Of a stretch of DNA of 34,790 nucleotides, positions 1 through 34,790 are shown in pieces (positions within the stretch are counted from its first letter, which is position 1; each line of letters begins with the position of its first letter). The stretch is from contig DATIYJ010000055.1 in NCBI GenBank assembly GCA_035517655.1, positions 1 through 34,790 of the forward strand. The letters run 5' to 3'. The position numbers were made by a program, and so were the translations under genes. The DNA is from Nitrospiria bacterium. Its GTDB lineage: Bacteria > Nitrospirota > Nitrospiria > JACQBZ01. A model generated the notes under the pieces. That model did not search any database. It was not told the DNA's origin and saw only the letters and a program-made list of their open reading frames with translations.

Positions 1-75
1 TGGTCCCAGCGGGATTCGAACCCGCGTTTTCGCCTTGAGAGGGCGACGTCCTGGGCCGGGCTAGACGATGGGACC
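1..75 (-). tRNA. tRNA-Glu (anticodon CTC)
   Basis: The reverse complement folds as a full cloverleaf. The acceptor stem is GGTCCCA/TGGGACC with discriminator A at position 1, the T-arm contains GGTTCGAATCC, and the seven-base anticodon loop CTCTCAA carries CTC in the middle, which reads GAG (Glu). Whether a 3' CCA is encoded cannot be seen because the window starts at the discriminator base. A TATGAT hexamer lies about ten bases upstream of the mature 5' end and could be its -10 element, but no convincing -35 accompanies it. Confidence 0.95.
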
Positions 76-108
76 CGGATTTATTATCATAGGGGCTTGC
101 GTCGCCCC

Positions 109-132
109 CTCCACCGGCAGAGCCGGATGGAG
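109..132. other. Inverted repeat between mbfA-like gene and tRNA-Glu
   Basis: CTCCACCGGC and GCCGGATGGAG form a ten-base-pair stem with a three-base loop and one bulged A. It sits between the end of the iron exporter gene and tRNA-Glu, both on the minus strand. No T-run follows on either strand, so it is not a standard intrinsic terminator. It could help separate the two transcripts or be a processing structure. Confidence 0.4.
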
Positions 133-194
133 CCTCCCCCTCTCGCGCGCATTGCGCGCTGAGGAAGATCTTGGACGGCGATCCTGTGAATTTT

Positions 195-1388
195 CTACGG
201 CGTCATGCTCAGCCCGAACATCCGAGGGAGCAGGGTCCCGACGAGGTAGCCCAGCAGCCCGGAGCCGGTTCCGATGATCATCACCTCGAGGCCGGCCCGC
301 AGCGGATGCTTTCCGGTCACGCGCGCCTTGCCCAGTCCCACGACGAACAGCGTCGCGACGGTGACCGCGATCGAGACCCCGATCGCGGACATCGTCCCGA
401 TGAAGAGATAGGGGAGAAGCGGAACGATCGCGCCGAGCATGAACGAGACGCCCATGGTGAGCGCGTCCTTGGTCGGGCTGGCCAGGTCCTCCGGCGTGAG
501 GCCGAGCTCCTTTTCGGTCAGCGTTTTCAGCCACAACTTCCGGTCGGACGCGACGCGCTCGGCCAGGCGCTCCGCTTCCTCCATGGTCAATCCGTCCTGC
601 TGGTACAGCTCGATCAGCTCGGCCATCTCTTCTTCCGGGTGGGCGACGAGCTCCCGGGCCTCTTTTTCGATCTCGGCCGAATGCAGATCCTTCTCGGCCT
701 TGGACGCGAGGTAGCTTCCGGTGCCCATCGCGATGGTCCCGGCCATCGCGGAGGTCAGGCCGGCGACGAAGACGATCGGCCGGTGGGAGGTGGCGGCCAT
801 GACGGAGGCGGCAACCGCCACCGTCGAAACCAGGCCGTCCTGCATGCCGAACACCACCTCGCGGATGCGCTCCAGCGTCGCGATCCGGCCCTTTTCTTCC
901 TTGACCTCCGGCATGGCCGGACCGGTCCGGGCCGCGGGCCGCGCGGCGGGCTCCTCCGTCTTGGGTCCGGAAGACGGGGTCTCCGGCGTCCGGGGAGGCG
1001 CCCCCGATTTCCGTTCGTACTCCTTGAGCGCCTCGGTAAAAAGGCCGAGGTGGTAATGCTCCCGGTTCATCGCCACACGGAAGGTCTCGGCCGCGTCCGC
1101 CCGGCCGTCCTCCAGCGCCTCCTGAATCATCTTGGGATAGAGGCGTCCGGTTTCAAACTGCTCCGATTCGACGATGAAACGCAGGTTCTCCAGCGTGGAC
1201 TTGACCTGTCCCACGACCTTGAGATGGCTGATCGCATGCGCCGTCTCGGCGCCGGCCACCTCGAAAAAGAGCTGGGCGATCTCGGGATGGTTTTCTTCCA
1301 TGGCGCGGATGGCGAAGGCGGTGTAGACGCGGTTGGCCTTGGCCTCTTCCAGAAAGGCCACCCAAAGATTCCGCGTCGTCTTATCCAT
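195..1388 (-). CDS. Rubrerythrin-VIT1 fusion, MbfA-like iron exporter
   Basis: The 397-residue protein joins a ferritin/rubrerythrin-like domain (about residues 1-125) to a VIT1/CCC1-type membrane domain (about 165-397) through a Pro/Glu-rich linker. Di-iron ligand motifs are visible in the first domain: E14/E15, E48-x-x-H51 and E110-x-x-H113. The second domain starts with REVVFGMQDGLVSTVAVAA, typical of the VIT family, and has hydrophobic segments near 186-200, 203-224, 310-330, 333-354 and 365-388. Family knowledge: membrane-bound ferritin A (MbfA) proteins with this architecture export iron across the inner membrane and protect against iron and peroxide stress. The gene is monocistronic, divergent from ffh, and has its own promoter at 1492-1520. 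No Fur- or Irr-type site was recognised. The ATG at 1388 lacks a strong ribosome binding site, but the domain begins there. Confidence 0.85.
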   Translation of the reverse strand: MDKTTRNLWVAFLEEAKANRVYTAFAIRAMEENHPEIAQLFFEVAGAETAHAISHLKVVGQVKSTLENLRFIVESEQFETGRLYPKMIQEALEDGRADAAETFRVAMNREHYHLGLFTEALKEYERKSGAPPRTPETPSSGPKTEEPAARPAARTGPAMPEVKEEKGRIATLERIREVVFGMQDGLVSTVAVAASVMAATSHRPIVFVAGLTSAMAGTIAMGTGSYLASKAEKDLHSAEIEKEARELVAHPEEEMAELIELYQQDGLTMEEAERLAERVASDRKLWLKTLTEKELGLTPEDLASPTKDALTMGVSFMLGAIVPLLPYLFIGTMSAIGVSIAVTVATLFVVGLGKARVTGKHPLRAGLEVMIIGTGSGLLGYLVGTLLPRMFGLSMTP

Positions 1389-1491
1389 AAAGGATGCCCA
1401 TTTTTAAAATAGCGCGGCTCGCCTCGCCCTCTCGCCCGCGCGGCCCGCCGGGTGAATGCCGGCCGCGGGTCCCTACTCCGCAGAACGGCGA

Positions 1492-1520
1492 ATTATGACA
1501 GAGAAACAGGGACATGTCAA
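1492..1520 (-). promoter_or_regulatory. Sigma-70 promoter of the mbfA-like gene
   Basis: On the minus strand TTGACA (1515-1520) and CATAAT (1492-1497) are separated by exactly 17 bases. Transcription would start near 1485, giving a leader of about 100 GC-rich bases before the ATG. An 8-bp palindrome GACATGTC overlaps the -35 edge. Confidence 0.6.
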
Positions 1521-1552
1521 ACGGCCCGGCGTCCGGCCGGCCGATTTTATCC

Positions 1553-1581
1553 TTGACTTTGACGGCGGTATTCTTTAGACT
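1553..1581 (+). promoter_or_regulatory. Candidate sigma-70 promoter of the ffh operon
   Basis: TTGACT (1553-1558) and TAGACT (1576-1581) are separated by 17 bases, about 70 bases upstream of the ffh start. It is divergent from the mbfA promoter, with about 30 bases between the two -35 elements. The -10 matches the consensus at four of six positions. Confidence 0.45.
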
Positions 1582-1652
1582 TGATGAAAATTTATGACGG
1601 GTTGCGTGGATAAGATCTGGCTCGTTGACCAACGGTGGCGGAGAATATTGTC

Positions 1653-2996
1653 GTGTTGGACCGGCTTTCGTCAAAGCTGGAAAGCATCTTTAAAAAACTC
1701 AGAGGCCGGGGTGTCTTAAGCGAAAGCGATATCGATGCCGCACTGAAAGAAGTCCGACTCGCCCTTCTTGAAGCCGATGTCCATTTTAAAGTCGTCAAGG
1801 ATTTCCTGGCCGCCGTCCGGCAAAAGGCGATCGGCCAGGAGGTTCGTGAAAGCCTAACGCCCGGTCAGCAGGTCGTCAAGATCGTTTGGGAAGAGCTGCG
1901 CCGCTTAATGGGCGAGGACGTCTCCGGCGGAAAGCCGCTGCACCTGTCGGCCGACCCGCCGACGGTCGTGATGCTGGTCGGCCTGCAGGGATCGGGCAAG
2001 ACCACGACGGCGGCCAAGCTCGCGCATCGTTTCAAGCAGGAAGGCCGGCGGATCCTGTTTGCGGCGGCCGACCCGCGGCGGCCGGCCGCGGTGGATCAAC
2101 TGGTGGCCTTGGGCCGCCAGATCGGGGTCGAAACGCAGACCCAGCCGGCCGACGACGCCGTCGGCGTCTGCCGCGAAGCGCTCGCGCGGGCGAAGGACCG
2201 GCACGACGATCTGCTCATCCTGGACACGGCCGGACGGCTGCATGTCGACGAAGCCCTGATGGCCGAGCTCAAGCGCGTCAAGGCCGAGGTGAATCCGCAC
2301 GAGGTCCTTCTCGTGGCCGATGCGATGACCGGTCAGGACGCCGTCAAGATGGCGGAGCAGTTCCATCGGGAAATCGGTCTGACGGGGATCATCCTGACCA
2401 AGCTTGACGGCGACGCGCGGGGCGGGGCGGTCCTGTCGATCCGGGCCGTCACGGGCGTTCCGGTCAAGTTCATCGGCGTGGGGGAAAAGCCCGAGGCCCT
2501 GGAGCCTTTTCACCCGGATCGGATGGCCTCACGGATCCTGGGGATGGGCGATGTCCTCTCCCTGATCGAGCGCGCCGAGGAGGTTTTATCGAAGGAGCAG
2601 GCCGAAGCCGCCGCCCGGAAGTGGCAGACGGCCGGATTCTCGTTCGAGGATTTTCGGGACCAGCTCCGGAAAGTCCGGAAGATGGGTTCGATGGAAAACC
2701 TGATCGGGATGCTGCCGGGCGCGGGCCGCTTGATGGCGAACGTTCCCGCGGGCGGGGTCCCGGATCGGGAGTTGACGCGCATCGAGGCGATCATCAATTC
2801 CATGACGGCGCAGGAACGCGGCCGTCCCGATCTGATCGACGGCAGCCGGCGCAAACGGATCGCGCGGGGGAGCGGGACCACGGTGCAGGACGTGAACCGG
2901 CTCCTCAAGCAGTTCCTTCAAATTCGGAAATTCATGAAGACGCTGTCCCGCTCAAAGGGGCGATCGGGACTGGCGAATCTTTTGCGGTCTCTGTAG
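1653..2996 (+). CDS. ffh: Signal recognition particle GTPase Ffh (SRP54)
   Basis: Ffh binds signal peptides emerging from the ribosome together with 4.5S RNA and delivers them to FtsY at the membrane. The NG domain shows the P-loop [26 protein letters not shown], the DTAGR box and [10 protein letters not shown]. The C-terminal M domain includes GMLPGAGR and the basic RNA-binding stretch [11 protein letters not shown]. Length is about 447 residues (E. coli 453). The open frame extends to a GTG at 1635, but GTG 1653 is preferred. It has GGCGGAG nine bases upstream and yields MLDRLSSKL, which aligns with the usual Ffh N-terminus. It is the first gene of the classical ffh-rpsP-khpA-rimM-trmD-rplS run. 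Confidence 0.96.
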
Positions 2997-3073
2997 CGGC
3001 GGCGGAATTCGGGGCGTCCGCCGGGCCTCAGGGACCTTCCATCAACCCGGCCGCCAGCGGGCGGCCGTCATCA

Positions 3074-3093
3074 CCGGTCCCCGAGGGGACCGG
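3074..3093 (+). other. Strong hairpin just upstream of rpsP
   Basis: CCGGTCCCC and GGGGACCGG form a perfect nine-base inverted repeat around two bases (in practice about eight pairs with a four-base loop). It ends four bases before the AAAGGAG ribosome binding site of rpsP (3097-3103). No T-run follows, so it is not a terminator. It may be an mRNA processing or translational-control structure in the ffh-rpsP spacer. Confidence 0.55.
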
Positions 3094-3114
3094 AAGAAAG
3101 GAGTCGTACCGAGC

Positions 3115-3378
3115 GTGGCAACCATTATTCGTTTGACCCGAAAGGGAAAGCACAAGAGGCCGTTCTACCGGATCGTCGTGGCCGATTCCCGCATGCCGCG
3201 GGACGGCCGCTGCCTCGAGATCATCGGCAACTATGATCCCCTGGCCGATCCGGTCGCGATCCGCTTGAAAGAGGAGCGGGCCGTGGCGTGGCTCAAAAAA
3301 GGCGCGCAGGTGTCCGACACGGTGCGGCAGTTGTTTACGAAGGCCGGCGTGTATCAACAGTTGAAGACGGCAAAGTAA
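3115..3378 (+). CDS. rpsP: 30S ribosomal protein S16
   Basis: The 87-residue protein opens with [20 protein letters not shown] and contains [11 protein letters not shown] and IGNYDPL, the hallmarks of bS16, which assembles early on the 16S rRNA 5' domain. It starts with GTG. AAAGGAG lies eleven bases upstream, and the N-terminus matches the family exactly. It lies between ffh and khpA as in many bacteria, with spacers of about 118 and 125 bases that both contain inverted repeats. Confidence 0.97.
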
Positions 3379-3379
3379 G

Positions 3380-3420
3380 GGAGGACCGAGCGCAGCACGG
3401 ATGTGACGGCCGGATCCTCC
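3380..3420 (+). other. Inverted repeat in the rpsP-khpA spacer
   Basis: GGAGGACCG (3380-3388) can pair with CGGATCCTCC (3411-3420) with one bulged A, leaving a 22-base loop. It begins right after the rpsP stop codon. There is no T-run, so it could stabilise or process the rpsP message rather than terminate it. The rest of the spacer to 3503 shows nothing further that I recognise. Confidence 0.3.
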
Positions 3421-3503
3421 TGGAACCAACCCGCAGAAGTTCGTTCTCCGAATGACGTTGACGTTCGTCTACTGCACGGAGTGTGAGGATGGAGGTGGCC
3501 CCG

Positions 3504-3734
3504 ATGAAAGAACTCATCGAATATATCGCGAAGTCGCTGGTGGACAAGCCGGAATCGGTGTCGGTCCGGGAGACCGAGGGGGAGAAGACGACGATCATCG
3601 AGCTTCGCGTCGCGCAGGACGACCTGGGCAAGGTGATCGGAAAACAGGGGCGGACCGCGCGGTCGATGCGGACGATTTTGAACGCCGCAGGAACCAAATT
3701 GGGCAAGCGATGCGTTCTGGAGATCCTCGAGTGA
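3504..3734 (+). CDS. khpA: KH-domain RNA-binding protein KhpA
   Basis: The 76-residue protein [20 protein letters not shown]... contains the KH signature [21 protein letters not shown] (residues about 43-63), with the GxxG loop as GKQG. KhpA proteins bind RNA, often with KhpB/Jag, and in Gram-positive bacteria affect cell division and envelope synthesis. The frame is open to a GTG at 3483, but ATG 3504 has GGAGGT seven bases upstream and gives the family's normal length and start. It sits between rpsP and rimM, a conserved arrangement. Confidence 0.93.
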
Positions 3735-3741
3735 GGACCGG

Positions 3742-4260
3742 GTGTCGGCCGACGACTGGGTCGTGATCGGGCAGATCACGAAACCGTTCGGGATCAAGGG
3801 CGGGCTGAAGATCCGGCCCCTGACCGACGATCCGGGTCGGTTTCAACGGCTCCCGGAAGCCGTGCTGGAGGCCGCCGACGGAACGCGACAAACCTGCACG
3901 ATCGCCGAAGCCCGCACCGACCGGGAATCCGTGATCCTTTTCTGTCGAGAGATCGGGACCGTCGAAGAAGTCGAGCGCTTTGTGGGGGGGACGGTTCGAA
4001 TTCCCCGTTCCGCGATGATTCCGCTTCCCCCCGGCTCCTACTTCCAGCACGATCTGGTCGGGCTTCGGGTGTACCTGGAAGACGGCCGCTATCTCGGCGA
4101 GATCCGGGAGATCTGGCCGACCGGGGGCAACGACGTGCTGGTCGTACGGGACGGCGAACGGGAACGGCTGATTCCGGCCGTCAAAGCGATCGTGGCCGAA
4201 GTCGACCTGACGGAAAAGCGGATGGTTCTTCGTTATATGGAAGGATTGCTTGATTTATGA
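3742..4260 (+). CDS. rimM: Ribosome maturation factor RimM
   Basis: The 172-residue protein has an N-terminal RimM domain beginning DWVVIGQITKPFGIKGGLKI and a C-terminal PRC-barrel-like domain with HDLVGLRVY and GGNDVLVVRDGERERLIPAV. RimM helps assemble the 30S head around S19. The start is GTG 3742, seven bases after the khpA stop. The stop codon overlaps the trmD start (ATGA at 4257-4260), so the two are translationally coupled. Confidence 0.96.
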   Translation: MSADDWVVIGQITKPFGIKGGLKIRPLTDDPGRFQRLPEAVLEAADGTRQTCTIAEARTDRESVILFCREIGTVEEVERFVGGTVRIPRSAMIPLPPGSYFQHDLVGLRVYLEDGRYLGEIREIWPTGGNDVLVVRDGERERLIPAVKAIVAEVDLTEKRMVLRYMEGLLDL

Positions 4261-5066
4261 TGAAGTGTGATATTATAACCCTTTTTCCCGATCTGGTTCG
4301 TCCGGTGCTGGAGCAGGGCATGCTCCGACGGGCCGTTGAAAAAGGGCTGCTCGACGTCCGGGTTCACAACCTCCGCGACTACACGCGCGACAAGCACCGC
4401 ACGGCGGACGACCATCCCTACGGAGGCGGGGCGGGTATGGTTCTGAAACCGGACCCCATTTTCAGGGCCGTCGACGCGATCCGGTCCCGGGGGGAAGCGT
4501 CGCGGCTGATCCTCACCTCGCCGCAGGGAAGGCGCTTCGGACAGCCGCTGGCGGTCGAGTTCGGCCGGGAGGAGCGGCGGCTCGTTTTTATCTGCGGCCG
4601 CTACGAGGGCGTGGACGAGCGGGTGCGGGAGGGCCTGGAACTGGAGGAGATTTCGATCGGGGATTACGTCCTGACGGGCGGCGAGTTGCCGGCCCTCGTC
4701 ATGATGGACGCGGCGGTCCGGTGGGTGCCCGGCGTGCTGGGCGACCCGGAGTCGGCGCGGGAAGACTCATTCGCCGGAGCGCTGCTGGACTACCCGCATT
4801 ACACGCGTCCGGCGCTGTTCCGCGGCCTGAACATTCCCGAGGTTTTGATCTCGGGAAATCATGCGGCCATCCAGGACTGGCGGCGAAAGCAGGCCCTGCT
4901 GAATACGTTTCAGAAGCGTCCGGAGCTGCTTGAGAAGACGGTTCTGACGGAAGAGGACCGGAATACGTTGGAGGAGTTGAAGAGGGAAACGGGCGGGGAT
5001 GGCCCCCGCCGAGCGGATCCATTCCGTGTGGAACGGTGGGGATCGGGAGGAGGGAAGTCGTCATGA
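4257..5066 (+). CDS. trmD: tRNA (guanine-37 N1)-methyltransferase TrmD
   Basis: TrmD methylates G37 next to the anticodon of tRNAs reading CUN, CCN and CGG, preventing +1 frameshifts. The 269-residue SPOUT-family protein shows [19 protein letters not shown] and [15 protein letters not shown], which form the knotted S-adenosylmethionine site, plus DYPHYTRP and the C-terminal [15 protein letters not shown]. The start ATG overlaps the rimM stop, and a second ATG follows immediately at 4260. The last codons overlap the rplS start by four bases. The C-terminus is a little longer and richer in Gly/Arg than usual. Confidence 0.97.
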
Positions 5067-5482
5067 ATCGGTTGGATCGAATCGAGCTGGGAATGAAGAA
5101 GGCCCAGATTGCGGCATTCAAAGTAGGGGATACCGTTCGGGTCTCCGCCAAGGTGATGGAAGGCGAGAAAGAGCGGGTCCAGGTGTTCGAAGGCGTCGTG
5201 ATCGCCCGGAAAGGCGGCGCCCATCGCGAGACGGTCACGGTGCGGAAGATCTCGTTCGGCATCGGCGTGGAAAAAGTGTTCCCGCTGCATTCGCCGACCT
5301 TGGAAAAAATCGAGGTGGTGAGGGAGGGACGCGTCCGGAGGGCCAAGCTGTATTATCTGCGGACGAAGCAGGGTAAAGAGGCCAAGATCGCGGAACGGGA
5401 GTACGCGCCGGGCCTGGGCGAGAAGGCCCCGGCCTCCGAGCCGGAGCCGGAGGCCGTCGCGGCCAAGTCGGAAAAAAGCTGA
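5063..5482 (+). CDS. rplS: 50S ribosomal protein L19, with a C-terminal tail
   Basis: The 139-residue protein has the bL19 core, for example [31 protein letters not shown] and the [24 protein letters not shown] end. L19 lies at the 30S-50S interface. The chosen ATG at 5063 overlaps the trmD stop (ATGA) and follows GGGAGGAGGGAAG. An upstream in-frame ATG at 5036 lies inside trmD and gives a non-family N-terminus. About 25 residues beyond the usual end form a Pro/Ala/Glu-rich tail rich in PEPE, probably disordered. Confidence 0.95.
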
Positions 5483-5506
5483 GGATGGGTTAGTCCGCCC
5501 ATTACG

Positions 5507-6214
5507 GTGGGAATGCCCCCGGTTCTGGACCCCAACAGGAGGGAGAAGGCCGATTTACCGGAACCCGGGTCGGCCGGCGTTGACGATCCGGATCGCACCC
5601 GTTTCGAGCGCATCGCTTTCGCGCAGGGGTTTCGGCGCATCGCCGGGCTGGACGAGGCGGGACGGGGTCCGCTGGCCGGTCCGGTGGTCGCGGCCGCCGT
5701 CATTCTGCCGGAGCATCTTGTTCTTCCCGGCCTGCGCGATTCCAAAAAATTGACCGCCCTGCAACGGGAACGATTCTTTGAAGCGATTCACGGACGGGCG
5801 ACGGCCGTCGGCGTCGGGGTGATCGGCCCGGAGGTGATCGACCGGATCAACATCCTGCAGGCGACGGTCCGGGCCATGATCCGGGCGCTGGAGGATCTGG
5901 CGGTGTCGCCCGATTATCTGCTGATCGACGCCTTGACCGTCCCGGGCGTCGCGATTCCCCAAAAGGCCCTGATCCGGGGGGACGATCGGAGCCAGAGCAT
6001 CGCGGCCGCCTCGGTGATCGCGAAGGTGACGCGGGATCGTTTGATGCTGGAATGCGATCGCCGGTACCCGCAGTACAACTTCCGCGCCCATAAGGGCTAC
6101 GGCACGGCGGAGCACCTGGAGGCCCTGTCCCGGTTTGGGCCCTGCCCGATCCACCGCCAAAGCTTTCGCCGCGTCCGGGCTGATGATGACGGGGCGCCGC
6201 CGCGGCAGACATGA
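5507..6214 (+). CDS. rnhB: Ribonuclease HII
   Basis: RNase HII cuts RNA in RNA-DNA hybrids and removes single ribonucleotides misinserted in DNA. The core AGLDEAGRGPLAGPVVAAAV carries catalytic D49/E50. D141 in LLIDA and D159 in GDDRSQSIAAASVIAKVTRD supply the other metal ligands. An N-terminal extension of about 40 residues precedes the core. The start could be GTG 5507 or ATG 5513; neither has a clear ribosome binding site, and no later start codon is available before the catalytic motif. It follows rplS by 24 bases. Confidence 0.94.
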   Translation: MGMPPVLDPNRREKADLPEPGSAGVDDPDRTRFERIAFAQGFRRIAGLDEAGRGPLAGPVVAAAVILPEHLVLPGLRDSKKLTALQRERFFEAIHGRATAVGVGVIGPEVIDRINILQATVRAMIRALEDLAVSPDYLLIDALTVPGVAIPQKALIRGDDRSQSIAAASVIAKVTRDRLMLECDRRYPQYNFRAHKGYGTAEHLEALSRFGPCPIHRQSFRRVRADDDGAPPRQT

Positions 6215-6287
6215 AACAAGGTCCTCGCATGCCCCCCGAACCCCCGCGTTCGCACCGGCGGAGCCGGACGCTCATTCGAGGCGGATC

Positions 6288-6674
6288 ATGAGTCTTGAAA
6301 CGCGGGCCTTCGGAAAGCAGGGGGAAGCGGAGGCGGTCCGTTTTCTGGAAGGACGCGGCTACCGGATCGTCGGCCGGAACATCCGGGTCGGGCGGGGCGA
6401 GATCGATCTGATCGCCTACGATGGGGACGTCCTGGTTTTCATCGAGGTCAAGGCCCGGCGCGGCGACCGCTACGGCGGGGCATCGTGGGCGGTGGACGCG
6501 CGAAAGCGTCGGCAGCTAACTTATCTTGCGGAGGGATATATGGCCCGACGCCGGCTGCGGGATTGTCCCTGCCGTTTTGACCTGGTGTTGATTCAAGGAT
6601 TCACGAACCGGGCGTTCGAGGTCGATCTGATCCGGAACGCATTCGAGGCCGGAGGGGATTCCCGTTTACGATGA
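6288..6674 (+). CDS. yraN: UPF0102 family protein YraN
   Basis: The 128-residue protein MSLETRAFGKQGEAEAVRFL... has the UPF0102 nuclease-like fold, with GEIDLIAYDGDVLVFIEVKAR supplying the D-xn-ExK signature of restriction-endonuclease-like folds. Its cellular role is not firmly established. ATG 6288 matches the family N-terminus and has GAGGCGGATC before it; the longer frame from 6135 overlaps rnhB and is rejected. The stop overlaps the next gene's start (ATGA). Confidence 0.92.
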   Translation: MSLETRAFGKQGEAEAVRFLEGRGYRIVGRNIRVGRGEIDLIAYDGDVLVFIEVKARRGDRYGGASWAVDARKRRQLTYLAEGYMARRRLRDCPCRFDLVLIQGFTNRAFEVDLIRNAFEAGGDSRLR

Positions 6675-7078
6675 TTACAGGGCTGAACACGGATGTCGAG
6701 CATCAGGGCAAAATCTATCACGTTCAAACCGAGGACACCGGCCGAAAAACCGCGACGATCGTGACGATTCTCTTTCAGGCCGGCGCGATCCTGGCCTCCC
6801 GCAAGACCGCTTACGCCGATATCGTGAACGCCGAAAACCTGCCGGCCACCCTGAAAGACATGATGAACGAGCAGCACAAGAAAATGATCGAGGATCTCCA
6901 GACGGGCCGGGTTTCACTGGAGACGAGCCGGCCCGGGACGAAGCCCGCCGCCGTCCAGCCTCCCGCGGCGAGCAAGGCCCCCGAGCATCGCCCCCCGCCG
7001 GCATCGGGCGGGAAGAAGAGTCTGGACGACATGATCCTGGACTATCTGGCGGCCCGGGAGGAGCGCAAGAAACCGTAG
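6671..7078 (+). CDS. Conserved hypothetical protein between yraN and ftsE
   Basis: I do not recognise a named function. The 135-residue protein has a compact conserved-looking N-terminal part (about 1-80) beginning MITGLNTDVEHQGKIYHVQT, with a predicted beta-rich start followed by a helical DMMNEQHKKMIEDLQTG segment. A Pro/Ala-rich linker follows, then a helical tail SLDDMILDYLAAREERKK. There is no signal peptide or membrane segment, so it is probably cytoplasmic. It is coupled to yraN by an ATGA overlap and ends three bases before ftsE, so it is made with the division module. I have an impression of similar proteins in Nitrospirota, Acidobacteria and delta-type lineages, but cannot confirm this. 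Confidence 0.8.
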   Translation: MITGLNTDVEHQGKIYHVQTEDTGRKTATIVTILFQAGAILASRKTAYADIVNAENLPATLKDMMNEQHKKMIEDLQTGRVSLETSRPGTKPAAVQPPAASKAPEHRPPPASGGKKSLDDMILDYLAAREERKKP

Positions 7079-7081
7079 CGA

Positions 7082-7744
7082 ATGATCCAACTCTTTCACG
7101 TGTACAAGTCGTACGGCCGTCACCGCGTGGCGTTGGAGGATATCACCCTGCGGATCGAGAAGGGTGAATTTGCATGGCTCACCGGCCCCAGCGGGGCCGG
7201 CAAATCGACGTTGCTGAAGCTCCTCTTCGGGTTGGAACAGCCGGATTCCGGTCAGATCGTGATCCAAAACAGGAACGTGGCCCGGGTGAAGGCGTCCGGT
7301 CTGCCGCTCCTCAGACGAAGCATCGGTTTCATCTTTCAGGATTTCAAACTGCTTCAGAAGAAAACGGTCTTTGATAATGTCGCGGTGGCCCTCCAGGTCG
7401 CGGGGGCCTCGCCGGCCGAAATTCGCAGACGGGTCTCCGAGGTGCTCGGCTCGGTCGGCCTCGAGCATAAAAAAGACCTGATGCCGACCATGCTCTCCGC
7501 GGGGGAGCAGCAGCGCGTCTGCGTCGCCCGGTCGATCGTGAATCATCCGATGATCCTGCTGGCGGATGAACCCACCGGGAATCTCGACGCCGAACTGACG
7601 GCCGAGATCTTCGAGTTGTTGAAAACGATCAACGCCAAAGGAACGACCATGCTGGTGGCGACGCACAACCGGGAGGTCGTGTCGCGCATCCGTCGCCGGG
7701 TGATCGGCCTCAAAGAGGGGAGAGTCGTCGAGGGGGGCGCCTGA
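7082..7744 (+). CDS. ftsE: Cell-division ABC transporter ATPase FtsE
   Basis: The 220-residue ABC ATPase shows Walker A GPSGAGKSTLLK, Q-loop IFQDFKLLQKKTVFDNV, signature LSAGEQQRVCVARSIV (S-A-G-E-Q instead of the standard SGGEQ), Walker B LLADEPTGNLD and the switch H in VATHNREV. FtsE with FtsX forms the divisome complex that transmits ATP hydrolysis to periplasmic hydrolase activators. Its TGA overlaps the ftsX ATG by one base. Confidence 0.95.
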   Translation: MIQLFHVYKSYGRHRVALEDITLRIEKGEFAWLTGPSGAGKSTLLKLLFGLEQPDSGQIVIQNRNVARVKASGLPLLRRSIGFIFQDFKLLQKKTVFDNVAVALQVAGASPAEIRRRVSEVLGSVGLEHKKDLMPTMLSAGEQQRVCVARSIVNHPMILLADEPTGNLDAELTAEIFELLKTINAKGTTMLVATHNREVVSRIRRRVIGLKEGRVVEGGA

Positions 7745-8631
7745 TGCGTCAACTCCGGTATTTTTTGAAAGAGACGTTTTTAAACCTCCGGGCCAACAAG
7801 TCGACCACGCTGATCTCGATGGCCACCATCGCCTTTACGATGATGCTGTTCGGGGTTTTTCTCCTCTTGTATTTCAACCTCGACGCGATGGTCGTTTCGC
7901 TCCAGCAGGAAATCAAGGTGATCCTGTATCTCCGGGACGGGCTCGCGGAAAAAGAGAAGGCCGACCTGGAAACAAAACTTCGGGCGGAGCCCGGCGTTTC
8001 CAATGTCGTGTACGTTTCAAAAGAGCGGGCCCTGGAGAACTTCCGCCGGTCTCTGGAAGGCCAGGATATTCTTCTCAAGGGGCTGGGAGACAATCCGTTG
8101 CCGGCTTCCTATGAAGTGACGCTGGAAAAAGCCTACCAGTCTTCCGAGGCCGTCCGGCGGCTGGCCCTGCGCTTGAAGGGGCTGGACGGGGTCGACGACA
8201 TCCAGTACGGCCGCGATTGGGTCGACACCGTCAACGCCGTTCTGGAAACCGTCCGGGTGGGCAGCGCCGTGATCGGGTTGATCCTCGGGCTGGCGGCGGT
8301 GGTGATCATCTACGGCACCATCGGCCTGACGGTCTGGTCCCGCTTGGAGGACATCGAGGTGCTCCAGCTGATCGGCGCCACCCGCGCCTATATCCAGATG
8401 CCTTTCCTTATGGAGGGGGCGTTGATGGGTTTGTTCGGCGGCGTCGTCTCGATCGCTTTGCTGCGGGGGATCTTTGAACTGGCCCAGAGGCGGCTGGCCG
8501 GAACCGGCGGGTTTCTGGGCGGCCAGATGGATTTGATGTTTCTGCCGGCGTCCTGGCTGTTCCTGGTCCTGGCGGTCGGCGTCGGACTGGGCTGCACGGG
8601 GAGTCTGCTTTCGATCCGAAGATTGTTATGA
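7744..8631 (+). CDS. ftsX: Cell-division protein FtsX
   Basis: The 295-residue inner-membrane protein has a short cytoplasmic N-terminus, TM1 at about 22-45, a periplasmic domain (about 46-170) and three further TM segments near 172-197, 220-245 and 262-288, the FtsX topology. The periplasmic part would bind the EnvC-like protein encoded next. Its stop overlaps the next start (ATGA at 8628-8631). Confidence 0.94.
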   Translation: MRQLRYFLKETFLNLRANKSTTLISMATIAFTMMLFGVFLLLYFNLDAMVVSLQQEIKVILYLRDGLAEKEKADLETKLRAEPGVSNVVYVSKERALENFRRSLEGQDILLKGLGDNPLPASYEVTLEKAYQSSEAVRRLALRLKGLDGVDDIQYGRDWVDTVNAVLETVRVGSAVIGLILGLAAVVIIYGTIGLTVWSRLEDIEVLQLIGATRAYIQMPFLMEGALMGLFGGVVSIALLRGIFELAQRRLAGTGGFLGGQMDLMFLPASWLFLVLAVGVGLGCTGSLLSIRRLL

Positions 8632-9824
8632 GACGGGTCTTGATCCGGATGCTGTGGGGTCTGGCGATTCTCGTCCCGGTTCTCTTGCTGACGGGACTCG
8701 GCCGGTCCGCCGAGTCCGAGCCCGATTCGGCTTCAAAAAAAATGACGCAGGAAAAACAGGAACTGGACCGCTTGAGGCAGGAGATCGATCAGCAACGCCG
8801 GAAGAACCGCAGCGCGGTCAAACGGGAGAATTCGATCCTGGAAAATCTGGAAGAGGTCGATTACCAGCGCACGCTGAAAAAGAAAGAGCTCACGGTGGTC
8901 AATCTCCAGTTGATCGAGCGGGACCAGGAAATCGAACAGCTGGATCGCGACCTGCGATCCCTGCAGAGCGAGATCGAGGCCAATCAAGGGCGGGTCCGGG
9001 AGCGTATCCGGGTCTTGTATCAGGAGGGGCGGTTCGGCGCGTTGAAGATTCTGTTTGAATCGAAGGATCATTATGATTTTCTGAGGCGGTATTATTATCT
9101 GACTTGGATCTCGAACAAGGAAGGCGAACTGCTCCGGAGCTACCAGTCGGCGGTGGCCCAGATGGAGCCGAAGGAAACCGCCCTGCGCCGGGCCCGCGCC
9201 GACCTTCTGGACGATAAGACCGAAATCACCCGGAAGCTGTCCGAGATCCACGACGAAAAGAAGAAGAAGGATCTGCTGCTGGCCAGCATTCGGGATGAGA
9301 AGTCGACCTCCGAGCGAACCCTCCGTGAATTGGAGGAGTCGGCGACCAAACTCAAAGACCTGATCCAGGAGCTGGAAACCGAGCGTCGCGCCCGGCGGGA
9401 ACACCCCGCGGCCGGCGAATTCGCGCTTCAACGCGGTCATTTGGATTGGCCGGCGCCGGGTCGGGTGGTCACGTTGTTCGGCCGTCAGAAGCATCCTCAA
9501 TTTGACGTCTATATTTACCGGAAAGGGATTGAAATCCAGTCCAGCCAGGGCAGCCCGATCCGCTCGGTTTACAGCGGGTCGGTGGTGTACGCCGACTGGT
9601 TCCGGGGTTACGGGCTCTTGGTGATCATCGATCACGGCAAAAATTATTTCACCCTGTATGCCCATGCGGCCAAACTTCTGGTCTCGCCCGGCGACCAGGT
9701 CTCCCGACGACAGATCATCGGAGAGATCGGGGACACCGGCTTGACCAGCGACAACAATCTTTATTTTGAGGTGCGCCACGGCGCGGACCCGTTGGATCCC
9801 CTGTCCTGGCTGAAGCGCCGGTGA
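8628..9824 (+). CDS. EnvC-like murein hydrolase activator with degenerate LytM domain
   Basis: The 398-residue protein has an N-terminal signal/anchor (about 5-27), a long charged coiled coil (about 36-255) and a C-terminal LytM/M23 domain (about 275-398). The fold is clear from YSGSVVYADWFRGYGLLVII, HGKNYFTLYAHAAKLLVSPG and NNLYFEVRHG. Where active M23 enzymes have HxxxD, this protein has RKGIEIQ, so the first zinc ligands are missing. As in EnvC, it should therefore activate amidases rather than cut peptidoglycan. Direct coupling to ftsX fits FtsEX recruiting it in the periplasm. A start other than 8628 is unlikely given the overlap. Confidence 0.9.
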   Translation: MRRVLIRMLWGLAILVPVLLLTGLGRSAESEPDSASKKMTQEKQELDRLRQEIDQQRRKNRSAVKRENSILENLEEVDYQRTLKKKELTVVNLQLIERDQEIEQLDRDLRSLQSEIEANQGRVRERIRVLYQEGRFGALKILFESKDHYDFLRRYYYLTWISNKEGELLRSYQSAVAQMEPKETALRRARADLLDDKTEITRKLSEIHDEKKKKDLLLASIRDEKSTSERTLRELEESATKLKDLIQELETERRARREHPAAGEFALQRGHLDWPAPGRVVTLFGRQKHPQFDVYIYRKGIEIQSSQGSPIRSVYSGSVVYADWFRGYGLLVIIDHGKNYFTLYAHAAKLLVSPGDQVSRRQIIGEIGDTGLTSDNNLYFEVRHGADPLDPLSWLKRR

Positions 9825-9868
9825 GTCTGCCGTCGTAATTATCGGACGTTCTCTTTTGGGAGGAAACC

Positions 9869-11215
9869 ATGCACAAGCAGCAAAAAACCTTGATCGGCGT
9901 TGTCGTCGTCCTTCTGATCACCGTATTCGCCACCGGCCTGATGGTCGGTCAGGGGCTTCGGAGCGCGCTTTCCGCGGAAGCCGAAGTCTATGAAGAGCTC
10001 AAAATATTTGCGGAGGTCCTGTCCCTGATCCAGAAGAACTACGTGGAGCCGACGGACAGCAAGGATCTGGTGTACGGCGCCATCCGGGGGATGCTCAACA
10101 CGCTGGATCCGCATTCCGCTTTTATGTCTCCGGACATGTACAAGGAAATGCAGGTGGACACGAAAGGAGAGTTCGGCGGTCTGGGGATTCAGATCGGGAT
10201 CAAGGACAACCGCTTGACGGTCATCGCTCCGATCGAGGGAACGCCGGCGGACCGGGCCGGGATCAAGGCCGGGGATTTCATCATCAAGGTGGACGGGGAC
10301 CCCACAAAGGATATGACCTTGATGGAGGCCGTGGAAAAGATGCGGGGGCCGAAGGGCACCAAGGTCAAGCTGACCGTCGAGCGGGAGGGAGCCGACGAGC
10401 CCATCGTGTTCGATCTGGTCCGGGAAACGATCAAGATCGACAGCGTCAAGAGCAAGATGCTGGACAATCACATCGGATACATCCGGCTGAGCCAGTTTCA
10501 GGAGATGACGGCCACGGATTTGGCCGCCGCGTTGAAGAAGTTGAAGGAGGATAAGATGCAGTCCATCATTTTAGACCTCCGAAACAATCCGGGAGGGCTG
10601 CTGACCGCGGCGGTCGAGACCTCCGAGTTGTTCATCCCGCCGGGCAAAGTGGTGGTATCCATTAAAGGCCGCGATCCGAAGAAGCAAACGGACGAGTACC
10701 AATCCAGCAACAAGAACCCCTACGATAGTTATCCCATGATCGTCCTGGTGAACGAGGGGAGCGCCAGCGCTTCCGAGATTGTGGCGGGCGCCATGCAGGA
10801 TTGGGGTCGCGCGATCATTCTTGGAACGCAGACGTTCGGGAAAGGTTCCGTCCAAACGATATTACAGCTGTCCGACGGTTCCGGCCTGCGGTTGACCACC
10901 GCCAAATATTACACCCCGAAGGGGCGTTCGATTCAGAACGTGGGGATTACGCCGGACATCGTCGTTAAGCCGTTGCAGGTCAAAGGGTCCGGGCAACCCC
11001 CTCCCGTGCTGCGTGAAAAGGACCTCGAAAGACATCTGAAAAATGAAACCGCCGAGCCGCGTTCCGGGAATGCCTTGAAACAGGAACCCGCGCCGCCATC
11101 GAGCGAAGGGTCACCGGCGCCCGAGGGAGAAGACGTCCAGCTTCAGAAGGCGATTGATCTTTTGAAAACATGGGAAATATTTAAAGACATCAAGCCGGTA
11201 CAAACGGCGAGCTGA
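9869..11215 (+). CDS. ctpA: C-terminal processing peptidase (S41 family), CtpA-like
   Basis: The 448-residue periplasmic protease has an N-terminal membrane anchor or signal (about 8-28) and the PDZ-linked sequence DPHSAFMSPDMYKEMQ, followed by a PDZ domain (about 95-185). The S41 catalytic domain carries LRNNPGGLL, the serine in EGSASASEIVAGAMQDWGRA and the lysine in GKGSVQTI. A Pro/Glu-rich C-terminal tail (about 375-425) precedes a short helix. GGGAGGAAACC gives a good ribosome binding site. Carboxy-terminal processing proteases trim envelope proteins, including peptidoglycan hydrolases, which suits the FtsEX-EnvC neighbours. Confidence 0.95.
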   Translation: MHKQQKTLIGVVVVLLITVFATGLMVGQGLRSALSAEAEVYEELKIFAEVLSLIQKNYVEPTDSKDLVYGAIRGMLNTLDPHSAFMSPDMYKEMQVDTKGEFGGLGIQIGIKDNRLTVIAPIEGTPADRAGIKAGDFIIKVDGDPTKDMTLMEAVEKMRGPKGTKVKLTVEREGADEPIVFDLVRETIKIDSVKSKMLDNHIGYIRLSQFQEMTATDLAAALKKLKEDKMQSIILDLRNNPGGLLTAAVETSELFIPPGKVVVSIKGRDPKKQTDEYQSSNKNPYDSYPMIVLVNEGSASASEIVAGAMQDWGRAIILGTQTFGKGSVQTILQLSDGSGLRLTTAKYYTPKGRSIQNVGITPDIVVKPLQVKGSGQPPPVLREKDLERHLKNETAEPRSGNALKQEPAPPSSEGSPAPEGEDVQLQKAIDLLKTWEIFKDIKPVQTAS

Positions 11216-11230
11216 TTTTTAAAAAAAAAC

Positions 11231-11259
11231 TTGACACCATAGTTTCTATGGTGTAGATT
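11231..11259 (+). promoter_or_regulatory. groESL promoter
   Basis: TTGACA (11231-11236) and TAGATT (11254-11259) are separated by 17 bases. The -10 overlaps the first two bases of the CIRCE element, so HrcA binding would block polymerase. An A-tract (A9) lies just upstream. Confidence 0.8.
11234..11254. promoter_or_regulatory. Perfect palindrome filling the groESL promoter spacer
   Basis: ACACCATAG, TTT and CTATGGTGT make a perfect nine-base inverted repeat from within the -35 to the first base of the -10. It could be a second operator. Read on the minus strand the same hairpin is followed by CAAG and nine T residues, so it could also act as a terminator of antisense transcription entering the spacer. 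Neither role is proven. Confidence 0.6.
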
Positions 11260-11284
11260 AGCACTCACTTGAACGGAGTGCTAA
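11258..11284. promoter_or_regulatory. CIRCE element (HrcA operator)
   Basis: TTAGCACTC-N9-GAGTGCTAA is a perfect match to the CIRCE consensus bound by the heat-shock repressor HrcA. It starts inside the -10 hexamer and covers the expected transcription start. Consequently groESL should be derepressed on protein-folding stress. The hrcA gene itself is not in the window. Confidence 0.97.
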
Positions 11285-11336
11285 TCAATTTCATGAGACG
11301 ATAGCACATAAGACAATAGAAAAGGAGGAATGGATC

Positions 11337-11639
11337 ATGACGGTACAGGCGACGCAAAAGAAGGGGGAGGTTTCGATGAAATTCAAACCGCTCAAGGACC
11401 GCGTGTTCGTGAGCTATTCGGAAGAAATGGAAAAAACGCCGGGAGGGATTTATATTCCCGAAGCGGCCAAAGAAAAACCGCAAAAGGGTAAAATTGAAGC
11501 GGTGGGCAGCGAGGTCAAGGGATTGAAAGTCGGGGACGTCATTTTATTCGACAAGTATTCCGGCAGCAAGATCAACATGGATGGAACGGATTACTTGATC
11601 GTCAAGGAAGAGGATATCCTGGGTATTTTTGAAAAGTAA
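11337..11639 (+). CDS. groES: Co-chaperonin GroES (Cpn10), short-roof type
   Basis: GroES caps the GroEL cavity. The core [17 protein letters not shown], the mobile-loop segment [19 protein letters not shown] and the end [16 protein letters not shown] are clear. Two starts are each well equipped: ATG 11337 has AAAGGAGG eight bases upstream (100 residues), and ATG 11376 has GGGGGAGG five bases upstream (87 residues, the usual family start). The first adds [13 protein letters not shown]. Compared with E. coli GroES, the hairpin between AVG and VGD is about ten residues shorter ([14 protein letters not shown]), so the dome roof should be reduced. My recollection is that epsilonproteobacterial GroES is similarly short here. 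Confidence 0.95.
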
Positions 11640-11669
11640 AGACGGTTCACTATTATAAACCGATCGATC

Positions 11670-11694
11670 GGATGGAACCATCATCGTTCCATTC
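11670..11694 (+). other. Hairpin between groES and groEL
   Basis: ATGGAAC (11672-11678) pairs perfectly with GTTCCAT (11686-11692) around a seven-base loop, extended by a G-T and a G-C pair. It lies in the 82-base spacer. No T-run follows. Intercistronic hairpins in some groESL operons mark mRNA processing sites that change the GroES:GroEL ratio, which is a possible role here. Confidence 0.5.
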
Positions 11695-11721
11695 GACACA
11701 TCCAAGGAAAGAGGGGATTCT

Positions 11722-13350
11722 ATGGCAAAGCAGATGCTGTTCAGTGATTCGGCCCGTGCGGCCGTTCTTCGAGGAGTCAACCAATTAACGGAAGCGGTCA
11801 AGGCCACGCTCGGACCGAAGGGAAGAAACGCAATGATCGACAAGAAATTCGGCGCGCCGACCATCACCAAAGACGGCGTGACGGTGGCCAAAGAAGTCGA
11901 GCTCAAAGATCCCTATGAGAACATGGGCGCGCAGCTTGTCAAGGAAGTGGCCAGCAAGACCAGCGACGCGGCCGGCGATGGAACCACGACCGCGACGGTG
12001 CTGGCCTGGTCGATCTTCAAAGAGGGTGTTAAGAGTGTGTCGGCCGGGGCCAACTCCATGGAGCTGAAGCGGGGCATCGACCGGGCGGTCGAAATCGTCA
12101 TCGAGGAGTTGAAGAAACTGTCCAAGCCCTGCCAGACCAAAAAGGAAATCGCGCAGATCGGCACCATTTCGGCCAACAGCGATAAAACCATCGGCGAGCT
12201 GATCGCCGAGGCCATGGAAAAAGTCGGAAAAGACGGCGTCATCACGGTCGAAGAGGCGAAGAGCATGACCACGACGCTGGACGTGGTCGAGGGGATGCAG
12301 TTCGATCGCGGCTACCTTTCACCCTACTTCATCACGGACCCGGAACGGATGGAATGCACGCTGGAGGATCCCTTCATCCTCATCCACGAGAAGAAAATCA
12401 GCGCCATGAAGGATCTCCTCCCCGTTCTGGAGCAGATCGCAAGGTTGGGGAAACCGTTCCTGATCATTGCGGAGGAACTGGAAGGGGAGGCCTTGGCCAC
12501 CTTGGTGGTCAACAAGCTGCGCGGAACGCTTCATTGCGCGGCGGTGAAGGCCCCGGGATTCGGCGACCGACGGAAGGCGATGTTGGAGGACATCGGGGTT
12601 TTGACCGGCGGCCAGGTCATCTCGGAGGAACTGGGTCTGAAGCTTGAGAACGTGAAGATCACGGATCTCGGCCGGGCCAAACGGATCAACATCGACAAAG
12701 ACAACACGACGATCATCGAAGGGGCCGGGGACCATGCCAAGATTCAGGGGCGGGTCAAGCAGATCAAGGCCCAGATCGAGGAGACCACCTCGGATTATGA
12801 CCGCGAGAAACTCCAGGAACGCCTGGCCAAGATCGTCGGCGGCGTGGCCGTGATCAATGTGGGCGCGGCGACCGAGACCGAGATGAAGGAGAAAAAGGCC
12901 CGCGTCGAGGATGCCCTGCACGCGACGAAGGCCGCGGTCGAGGAAGGAATCGTGCCCGGCGGCGGCGTGGCTCTTCTGCGCTGCATCCCGGCCCTGGATA
13001 AGCTCAAGCTCGAGGGCGATCAGCAGGTCGGCGTGACGATCGTCAAACGGGCCCTTGAAGAGCCGATTCGGCAGATCGTGATCAATGCGGGTTTTGAAGG
13101 TTCGGTGGTGGTGGAGCGGACCCGTAAGGAGAAAACCAACGTCGGTTTCGACGCCATCAGCGAGACCTATGTGGATATGGTCGAAGCCGGGATCATCGAT
13201 CCAACCAAGGTGACCCGGACGGCCCTTCAGAATGCGGCGAGCGTGGCCAGCCTGATGTTGACCACCGAGGTGATGGTGACCGAGTTGCCGGAAGAAAAGA
13301 AAACGCCTCCCATGCCCGGCGGCGGGGGCGGAATGGAAGGAATGTACTAA
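11722..13350 (+). CDS. groEL: Chaperonin GroEL (Cpn60)
   Basis: GroEL forms the tetradecameric folding chamber. The 542-residue protein has [25 protein letters not shown], the ATP-binding [14 protein letters not shown] motif (residues about 86-99), the apical-domain segment and [13 protein letters not shown] near 400. It ends in a Gly/Met tail [12 protein letters not shown] small oddity is W where most homologues have Q or similar in [11 protein letters not shown]. The AAAGAGGGG ribosome binding site precedes ATG 11722. A strong terminator follows at 13371. Confidence 0.98.
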
Positions 13351-13370
13351 GAGCGGTCGGTTGGAGATCA

Positions 13371-13407
13371 AAGCCCCCGCCCGTCAAACGGCGGGGGCTT
13401 TTTCTTT
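13371..13407 (+). terminator. Intrinsic terminator of groESL
   Basis: AAGCCCCCGCC and GGCGGGGGCTT form an eleven-pair GC-rich stem with an eight-base loop, followed immediately by TTTTTCTTT. This is a textbook rho-independent terminator 20 bases after the groEL stop. Confidence 0.93.
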
Positions 13408-13435
13408 CCGCGCAATGGCGGGGATCAACGGTGGA

Positions 13436-13464
13436 TTGACACCGTGTGGAAAGTGGTATAAAAT
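13436..13464 (+). promoter_or_regulatory. trxA promoter
   Basis: TTGACA (13436-13441), 17 bases, then TAAAAT (13459-13464): near consensus. It lies 38 bases before the trxA ATG and just after the groESL terminator, so trxA (and perhaps recN) forms its own unit. Confidence 0.8.
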
Positions 13465-13502
13465 TTTATCATTTCAAAAAGGGGGACGGAAAGGGGAGAT
13501 TC

Positions 13503-13835
13503 ATGGCCAAACCGCTGAAGGTGGATTCGCAGAACTGGGATCAAGAAGTGTTGAAAGGTCAGGGACTGACCATGGTGGATTTCTGGGCCGTGTGGTGCGG
13601 GCCGTGTCAGATCATCGCTCCCGTTGTGGATGATCTGGCCCTGGAATACGAGGGCCGTTTGCGCGTGTTCAAACTCAATACGGATGAAAATCCCGACGTG
13701 GCCAGCCGGTACCAGATTATGGGCATCCCCACGCTTCTTTTCTTCAAGGATGGAAAACCGGTCGACAAGATCGTGGGTGCGGCGGCGAAGAAGCAGTTCA
13801 AGGACAAGATCGACTCGCTCTTGGCGGTGAAGTAA
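13503..13835 (+). CDS. trxA: Thioredoxin
   Basis: The 110-residue protein has the active site FWAVWCGPC (residues about 29-37) and the cis-proline MGIPTLLFF segment, so it is a standard thioredoxin reducing cytoplasmic disulfides. The chosen ATG at 13503 has GGGGAG just upstream. The frame stays open to ATG 13446, but that would start inside the promoter. Confidence 0.95.
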   Translation: MAKPLKVDSQNWDQEVLKGQGLTMVDFWAVWCGPCQIIAPVVDDLALEYEGRLRVFKLNTDENPDVASRYQIMGIPTLLFFKDGKPVDKIVGAAAKKQFKDKIDSLLAVK

Positions 13836-13870
13836 ACGGGCCTCCGCGTCCTCACCCTTTCGAGAGTTCC

Positions 13871-15550
13871 ATGCTGCGCGAGCTGCGCATTCAAAACTTT
13901 GCCATTATTGATCGTCTCGAAATTCGGTTTCATGAACAGCTCAATGTCCTGACCGGGGAAACCGGGTCGGGGAAGTCCATCGTGGTGGACGCCGTGGATC
14001 TCCTGTTGGGAGGCCGCGCGTCCTCCGAGCAGATCCGCACCGATTGCGACGAGGCCGTCCTGGAGGCGGCCTTTGACGTTTCAAGAGACGGTCCGGTGGC
14101 CGCGCAACTGGTGGAAATGGGTCTCTCCGGCAATGCGGATGAAGACCTCATCATCCGTCGCGTCATCTCGCGTTCCGGAAAAAGCCGCGCCCAGGTCAAC
14201 GGCGGCCTCGTGACCCTCGGGCAGCTTCAGCAGGTAGGCAATCTGCTGGTGGACATTCACGGCCAGCACGAGCACCAATCGCTCCTTAAACCGGAACAGC
14301 AGTTGTATCTTCTCGACGCCTTCGGCCAACTCCTGCGTCTTCGCGAAGACTATCATCGCCGCTACCTCGCTTTTCAAGCGGTCCGGTCGGAGCTCTCGGA
14401 GCTGGGAGCCCAGGAGCAAGAGCGTTCCCGACGCGAGGACTTCCTCCGCTTCCAAGCGCGCGAGATCGAAACGGCCGGCCTTTTTGCGGGGGAGGATGCC
14501 GGTCTGGAGCGGGAGCGCAGCGTCTTGGCCAATGCCGAACGCCTGGCGATGCTGGCGGACCAAGCCTATCAGGATCTTTATGCGGCGGACGGCGCGATCA
14601 TGACCCAGCTCGCGCGGGTCGAATCCTCGGTGGATGAGCTGGCCCGTACCGATGAGCGGATGAAGGATGTTTCGGCGTTCTGTTCCGAGGCCTCGGCCCA
14701 ACTCCGGGAAGTCGCGGGACGTTTACGGGATTACAAGGAGGGCATCGAATACGATCCAAAACGACTGGAGCAGATTGAAGAACGGCTGCATTTGATCGTC
14801 TCGCTCAAAAAGAAATACGGCCCGACGATTGAAGGCCTTTTGGAGTTTCGGCGGAAAGCCGAGGAAGAGCTGGCCGCTCTTTCCACGCACGATGAACGCG
14901 TCAAGTCTCTCGCGGGAGCCTTGGAAGAGGGGCGTGCGAAATGCGCGGAAATGGCCAAACGACTGACCCAAGAACGCTCCCTCGCTGCGCGTTCGCTGGA
15001 AAAAAAAGTTGAAAAGGAACTCGCTCAGCTGAAAATGGGCCGAACGAAGTTTAAGATCCGGATGGGGTCACGGGATGGGACGGAAGCGCTCGGATCGACC
15101 GGAGCGGAAGGGGTCGAGTTTCTTGTGACACCCAACCCCGGAGAGGAAGCCAAACCGTTGGCCCGGATCGCTTCCGGCGGGGAATTGTCCAGGATGATGC
15201 TGTCCTTGAAATCCATCCTCGCCGCCGTCGATCGCGTGCCGACCCTGATTTTTGACGAGGTCGACGCGGGAATCGGCGGCGGCGTGGCCGAGGTCGTGGG
15301 TCAGCGTTTGAAAGCGTTGGCCCGGCATCGCCAAGTTTTATGCATTACCCACCTTCCCCAGATCGCGAGCCAGGCCGCGGTTCACTTCACGGTCGAGAAA
15401 TCGTTATCGAACGGGCGTACGGTGACCAAGGTCAAACGGTTGGAGAAGGAGGACCGCGTCGAGGAAATCGCGCGGATGCTCGGGGGACGCGAACTGACCC
15501 CGACGGCCTTTAAACACGCCCGGGAAATGCTTAACCTCGCGGCGCAATAA
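13871..15550 (+). CDS. recN: DNA repair protein RecN
   Basis: RecN is an SMC-like ATPase acting early in double-strand-break repair. The 559-residue protein begins MLRELRIQNFAIIDRLEI and has Walker A GETGSGKS (about 29-36), NLLVDIHGQHEHQSLL and a long central coiled coil (about 150-390). The C-terminal half carries signature IASGGELSRMML, Walker B TLIFDEVDAGIGG and the CITHLPQIAS switch. The ribosome binding site is weak (GAGAG). It follows trxA by 35 bases and may be co-transcribed. No SOS-type site like the one at lexA is visible upstream. Confidence 0.96.
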   Translation: MLRELRIQNFAIIDRLEIRFHEQLNVLTGETGSGKSIVVDAVDLLLGGRASSEQIRTDCDEAVLEAAFDVSRDGPVAAQLVEMGLSGNADEDLIIRRVISRSGKSRAQVNGGLVTLGQLQQVGNLLVDIHGQHEHQSLLKPEQQLYLLDAFGQLLRLREDYHRRYLAFQAVRSELSELGAQEQERSRREDFLRFQAREIETAGLFAGEDAGLERERSVLANAERLAMLADQAYQDLYAADGAIMTQLARVESSVDELARTDERMKDVSAFCSEASAQLREVAGRLRDYKEGIEYDPKRLEQIEERLHLIVSLKKKYGPTIEGLLEFRRKAEEELAALSTHDERVKSLAGALEEGRAKCAEMAKRLTQERSLAARSLEKKVEKELAQLKMGRTKFKIRMGSRDGTEALGSTGAEGVEFLVTPNPGEEAKPLARIASGGELSRMMLSLKSILAAVDRVPTLIFDEVDAGIGGGVAEVVGQRLKALARHRQVLCITHLPQIASQAAVHFTVEKSLSNGRTVTKVKRLEKEDRVEEIARMLGGRELTPTAFKHAREMLNLAAQ

Positions 15551-15589
15551 CGGGTTCTCTCACGGGTATTTTCCGAACGCCCAAAACCT

Positions 15590-15727
15590 TCAGATCGTCA
15601 TCATCACCATGATGGCCGAAAGAAGGATATAGAACGGAAGAAATTTCGGAGGCGTGACGAAGACTTTTTCGATGATCAGATAACCGAGTACGAGACAAAC
15701 CATCAAAATGGTCGCTGTGTTTCCCAT
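15590..15727 (-). CDS. Small two-helix membrane protein, 45 residues (hypothetical)
   Basis: This reading frame encodes a 45-residue protein beginning MGNTATILMVCLVLGYLIIE. A hydrophobic helix spans about residues 6-19, a short polar turn EKVFVTPPKF follows, and a second helix (about 31-45) ends in IMVMMTI. It is therefore predicted as a membrane hairpin. AAAGGA lies six bases before the ATG, a good ribosome binding site on the minus strand. It starts 25 bases after the HD-GYP regulator and is probably co-transcribed with it from the sigma-54 promoter. I recognise no family. The ribosome site, composition and spacing favour a real gene. Confidence 0.65.
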   Translation of the reverse strand: MGNTATILMVCLVLGYLIIEKVFVTPPKFLPFYILLSAIMVMMTI

Positions 15728-15752
15728 CTGGAGTCCTTTCTAAAGCAAAGCG

Positions 15753-16904
15753 CTACTCGCTCGCCGAGTCTTGAAGCCCGATCATTTGAAAACGCTTCGG
15801 GAGGATGTCCTCCCCTTTTTCCTCGATAATTTCCAACAGGAGTTGGACCAGGTAAGGATCAAACTGCACGCCCGCGTATCGCTTCAGCTCGGCCACGATA
15901 TCACTGATCGGAAGGGCCTTGCGGTAGGGTCGGTCCGTCACCATGGCATCAAAGGACTCCGAAGTGGATACAATCCTCGTCAGGATAGGGATGGTCTCTC
16001 CTTTCAGACCGTCCGGATAACCCGTCCCATTGTAAAATTCATGGTGATGGCGGATGATCGAGATGACGCGGTGCGAGAGTCCGATGGGGCTGACCAGCTC
16101 CACTCCAATTTCAGGATGCTGGCGCATCAAGAGCAGTTCCTGTCTCGTGAACGAACCTTCCTTGTAGATGATTTTAGAATCCACACCCAGTTTGCCGATG
16201 TCGTGGAGATAGGCGCCGACCTGGAGGTCCCGCAGCTCGGCTTGACTCAGCTCCAATTTTTGAGCCAACAGGTTGGAATAGTAATTGACGCGACTGGAAT
16301 GGCCATGGGTAAAGGGATCCTTGCTTTCAAGGGTTTCCGACAGGACCCTGACAAATTCAAGGTGGTTCCCCGATGGAAACGAACCGCCGGGTTCTTTAAC
16401 CCGATCGAACACTTCTCTCAACGATTCTAAAAATTCGGGTTTTTCGGTGATCGAATGACGCACTTCCTCGATGGTGCTGTCGTACCCGACCAATCCGCCC
16501 AGTTCACTGAGGAAGTTTGTCAGGTGGTCCCGCTGTTTCTTTTGGGCCAGAATCCGGTTGATAACGGAAATGATCTCGGTGACATTAAACGGTTTTAAAA
16601 GATAGTCGGCGGCTCCATGACGGATGGCGTCCACCGCCGTTTTCAAGCTGCCGTATCCGGTCAAAATGACCACTTCCACACGGGTCTTTTCCTTTTTGAT
16701 CTCCCGGAGGATGTCGGTTCCTTGAAAGCCCGGCATCTTGAGGTCCAGAATTACCAGGTCCACATCCGCTTTTCGTAGCATTTCCAAGGCCTGGTGACCG
16801 TTTTCTGCGTTGTATACCCCATAGAAGGGCTTCAGAATCATATTTAAGGCTTCACGCGGCCCTGCCTCATCGTCAACGATCAAGATACTGTGTCGCGATT
16901 CCAT
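15753..16904 (-). CDS. Response regulator with HD-GYP domain
   Basis: The 383-residue protein has a receiver domain (about 5-120, phosphorylatable D54 in LVILDLKMPG) and a linker, then an HD-GYP domain (about 180-360) with LHDIGKLGV (H234, D235), RHHHEFYNGTGYPDGL and FDAM..DRPYRKALP. HD-GYP proteins usually hydrolyse cyclic di-GMP. One ligand position that is normally Asp (the ADxFDAM motif) is Glu here (E316, SESFDAM), so activity may differ. ATG 16904 follows GGAGGT by four bases; the frame is open ten codons further up without a ribosome site. A sigma-54 promoter lies at 16974-16989, downstream of an NtrC-type activator gene. Confidence 0.92.
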   Translation of the reverse strand: MESRHSILIVDDEAGPREALNMILKPFYGVYNAENGHQALEMLRKADVDLVILDLKMPGFQGTDILREIKKEKTRVEVVILTGYGSLKTAVDAIRHGAADYLLKPFNVTEIISVINRILAQKKQRDHLTNFLSELGGLVGYDSTIEEVRHSITEKPEFLESLREVFDRVKEPGGSFPSGNHLEFVRVLSETLESKDPFTHGHSSRVNYYSNLLAQKLELSQAELRDLQVGAYLHDIGKLGVDSKIIYKEGSFTRQELLLMRQHPEIGVELVSPIGLSHRVISIIRHHHEFYNGTGYPDGLKGETIPILTRIVSTSESFDAMVTDRPYRKALPISDIVAELKRYAGVQFDPYLVQLLLEIIEEKGEDILPKRFQMIGLQDSASE

Positions 16905-16973
16905 TGGTACCTCCACTGGCGGGGCTAGCCGCATTCAGCATGATTGGTTGAAAGTGTTTCTCACTCTAAATAT

Positions 16974-16989
16974 AGCAACTCCTATGCCG
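16974..16989 (-). promoter_or_regulatory. Sigma-54 promoter for the HD-GYP regulator
   Basis: Minus-strand CGGCATAGGAGTTGCT matches the sigma-54 consensus TGGCACG-N4-TTGCW, with the invariant GG and GC separated by ten bases. Transcription would start about 12 bases past the GC, some 60 bases before ATG 16904. The nearest upstream gene encodes an NtrC-family activator, which such a promoter requires. Confidence 0.7.
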
Positions 16990-17150
16990 TGAAGGAGACA
17001 TGGGTGAAGGTTTTATGAATTTTGAGAACCTCATGGTTTTCCAAGGGAAACACGGAGTGGTCATCATTGATGCGATTGTCATTAAGCCGGCGACACGACG
17101 GTCGATGTACATATTTGATCGGTCCTTCTTGGCTTCATAACACAGATTAA

Positions 17151-17189
17151 TGGAATCAATGGGATAGATAATTTAGATCCATTGTTCCA
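17151..17189. promoter_or_regulatory. Imperfect dyad, possible activator binding site
   Basis: TGGAATCAATGGGA (17151-17164) faces TCCATTGTTCCA (17178-17189); allowing two unpaired bases the arms are complementary. It lies about 165-200 bases upstream of the sigma-54 promoter, where enhancer sites for NtrC-type proteins are commonly found. The whole gene-free stretch 16905-17232 is AT-richer than its surroundings. Apart from this dyad and the promoter I see nothing else in it. Confidence 0.35.
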
Positions 17190-17232
17190 TTTTGTGCATT
17201 CCCGTCTATTCTTGTGTGTTAAATGACGTACT

Positions 17233-18654
17233 TTATCCCGTTTTCTCACGGTGGGAAGAGGTCTTTGCTGAAGAAAATGATGTATGACCGGTAAGGGTGA
17301 TTCCGAGGGCATCCATTTTATATTTTAAAACTCTTCGTGTAATTCCCAGAAGACGAGCAGTCCGGGTCTGGATATAATTGGTTTTTCGGAGGGCCGACTC
17401 AATGATTTCGCGCTCGAACGATTTGACGGCGTCCGAGAGAGAGACCTGACCGCCCATGGCTTTGTCCTTCAGCGTATTCGTTCTCCGTCGGGTTTGGACC
17501 TGCACGGGCAAATCGCCCGGCCCGATCGTCGGGCCCGCCGATAGGGTAACGGCTTGTTCGATGACGTTCTCGAGTTCTCGCACATTTCCAGGCCAGTCGT
17601 ATCGCATCAAGTAGATCAGCGCTTCTTTATTCAGCGTTTTTACGGTCCGGCCATCTTCATTCGCTTTCTTGGCCAGGAAATGATTGGCCAAAGGCGGAAT
17701 GTCTTCCTTCCGGTCGCGCAGGGGAGGCAGGTGGATGGGGAGGACGTTGATCCGGTAATAAAGGTCTTCTCGAAAAGTCTTGCGGCGTATGGCTTCTTCC
17801 AGATCCTTGTTGGTCGCAGTGATCAGGCGCAGGTCCACTTCGATCGTTTCCGTTCCGCCGACCCGGGTGAACTCCTTCGACTGGAGTACACGGAGCAGCT
17901 TGGCCTGGGTCGCCGGACTGAGCTCGGCGATCTCGTCCAAGAACAACGTTCCGCCGTTCGCCGCTTCAAACTGCCCCATTTTCCGGACCGAGGCGTCCGT
18001 AAAGGCGCCTTTTTCATGGCCGAAAAGCTCGCTCTCAATCAGGCTGTCCGGGATCGAGGCGCAGTTCAACGCCACGAACGGCTTGACCCGTCGGGAGCTG
18101 TTGTAGTGAAGCGCACGGGCCACCATCTCCTTTCCGGTGCCGCTCTCTCCGGTAATGAGGACCGTCGTCTTGGTATCCGTCACTTGTTCGATTTTCAGAA
18201 AAACCTCGCGCATGGCCCGGCTCTTGCCGACGAGATTATCGAAACTGTACTTCTTGCCTACTTCCGACCGGAGGTATTGTACCTCCCGTTCCAATTCGTG
18301 AGCCGTGACGGCTTTGTCGATGGTCAACCGGAGTTCTTCGATATCGAAAGGCTTGTTGATGTAATCCGTTGCACCCAATTTCATGGATTCCACGGCCGTT
18401 TTCACCGTTCGGGTTGCGGTGAGCATGACAATGGGAAGAGAAGGCTCGACTTCGCGAAACATCTTCAATAAGGTTAAGCCGTCCATGTCCGGAAGAGCTA
18501 TATCCAGAAGGATCAAATGGATCTGGTTGCGGTGGAAAAGTTTGAGGGCCTCTTCCCCGTTCGGGGCCCAGATAAAACGATAGACCGGCTTAAGCGCGAT
18601 CTTGAGGGATTCGGCCACAGAGGTTTCGTCATCCACGATCAGGACGGTTTTCAT
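17233..18654 (-). CDS. Sigma-54-dependent response regulator (NtrC family)
   Basis: The 473-residue protein has a receiver domain (1-120, phosphorylatable D51 in LILLDIALPDMDG) and an AAA+ sigma-54 interaction domain (about 140-375). The latter shows Walker A GESGTGKE (169-176), GAFTDA (216-221), Walker B GGTLFLDEIAEL and the WPGNVREL segment. A Fis-type helix-turn-helix lies at about 404-452 (TARLLGITRRVLKYKM). It would activate sigma-54 promoters when phosphorylated. ATG 18654 is preferred: GAAGGAAA precedes it, the receiver starts MKTVLIVDDE, and the open extension to 18720 covers a promoter. No histidine kinase lies beside it. Confidence 0.95.
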   Translation of the reverse strand: MKTVLIVDDETSVAESLKIALKPVYRFIWAPNGEEALKLFHRNQIHLILLDIALPDMDGLTLLKMFREVEPSLPIVMLTATRTVKTAVESMKLGATDYINKPFDIEELRLTIDKAVTAHELEREVQYLRSEVGKKYSFDNLVGKSRAMREVFLKIEQVTDTKTTVLITGESGTGKEMVARALHYNSSRRVKPFVALNCASIPDSLIESELFGHEKGAFTDASVRKMGQFEAANGGTLFLDEIAELSPATQAKLLRVLQSKEFTRVGGTETIEVDLRLITATNKDLEEAIRRKTFREDLYYRINVLPIHLPPLRDRKEDIPPLANHFLAKKANEDGRTVKTLNKEALIYLMRYDWPGNVRELENVIEQAVTLSAGPTIGPGDLPVQVQTRRRTNTLKDKAMGGQVSLSDAVKSFEREIIESALRKTNYIQTRTARLLGITRRVLKYKMDALGITLTGHTSFSSAKTSSHREKTG

Positions 18655-18691
18655 GCCATTTCCTTCAATTAAGACTCGATTAACCTTAATA

Positions 18692-18720
18692 ATTTTACAA
18701 CCTTTTCGGGTTTCTGACAA
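18692..18720 (-). promoter_or_regulatory. Promoter of the NtrC-type regulator
   Basis: Minus-strand TTGTCA (18715-18720), 17 bases, TAAAAT (18692-18697) gives a good sigma-70 promoter about 38 bases before ATG 18654. It supports this start and shows that the regulator can be expressed apart from the phosphatase gene. Confidence 0.65.
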
Positions 18721-18786
18721 GGAACTGAAATCAATCGTGAATGGGTGTTTTTAAACGAGGGGCGGTTTCCCGCGGGGAAGGGGACT

Positions 18787-19575
18787 TCAGGAATGGGGTC
18801 GGGCGGTATCCGGGCGGCTTCCGGTAATTAACACAACGGTTACATTATCATCCCCTCCTTTATGGTTGGCCAGATCGATCAACCGTTGACAGGCGGCCTG
18901 AGGTTTCGCAAGGAGTTCGGGACCGTTCATGCGCAATTCTTCATCGGTCAAAAGATTGCTCAGACCGTCCGAACAAAGGAGAAGAGCGTCGCCTTCCATG
19001 AGCGGCACGGACTTTACGTCCACCTCGACTTTCATGCTGCTGCCGAGCGCCCGCGTGATCACGTGCTTCAACGGGTGTTGATTGGCTTCGTCGATTTTGA
19101 GCAGTCCTTGTTGGATGTAGTCGTTAATCAGCGAATGGTCCTCCGTCAATCGGTCGACCCGGCCGTTCCGAAACAGGTAAGCCCGGCTGTCGCCGACGTG
19201 GGCGACATACGCGGTGTCCTGGTCGACCAGAACGGCGACCATGGTGGTTCCCATTCCGTTCAGCTTCGGATTGGCCCGGCTGGACTGAAAGATTTTCTCA
19301 TTGGCCAAGTGCCCGGCCGCCACCAGCCGTCGGACCGGCAAGGGGAGGTTTCGGTCGATATCGGCCGGCCAGGTCACTTCGGAGGATTGGACGCTTGTCC
19401 GCATGAACTCATGCATGATGTCGACCGCCATGTGACTTGCGATCTCCCCCGCGGCATGGCCGCCCATGCCGTCGGCCACGATGAAGAACTGGAGGTCCTG
19501 AATAACGGCCCAAGCATCTTCGTTCGATGAGCGTACGCGTCCGACATCCGATTGGCCGAAAGCTTTAATCTGCAT
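18787..19575 (-). CDS. PP2C-type serine/threonine protein phosphatase
   Basis: The 262-residue protein has the PP2C metal-binding motifs SNEDAW, VADGMGGHAAGEIASHMAV, GMGTTMVAVLV, AHVGDSRAYLFR, CSDGLSNLL and GGDDNVTVVLI, which coordinate the Mn/Mg centre. Bacterial enzymes of this type reverse Hanks-type kinase phosphorylation or act in stress partner-switching. No kinase gene is in the window. ATG 19575 (MQIKAFGQSDVG) is the family start; an upstream frame to 19617 would begin over promoter-like sequence. The gene follows dinB on the same strand with a 79-base gap. Confidence 0.93.
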   Translation of the reverse strand: MQIKAFGQSDVGRVRSSNEDAWAVIQDLQFFIVADGMGGHAAGEIASHMAVDIMHEFMRTSVQSSEVTWPADIDRNLPLPVRRLVAAGHLANEKIFQSSRANPKLNGMGTTMVAVLVDQDTAYVAHVGDSRAYLFRNGRVDRLTEDHSLINDYIQQGLLKIDEANQHPLKHVITRALGSSMKVEVDVKSVPLMEGDALLLCSDGLSNLLTDEELRMNGPELLAKPQAACQRLIDLANHKGGDDNVTVVLITGSRPDTARPHS

Positions 19576-19597
19576 CGCCACGCACCCGTTATAACAT

Positions 19598-19628
19598 ATT
19601 ATAATGCGCCGGATCAATTCCGGAATTG
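19598..19628 (-). promoter_or_regulatory. Candidate promoter and 14-bp palindrome upstream of PP2C gene
   Basis: A perfect TATAAT on the minus strand (19598-19603) lies about 23 bases before the PP2C ATG. There is no good -35; instead a perfect 14-base palindrome CAATTCCGGAATTG occupies 19615-19628, where an activator or repressor could bind. This is a suggestion only. Confidence 0.35.
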
Positions 19629-19654
19629 CTATCGTGGGGATTCGCGTCGAGGGT

Positions 19655-20875
19655 TCAATGATATTCCCGCACGCCCTTTGGCCTCCAGGCGGGAGAGATC
19701 ACGGCCTTGTGAGGATGGCCGGCGATCAATGTGCCCCAGCGGACGGTCCGCTCGCCGTACCGATCGTTGATTCCATCCATCGTCGCGAGCAGTCGGTTGC
19801 GCCGCCGTTCTGTTTCAAACAACGGAAGCTGTCCTGTATCCGGGATCAATCCGGACAGGCCGACGCCGACCAAACGGACCGCCTGCTCCAACCGGACGGT
19901 CCCAAGGATCCGTCGCGCCGCAAGAAAGATTTCCAACCCGTCGTTCAAAAACGATTTGAGCCGGCGCCGGCGGCTGAACGTTTGAAAGTCCGCATATCGA
20001 AGCGTCAGCGTCACGACGTTTCCCCGGTAACGGTTCCGACGCGCGCGCCGGCCGACCATCTCGGCGAGCTCGATCAGGGGGCGTTCGATCTCGCCCGCCC
20101 GGCGGAGATCGCGCGGCAGCGTCATACTGTGGCCGATCGACTTGGCTTCCGGTTCTTCCCCGCTCGGGACGACCGGACGGTCATCTTGTCCCAGGCCCAT
20201 GGCCTTCAGGGAGTAACCGATGATTCCGAAGCGGCCGATCAACCGTTCAACGGGAGCCCTTCCCAACTGGCCGCAGGTCCGGATCTCCATGTCGGCCAAG
20301 GCCCGGTCCAGATTGGGGCCGATTCCGCAGAGCGCCTTCACGGGGAGGTCTTCGAGCAGGATCGGTACGTCTTTCGGGTCGATCCGGACCAATCCGTCGG
20401 GTTTTTTAAGGCCGCTTCCCAGTTTGGCCAGCGTTTTGTTGGGCGCGATTCCCACCGACGCCGTGAGCTGCATTTCCCGCCGGATCCGGCGTTTGACGGC
20501 CGACGCGATGGCCTCGGCCCCCCCGAAAAGGATCAACGAGCCGGTGATGTCCAGAAAGGCCTCGTCCACGGAGAAGACTTCCACCAGAGGAGTGTAGTGA
20601 AGGAAAATCGTCAAGAGCCGCCGGCTGACGTCGGTGTAGCGTTCGTGATCGCTCGGCACCACGATCAGCGCCGGGCAGAGCGCCCGGGCCTCCGGGAGCG
20701 TCATGCCGGTCTTGACGCCGTAGGCCCGGGCCTCGTACGAGGCCGTCAGCACGACGGTGCGGGCGTTGGCGCCGCAGACCGCGATCGGTTTGCCCCGGAG
20801 GGCGGGATGGACCCGCTGTTCGACCGAGGCGAAAAAGGCGTCCATGTCGACATGCAGGAGGGTGCGGTCCGTCAT
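19655..20875 (-). CDS. dinB: DNA polymerase IV (Y-family, translesion)
   Basis: The 406-residue Y-family polymerase shows LHVDMDAFFASVEQ (metal ligand D10, steric-gate position F15) and FSVDEAFLDITG (D104, E105). It also has the thumb GLKKPDGLV and ALCGIGPNLD helix-hairpin-helix, and a little-finger domain. The clamp-binding motif QLPLF lies at 349-353. About 50 residues follow the clamp motif (NRLLATMDGINDRYGERTV), a tail I recall from many Pol IV homologues. It sits in a minus-strand run headed by lexA, consistent with an SOS role. Confidence 0.95.
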   Translation of the reverse strand: MTDRTLLHVDMDAFFASVEQRVHPALRGKPIAVCGANARTVVLTASYEARAYGVKTGMTLPEARALCPALIVVPSDHERYTDVSRRLLTIFLHYTPLVEVFSVDEAFLDITGSLILFGGAEAIASAVKRRIRREMQLTASVGIAPNKTLAKLGSGLKKPDGLVRIDPKDVPILLEDLPVKALCGIGPNLDRALADMEIRTCGQLGRAPVERLIGRFGIIGYSLKAMGLGQDDRPVVPSGEEPEAKSIGHSMTLPRDLRRAGEIERPLIELAEMVGRRARRNRYRGNVVTLTLRYADFQTFSRRRRLKSFLNDGLEIFLAARRILGTVRLEQAVRLVGVGLSGLIPDTGQLPLFETERRRNRLLATMDGINDRYGERTVRWGTLIAGHPHKAVISPAWRPKGVREYH

Positions 20876-20905
20876 GATAGATAGGGCCTCGCGCGGATCT
20901 TTACT

Positions 20906-21511
20906 TCACGGGAGGAGGATCCGGCTCGGGGCGGCCTCCTTTCGGATCGCTTCGGCCACCTCGGGATGGAATTGTTCGATGAATCCCAAGAGGCCCCGCA
21001 GGAACTGGTGCGACTGGAGCCGCCCGTCCAAGAACGACCGGGCCATCTTCAGGTAGGCGTCGACCGCTTCGACGGATGTTTGTGCGCCGATTTCCTTGAC
21101 CAAGGGTTCCATTTCCTTCCAAAGCGCTTCGCCGAAGGGCGACCGGGCCGATTCAGGGAGGGCCAGGGGGCTTAGCCGTCTCCGGAGGTCTTCCATTCCG
21201 GAGATCGCCTCGGCGTCCGTTGCCGTGCCGCGCGGGGCAAACTGCTTGAAGATCACGACCTCCATCACGGAAAGGAGCGTGACCGTCCTTTGATCCTTCA
21301 GCGCCTGGAAAACGCGGACCCGTTCGGCGGAAAAGGTCTGGGCCGTCCGTACGCGCTGATAGCCCTCGTGCGTCGCGAGGTAGACGCAGTCCGAAGGGCA
21401 CGCGATCCGGGTCAACCGGTGCTCTCCGCAGCAGCGCGGACAGATCAAGCCTCCTAACGCCGGGCAGGATCGTTTGCCTTTGGCTTTATGACAGTAAACG
21501 CAGGAAGCCAT
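20906..21511 (-). CDS. Cys-rich putative zinc-binding protein of unknown function
   Basis: I do not recognise a named family. The 201-residue protein starts MASCVYCHKAKGKRSCPALG and has a Cys-rich N-terminus: C4, C7, C16, C24, C27, C28, H31, C38 and C42, suggesting one or two zinc-binding knuckles. The rest (about 50-201) looks helical, with no membrane segment or signal peptide. ATG 21511 is followed directly by the Cys motif. It ends 30 bases before dinB, so the two are probably co-transcribed and it may work with DNA damage tolerance. That link is inference from position only. Confidence 0.75.
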   Translation of the reverse strand: MASCVYCHKAKGKRSCPALGGLICPRCCGEHRLTRIACPSDCVYLATHEGYQRVRTAQTFSAERVRVFQALKDQRTVTLLSVMEVVIFKQFAPRGTATDAEAISGMEDLRRRLSPLALPESARSPFGEALWKEMEPLVKEIGAQTSVEAVDAYLKMARSFLDGRLQSHQFLRGLLGFIEQFHPEVAEAIRKEAAPSRILLP

Positions 21512-21699
21512 CCATCACCGAATCTAATTCAAACGAGATTCATCCGGTCGTATCGGCGGGCTCTGTCCTTCGGCGGCTCCATCCGTCCCAACGCCGCGTG
21601 CTCCGAAGATTAATCCGGGGAACCTCTCTTAATCATATCCGTGCCGGGTTTCGGAAAGTCTACCCGAATACCCCGGCCGGGTCAAATCGGGTTCGGGTC
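21512..21699. other. Spacer upstream of the Cys-rich gene, with inverted repeat
   Basis: GAATCT (21520-21525) and AGATTC (21536-21541) form an inverted repeat with a ten-base interval, 9-30 bases before the Cys-rich gene's start. That would be an operator-like position if transcription begins nearby. I find no confident promoter hexamers and no copy of the lexA operator in this spacer. Confidence 0.3.
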
Positions 21700-22959
21700 T
21701 CATAGATTCTCCGGCGACCAGAGATCAAGCTGCGCGGGCTTGATCCGGGGCGATGCCGGGATCAGGGGCCGGCCGTGGAGGAGCAAATATGGCGCGGCGC
21801 GCTTCATCACGACGCCCAGTCGGGTCAAGTGCCGGGCATCGGTGATGACCGAAGAAGGGCGCAGCTCCGCGATTCGTTTGGCCGAGATCGGACCGATCCC
21901 CGGCACGCGCAGCAGCCGCTCGTATTCGACCTTCATAACCTCCAAGGGGAAGAACTCGGGATGGCCCGTCGCCCAGGCCAGCTTCGGATCGACGGCCATG
22001 GGCAGATGGCCGCGGCCGTCAAACACCAGCTCCGAGACCGAAAAACCGTAAAAGCGCATCAGCCAGTCGGCCTGATACAGCCGGTGCTGCCGCAGAAGCG
22101 GGGCGGGCGGAAGATGATCGAGCGGGGTATCCGGAATCGGACTGAAGGCGCTGAAATAAGCCCGACGCAGACCGATTTCCCCGTAGAGCCGATCGGTGGC
22201 GGAGAGCAGGTCCTGATCGGTCTCGCCGGCCGCGCCCACCACAAACTGAGTGATCTGGCCGGCCGGGATCAGGCCGGGATATTCCTGCTTGAGCCGCTTG
22301 ACCCAGACCATTCGGGTGAGCATATCGTCCAGGAAACTTTTTTTGGCCGAGAGCCGTGCGAGATGCTGGGGCGTCGGGGCCTCGAGATTGAGGGAGACGC
22401 GGCTGGCCAGGCGCAGGGTTTGTTCCACTGCCGCGGGGCCGGCCCCCGGCAGGATCTTCAGATGAATGTATCCCTTGAACTCATATCGTTTTCGAAGAAT
22501 CTCGGCCGTCTGGACCATCCGCTCCTGCATCGTATCGATCTTCCGCGTGATGCCGGAGGAGAGAAACAGCCCGTCCACGAACCGTTTCCGGTGGAGCATC
22601 ATAAAAGTCCGGGCCAGCTCTTCCGGGGAAACGTAGGTGCGGGGCACGTCGCGGCTCGCCCGGTGCTCGCAGTAAAAGCAGTCGAACTCGCAGATGTTCG
22701 TCTGGAGAACCTTGAGCAGTCGGACGGTCTTCCCGCCCCCCACCGGGCTGACATGAATGCCGCCGGGAAGACCTGCCTGTCCGGCAGGCAGGAAGCGTTC
22801 GGGCCCCTTCCTCACGGGGTTCCGGTGGCGTTGATCGCGGCCGTCCGGCGCCGTGATGCCTTGCGGGGTAAAGCAGCCGGGGACGGACTGGCCGGCCGAG
22901 AGCTCATGCTCTTGCGCGGCGCCTTCCCCTAGGATCGCGAGTTTTTGGATTGTGTCCAT
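21700..22959 (-). CDS. Putative DNA modification/repair radical SAM protein
   Basis: The 419-residue protein has the radical-SAM cluster motif CEFDCFYC (C90, C94, C97), which holds a 4Fe-4S cluster cleaving S-adenosylmethionine. A C-terminal helix-hairpin-helix VPGIGPISAKRIAEL suggests DNA binding. This matches the family described as a radical SAM protein linked to uracil-DNA glycosylase; its reaction is not known to me. No glycosylase partner is in the window. ATG 22959 follows GAGGAGACGTC. Residues about 55-65 (LPAGQAGLPGG) are encoded by a palindromic repeat, apparently an in-frame insertion between the N-terminal segment and the cluster motif. It belongs to the lexA-to-dinB run. Confidence 0.85.
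   Translation of the reverse strand: MDTIQKLAILGEGAAQEHELSAGQSVPGCFTPQGITAPDGRDQRHRNPVRKGPERFLPAGQAGLPGGIHVSPVGGGKTVRLLKVLQTNICEFDCFYCEHRASRDVPRTYVSPEELARTFMMLHRKRFVDGLFLSSGITRKIDTMQERMVQTAEILRKRYEFKGYIHLKILPGAGPAAVEQTLRLASRVSLNLEAPTPQHLARLSAKKSFLDDMLTRMVWVKRLKQEYPGLIPAGQITQFVVGAAGETDQDLLSATDRLYGEIGLRRAYFSAFSPIPDTPLDHLPPAPLLRQHRLYQADWLMRFYGFSVSELVFDGRGHLPMAVDPKLAWATGHPEFFPLEVMKVEYERLLRVPGIGPISAKRIAELRPSSVITDARHLTRLGVVMKRAAPYLLLHGRPLIPASPRIKPAQLDLWSPENL
22772..22792. repeat. Palindromic repeat element inside the radical-SAM gene
   Basis: CCTGCCTG, five bases, CAGGCAGG: a perfect eight-base inverted repeat inside the coding region, translated in frame as part of LPAGQAGL. I recall very similar elements (coding for AGRQAG-like peptides) recurring in many environmental genomes. 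Confidence 0.6.
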
Positions 22960-22983
22960 GACGTCTCCTCGATCATATCGCTT

Positions 22984-23011
22984 GTAGGGGCGTAGCATGC
23001 TACGCCCCTAC
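22984..23011. repeat. 28-bp perfect palindrome (REP-like)
   Basis: The arm GTAGGGGCGTAGCA is followed directly by its exact reverse complement. It sits in the 102-base spacer between the 82-aa protein gene and the radical-SAM gene. It shares the outer GTAGGGGCG with the element at 26378-26400, so it belongs to a small palindromic repeat family. It has no T-run and is not a normal terminator. Confidence 0.75.
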
Positions 23012-23061
23012 GGTCGTTCATGTTCAACACGGTGCACGCGGGCGCCGTGTTCCTACGCGCA

Positions 23062-23310
23062 TCACATCGGGCTCACGGTCATCAACCTCCAGGAAAGGGC
23101 CGCGGCGTCGTAGGTCAAGTCATAAAGGTTCGCCCCGTCCGTCACTGCGAAGTGATGGAAAACCCGCTGTCCGTCCCGGACTTTCCATGCGAAGGTCACC
23201 CGTTCCACGCTGTATTTGCGGTTGTTCCAGACGAACCATTTCGGAACGACGGTCTTCTCGGGATCAAATACCACGCCCACGGTTACGGATTCTCCGATCT
23301 CGGTGATCAT
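23062..23310 (-). CDS. Small conserved-looking protein downstream of lexA
   Basis: The 82-residue protein MITEIGESVTVGVVFDPEKT... is rich in Trp, Tyr and beta-forming residues, for example PKWFVWNNRKYSVERVTFAW, HHFAVTDGANLYDLTYD and SWRLM. It looks like a small all-beta domain. It resembles, from memory, DUF6504-type proteins found beside error-prone polymerase genes, but this is uncertain. The ATG at 23310 has AAGGGGA upstream and begins 14 bases after the lexA stop, so the two are one operon under LexA control. No signal peptide is present. Confidence 0.8.
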   Translation of the reverse strand: MITEIGESVTVGVVFDPEKTVVPKWFVWNNRKYSVERVTFAWKVRDGQRVFHHFAVTDGANLYDLTYDAAALSWRLMTVSPM

Positions 23311-23324
23311 GATTTCCCCTTCCT

Positions 23325-23996
23325 TCACAATTTTCGTATAATCGCCACGACCTTGCCGAGCACGCGAACCTCTTCCTGGTCCGGTTTCACCACGATCGCG
23401 TTCATCCGGGCGTTCGCCGGCTCCAGCCGGATCGCGTGGCGGTCCTTGTAAAACCGTTTGACCGTGGCCTCGTCGTTTACGAGCGCGACCACGATTTCTC
23501 CGTTGCGCGGCTGGGGATGGGGCCGCACCACGGCCAAGTCGCCCGAATGGATGCCGGCCTCGATCATGCTGTCGCCCGTGACCCGGAGCACAAACGATCC
23601 GGGCGGCGCGAGGCTCCGGTCCAGCCGGAGGTGCTGTTCCGCCTCTTCCGTCGCCAGCAGGGGGGCGCCGGCCCGGACCCGGCCCACCAGCGGCACGACG
23701 ACGGTCGGGGAGGCGCTTTCCCCGGACCACCCGACCACCTCCATCGCGCGGGACAGTCTCGATCGGCGGCGGATGTAGCCCTTGCCCTCCAGGGCGGCCA
23801 GATGTTTCTGCGCGCCTTTGGGTCCCCGCAGACGGAGATGCCGGGCGATTTCCCGCACGGTGGGCGGGAAGCCGTTTTTCTCGCAGCTGTCCTTGATAAA
23901 CGCGAGCACGCGTTCCTGTCGTCGGGTCAGCGCCCGCTCGCCGCGCTCGCGCGGCGGGTCCGTATTTAGCATCGCGGTTTCATGCCGTCGTTTCAT
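23325..23996 (-). CDS. lexA: LexA repressor / autoprotease
   Basis: LexA represses DNA-damage genes and self-cleaves when RecA filaments form. The 223-residue protein has an N-terminal winged helix (about 22-88, LTRRQERVLAFI...GFPPTVREIARHLRL). The cleavage bond is A109-G110 (GRVRAGAP), and the catalytic dyad is S143 (GDSM) and K180 (ATVKRF). The N-terminus is about 20 residues longer than in E. coli. ATG 23996 has no ribosome site because the operator palindrome ends two bases before it, so the message leader would be very short. A later ATG at 23972 is possible but also lacks one. Confidence 0.95.
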   Translation of the reverse strand: MKRRHETAMLNTDPPRERGERALTRRQERVLAFIKDSCEKNGFPPTVREIARHLRLRGPKGAQKHLAALEGKGYIRRRSRLSRAMEVVGWSGESASPTVVVPLVGRVRAGAPLLATEEAEQHLRLDRSLAPPGSFVLRVTGDSMIEAGIHSGDLAVVRPHPQPRNGEIVVALVNDEATVKRFYKDRHAIRLEPANARMNAIVVKPDQEEVRVLGKVVAIIRKL

Positions 23997-23998
23997 TG

Positions 23999-24016
23999 GG
24001 TCTACATTTGTAGACC
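23999..24016. promoter_or_regulatory. Putative LexA operator
   Basis: GGTCTACATTTGTAGACC has perfect eight-base arms around TT. It lies immediately downstream of the lexA -10 and covers the likely transcription start, the classic place for autorepression. The sequence differs from the E. coli, Bacillus and alphaproteobacterial boxes. Confidence 0.8.
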
Positions 24017-24045
24017 ATACTACCCGAATCGAAAGGTCTTGTCAA
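24017..24045 (-). promoter_or_regulatory. lexA promoter
   Basis: Minus-strand TTGACA (24040-24045), exactly 17 bases, TAGTAT (24017-24022). The -10 ends directly at the operator. Only 20 bases separate the -10 from the ATG, giving a leader of about 13 bases. Confidence 0.8.
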
Positions 24046-24108
24046 GCGCCGCAGTAATCCGGGTCTTGTTCCAACGGAGATCGCGCCGTTCTTCGACGGA
24101 AATTTTTA

Positions 24109-24137
24109 TTGACAACGAGGGTTCAATATGATAAAAA
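24109..24137 (+). promoter_or_regulatory. Candidate promoter of the exopolysaccharide cluster
   Basis: TTGACA (24109-24114), 17 bases, TAAAAA (24132-24137), about 178 bases before the beta-barrel gene. The long leader contains small hairpins (TGGAA/TTCCA near 24170 and CCTCA/TGAGG near 24186), but I recognise no known riboswitch; in particular, no cyclic di-GMP riboswitch consensus is apparent. Confidence 0.5.
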
Positions 24138-24314
24138 ACGCAATGAATTTGACTCGGTCCGAAAAATCCTGGAAAGCCTTCCATCCCTCAGTGAGGTCGG
24201 AAACAGTTCAGGGTCGTCCAGTCCCTTGAATCCGTAAGTAAAACGAGGCTAAATCAGACTCCATGCACCACCTCCATTTCTTGCCCCATGATCATTCTCC
24301 AAAGGAGGGCCCGT

Positions 24315-25571
24315 ATGTCCTTTTATCCGTTCCCCGTGGCGTTCCCCGCGGGGGTTTTGATCGTTCTTATTCTGGGTTTTATGGTACTGATGGGATGGTC
24401 CCCGCCGGCGTCGGCGGTCGGGAACCTGCAACTGGGTCCGCTTGAGCTTCATCCGGGCTTTCAGATTTCCGAATCTTATGATGACAACGTTTGCCGGACA
24501 AAGCAGAAGCTCTGTCAGGACCCCCAGGATTCGACCCCCGGCGCGACGAAGGACGGGAAGGACGAGTTTAGCGTCTTCAGCCCGGGGCTCCAGGTCGCGC
24601 TTCCCTTTTTGGGGAACAACCGGTTTGATGCCGAATATCGGGGAGACTTTGGACGGTACAACACGTTTAAGACCGAGAACTACAGCGACAACGACGTGCA
24701 GAGCCATCTGGCGATCCATCTCCCCGTCGGGCTTTCGCTCCGGATGAATGAAGACTGGACCGACGGCCATGACGCTCCCGGCTATGCCCAGAACATCCTG
24801 ATCGATTTCTACCATCGGAACACGGCGGGGGGCGAACTTGGGATGGAGGTCGGACCGAGGCTGCGGATGGCCGTCGATTACACGAATTTGAAACTGAACT
24901 ATGTGGACGACGCCCGGAACGGATTCCGGGACCGGACGGACAACACCGTCGGCGGAACGATTTATTACAAGTTTATGCCGAAAACGTCCGCGCTGCTGGA
25001 GTACGATTATACCGCCGTGAGTTTCGACCGCTTCAACGCCGACTTATTCTCGGTCGACAACCGGGTCCAGCGCGGCTATCTCGGTCTGACCTGGGACGTC
25101 ACCTCGCGGTCGCAGGGGACGGTGAAGGTCGGCTATACCCATAAGAACTTCAAGGAGTCCGACCTCGACAATTTCAAGGGGGGCATCGTCTCGGTCGGCC
25201 TGAGTCATGAACTGACCGCGCGCACCTCGCTGCGCTTCGACGGCGTGCGGGACGTTCAGGAGAGCAACATCGTGAACCAGCCGTACTACCTGACCACCGG
25301 CGGCCGCCTGGAGCTGATCCACCAGATTCATCCCAAGGTTTCATTCAACTTGCGGACCGCGTTCAGTCGGGACCAGTATCCCGACGCCGATCCGGGGCAG
25401 ACCCGGCCGCGGCTGGACGACACCTGGGACACGGGCGCCCGCTTCGAGTACCGTCCCCGGACCTGGCTGAATCTGGGGCTCGGATACGATCATTCCGACC
25501 GTCGTTCGGTCTTTCGTGATTTTGGATATGTGGACAACCTGTACACCTTCAGCGTCGGGGCCGTTCTGTAG
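24315..25571 (+). CDS. Outer-membrane beta-barrel protein of the polysaccharide cluster
   Basis: The 418-residue protein has a signal peptide (hydrophobic core about 8-30, cleavage near PPASA-VGN). The rest is built of alternating amphipathic strands with aromatic ends, for example RFDAEYRGDFGRYNTF, TSALLEYDYTAVSFDRF and GTVKVGYTHKNF, finishing with a typical outer-membrane C-terminus (LYTFSVGAVL). It resembles the outer-membrane beta-barrels found at the head of exopolysaccharide gene clusters. ATG 24315 follows AAAGGAGG with perfect spacing. It probably forms or assists the outer-membrane polymer path with the SLBB protein encoded next. Confidence 0.85.
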   Translation: MSFYPFPVAFPAGVLIVLILGFMVLMGWSPPASAVGNLQLGPLELHPGFQISESYDDNVCRTKQKLCQDPQDSTPGATKDGKDEFSVFSPGLQVALPFLGNNRFDAEYRGDFGRYNTFKTENYSDNDVQSHLAIHLPVGLSLRMNEDWTDGHDAPGYAQNILIDFYHRNTAGGELGMEVGPRLRMAVDYTNLKLNYVDDARNGFRDRTDNTVGGTIYYKFMPKTSALLEYDYTAVSFDRFNADLFSVDNRVQRGYLGLTWDVTSRSQGTVKVGYTHKNFKESDLDNFKGGIVSVGLSHELTARTSLRFDGVRDVQESNIVNQPYYLTTGGRLELIHQIHPKVSFNLRTAFSRDQYPDADPGQTRPRLDDTWDTGARFEYRPRTWLNLGLGYDHSDRRSVFRDFGYVDNLYTFSVGAVL

Positions 25572-25593
25572 AAGGGCCTCCGAGACCGCCGCC

Positions 25594-26346
25594 GTGTTTC
25601 GGCGGATCATCGCCCTGCTGATCGGCGCGGGGCTGGTCCTCTCCGGCCCGGCGTGGTCCCAGGACTATGTCCTCGGGCCGCGCGACGTCCTCAACATCAC
25701 CGTGTACGACCACAAAGACCTCGAAACCAAGGTCCGCGTCAGCGAAGACGGGAAGATCACGTTTCCGCTCCTGGGCGAAATCGCGGTGTCCGGCCTCACG
25801 GTCCAACAGCTCGAGCGGAAGATCACGGCCCTGCTGGCGAACGGCTACATCATCGATCCCCACGTCGGCATCTTCGTGGAGGAGTTTCGCGTCGTGGTCT
25901 ACGTGACCGGCGAGGTCAACAAGCCGGGCTCCTACCCCTACGAAGAGGGCATGACCGCCATCAAGGCCATCAGCCTGGCCGGCGGACTGACCGAGAAGGC
26001 GGCCGACGGAAAGATCACGGTCACGCGGAAGGCGCAGGGCGCGCAGGAGACCACGCTCCAGGTCGGGCTGCACGACCTCATCCGGCCCGACGACGTTCTG
26101 CAGATTCCGGAGAAGCGGTGGGTCTACGTGACCGGCGAGGTCAAGAAGCCGGGCTCGTATCTGTACGACGATCAGATGACGATCCTGAAGGCGATCACGC
26201 TGGCCGGCGGGCTGACGGACAAGGCCGCGCCGGGCCGGACGCAGATCATCCGGAAGAAGGACGGGAAGGAGGACACGATCCGCGTCAAGATGGAGGATTC
26301 GATCCTGCCGGAAGACGTGATCGTCGTCCCCGAAAGTTTTTTTTAA
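25594..26346 (+). CDS. SLBB-domain polysaccharide export protein (Wza-like)
   Basis: The 250-residue periplasmic protein has a signal peptide MFRRIIALLIGAGLVLSGPA and a polysaccharide-export domain YVLGPRDVLNITVYDHKDL. Two tandem SLBB domains follow: VYVTGEVNKPGSYPYEEGMT and VYVTGEVKKPGSYLYDDQMT each begin a near-duplicate of about 70 residues. There is no lipobox cysteine, unlike Wza, so it is probably soluble or associated with the beta-barrel partner. The start is uncertain: GTG 25594 fits the signal peptide but lacks a strong ribosome site, while the frame is open into the preceding gene. It may be translated by coupling. Confidence 0.9.
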   Translation: MFRRIIALLIGAGLVLSGPAWSQDYVLGPRDVLNITVYDHKDLETKVRVSEDGKITFPLLGEIAVSGLTVQQLERKITALLANGYIIDPHVGIFVEEFRVVVYVTGEVNKPGSYPYEEGMTAIKAISLAGGLTEKAADGKITVTRKAQGAQETTLQVGLHDLIRPDDVLQIPEKRWVYVTGEVKKPGSYLYDDQMTILKAITLAGGLTDKAAPGRTQIIRKKDGKEDTIRVKMEDSILPEDVIVVPESFF

Positions 26347-26352
26347 CGTAGA

Positions 26353-26372
26353 GGCAGGCCCCCGTGCCTGCC
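26353..26372. repeat. Palindromic repeat in the SLBB-Wzz spacer (first)
   Basis: GGCAGGC and GCCTGCC surround a six-base centre, just after the SLBB stop codon. Preceded by GTAGA, it looks like a member of the GTAG-headed palindromic elements in this window. No T-run follows. Confidence 0.55.
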
Positions 26373-26377
26373 CGATG

Positions 26378-26400
26378 TAGGGGCGCAATTTATTGCGCCC
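26378..26400. repeat. Palindromic repeat in the SLBB-Wzz spacer (second)
   Basis: GGGCGCAAT, TT, ATTGCGCCC is a perfect nine-base inverted repeat (26381-26400) headed by GTAG, sharing GTAGGGGCG with the element at 22984-23011. It ends 16 bases before the Wzz-kinase gene. Confidence 0.65.
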
Positions 26401-26416
26401 GATCGATGAGGCGAAC

Positions 26417-28399
26417 ATGATCCAAGAACCCGAAGTCCATCTGCGCGATTACCTCCGCGTCCTCTACAAGCGGCGCTGGACCGTGATCGCCTTCTTCGTG
26501 ATCCTGGTCAGCGTCGTGGCGGTGGGCACCTTCACGGCCCGTCCGGTCTACCGGTCCACCGTTCAGATCCTGATCGAACGGGAGAATCCCAACGTGGTCT
26601 CGATCCAGGAGGTGCTCGCGATCGACGCCACCGCGACCGACTACTACCAGACGCAGTACGAAATCCTGAAGAGCGAGACGCTCGCGCGGCGGGTGATCGG
26701 CCGGCTGCATCTGGACGGCAACCCGGAGTTCCGGAGCGCCGCCGGGGCCTCGGGAGATCCGGCGGATGCCGAGATCGGGAGCCGGCGGCTGTTGAACGCC
26801 TTCCTCGCCCGGCTGACGGTCAGCCCCATCCGGAACAGCCGGCTCGTCAAGGTCGAGTATGATGCAAAGGACCCCCGCCTCGCGGCCCTGGTCGCCAACA
26901 CGCTGGCCGATGAGTACATCAATTACAACATGGAGCTCAAGCTCAAGGCGGCCCAGCAGGCCAGCGACTGGCTCCGCAAGCGCGTGGACGAGATGCAGAC
27001 GAAGGTTCAGGAATCGGAGGAGGCCTTCGAGAAGTTCAAGGAAAGCATCCCGAACCAGATCACGGCCCAGGTCGAGTCCAAGGCCGGGTCTTCCGAGGCC
27101 ATGAAGGAGATGGAGTCCCGTCCGGAGGTGGTCAACAACAAGTTTATCCAGGAGCTCCGGACGGAGGAGATCCAGCTGACCGCGAAGCAGTCGGAGCTGT
27201 CGAAAAAGTACGGCCCGAAGCATCCCCAGATGATCCAGATCCAGTCGCAGCTCGCGACGCTTCAGGACAAGCTGGAGCGCGAAATCAAACGGCTCGTGGG
27301 CGCGGTCAAGATCGAGGAGTCGCCGCAGTACCTCCTTTTGAAACGCGAGATGGACGCCAACCGCCAGCTCTTCGAGGTCCTGCTCAAGCGGCTGAAGGAG
27401 ACGGACCTGACCGAGAATCTCCCCCGGAGCAACATCCAGGTGGTGGATCCGGCCCAGGCGACCCAGATCCCGATCCGGCCGAGAAAGGGCATGAACCTGC
27501 TGCTGGCCGTCATCGTCGGGCTGGCGATGGGGGCCGGGCTGGCCTTCTTTTTCGAGTACCTCGACAACACGATCAAGGGGCCCGAGGACATCGAGCGGGT
27601 GATCGCCGCGCCCCTTTTGGGGATCGTGCCGTCGGCCGGGCGGAAGAAAGCGGTCCATCCGATCGAGACGATCCTGTCCGCCGAGCCGAAGTCCCCCCAC
27701 GCCGAGGCCTACCGGACGATCCGGACCGGCGTTCTGCTCTCCTCCGCCGAGCGGCCGCCGAAGACGGTGCTGGTCACCAGCCCCGGCCCGGTCGAGGGCA
27801 AGACCACGACCGCCGTGAACCTGGCGATCGCGATGGCCCAGGCCGGAAGCCCGACGCTCCTGATCGACGCCGATCTCCGCAAGCCGAGGATCCACCAGAT
27901 TTTCGCCCAGGATCGTCCGAAGGCCCGCCGCGAGAAGGCCGACGAAACGTGGGACGGCAACGCCAAGGGCCTCGGTCCGGTCCTGGTGGGCGGGACCACG
28001 CCCGAGGCCGCGATCCGGCAGACCCCGATCCCGTTGTTGAGCGTGCTGACCTCCGGACCGATCCCGCCGAACCCGGCCGAGCTGCTGGGCTCGCAGCGGA
28101 TGCGGGACCTGATCGGCGAGCTGGGCCGGAAGTTCGACCGGATCGTGATCGACTCCCCGCCGCTGGTCCCGGTGACGGACGCCACGCTGCTCGCGACCCT
28201 CTGCGACGGCGTGGTGCTGGTGGTGAAGGAGTCCCGCACCACGAAGCGGCTCGCGATCGAGGCCCGGAGGCGGCTGGCCGACGCCAAGGCCAGGCTGCTG
28301 GGCGTCGTGCTCAACGACGTGGACCTGAAGAAGGACGGCTACCATTACGATTCGTACAGCCGGTATTACGGAAAGGATGAAAAAAGGGTAAAGGATTAA
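26417..28399 (+). CDS. Chain-length determinant / BY-type tyrosine kinase (Wzc-like)
   Basis: The 660-residue inner-membrane protein has a Wzz domain with TM1 at about 23-42, a periplasmic coiled coil (about 170-300) and TM2 at about 360-380 (after the Pro-rich IRPRKGMN). The cytoplasmic BY-kinase carries Walker A SPGPVEGKTTT (about 455-465), Walker A' LLIDADLRKPR and Walker B RIVIDSPP. The C-terminus is Tyr-rich (YHYDSYSRYYG), the usual autophosphorylation cluster. It controls polymer length and export, with phosphorylation reset by the phosphatase encoded next. ATG 26417 follows GAGGCGAAC; the frame is open to TTG 26393 inside the repeat. Confidence 0.93.
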   Translation: MIQEPEVHLRDYLRVLYKRRWTVIAFFVILVSVVAVGTFTARPVYRSTVQILIERENPNVVSIQEVLAIDATATDYYQTQYEILKSETLARRVIGRLHLDGNPEFRSAAGASGDPADAEIGSRRLLNAFLARLTVSPIRNSRLVKVEYDAKDPRLAALVANTLADEYINYNMELKLKAAQQASDWLRKRVDEMQTKVQESEEAFEKFKESIPNQITAQVESKAGSSEAMKEMESRPEVVNNKFIQELRTEEIQLTAKQSELSKKYGPKHPQMIQIQSQLATLQDKLEREIKRLVGAVKIEESPQYLLLKREMDANRQLFEVLLKRLKETDLTENLPRSNIQVVDPAQATQIPIRPRKGMNLLLAVIVGLAMGAGLAFFFEYLDNTIKGPEDIERVIAAPLLGIVPSAGRKKAVHPIETILSAEPKSPHAEAYRTIRTGVLLSSAERPPKTVLVTSPGPVEGKTTTAVNLAIAMAQAGSPTLLIDADLRKPRIHQIFAQDRPKARREKADETWDGNAKGLGPVLVGGTTPEAAIRQTPIPLLSVLTSGPIPPNPAELLGSQRMRDLIGELGRKFDRIVIDSPPLVPVTDATLLATLCDGVVLVVKESRTTKRLAIEARRRLADAKARLLGVVLNDVDLKKDGYHYDSYSRYYGKDEKRVKD

Positions 28400-28450
28400 A
28401 GGGGAAAGGGGATTAAGCGGCCTGCCCCATACCCCCTAATCCCTCATCCT
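28383..28450. repeat. G-run tract between the kinase and phosphatase genes
   Basis: The stretch from the end of the kinase gene into the spacer is made of short G-run units spaced by about seven bases (for example AAAGGGTAAAGGATTAAAGG), then becomes C-rich (ACCCCCTAATCCCTCATCC). GGGGATTA and TAATCCC-type segments are inversely related and could pair. It resembles a degenerate minisatellite and belongs to the same compositional class as the repeats in asnB. Confidence 0.45.
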
Positions 28451-28460
28451 GTTTTGAGCC

Positions 28461-29180
28461 ATGATCGACATCCACTGCCACATCCTGCCCGGCCTCGACG
28501 ACGGCGCCCGGACGATGGAGGAGGCGCTGGCGATGGCCCGCATCGCCGCGGCGGACGGGATCGACACCCTCGTGGCCTCGTCCCACATCACGCCCGGGGT
28601 TTACGACAACCCCCCGGAGCGGATCGCGGCGGCCGCGGAGGCCTTCGGCGAGCGGCTGGTCGAGGAAGGCATCCCGATCCGGATCATCCCGGGCGCGGAT
28701 GTCCGGATGACGCCGGAGCTGCTCGACGGGGACGGCCGCTGCCTTTGCATCAACCGGGACACGCCGTATTTCCTGTTCGAGTTCCCGCACGATCTCGTTC
28801 CGCCGGGGAGCGAGCGGCTCGTCGAGGCCCTTCGCGGCCGGGGGCGGGTGCCGGTGATCACCCATCCCGAGCGGAACACGGAGCTCCAGCGGCGGCCGGA
28901 AAAACTGGAGCCCTTCGTCCGGATGGGCTGTCTCGTCCAGATCACGGCGATGAGCCTCACGGGCGGGTTCGGGTCGCGCGCGCAGGCCGCCGCGGAGCGG
29001 TTCCTGAAGGAGGGCCGCGCGCACCTGATCGCGACGGACGCGCACAATACAATAACGCGGCCGCCGATCCTTTCGCGCGCCGTCCGTCGGGCGGAGGCGC
29101 TGGTGGGCGCCGCGGCGGCGCGGGCGATGGTTTTTGAGACGCCGGAGAAAATGGTTAGGGGACTGAGGGTGGAGGTTTGA
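28461..29180 (+). CDS. CpsB/YwqE-type tyrosine-protein phosphatase (PHP family)
   Basis: The 239-residue metal-dependent phosphatase has MIDIHCHILPGLDDGA at the N-terminus, ASSHITPGVYDN, VITHPERN and the C-terminal IATDAHN, all metal-site motifs of the PHP fold. CpsB-type enzymes dephosphorylate the Tyr cluster of Wzc-like kinases; the gene directly follows such a kinase. The last codons (RGLRVEV and stop) are encoded by a copy of the repeat also found inside asnB. I see no strong ribosome binding site upstream of ATG 28461. Confidence 0.93.
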   Translation: MIDIHCHILPGLDDGARTMEEALAMARIAAADGIDTLVASSHITPGVYDNPPERIAAAAEAFGERLVEEGIPIRIIPGADVRMTPELLDGDGRCLCINRDTPYFLFEFPHDLVPPGSERLVEALRGRGRVPVITHPERNTELQRRPEKLEPFVRMGCLVQITAMSLTGGFGSRAQAAAERFLKEGRAHLIATDAHNTITRPPILSRAVRRAEALVGAAAARAMVFETPEKMVRGLRVEV

Positions 29181-29183
29181 GGC
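29164..29183 (-). repeat. Dispersed repeat, copy at the end of the phosphatase gene
   Basis: TGAGGGTGGAGGTTTGAGGC on the plus strand is 19/20 identical to the reverse complement of 32486-32505 inside asnB. Here it spans the phosphatase stop codon and provides G-rich sequence before the next start. Confidence 0.7.
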
Positions 29184-29187
29184 GGGC

Positions 29188-31050
29188 ATGGCTCTCGTTA
29201 TCCAATTCGGAATCATCGCGTTGCTTGTCTTCGCGCCGCTGGCCTTCGGCTCGGTCGAGGTCTGGGCCCGGTCGGTCGTGGAATTGGCCGTCTTCGGCCT
29301 GGCCGGGCTCCGGTTGGTCGGGTACGGCTTCGGACGGAATACGACGGCGGGGCTGCCCGGGCCGGTCGCGGTCCTGCTCGCGTTGTTCGCGGGCTGGGCG
29401 CTGGTCCAGCTGGCCGCGCCGACCTCGCTCTACCCCCGCGGCACGCGCGGCGCGCTGGTTCTCGGGTCGGCCTACGTCGCGCTCTTCGCGCTGGTCGTCT
29501 CGACCGTCCGGACCGAAAGCGAGATAAGGCGGCTGACCCTGGCCTTGATCGTGACCGGCTTCGGCGTCGCGCTGTTCGCCATCCTCCAGAAGTACGCCTG
29601 GAACGGGAAAATCTATTGGCTCCGGACGGTGGCTGCGGGCGGCTCGCCCACCGGCCCCTTCGTCAACCGGAACCACTTCGCCGGCTACATGGAGATGCTG
29701 ATCCCTCTCGCGGTCGGCTATACCGTCTCGGAGTTCGCGGGCGCGCCGGCGATGGGCGACACGGCCTGGCGGCGCTTCGTCGACCGGCTGACCCACGAGC
29801 GGTCGAACCGCTTCGTCCTCCTGTTGTTCATGACGCTGGTGATGTCGGCCTCGCTCGTCTTAAGCCTGTCCCGGGCCGGGATCGTGAGCTTCATCGCGGC
29901 GCTCGTCCTGATCGGAGCGGTTCTCGGGCTCGGCCGGACCGCGAAGCGGTGGGCCCTGCTGCCGGTGGCGCTGGCCGCGCTGCTTTTGATCTCGCTCGCC
30001 TGGTTCGGCCTGGGGCCGCTCATCGACCGCTACCGGACCCTCATGGATCTTCCCGACGACCGGTCGATGACGGGACGGGTCGCGGTCTGGAAGGACGCCG
30101 TGAAGATCGCGGAGGACCATCCTTACATGGGATCCGGCCCCGGGACCTTCGGGGCGGTCTTCCCGGAATACAAGACCGTCCCGGACCCGGTCTTCTACGA
30201 GCACGCGCACAACGACTACGTCCAGCTGCTGGCCGAGACGGGGACGGTGGGCTTCGGCCTGGGCCTCGGGACGCTCGGGTTCCTCGGAGGCTTTCTCCTC
30301 GCCGGCGGGCGCGCGCGCCGGAACCCCCGGGCGAGGGCCCTGCTGCTGGGCGTCGCGACCGGGATGGCCGCGATCCTGATCCACGGGCTGAGCGATTTTA
30401 ATTTCCATATCCCGGCCAACGCGGCGCTGTTCGCGGTCCTGTCGGGGCTGGCCTGGAATCTCGCCCGGCCGGAGCGCCCGGAGCCGGCGACCGCGCCGGC
30501 GTCCCGAGGGCGGCGCCCGGCCGCGGCCGTCGCGGGGCTGCTCGCGGTCGGCCTCTTGATCGAGCAGACGACGGCCGCGCTGGCGGCCGACCGGAAATAC
30601 CGTTGCGGTTTGGAGCTGGAGAAGGCGGGAAAGCTCGATCCGGCCGCGGAGGATTACCGCCGGGCGATCGGCTGGGACCCGTCCCATCCGCTGTACCACA
30701 TGGCCCTGGGCGGGCTTTACGAGCGGCTCTATGCGGGGGGCGACGCGTCGGTCCTTCCGGCGGCCCGCTCCGAGTTCGAGCGCGCCGCCGCGCTGGGCCC
30801 CACGATGGCCGAGCCTCGCCTGAACCTGGGCTGGATCCGCGCGCAGACGGGGGAGGCGGACGCCGCGACGGAGGAGTTCGAACGGGTCCTGACGCTGGAC
30901 CCCACGAACCCGCTCTATCAGCACTACGTCGGGCTGTGGTTCGCCGCGACCGGCCGGGCGGACCGGGCGCTTCAACTGGCCCGGCGGCTTCGCGAGAACC
31001 GGCAGGACGGGATGGCGGCCGAGATTGAGGAGAGGCTGAAGAAGACGTAA
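29188..31050 (+). CDS. O-antigen ligase / Wzy-type membrane protein with TPR tail
   Basis: The 620-residue protein has about 11-12 hydrophobic segments (roughly 5-450) and a large periplasmic loop with TGRVAVWKDAVKI, GSGPGTFGAVFPEY and HAHNDYVQLLAETG. That loop is the Wzy_C/WaaL signature around a conserved His. The C-terminal part (about 470-620) contains at least two TPR-like repeats (SEFERAAALGPTMAEPRLNLGW, EEFERVLTLDPTNPLYQHYVG). It would polymerise or ligate the exported glycan. GAGGCGGGC precedes ATG 29188. Its TAA overlaps the asnB ATG by one base (TAATG). Confidence 0.88.
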   Translation: MALVIQFGIIALLVFAPLAFGSVEVWARSVVELAVFGLAGLRLVGYGFGRNTTAGLPGPVAVLLALFAGWALVQLAAPTSLYPRGTRGALVLGSAYVALFALVVSTVRTESEIRRLTLALIVTGFGVALFAILQKYAWNGKIYWLRTVAAGGSPTGPFVNRNHFAGYMEMLIPLAVGYTVSEFAGAPAMGDTAWRRFVDRLTHERSNRFVLLLFMTLVMSASLVLSLSRAGIVSFIAALVLIGAVLGLGRTAKRWALLPVALAALLLISLAWFGLGPLIDRYRTLMDLPDDRSMTGRVAVWKDAVKIAEDHPYMGSGPGTFGAVFPEYKTVPDPVFYEHAHNDYVQLLAETGTVGFGLGLGTLGFLGGFLLAGGRARRNPRARALLLGVATGMAAILIHGLSDFNFHIPANAALFAVLSGLAWNLARPERPEPATAPASRGRRPAAAVAGLLAVGLLIEQTTAALAADRKYRCGLELEKAGKLDPAAEDYRRAIGWDPSHPLYHMALGGLYERLYAGGDASVLPAARSEFERAAALGPTMAEPRLNLGWIRAQTGEADAATEEFERVLTLDPTNPLYQHYVGLWFAATGRADRALQLARRLRENRQDGMAAEIEERLKKT

Positions 31051-32966
31051 TGTGCGGAATAGCCGGTATTCTAAAATTCGGTAGTCCCACGGCGGCCGAA
31101 GACCTCGCGGCCGTCCGGCGGATGATGAACGCCCAGATCCGCCGCGGGCCGGACGGGGAGGGGCTGTTCCGCGACGAACGGGTCGTCCTCGGGCACCGGC
31201 GGCTTTCGATCATCGACCGCTCCGACGCCGGCCGCCAGCCGATGTCGAACGAGATCTGCGTCGAGTGCGGGCGGGGCCGCGGAAGCGTCTGGGTGACCTA
31301 CAACGGCGAGATCTATAATTTTCAGGAGCTCCGGGATGAATTGATGAACCGCGGGCATCTGTTCCGCTCGAAAACGGACACGGAGGCGCTGGTCCACGGC
31401 TACGCGCAGTGGGGCATCGACGGCCTGCTCGCGCGGCTCCGCGGCATGTTCGCCTTCGCGCTCTACGAAGCCTCCAACCTCCAACCTCACGCCTCACGCC
31501 TCTTTTTAGCCAGAGACCGTTTCGGGATCAAGCCGCTTTATTATCATCGCGATCGCGAGCGGCTGATCTTCGCCTCCGAAGTCCGGGCCCTCATGAAAAG
31601 CCGGATGGTCCCGGACGAGAAGAACGTCGAGGCCCTGGTCCGCTTCCTTCAGCTCGGGTCCGTGCCGGCGCCGCTGACGACGGTCAAGGATGTCCTGTCC
31701 GTTCCGGCCGGACATTACCTCGCGGTCGCCGACGACCGCGAGGAGCTGAAACCGTACTGGGTTCTTTCCACGCATCTTCGCCGTCCTCCGGCCTCCAACC
31801 TCCAGCCTTCGAACGTTCCGATCTCGACCACCCGCTCGCTTCTCGAAGATTCCGTCCGCCGTCACCTCGTCGGCGACGTGCCGCTCGGGCTGTTTTTAAG
31901 CGGCGGGATCGATTCGTCCTCGATCGCCGCGCTGGCCGCGCGCTTCCATTACCGGCCGCTCGCCACGCTCTCGGTCGTTTTCGACGAACGGGACTACGAC
32001 GAGGCCGGCTACGCCCGTCTCGTCGCGGAGCGATACGGGACGGACCACCGGGAAGTGCGGCTTCGCGCCGGGGACTTTCACGGCGAGCTCCCCCGGATCT
32101 TCGACGCGATGGACCAGCCGACCATCGACGGCGTCAACACCTACTTCGTGTCGAAGGCCGCCAAGGAAGCCGGACTGACCGTCGTGCTCTCCGGGACGGG
32201 AGGCGACGAGGTCTTTCTCGGCTACGACCATTTCAGGAAGACCGCGACGCTGGAGCGGACGCGCCGCTTTCTTGGCGTCCTTCCGCTCCGTGCGCGGAGA
32301 ACGTTGATCCGCGCGGCGATCCGCGCCGGGCTGCCGTCGAAGGCCTCCGGACGGGAGAAACTGACTTATCTGGACGCGCCGTCCGACGGGAACCTGTACC
32401 TCCTCTTCCGCGGCCTCTTCGCCCCGCGCCGGATTCAGGATCTGCTTGGGATAAGCGAAGCGGAGCTGGGGCCGTACCTTTCTCAGCCTCCAACCTCCAC
32501 CCTCAAGCCTCCGACGCCCACATCGCTTCTCGCTTCCTTCGCCCTCTTCGAGTTCGGCCATTATCTCCAGAACCAATTGCTCAAGGACATCGACATCATG
32601 AGCATGGCCCATTCCATCGAGACCCGCGTGCCGTTTCTGGATCACCGGCTGGTGGAATACGTGGCGGGCCTTCCCGACAGGGTGAAGCTCCGGAGAGGCG
32701 TCAACAAGCCGCTTCTCGTCAAAGCGCTCGGCGCGGACCTTCCCCGGGAAGTCTGGAAGCGTCCCAAGATGGGATTCACCTTTCCGTTCGGGGAGTGGAT
32801 GAAAGAGCGGGCGGACGAGTTGCAAGCGAGAAGCCTCGAGCAGAAAATTTTCGACCGGCGGGCCGTGGAGTGCGTTTGGGATGAATTCAAGAAGGGCCGG
32901 GCGCATTGGTCGAGGCCGTGGGCGCTGGTGACGAGTCAAACCTTCATGACGCGAAGGAACGATTAG
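31050..32966 (+). CDS. asnB: Asparagine synthetase, glutamine-hydrolysing
   Basis: The 638-residue protein has the class-II amidotransferase N-terminus with nucleophile C2 (MCGIAGILKFG), WVTYNGEIYN and ARDRFGIKPLYY. The synthetase domain carries the pyrophosphate loop LFLSGGIDSSS (about 282-291) and VLSGTGGDEVFLGY. Polysaccharide clusters often carry such AsnB paralogues to amidate sugars. Three segments look like in-frame insertions translated from a DNA repeat: ASNLQPHAS (about 141-149), PPASNLQPSN (about 246-255) and QPPTSTLKPPTP (about 479-490). The C-terminal end, ALVTSQTFMTRRND, differs from two downstream remnants of asnB tails, so the original end may have been replaced. Confidence 0.94.
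   Translation: MCGIAGILKFGSPTAAEDLAAVRRMMNAQIRRGPDGEGLFRDERVVLGHRRLSIIDRSDAGRQPMSNEICVECGRGRGSVWVTYNGEIYNFQELRDELMNRGHLFRSKTDTEALVHGYAQWGIDGLLARLRGMFAFALYEASNLQPHASRLFLARDRFGIKPLYYHRDRERLIFASEVRALMKSRMVPDEKNVEALVRFLQLGSVPAPLTTVKDVLSVPAGHYLAVADDREELKPYWVLSTHLRRPPASNLQPSNVPISTTRSLLEDSVRRHLVGDVPLGLFLSGGIDSSSIAALAARFHYRPLATLSVVFDERDYDEAGYARLVAERYGTDHREVRLRAGDFHGELPRIFDAMDQPTIDGVNTYFVSKAAKEAGLTVVLSGTGGDEVFLGYDHFRKTATLERTRRFLGVLPLRARRTLIRAAIRAGLPSKASGREKLTYLDAPSDGNLYLLFRGLFAPRRIQDLLGISEAELGPYLSQPPTSTLKPPTPTSLLASFALFEFGHYLQNQLLKDIDIMSMAHSIETRVPFLDHRLVEYVAGLPDRVKLRRGVNKPLLVKALGADLPREVWKRPKMGFTFPFGEWMKERADELQARSLEQKIFDRRAVECVWDEFKKGRAHWSRPWALVTSQTFMTRRND
31470..31483 (+). repeat. Dispersed repeat in asnB, copy 1
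   Basis: GCCTCCAACCTCCA, followed by ACCTCACGCCTCACGCCTC, read as Ala-Ser-Asn-Leu-Gln-Pro. It interrupts the otherwise well-conserved segment between FAFALYE and RLFLARDRFG. Confidence 0.75.
31791..31804 (+). repeat. Dispersed repeat in asnB, copy 2
   Basis: The same 14-mer GCCTCCAACCTCCA, again read as Ala-Ser-Asn-Leu-Gln, in the loop before the synthetase domain. Confidence 0.75.
32486..32513 (+). repeat. Dispersed repeat in asnB, copy 3 (other reading frame)
   Basis: The same 14-mer GCCTCCAACCTCCA followed by CCCTCAAGCCTCCG, but read one frame over (Pro-Pro-Thr-Ser-Thr-Leu-Lys-Pro-Pro). Its reverse complement matches 29164-29183. Confidence 0.75.
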
Positions 32967-32969
32967 CCC

Positions 32970-33455
32970 ATGTTGTACGAAGATGTCTTCCGAGCGCTTG
33001 CCGAAAAGAAGATTGACTACGTGGTGGTGGGCGGCGTGGCCTTGGTCCTGCACGGCGTCGTCCGTTTGACGGGCGACCTCGACCTCTTCGTGAGGCTCGA
33101 GGAGGCCAACGTTCTGAAATTTGTCGCGGCCATGAAGGAGCTTGGATACAAGCCCAAGGTTCCCGTGAAGGCCGAGGATTTGGCCGACGCGGCTCGGAGG
33201 CGCCGGTGGCGGACCGAAAAGGGGATGCGGGTCCTCAGCTTTTATAACCCGGCGAAGCCGATGCAATTGGTCGACGTGTTCATCGACGAGCCGATTCCCT
33301 ATTCGGAAGCCCGCGAAGGAAGGAAAGCGTTCGAGGCGGCCGGAATACGGATTCCGACGGTGTCGGTCGAGCATCTGAAAGCGTTGAAACGGATCTCGGG
33401 ACGGCCGCAGGACCTGGCCGACATCGAGGCCCTGGAGGCGATCGAGGATGACTGA
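32970..33455 (+). CDS. Nucleotidyltransferase-like protein (DUF6036/AbiEii-like)
   Basis: The 161-residue protein has the minimal nucleotidyltransferase signature VVGGVALVLHGVVRLTGDLDLFV (GG near residue 22, acidic D-L-D near 37-39), then QLVDVFIDEP as a third acidic strand, and a C-terminal helical part SVEHLKALKRISGRPQDLADIEALE. Similar proteins belong to the AbiEii/DUF6036 group, several of which are toxin or antitoxin partners. It starts four bases after the asnB stop and overlaps the next gene by eight bases, forming a two-gene module. Confidence 0.8.
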   Translation: MLYEDVFRALAEKKIDYVVVGGVALVLHGVVRLTGDLDLFVRLEEANVLKFVAAMKELGYKPKVPVKAEDLADAARRRRWRTEKGMRVLSFYNPAKPMQLVDVFIDEPIPYSEAREGRKAFEAAGIRIPTVSVEHLKALKRISGRPQDLADIEALEAIEDD

Positions 33456-33666
33456 CATCAATCAAGGCGGCCGGACCGCCGGCGGGGGGAAGCCGTTTGC
33501 CCATCGTCTCTCGCGCGAGGCTCTCCGGCAGTTCAAGGACGCGTCCGCCGAAGCGAAGCTGCGCTGGCTGGAGGAGGCCGCGGCCTTCATCGACCGCTTT
33601 GTGAGCGAGGAGAAGCGCGAGCGGTGGAGACGGTTTGTGGAGAAGAATGAAAAACGCAAGGGATAG
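33448..33666 (+). CDS. Small partner protein of the nucleotidyltransferase
   Basis: The 72-residue, highly charged helical protein (SREALRQFKDASAEAKLRWL, then EEAAAFIDRFVSEEKRERW) overlaps the nucleotidyltransferase gene by eight bases. I recall similar small proteins next to DUF6036 genes; a toxin-antitoxin-type pairing is plausible but not shown. It has no membrane segment. Confidence 0.7.
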   Translation: MTDINQGGRTAGGGKPFAHRLSREALRQFKDASAEAKLRWLEEAAAFIDRFVSEEKRERWRRFVEKNEKRKG

Positions 33667-33689
33667 CGCCTGTCCGTCGCGGGCGGAAC

Positions 33690-33741
33690 GCATTGGTCGA
33701 GACCGTGGGCGATGGTCGTCGCGGCGCATTTCGATCGGGTG
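33690..33741 (+). pseudogene. Remnant of an asnB 3' end (short)
   Basis: This stretch encodes AHWSRPWAMVVAAHFDR in frame, matching the last residues of the longer remnant (AHWSRPWATLVAAHFDR) and the asnB tail (AHWSRPWALV). At DNA level about 43 of 50 bases match the remnant at 34549-34598. It lacks a start and is not part of any gene. It lies just after the nucleotidyltransferase module. Confidence 0.8.
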
Positions 33742-33756
33742 AGAATCTATTCGATG

Positions 33757-34104
33757 CTAACGTTTAATAAATCGGTGCCGCTTCTCTTCGAGGAGGATCA
33801 GTGCGCCGGTCAACTCATCGAGGCGGGTGGCGGTCAGAAGATGTTTAAGGCGGGGTTCGTATCGCAGCGGAGTATTGGGCCGGATCGTGGAGATAATGAT
33901 CCCGCCGCAACGAGCCGGGTTAAACGCGCGAAAGCCTTTGTCGGTCGTGAAGATGACCCGCTTTTCCCGACAGGCGGTGCGATAGATTTCGGAATCTTGA
34001 ATTCCGAAACGGTTCAGTTCTTTAATATCCACAACGTCGTGGCCCAGGTTTCGGAGCATTTGGACGGTTGTGGGCGAGACACACTCGTCGATCAAAAAAC
34101 GCAC
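33757..34104 (-). CDS. DUF5615 PIN-like toxin
   Basis: The 115-residue protein MRFLIDECVSPTTVQMLRNL... has the acidic residues and order of DUF5615 (Mut7-C/PIN-like) proteins: LIDECV, VDIKELN, IYRTACREKRVIFTTDKGF. These are putative ribonuclease toxins paired with DUF433 antitoxins. It starts with GTG at 34104, nine bases after the antitoxin stop, in an operon with it. Confidence 0.88.
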   Translation of the reverse strand: MRFLIDECVSPTTVQMLRNLGHDVVDIKELNRFGIQDSEIYRTACREKRVIFTTDKGFRAFNPARCGGIIISTIRPNTPLRYEPRLKHLLTATRLDELTGALILLEEKRHRFIKR

Positions 34105-34113
34105 GCCGGGGCC

Positions 34114-34359
34114 TTATCGTTGAAGAGCGTTCGAGCCGTAGCGGAGAGCTTCGTTGATATCTTCCGGTGTGAGATGGGGAAACCGGTCGAGGATGTCTTT
34201 GATCGAGTAGCCGTCGGCCAGGTAATCAAAGATCAGAGAGACGGGGATACGCGTGCCCTTGATGGTCGGTTGGCCGTGCATGATGCTCTTATCACGAACG
34301 ATCCTCGCAAAGGTCCCGGTCTCGCCGTTTTTTTTGGGAGAGGCGGCTGTTTTGGACAT
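34114..34359 (-). CDS. DUF433 antitoxin
   Basis: The 81-residue protein contains the DUF433 core IMHGQPTIKGTRIPVSLIFD, YLADGYSIKDILDRFPHLT and EDINEALRYG, a small helix-turn-helix-like fold. It precedes and presumably neutralises the DUF5615 toxin and may autoregulate the operon. AAAGGAG (34369-34375) lies nine bases before the ATG. Confidence 0.9.
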   Translation of the reverse strand: MSKTAASPKKNGETGTFARIVRDKSIMHGQPTIKGTRIPVSLIFDYLADGYSIKDILDRFPHLTPEDINEALRYGSNALQR

Positions 34360-34382
34360 GAATAGGATCTCCTTTGGTTTTC

Positions 34383-34411
34383 ATTGTAAGGTGAAGAACC
34401 CCGAATGTCAA
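34383..34411 (-). promoter_or_regulatory. Promoter of the DUF433-DUF5615 operon
   Basis: Minus-strand TTGACA (34406-34411), 17 bases, TACAAT (34383-34388): close to the sigma-70 consensus and 23 bases before the antitoxin ATG. The operon thus carries its own strong promoter, as expected for a transferable module. Confidence 0.75.
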
Positions 34412-34436
34412 CGGCGGCGGTCTTCTCTGTTTGACC

Positions 34437-34597
34437 CTTGGATGCGAAAGCAGGCGGACGAATTGCAAGCGGGAAGCCTTGAGGGGAAAATGTTCGACCG
34501 GAAAGCGGTCGAGACCGTTTGGGATGAATTTATGAAAGGCCGGGCGCATTGGTCGAGGCCGTGGGCCACGCTCGTGGCGGCGCATTTTGATCGATGA
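34437..34597 (+). pseudogene. Remnant of an asnB 3' end (long)
   Basis: In frame this encodes WMRKQADELQAGSLEGKMFD then RKAVETVWDEFMKGRAHWSR and PWATLVAAHFDR-stop, homologous to AsnB residues about 583-626 (WMKERADELQARSLEQKIFD...). A 29-base block (32895-32923 and 34538-34566) is identical. There is no upstream asnB sequence, so it is a truncated duplicate that lies beyond the toxin-antitoxin operon. Confidence 0.88.
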
Positions 34598-34611
34598 ACT
34601 GAGTGAATATT

Positions 34612-34790
34612 ATGAACACGGTCAAGAGAATTATAAAAAAAGCTTTTGGACTTAACCCTTCTCCAAAGGATTGTTTTCTTTCTTACCATTACCAACGCCA
34701 CAACCAGAGAAGGCAAGAACATCTTGCCAGTTTGGGATTAAATATTCAGGGCGCTACGGTGCTTGAAGCTGGAGCAGGCATCGGAGATCA
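34612..34790 (+). CDS. SAM-dependent methyltransferase, N-terminal part (cut by window end)
   Basis: The frame runs off the window. The visible 59 residues begin MNTVKRIIKKAFGLNPSPKD and include SYHYQRHNQRRQEHLASLGL and VLEAGAGIGD, the glycine-rich motif I of class-I methyltransferases. Codon use is clearly AT-richer than the genes upstream (AATTATAAAAAAAGC, TTTTGG), suggesting recent acquisition, as is common for glycan-modifying genes. No strong ribosome binding site precedes ATG 34612. Confidence 0.8.
   Translation, partial: MNTVKRIIKKAFGLNPSPKDCFLSYHYQRHNQRRQEHLASLGLNIQGATVLEAGAGIGD

Follow-up and report, generated by a model that had tools for sequence, protein, structure and literature searches.

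A predicted private LexA operator of lineage-specific sequence ahead of a lexA-dinB operon in a Nitrospiria genome

The lexA promoter and the genes behind it

The minus strand of the window (the whole stretch of 34,790 nucleotides analysed) carries lexA, followed by orf82, a radical SAM gene, orf201, dinB and a PP2C-type phosphatase gene (Table 1). The gene order lexA-orf82-(radical SAM)-(orf201)-dinB-PP2C is kept in relatives of the same family, some of which are without the radical SAM gene or orf201, and profile searches returned no family match for either orf82 or orf201. The operon structure is proposed from this layout: the 188-nt gap before orf201 could leave room for another promoter, and the PP2C gene would be co-transcribed on the basis of gene order and a 37-nt gap only. 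Two palindromes of another kind, GTAGGGGCGTAGC-ATGC-TACGCCCCTAC and GTAGGGGCGCAATTTATTGCGCCCCTAC (window 22980-23010 and 26375-26405), overlap the start codons of two genes, one for the radical SAM protein and one for exopolysaccharide chain length, and a similar element, GTAGGGGCG, lies upstream of recA in genome G011; all three probably represent a dispersed element of REP-like type that has come to form the start regions of genes.

Table 1. Positions of the lexA control region and of the genes downstream of it
Feature	Position	Strand	Remarks
-35 element TTGACA	24040..24045	minus	invariant in five genomes
-10 element TAGTAT	24017..24022	minus	abuts operator; TAnnnT kept at same place in orthologues
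LexA operator (predicted) GGTCTACAAATGTAGACC	23999..24016	minus	arms GGTCTACA / TGTAGACC, centre AA; conservation in relatives
lexA	23325..23996	minus	223 aa from first ATG; TIGR00498, 212 bits
Recognition helix, residues 58-66, GPKGAQKHL	23799..23825	minus	aligned to E. coli SPNAAEEHL
orf82	23062..23310	minus	conserved second operon gene; 64-84% identity in four relatives
Radical SAM protein, rSAM_link_UDG-like	21700..22998	minus	TIGR03916, 332 bits, slightly below 343.5 cut-off
orf201	20906..21511	minus	Cys-rich N-terminus; conserved in relatives' operon
dinB, Y-family DNA polymerase IV	19655..20875	minus	family matches, conserved gene order
PP2C-type Ser/Thr phosphatase	18787..19617	minus	last gene of conserved run

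The lexA product contains LexA_DNA_bind and Peptidase_S24 domains that score above the curated cut-offs, can be aligned over its whole length with solved LexA structures and places Ala109-Gly110, Ser143 and Lys180 on the cleavage site and catalytic dyad of the E. coli protein. Ahead of the conserved LTxRQ its N-terminal extension relative to E. coli is ~22 aa (1-6 in orthologues), so the true lexA start may be the ATG at 23972; a comparable extension of 24 residues is present in LexA of Mycobacterium tuberculosis (PMC8607333).

Upstream of the gene, a strong TTGACA-N17-TAGTAT promoter is followed immediately by GGTCTACAAATGTAGACC and, after 2 nt, by the lexA ATG (23996), a layout that the preliminary description had given accurately to the base. 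The arms of the palindrome are 8/8 complementary, and the lexA promoter is the sole sigma70-like match (10/12) on both strands of 23300-24320, where shuffles average 0.4. In this GC-rich window, arms of 8 bp do not by themselves make a palindrome unusual (15 found versus 5.3 expected under a dinucleotide model), and the case for an operator therefore rests on position and conservation: the palindrome overlaps the lexA promoter and is conserved together with the gene. It fits neither the E. coli-type box CTGT-N8-ACAG nor the Gram-positive box GAAC-N4-GTTC, reading CTAC-N4-GTAG instead of the latter, as had been noted before. It also departs at one specified position (GGTC for GGTT) from the spaced Geobacter motif, which we take to be GGTTN2CN4GN3ACC; this closest of the known boxes had been left out of the earlier comparison.

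With transcription predicted to start 6-8 nt past the -10 element, about 13-15 nt would separate the start from the ATG, and this leader is without a Shine-Dalgarno sequence (duplex energy -2.2 kcal/mol), bearing out the earlier claim of a short leader without a ribosome site. The accompanying claim that lexA translation initiation is unusual was overstated, since roughly one third to one half of all starts called in the window pair equally weakly and, in orthologous lexA genes, the distance between box and start is 6-15 nt greater, with AAGGA present in one of them. The short leader appears to be real but only mildly unusual.

Conservation of the box and co-variation with the recognition helix

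All four relatives in the family (f1) that have an intact lexA (G001, G002, G003 and G005) retain the box just past the -10 element, in the forms AGGACTACAAATGTAGACCT, TAGGTCTACAAATGTAGACCTA, TAGGTCTACATTTGTAGGCCTA and AGGTCTACATATGTAGACCT directly behind TTGACA-N17/18-TAnnnT. Across the five family genomes 14 columns of the 18-bp box are invariant, and the spacer and the upstream DNA diverge. Two natural losses serve as controls: G004 is without lexA, dinB and the box, and in G006, an assembly that is only 69% complete, the DNA-binding half of lexA and the box are gone, with only the C-terminal end left and dinB intact. At this remnant (L115, G006:C178, 4900-5830) other sequence replaces the DNA-binding half and the promoter, either through a natural loss of LexA control or through an assembly join.

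A LexA paralogue in family f9, whose neighbouring genes differ, is preceded by GAGGTCTACACCTGTAGACTTC, AGGCCTACAGGTGTAGACCT or a TCCACA variant and carries the helix GPMGVKRHL, GPKGAKKHL or DPKGAKKHL; the recognition helix common to it and to the window LexA is GP(K/M)G-x-(Q/K)-(K/R)HL. In a tree of 53 proteins, on which box labels were assigned from palindrome searches and counts are descriptive, this paralogue groups with the window LexA on long branches (support 94/83), pointing to a joint clade of f1 and f9 LexAs that is well but not decisively supported. In the neighbouring clades both helix and box differ: GTGAAC pairs with GISAVKKHL, GTGTCC with GHHAVRKHL, GTGTAC with S(P/L)NGVKKHL, GTAGNC with GTRGAEKHL, GTATTC with GTRGAFKHV, and the E. 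coli-type CTGT-N8-ACAG with SPNAVQEHV and SLQGVKDHL. The CTGT class aside, nearly all boxes fit the frame GT-N3-CA-N2-TG-N3-AC. Taken together, the conserved box, its loss along with lexA and the presence of the same box before a distant LexA that shares the recognition helix argue that the palindrome is very probably the operator of the window LexA, the co-variation of helix and box being the strongest evidence that this protein reads it.

Genomes of this Nitrospirota class contain up to five LexA-family matches each. Paralogues at L102, L103, L107, L108, L110 and L112 head differing repair operons that comprise polB with SRAP, imuAB-dnaE2 or a 900-aa DEAD-box helicase. In the genomes of family f2 (L032-L039) the LexA HTH of the SOS-like repressor is replaced by one of XRE type, which is fused to an S24 peptidase, and a palindrome such as TGTAACCATTGGTTACA ends 0-2 bases before the repressor's ATG, leaving almost no leader; we regard this repressor as a LexA of non-canonical type, similar to that of Bacteroidetes.

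In families f8 and f9 the -10 element ends 6-10 nt (mostly 9) ahead of the lexA ATG, and CATATG or a close variant of it forms the centre of the operator, which predicts that these lexA genes are leaderless and that their start codon is the centre of their own operator. Examples include L011, L012, L015, L017, L024 and L106, among others, with GTAGNCATATGNCTAC or TGGTATTCATATGAATACCA centred on the start codon. The window has an ATG at the same distance from the -10 element, but TAG comes next because of the CTA/TAG arms, and we hypothesize that the specificity change closed this embedded start and pushed the real lexA start downstream.

Targets of the box and alternative readings

Pattern matching over the whole 2.65-Mb genome, with up to 3 mismatches tolerated for the 18-mer, found no second copy of the box. 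CTAC-N4-GTAG occurs twice, in the window operator and inside tmRNA; the latter copy recurs in relatives and was rejected as a second operator since it is part of tmRNA. No box copy precedes recA, recN or any gene beyond its own operon in these searches, so that the box shared by recA and other repair genes that would mark a multi-gene SOS regulon was not found, and the copies that the preliminary description expected upstream of recA, uvrA and dnaE2 are absent from those positions. That description had taken a lack of enrichment before DNA-damage genes to speak against its reading. Literally such a lack is what we see, yet we retain the box as LexA's because it co-evolves with the window LexA across genomes and heads the lexA-dinB operon. 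Of the lineage-specific SOS box once envisaged, the LexA operator with a lineage-specific sequence is supported and the genome-wide SOS regulon sharing it is not supported.

Judged from these searches, the operator appears private to lexA-orf82-radicalSAM-orf201-dinB(-PP2C), and weak or degenerate secondary sites with four or more mismatches may exist in the genome. The recA upstream region of six family members carries another conserved inverted repeat, ACCGTTCA...TGAAC, also in the lexA-less G004, and recA is probably under a different regulator or has a promoter of an unusual type. This repeat, ACCGTTCAYCC-N~11-RTGAAC, is unrelated to the LexA box (G000:C30 recA L082, L146; L076, L077, L079, L081, L084). 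Near recA, a 7/8 match of E. coli-like or GAAC-like type is not conserved and was dismissed as chance.

These data bear directly on the possibility that the box, while being LexA's, marks no more than the strongest of the sites in an ordinary wide SOS regulon, in which recA and other genes carry degenerate copies missed by patterns. Degenerate LexA boxes are known elsewhere, as in Leptospira (PMC3789691), but the lack of any 18-mer within 3 mismatches, a number of 14-mer matches at 2 mismatches that is below that of a reversed-pattern control (8 versus 31 per strand) and the different repeat at recA, even where lexA is missing, make this unlikely. The site might also be bound by another regulator or by a second LexA (G000:C6:60772) instead of the neighbouring one, as two LexAs coexist in the genome and Leptospira LexA1 cross-binds lexA2 (PMC3789691). 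However, the helix of the second LexA is E. coli-like (SPNAVQEHV), an E. coli-type box of its own, CTGTATGAAATTACAG, exactly fills its promoter spacer, and G002, G003 and G005 keep the CTAC box with one LexA only, which renders such binding highly improbable. We attach still smaller weight to the idea that the inverted repeat works as a hairpin in the lexA leader RNA, for attenuation or for control of translation: the RNA could fold (z = -2.9), but the left arm of the repeat abuts the -10 element and lies mostly upstream of any normal transcription start, a promoter geometry on which we rejected this reading. Moreover, the repeat has no Rfam match and its variation tracks DNA half-site symmetry and the protein helix.

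Six other exact CTGT-N8-ACAG sites in the genome are mostly inside genes, one being a terminator-like hairpin; not being promoter-like, they were rejected as a LexA1 regulon, and the E. coli-type box seems confined to the promoter of the second LexA itself. At that locus (L104, 6749-9614; G000:C6:60.7-63.6 kb) the genes downstream of the second lexA are one for an AlbA_2 (Schlafen) protein, an unknown one and one for a relative of PDC-M30A, a candidate defence protein. The locus could constitute a LexA-controlled, defence-like operon, possibly acquired.

A model for the operator and its relation to known LexA systems

The reading that accommodates the site, its promoter, its conservation and co-loss with lexA, the matching helix and the uniqueness of the box is that the LexA encoded immediately downstream regulates its own gene through the palindrome, which would be a private operator, the regulon of this LexA extending little or not at all beyond its own operon and leaving out recA, and we hold this reading with high confidence. 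Drawing on known LexA biology for binding, repression, cleavage and induction, we propose that a LexA dimer on GGTCTACA-N2-TGTAGACC, spanning the edge of the -10 element to past the predicted transcription start, would block RNA polymerase. DNA damage would lead to RecA filaments and to self-cleavage of LexA at Ala109-Gly110, upon which lexA, orf82, the radical SAM gene, orf201 and dinB would be expressed together. The change in specificity would consist of GA to CT at half-site positions -6/-5 relative to the GGTGAACA box of a sister family, matched by the helix GPKGAQKHL.

The known box closest in frame belongs to Geobacter sulfurreducens; it is cited as GGTT-N10-AACC (PMC8565304) and shares with the window box the outer GGT, the C-N4-G centre and the ACC at the far edge. 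The two are one symmetric base pair per arm apart, the fourth position changing from T to C and its counterpart in the other arm from A to G (GGTC..GACC for GGTT..AACC). Geobacter is reported to have two autoregulated LexAs that do not bind recA (Jara et al. 2003, ref 63 in PMC8565304); it belongs to a different phylum, however, and the second LexA of the Nitrospiria genome uses a wholly different box. The Gram-positive GAAC-N4-GTTC has the same frame as the window box, with C at -3 and A at -4 of each half-site, but the window has CT for GA at -6/-5; a box in the Gram-positive frame, GGTGAACATTTGTTCACC, is found in the sister genome G008. Similar to the window LexA, that of Pseudomonas putida lexA2-imuA-imuB-imuC heads a mutagenesis operon from a private, divergent palindrome, and Leptospira interrogans LexA2 has a divergent palindrome only at its own promoter, heading its own transcript. 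In contrast to both, the LexA with the private box is here the family's conserved copy, its cargo is radical SAM plus dinB, and the copy that looks acquired is the second one, of E. coli type.

LexA changes its binding site unusually often, gene duplication being the accepted route, and duplication, divergence and take-over form an established model (PMC8565304). An operator at one promoter fits the known pattern of LexA copies with separate private targets. For the class as a whole, we tentatively suggest, as a possibility we would place slightly short of even, that LexA radiated into co-existing insulated repressors, each with its own helix, operator and repair operon (dinB with radical SAM, imuAB-dnaE2, polB with SRAP, DEAD-box helicase or defence genes), that several operators are centred on a leaderless lexA start and that the CTAC change created ATG-TAG and moved the start downstream, which would account for the oddly short leader. 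The operator sequence, the genes it controls and the diversity of LexA-operator pairs in a single bacterial class appear to be new: the literature covered on LexA in Nitrospira, Nitrospirae, Nitrospirota and Leptospirillum yielded nothing relevant, and a prior report may exist, two key motif papers lying outside that coverage. The matched series of helices and operators in close relatives, and even within one genome, could make the helix-to-site code readable and directly testable. The findings also suggest that two LexAs can coexist in a nearly complete genome without having an SOS regulon in common, and with recA controlled in another way.

Follow-up and report, generated by a model that had tools for sequence, protein, structure and literature searches.

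Toxin–antitoxin-like modules between repeated gene ends behind asnB and other conserved genes in the class Nitrospiria

Within the window, by which we mean the whole analysed stretch of 34,790 nucleotides of contig DATIYJ010000055.1 from a Nitrospiria bacterium, an intact asnB gene is followed by two small modules, and behind each of these lies a further partial copy of the asnB 3' end. This arrangement is shown by direct alignment, and comparable tail remnants occur behind other conserved genes of the class. Judging from sequence comparisons between loci, a donor 3' end and the module attached to it were probably imported together by recombination inside the conserved gene, and the native tail was left behind as a remnant.

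The host gene asnB (31050–32966, plus strand) encodes an asnB-type amidotransferase of 638 amino acids with the Pfam domains PF00733 and PF13537, and it scores 440.6 bits against TIGR01536 (cut-off 267.1 bits). Immediately 3' of its stop codon starts the toxin-like nucleotidyltransferase (NTase) of the first cargo (32970–33455, plus strand), which matches PF19502 (DUF6036, 28.5 bits), PF08843 (AbiEii, 25.5 bits) and PF09970 (DUF2204, 22.8 bits), each above the cut-off. Its gene is overlapped by that of a 72-aa partner (33448–33666, plus strand) with no Pfam family above cut-off, homologues of which are found downstream of NTase homologues in G005 (L138), G006 (L139), G011 (L140) and others. 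The second cargo lies on the minus strand and consists of a toxin-like, PIN-like DUF5615 gene (33757–34104; PF18480, 68.3 bits) and an antitoxin-like DUF433 (COG2442) gene (34114–34359; PF04255, 84.0 bits). Of the 29 other DUF5615 loci that were read, 28 have a DUF433 match next to DUF5615. By their domain families both modules are candidate toxin–antitoxin systems. PADLOC gave no match for the cargo modules, the NTase had no match of note in the PDB, and a search of plasmids with the stretch 32970–34602 returned none.

The NTase pair sits between tail copies A and B, and the DUF5615/DUF433 pair between B and C, all three tails being on the plus strand. Copy A is the part of the intact asnB 3' end that is homologous to C (32796–32923), B is a short remnant (33689–33737) and C a longer one (34437–34597) which carries its own stop codon at 34595–34597; B has no stop at the corresponding place. 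Behind C, the next gene starts at 34603. At the DNA level A aligns to 34439–34566 of C with 84.4% identity over 128 bp (score 156, maximum 28 in 300 shuffles), B aligns to 34545–34593 of C with 88% over 49 bp (score 68, shuffle maximum 23), and A and B share 86% over 36 bp (score 47, shuffle maximum 24). Three asnB 3' ends with two small modules between them had been described in the first-pass annotation, and these alignments together with the domain profiles bear the description out. The same holds for the 29 identical bases it had noticed between asnB and the long remnant, which are the final 29 columns of the A–C alignment, and for the AAHFDR end common to B and C, in whose place A reads ...LVTSQTFMTRRND. 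B and C begin at different points of the gene, and the open reading frame covering C starts within DUF433 and matches no Pfam family. When the whole genome was searched with the tail core as a pattern, allowing up to three mismatches, the A, B and C sites were found at zero mismatches and one more site at three. By the alignments, the asnB tail copies are genuine.

The further suggestion that the asnB tail is a hotspot was not borne out. Only four of 269 genomes match the tail, more than one copy is present in the source genome alone, and as A, B and C occur together in just this one genome of the 269, an asnB hotspot is unsupported. Other cargo between asnB tails, which had been proposed as a check, was found neither in the 269 genomes nor in the asnB loci tested for second tails (plus-strand matches with at least 300 nt downstream), and no relative has an asnB with a matching tail. 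Outside the window, the second-tail matches in the tested loci were complete second asnB-like genes in six distant loci, matches on the opposite strand (L077, L096) or two short DNA matches (L108, L110). gltD and a UvrA-like gene, by contrast, have 3' ends that can be shown to be hotspots.

Indeed, the tail-remnant pattern is not private to asnB. Throughout the source organism's class, to which the module survey was confined, direct repeats span 34 of the 86 loci of three toxin-like cargo families, the source asnB locus contributing two of the 34, whereas two sets of control intervals gave 4 of 276 and 0 of 165; no repeat was detected in the other 52 module loci. Gene ends account for 24 of the 34 spanning repeats (gltD, asnB, sat, the UvrA-like gene and others). 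The names gltD, sat and hsdM are presumed from Pfam domains, and the label UvrA-like is a presumptive one for a gene whose Pfam matches are ABC_tran and AAA domains only. The remaining ten repeats (L181, L182, L185, L192, L194, L292, L297, L298, L299 and L304) could not be clearly assigned to gene ends, being palindromic repeats, paralogues or unresolved cases, and are counted only within the 34 of 86. Repeat lengths in the gene-end cases range from 27 to 196 bp with wide variation between hosts, and the repeat edges likewise vary by host gene. Among those cargo open reading frames between tails that were read, some of them also scanned with profiles, no recombinase was recognised.

The most direct view of the insertion process comes from sat in G002, another species of the same genus, where sat is followed by a DUF433/DUF5615 module and then by a 35-bp remnant of the sat tail. 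In G001, a further species of the genus, the site behind sat is cargo-free and represents the empty site for the G002 insertion, as G002 from nt 745 behind sat corresponds to G001 from nt 11 behind sat (753 bp, 88%). The G002 sequence directly behind sat is 94% identical to that of G005, a member of another genus, along the full 387 bp that could be compared. The sat gene of G002 is itself a mosaic, with informative sites favouring G001 over G005 by 81 to 27 to the left of column 486 and G005 over G001 by 82 to 31 to the right of it; the maximum chi-square of 50.0 was reached in none of 5000 shuffles. Five control triads gave chi-square values of 1.6–16.8 with p values of 0.022, 0.018 and 0.002 in three of them, and recombination in sat is therefore not confined to G002. 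These comparisons support the proposed insertion at sat, with a putative donor end arriving together with its module.

For gltD the number of loci is larger. Where an NTase lies downstream of gltD, 16 of 25 loci have a second gltD tail, as opposed to 3 of 45 where none does (p 5e-7), and the cargo is of at least six kinds. In comparisons made on short stretches, 21 of 26 remnants were nearer to the intact tail of another genome than to that of their own (20 of 25 when a place represented twice is taken only once), which is not expected from recent duplication in place; the own tail was closest in the other five (L234, L239, L270, L271 and L275). A comparison with the nearest cargo-free relative points the other way: in 14 of 19 cases it was the intact tail that lay closer to it, in four the remnant, and one case was a tie. 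In favour of foreign ends are, besides the gltD remnants, two UvrA-like ones (G263, G266) that are nearer to tails of other genomes than to their own; in G259 and G267 this does not apply. In 25 of 30 cases, with unrelated cargos, the gltD junction begins 80–105 nt short of where the stop codon ends, a regularity that random illegitimate joining would not give. A mosaic test did not separate cargo-bearing from cargo-free gltD (21 vs 38, p 0.74), and replacement of the 3' end together with the cargo is therefore supported at one gene only, namely by the breakpoint inside sat of G002, with negative results at gltD and, by GC3, at asnB, where no change point was detected (964 of 2000 shuffles reach the observed value). 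Near-identical gltD tails between distant genomes, as recent exchange would leave them, were seen in 0 of 3086 pairs, the same as in the control window. Two candidate lines of evidence were set aside: the identity of gltD tails hardly tracks relatedness, which a fast-evolving gene end would also fit, and the differences between intact tail and remnant favour third codon positions (129/92/301), which duplication in place with one constrained copy could produce much the same.

Applied to asnB, the model would comprise two successive homology-anchored insertions, one for each toxin–antitoxin-like module. In the incoming foreign DNA, the module would have followed the 3' part of an asnB allele related to the resident one; one exchange would take place within the shared asnB sequence, and the other junction would be illegitimate and lie inside the resident tail. 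Thereby asnB would stay complete with the donor's 3' end, followed by the module and by the displaced resident tail as remnant. C would then be the oldest, native end, B the asnB end after arrival of the DUF433/DUF5615 module, and A the end brought along with the NTase pair. That recombination at the 3' end of asnB had let the modules in, with a tail carried along or displaced, was already part of the earlier reading and is the best fit to the data, the more direct evidence being that from sat and also from gltD; for asnB itself we infer the mechanism, the sequence in which the modules arrived and the illegitimate nature of the second junction.

Several other explanations lead to a similar picture. 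An assembly artefact might be suspected, as the asnB locus lies less than 2 kb from the contig end in a metagenome-assembled genome, but the tail copies differ by 12–16% and the same architecture is found within a contig of 4.59 Mb (L253), so that we give this hardly any credence. Nearly as improbable are tandem asnB paralogues that decayed around the modules, or tails that belong to distinct genes as conserved motifs. Six distant loci (L041, L058, L067, L083, L097 and L098) do have full-length asnB-like genes side by side, but in another form; behind the source asnB the 3' ends alone are present, and the frame over tail C begins inside DUF433 and has no Pfam match. The idea of decayed paralogues, raised in the first-pass annotation, thus found little support.

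Two insertion models deserve more weight. Strict insertion with long target duplication, in which a module enters, the target is copied in place and the copies diverge, would give the same outward form of a small module between partial gene-end copies of 27–196 bp, and it suits the five gltD loci with the own tail closest, among them L234, where the copies run about 190 nt beyond the stop codon. We nevertheless consider it rather unlikely, given the foreign affinity of most gltD and of two UvrA-like remnants, the mosaic sat of G002, and five young pairs (L197, L239, L253, L275 and L277) that are 93–97% identical in the aligned block without homology in the 220 nt past the stop codon. Some phages restore the gene end on integration, and site-specific integration of integrase-less elements moved in trans, with gene 3' ends as attachment sites, would explain why the left edge of the gltD remnants falls into a narrow zone for unrelated cargos. 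However, no recombinase was recognised in the cargo frames that were read, B and C at asnB do not share a starting point and the repeat lengths vary widely between hosts, which makes this model still less likely. Import of a donor end together with its module remains our preferred explanation. Beyond it, we tentatively raise the possibility of a widespread, integrase-free route of toxin–antitoxin mobility, in which the 3' ends of conserved genes act as homology arms, a single event swaps the end and installs the module while the host gene keeps working, and some ends such as gltD are exchange sites with a preferred junction where unrelated modules are traded.

Toxin–antitoxin modules clearly move between genomes, although small ones such as these have no recognisable transfer genes, and according to a review (PMC2654758) it is still not understood how systems acquired horizontally come to be fixed. 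If gene ends are ready-made homology arms, this would explain why modules lie directly 3' of conserved genes, and the displaced gene tail would be a footprint by which past insertions could be counted. DUF433/PIN pairs are regarded as VapBC-type systems (PMC3834315), and the second cargo, in which DUF433 precedes the PIN-like DUF5615, resembles them in its predicted make-up. Integron cassettes with toxin–antitoxin pairs (PMC2654758) likewise hold small units between repeats, but the repeats described here are coding gene ends that differ by host gene and not attC sites. The product of homology-facilitated illegitimate recombination, as outlined in PMC3240628, fits the sat and asnB loci, and the literature searched held no link of that process to toxin–antitoxin modules or gene-tail remnants. 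The closest relative is insertion with long target duplication, described for restriction–modification genes (Nobusato et al. 2000; see PMC1643837 and PMC3031569), of which the process proposed here is a variant. Both concern small genes of a selfish type with a stretch of the target on both sides and long, variable repeats, and direct copies of the target far longer than a transposon target duplication flank the modules in the 34 repeat-spanned loci, asnB among them. In our case, however, the cargo is mostly toxin–antitoxin-like pairs and the target often a gene end, and with foreign remnants in 21 of 26 cases at gltD and a mosaic at sat the two copies there appear to derive from different alleles and not both from one resident target copied in place.

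The first-pass annotation had described three copies of the asnB 3' end (tails A, B and C) with two small modules between them, and this arrangement is real, the alignment of the tails showing a homology far above chance. Tail A belongs to the intact gene for an asnB-type amidotransferase (31050–32966), located downstream of exopolysaccharide genes. The gene that begins immediately after it encodes a nucleotidyltransferase (NTase; 32970–33455; DUF6036/AbiEii/DUF2204) and is overlapped by a 72-aa ORF (33448–33666) without a Pfam family. The short remnant B lies between this ORF and a DUF5615/DUF433 pair (33757–34359) on the strand opposite to asnB, and behind the pair comes remnant C, longer than B and closed by a stop codon of its own, after which an AT-rich gene begins (34603–34790, GC 0.42). 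The GC3 of this gene is 0.37, compared to 0.64–0.92 in the other window genes compared. Within asnB no breakpoint in GC3 was detected. Using the tail core as query against the whole genome (71 contigs, 2.65 Mb; the window is contig C55) we found the three window sites and, with 3 mismatches, a single further site. The locus adjoins the contig end, as the loci fetched around it stop at 34790. A CCTCCAA heptamer-type repeat forms three in-frame stretches inside asnB (31471–31500, 31792–31804 and 32487–32512); outside these stretches, the only exact 13-base matches in the genome are four on contig C67, and a one-mismatch search finds the motif no more often than its reversed control (14 vs 16). 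A 108-bp direct repeat (25896–26003 and 26121–26228, 80%) in a polysaccharide export-type gene probably represents duplicated domains.

No close relative of this asnB came up in the collections that were searched; the nearest ones are present in a Terriglobia genome (L034, 52%) and in genome G037 (48%). Both are fused in frame to a second domain that we take to be glycosyltransferase-like (L034 8001–11198, L005 349–3390), a fusion not present in the window's asnB. The tail protein was matched in 4 of 269 genomes of the class, with more than one copy in the window's genome only; the search for other asnB loci with cargo between tails, as proposed in the first-pass annotation, returned multiple tails in one of the 269 genomes, the window's own. 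Among the plus-strand asnB loci tested for downstream tail copies, the hits outside the window consisted of asnB-like genes in the neighbourhood (six), matches on the opposite strand (two) and short DNA matches (two).

The modules were surveyed with NTase and DUF5615 queries against 265 genomes, taking the best 30 loci each including the window's own. At 23 of the 57 loci that could be tested, direct repeats spanned the module (E 1e-4, flanks of 1 kb), compared to 4 of 276 random 600-bp intervals of other genomes and 0 of 165 intervals from same-class genomes and the rest of the window. Looser settings gave 26/57 module loci against 7/171 for flanks paired across different loci, and six of these seven cross-locus pairs join loci sharing the gltD end or the module. 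A DUF4258 gene paired with an MqsA-like zinc finger (an assignment under the Pfam cut-off) was spanned by repeats at 11 of 29 loci, giving 34 of 86 for the three cargo families combined. These 34 comprise 14 gltD loci, the two of the window's asnB, eight other gene ends and ten with other or unresolved repeats. The eight ends are from UvrA-like (locus L190), ATP-sulfurylase (L195), PRA-PH (L159) and HEAT (L301) genes, a 112-aa ORF (L302), unannotated ORFs (L141, L146) and hsdM (L293), where the copied end flanking a DUF4258 module is the 5' end, showing that the pattern is not confined to 3' ends. At loci L181 and L182 the DUF433/DUF5615 genes are flanked by palindromic repeats of ~160 bp, which do not correspond to gene ends and seem to belong to a repeat family of their own. 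No repeat or tail remnant was detected at the NTase pairs of G005 and G006, two genomes of the same family (loci L138 and L139); the pairs' neighbours on either side are presumably argF-like and argG-like; at L139 the next gene is a few bases away from the pair.

Among 70 gltD loci, a sample picked so as to include carriers, a second tail was found at 16 of 25 with a downstream NTase and at 3 of 45 without (Fisher p 5e-7), some genomes counted here as cargo-free carrying a partner ORF and being classed as carriers in later analyses. The three NTase-less loci with a second tail have a solo partner ORF (L199, L218) or DUF433 with a DUF5615-like ORF (L253). Of 265 genomes searched with the gltD tail, 31 had multiple matches, and some of the second matches are another long gltD copy (e.g. 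in G076, G096 and G135). Among the cargos lying between gltD and its remnant are the NTase pair, a second NTase type with partner, DUF433/DUF5615, DUF5615 with partner, DUF4258/zinc finger, 248-aa lipoprotein-like ORFs and solo partners, and from this variety the cargo is mostly, not solely, toxin-antitoxin-like. One partner family with a WLEEA motif occurs with two NTase types or DUF5615, or alone (loci L163, L282, L208, L270, L199 and L218), and may be an antitoxin that switches toxins. Genome G105 (L234) has a serial arrangement of two cargo units, in which two gltD tails are clear and a third is weak at best; this parallels the asnB locus of the window. The left edge of the gltD remnant, counted back from the last base of the stop codon, lies at 80–105 nt in 25 of 30 cases, with unrelated cargos; this near-constant position could be a preferred junction or result from cargo exchange at an inherited one. 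A mosaic test of gltD was negative.

Regarding the origin of the second tails, the gltD remnant is nearer to the intact tail of another genome than to the adjoining one in 21 of 26 comparisons, one place being counted twice. Extra UvrA-like tail pieces were found in 5 of 20 genomes searched (G253, G257, G259, G266, G267), in addition to G263 (L190). In G263 and G266 the remnant is nearer to tails of other genomes than to the genome's own, that of G259 is nearest to its own by a hair, that of G267 ties, and for G253 the comparison set holds no intact copy. Five tail pairs are 93–97% identical within the aligned block and have no homology beyond the stop. These comparisons argue against recent copying in place. 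Of 19 cases compared, 14 have the intact gltD tail closer to the nearest cargo-free relative than the remnant is (with the same reservation about genomes counted as cargo-free), which is expected if remnants decay and gives no information on which copy is native. Downstream synteny suggests that the remnant side is native in some gltD loci (e.g. L240 compared with L255).

The clearest case of the pattern is sat of G002, a genome of the window's genus, where the gene is followed by DUF433/DUF5615 and a 35-bp sat-tail remnant. Past the remnant, G002 matches the sequence behind sat of G001 from the same genus (753 bp, 88%), which is without that cargo. Genome G004 also matches part of this stretch (675 bp, 90%), and as the match lies ~820 nt behind its sat, something else is located between. 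The 387 bp available directly behind sat of G002 match, over their whole length, G005 from another genus (94%). The gene itself is a mosaic, G001-like over the first ~490 columns and G005-like in the remainder, with informative sites (G001:G005) of 81:27 and 31:82, respectively, and a maximum chi-square of 50.0 (0/5000 shuffles). For five control sat triads the value ranged from 1.6 to 16.8, with p ≤0.022 in three, so sat recombines in other genomes too, less sharply. The simplest reading is that the donor 3' part and the cargo arrived together by homologous exchange inside sat and the native tail stayed. Against such a route count the negative mosaic test of gltD, the missing GC3 breakpoint in asnB and the NTase pairs of G005 and G006, at which no repeat was detected.

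The finding in the window belongs to a recurring pattern, in which small modules, mostly of toxin-antitoxin-like type, adjoin a conserved gene and have a diverged copy of its end on their other side. No description of toxin-antitoxin modules with this pattern was found in titles and abstract beginnings among the matches listed from the open-licence literature. Insertion with long target duplication is known for restriction-modification genes (PMC1643837, PMC3031569), and the pattern resembles it, but the copies found here look heterologous. For this reason homology-facilitated illegitimate recombination (PMC3240628) fits better than long target duplication.
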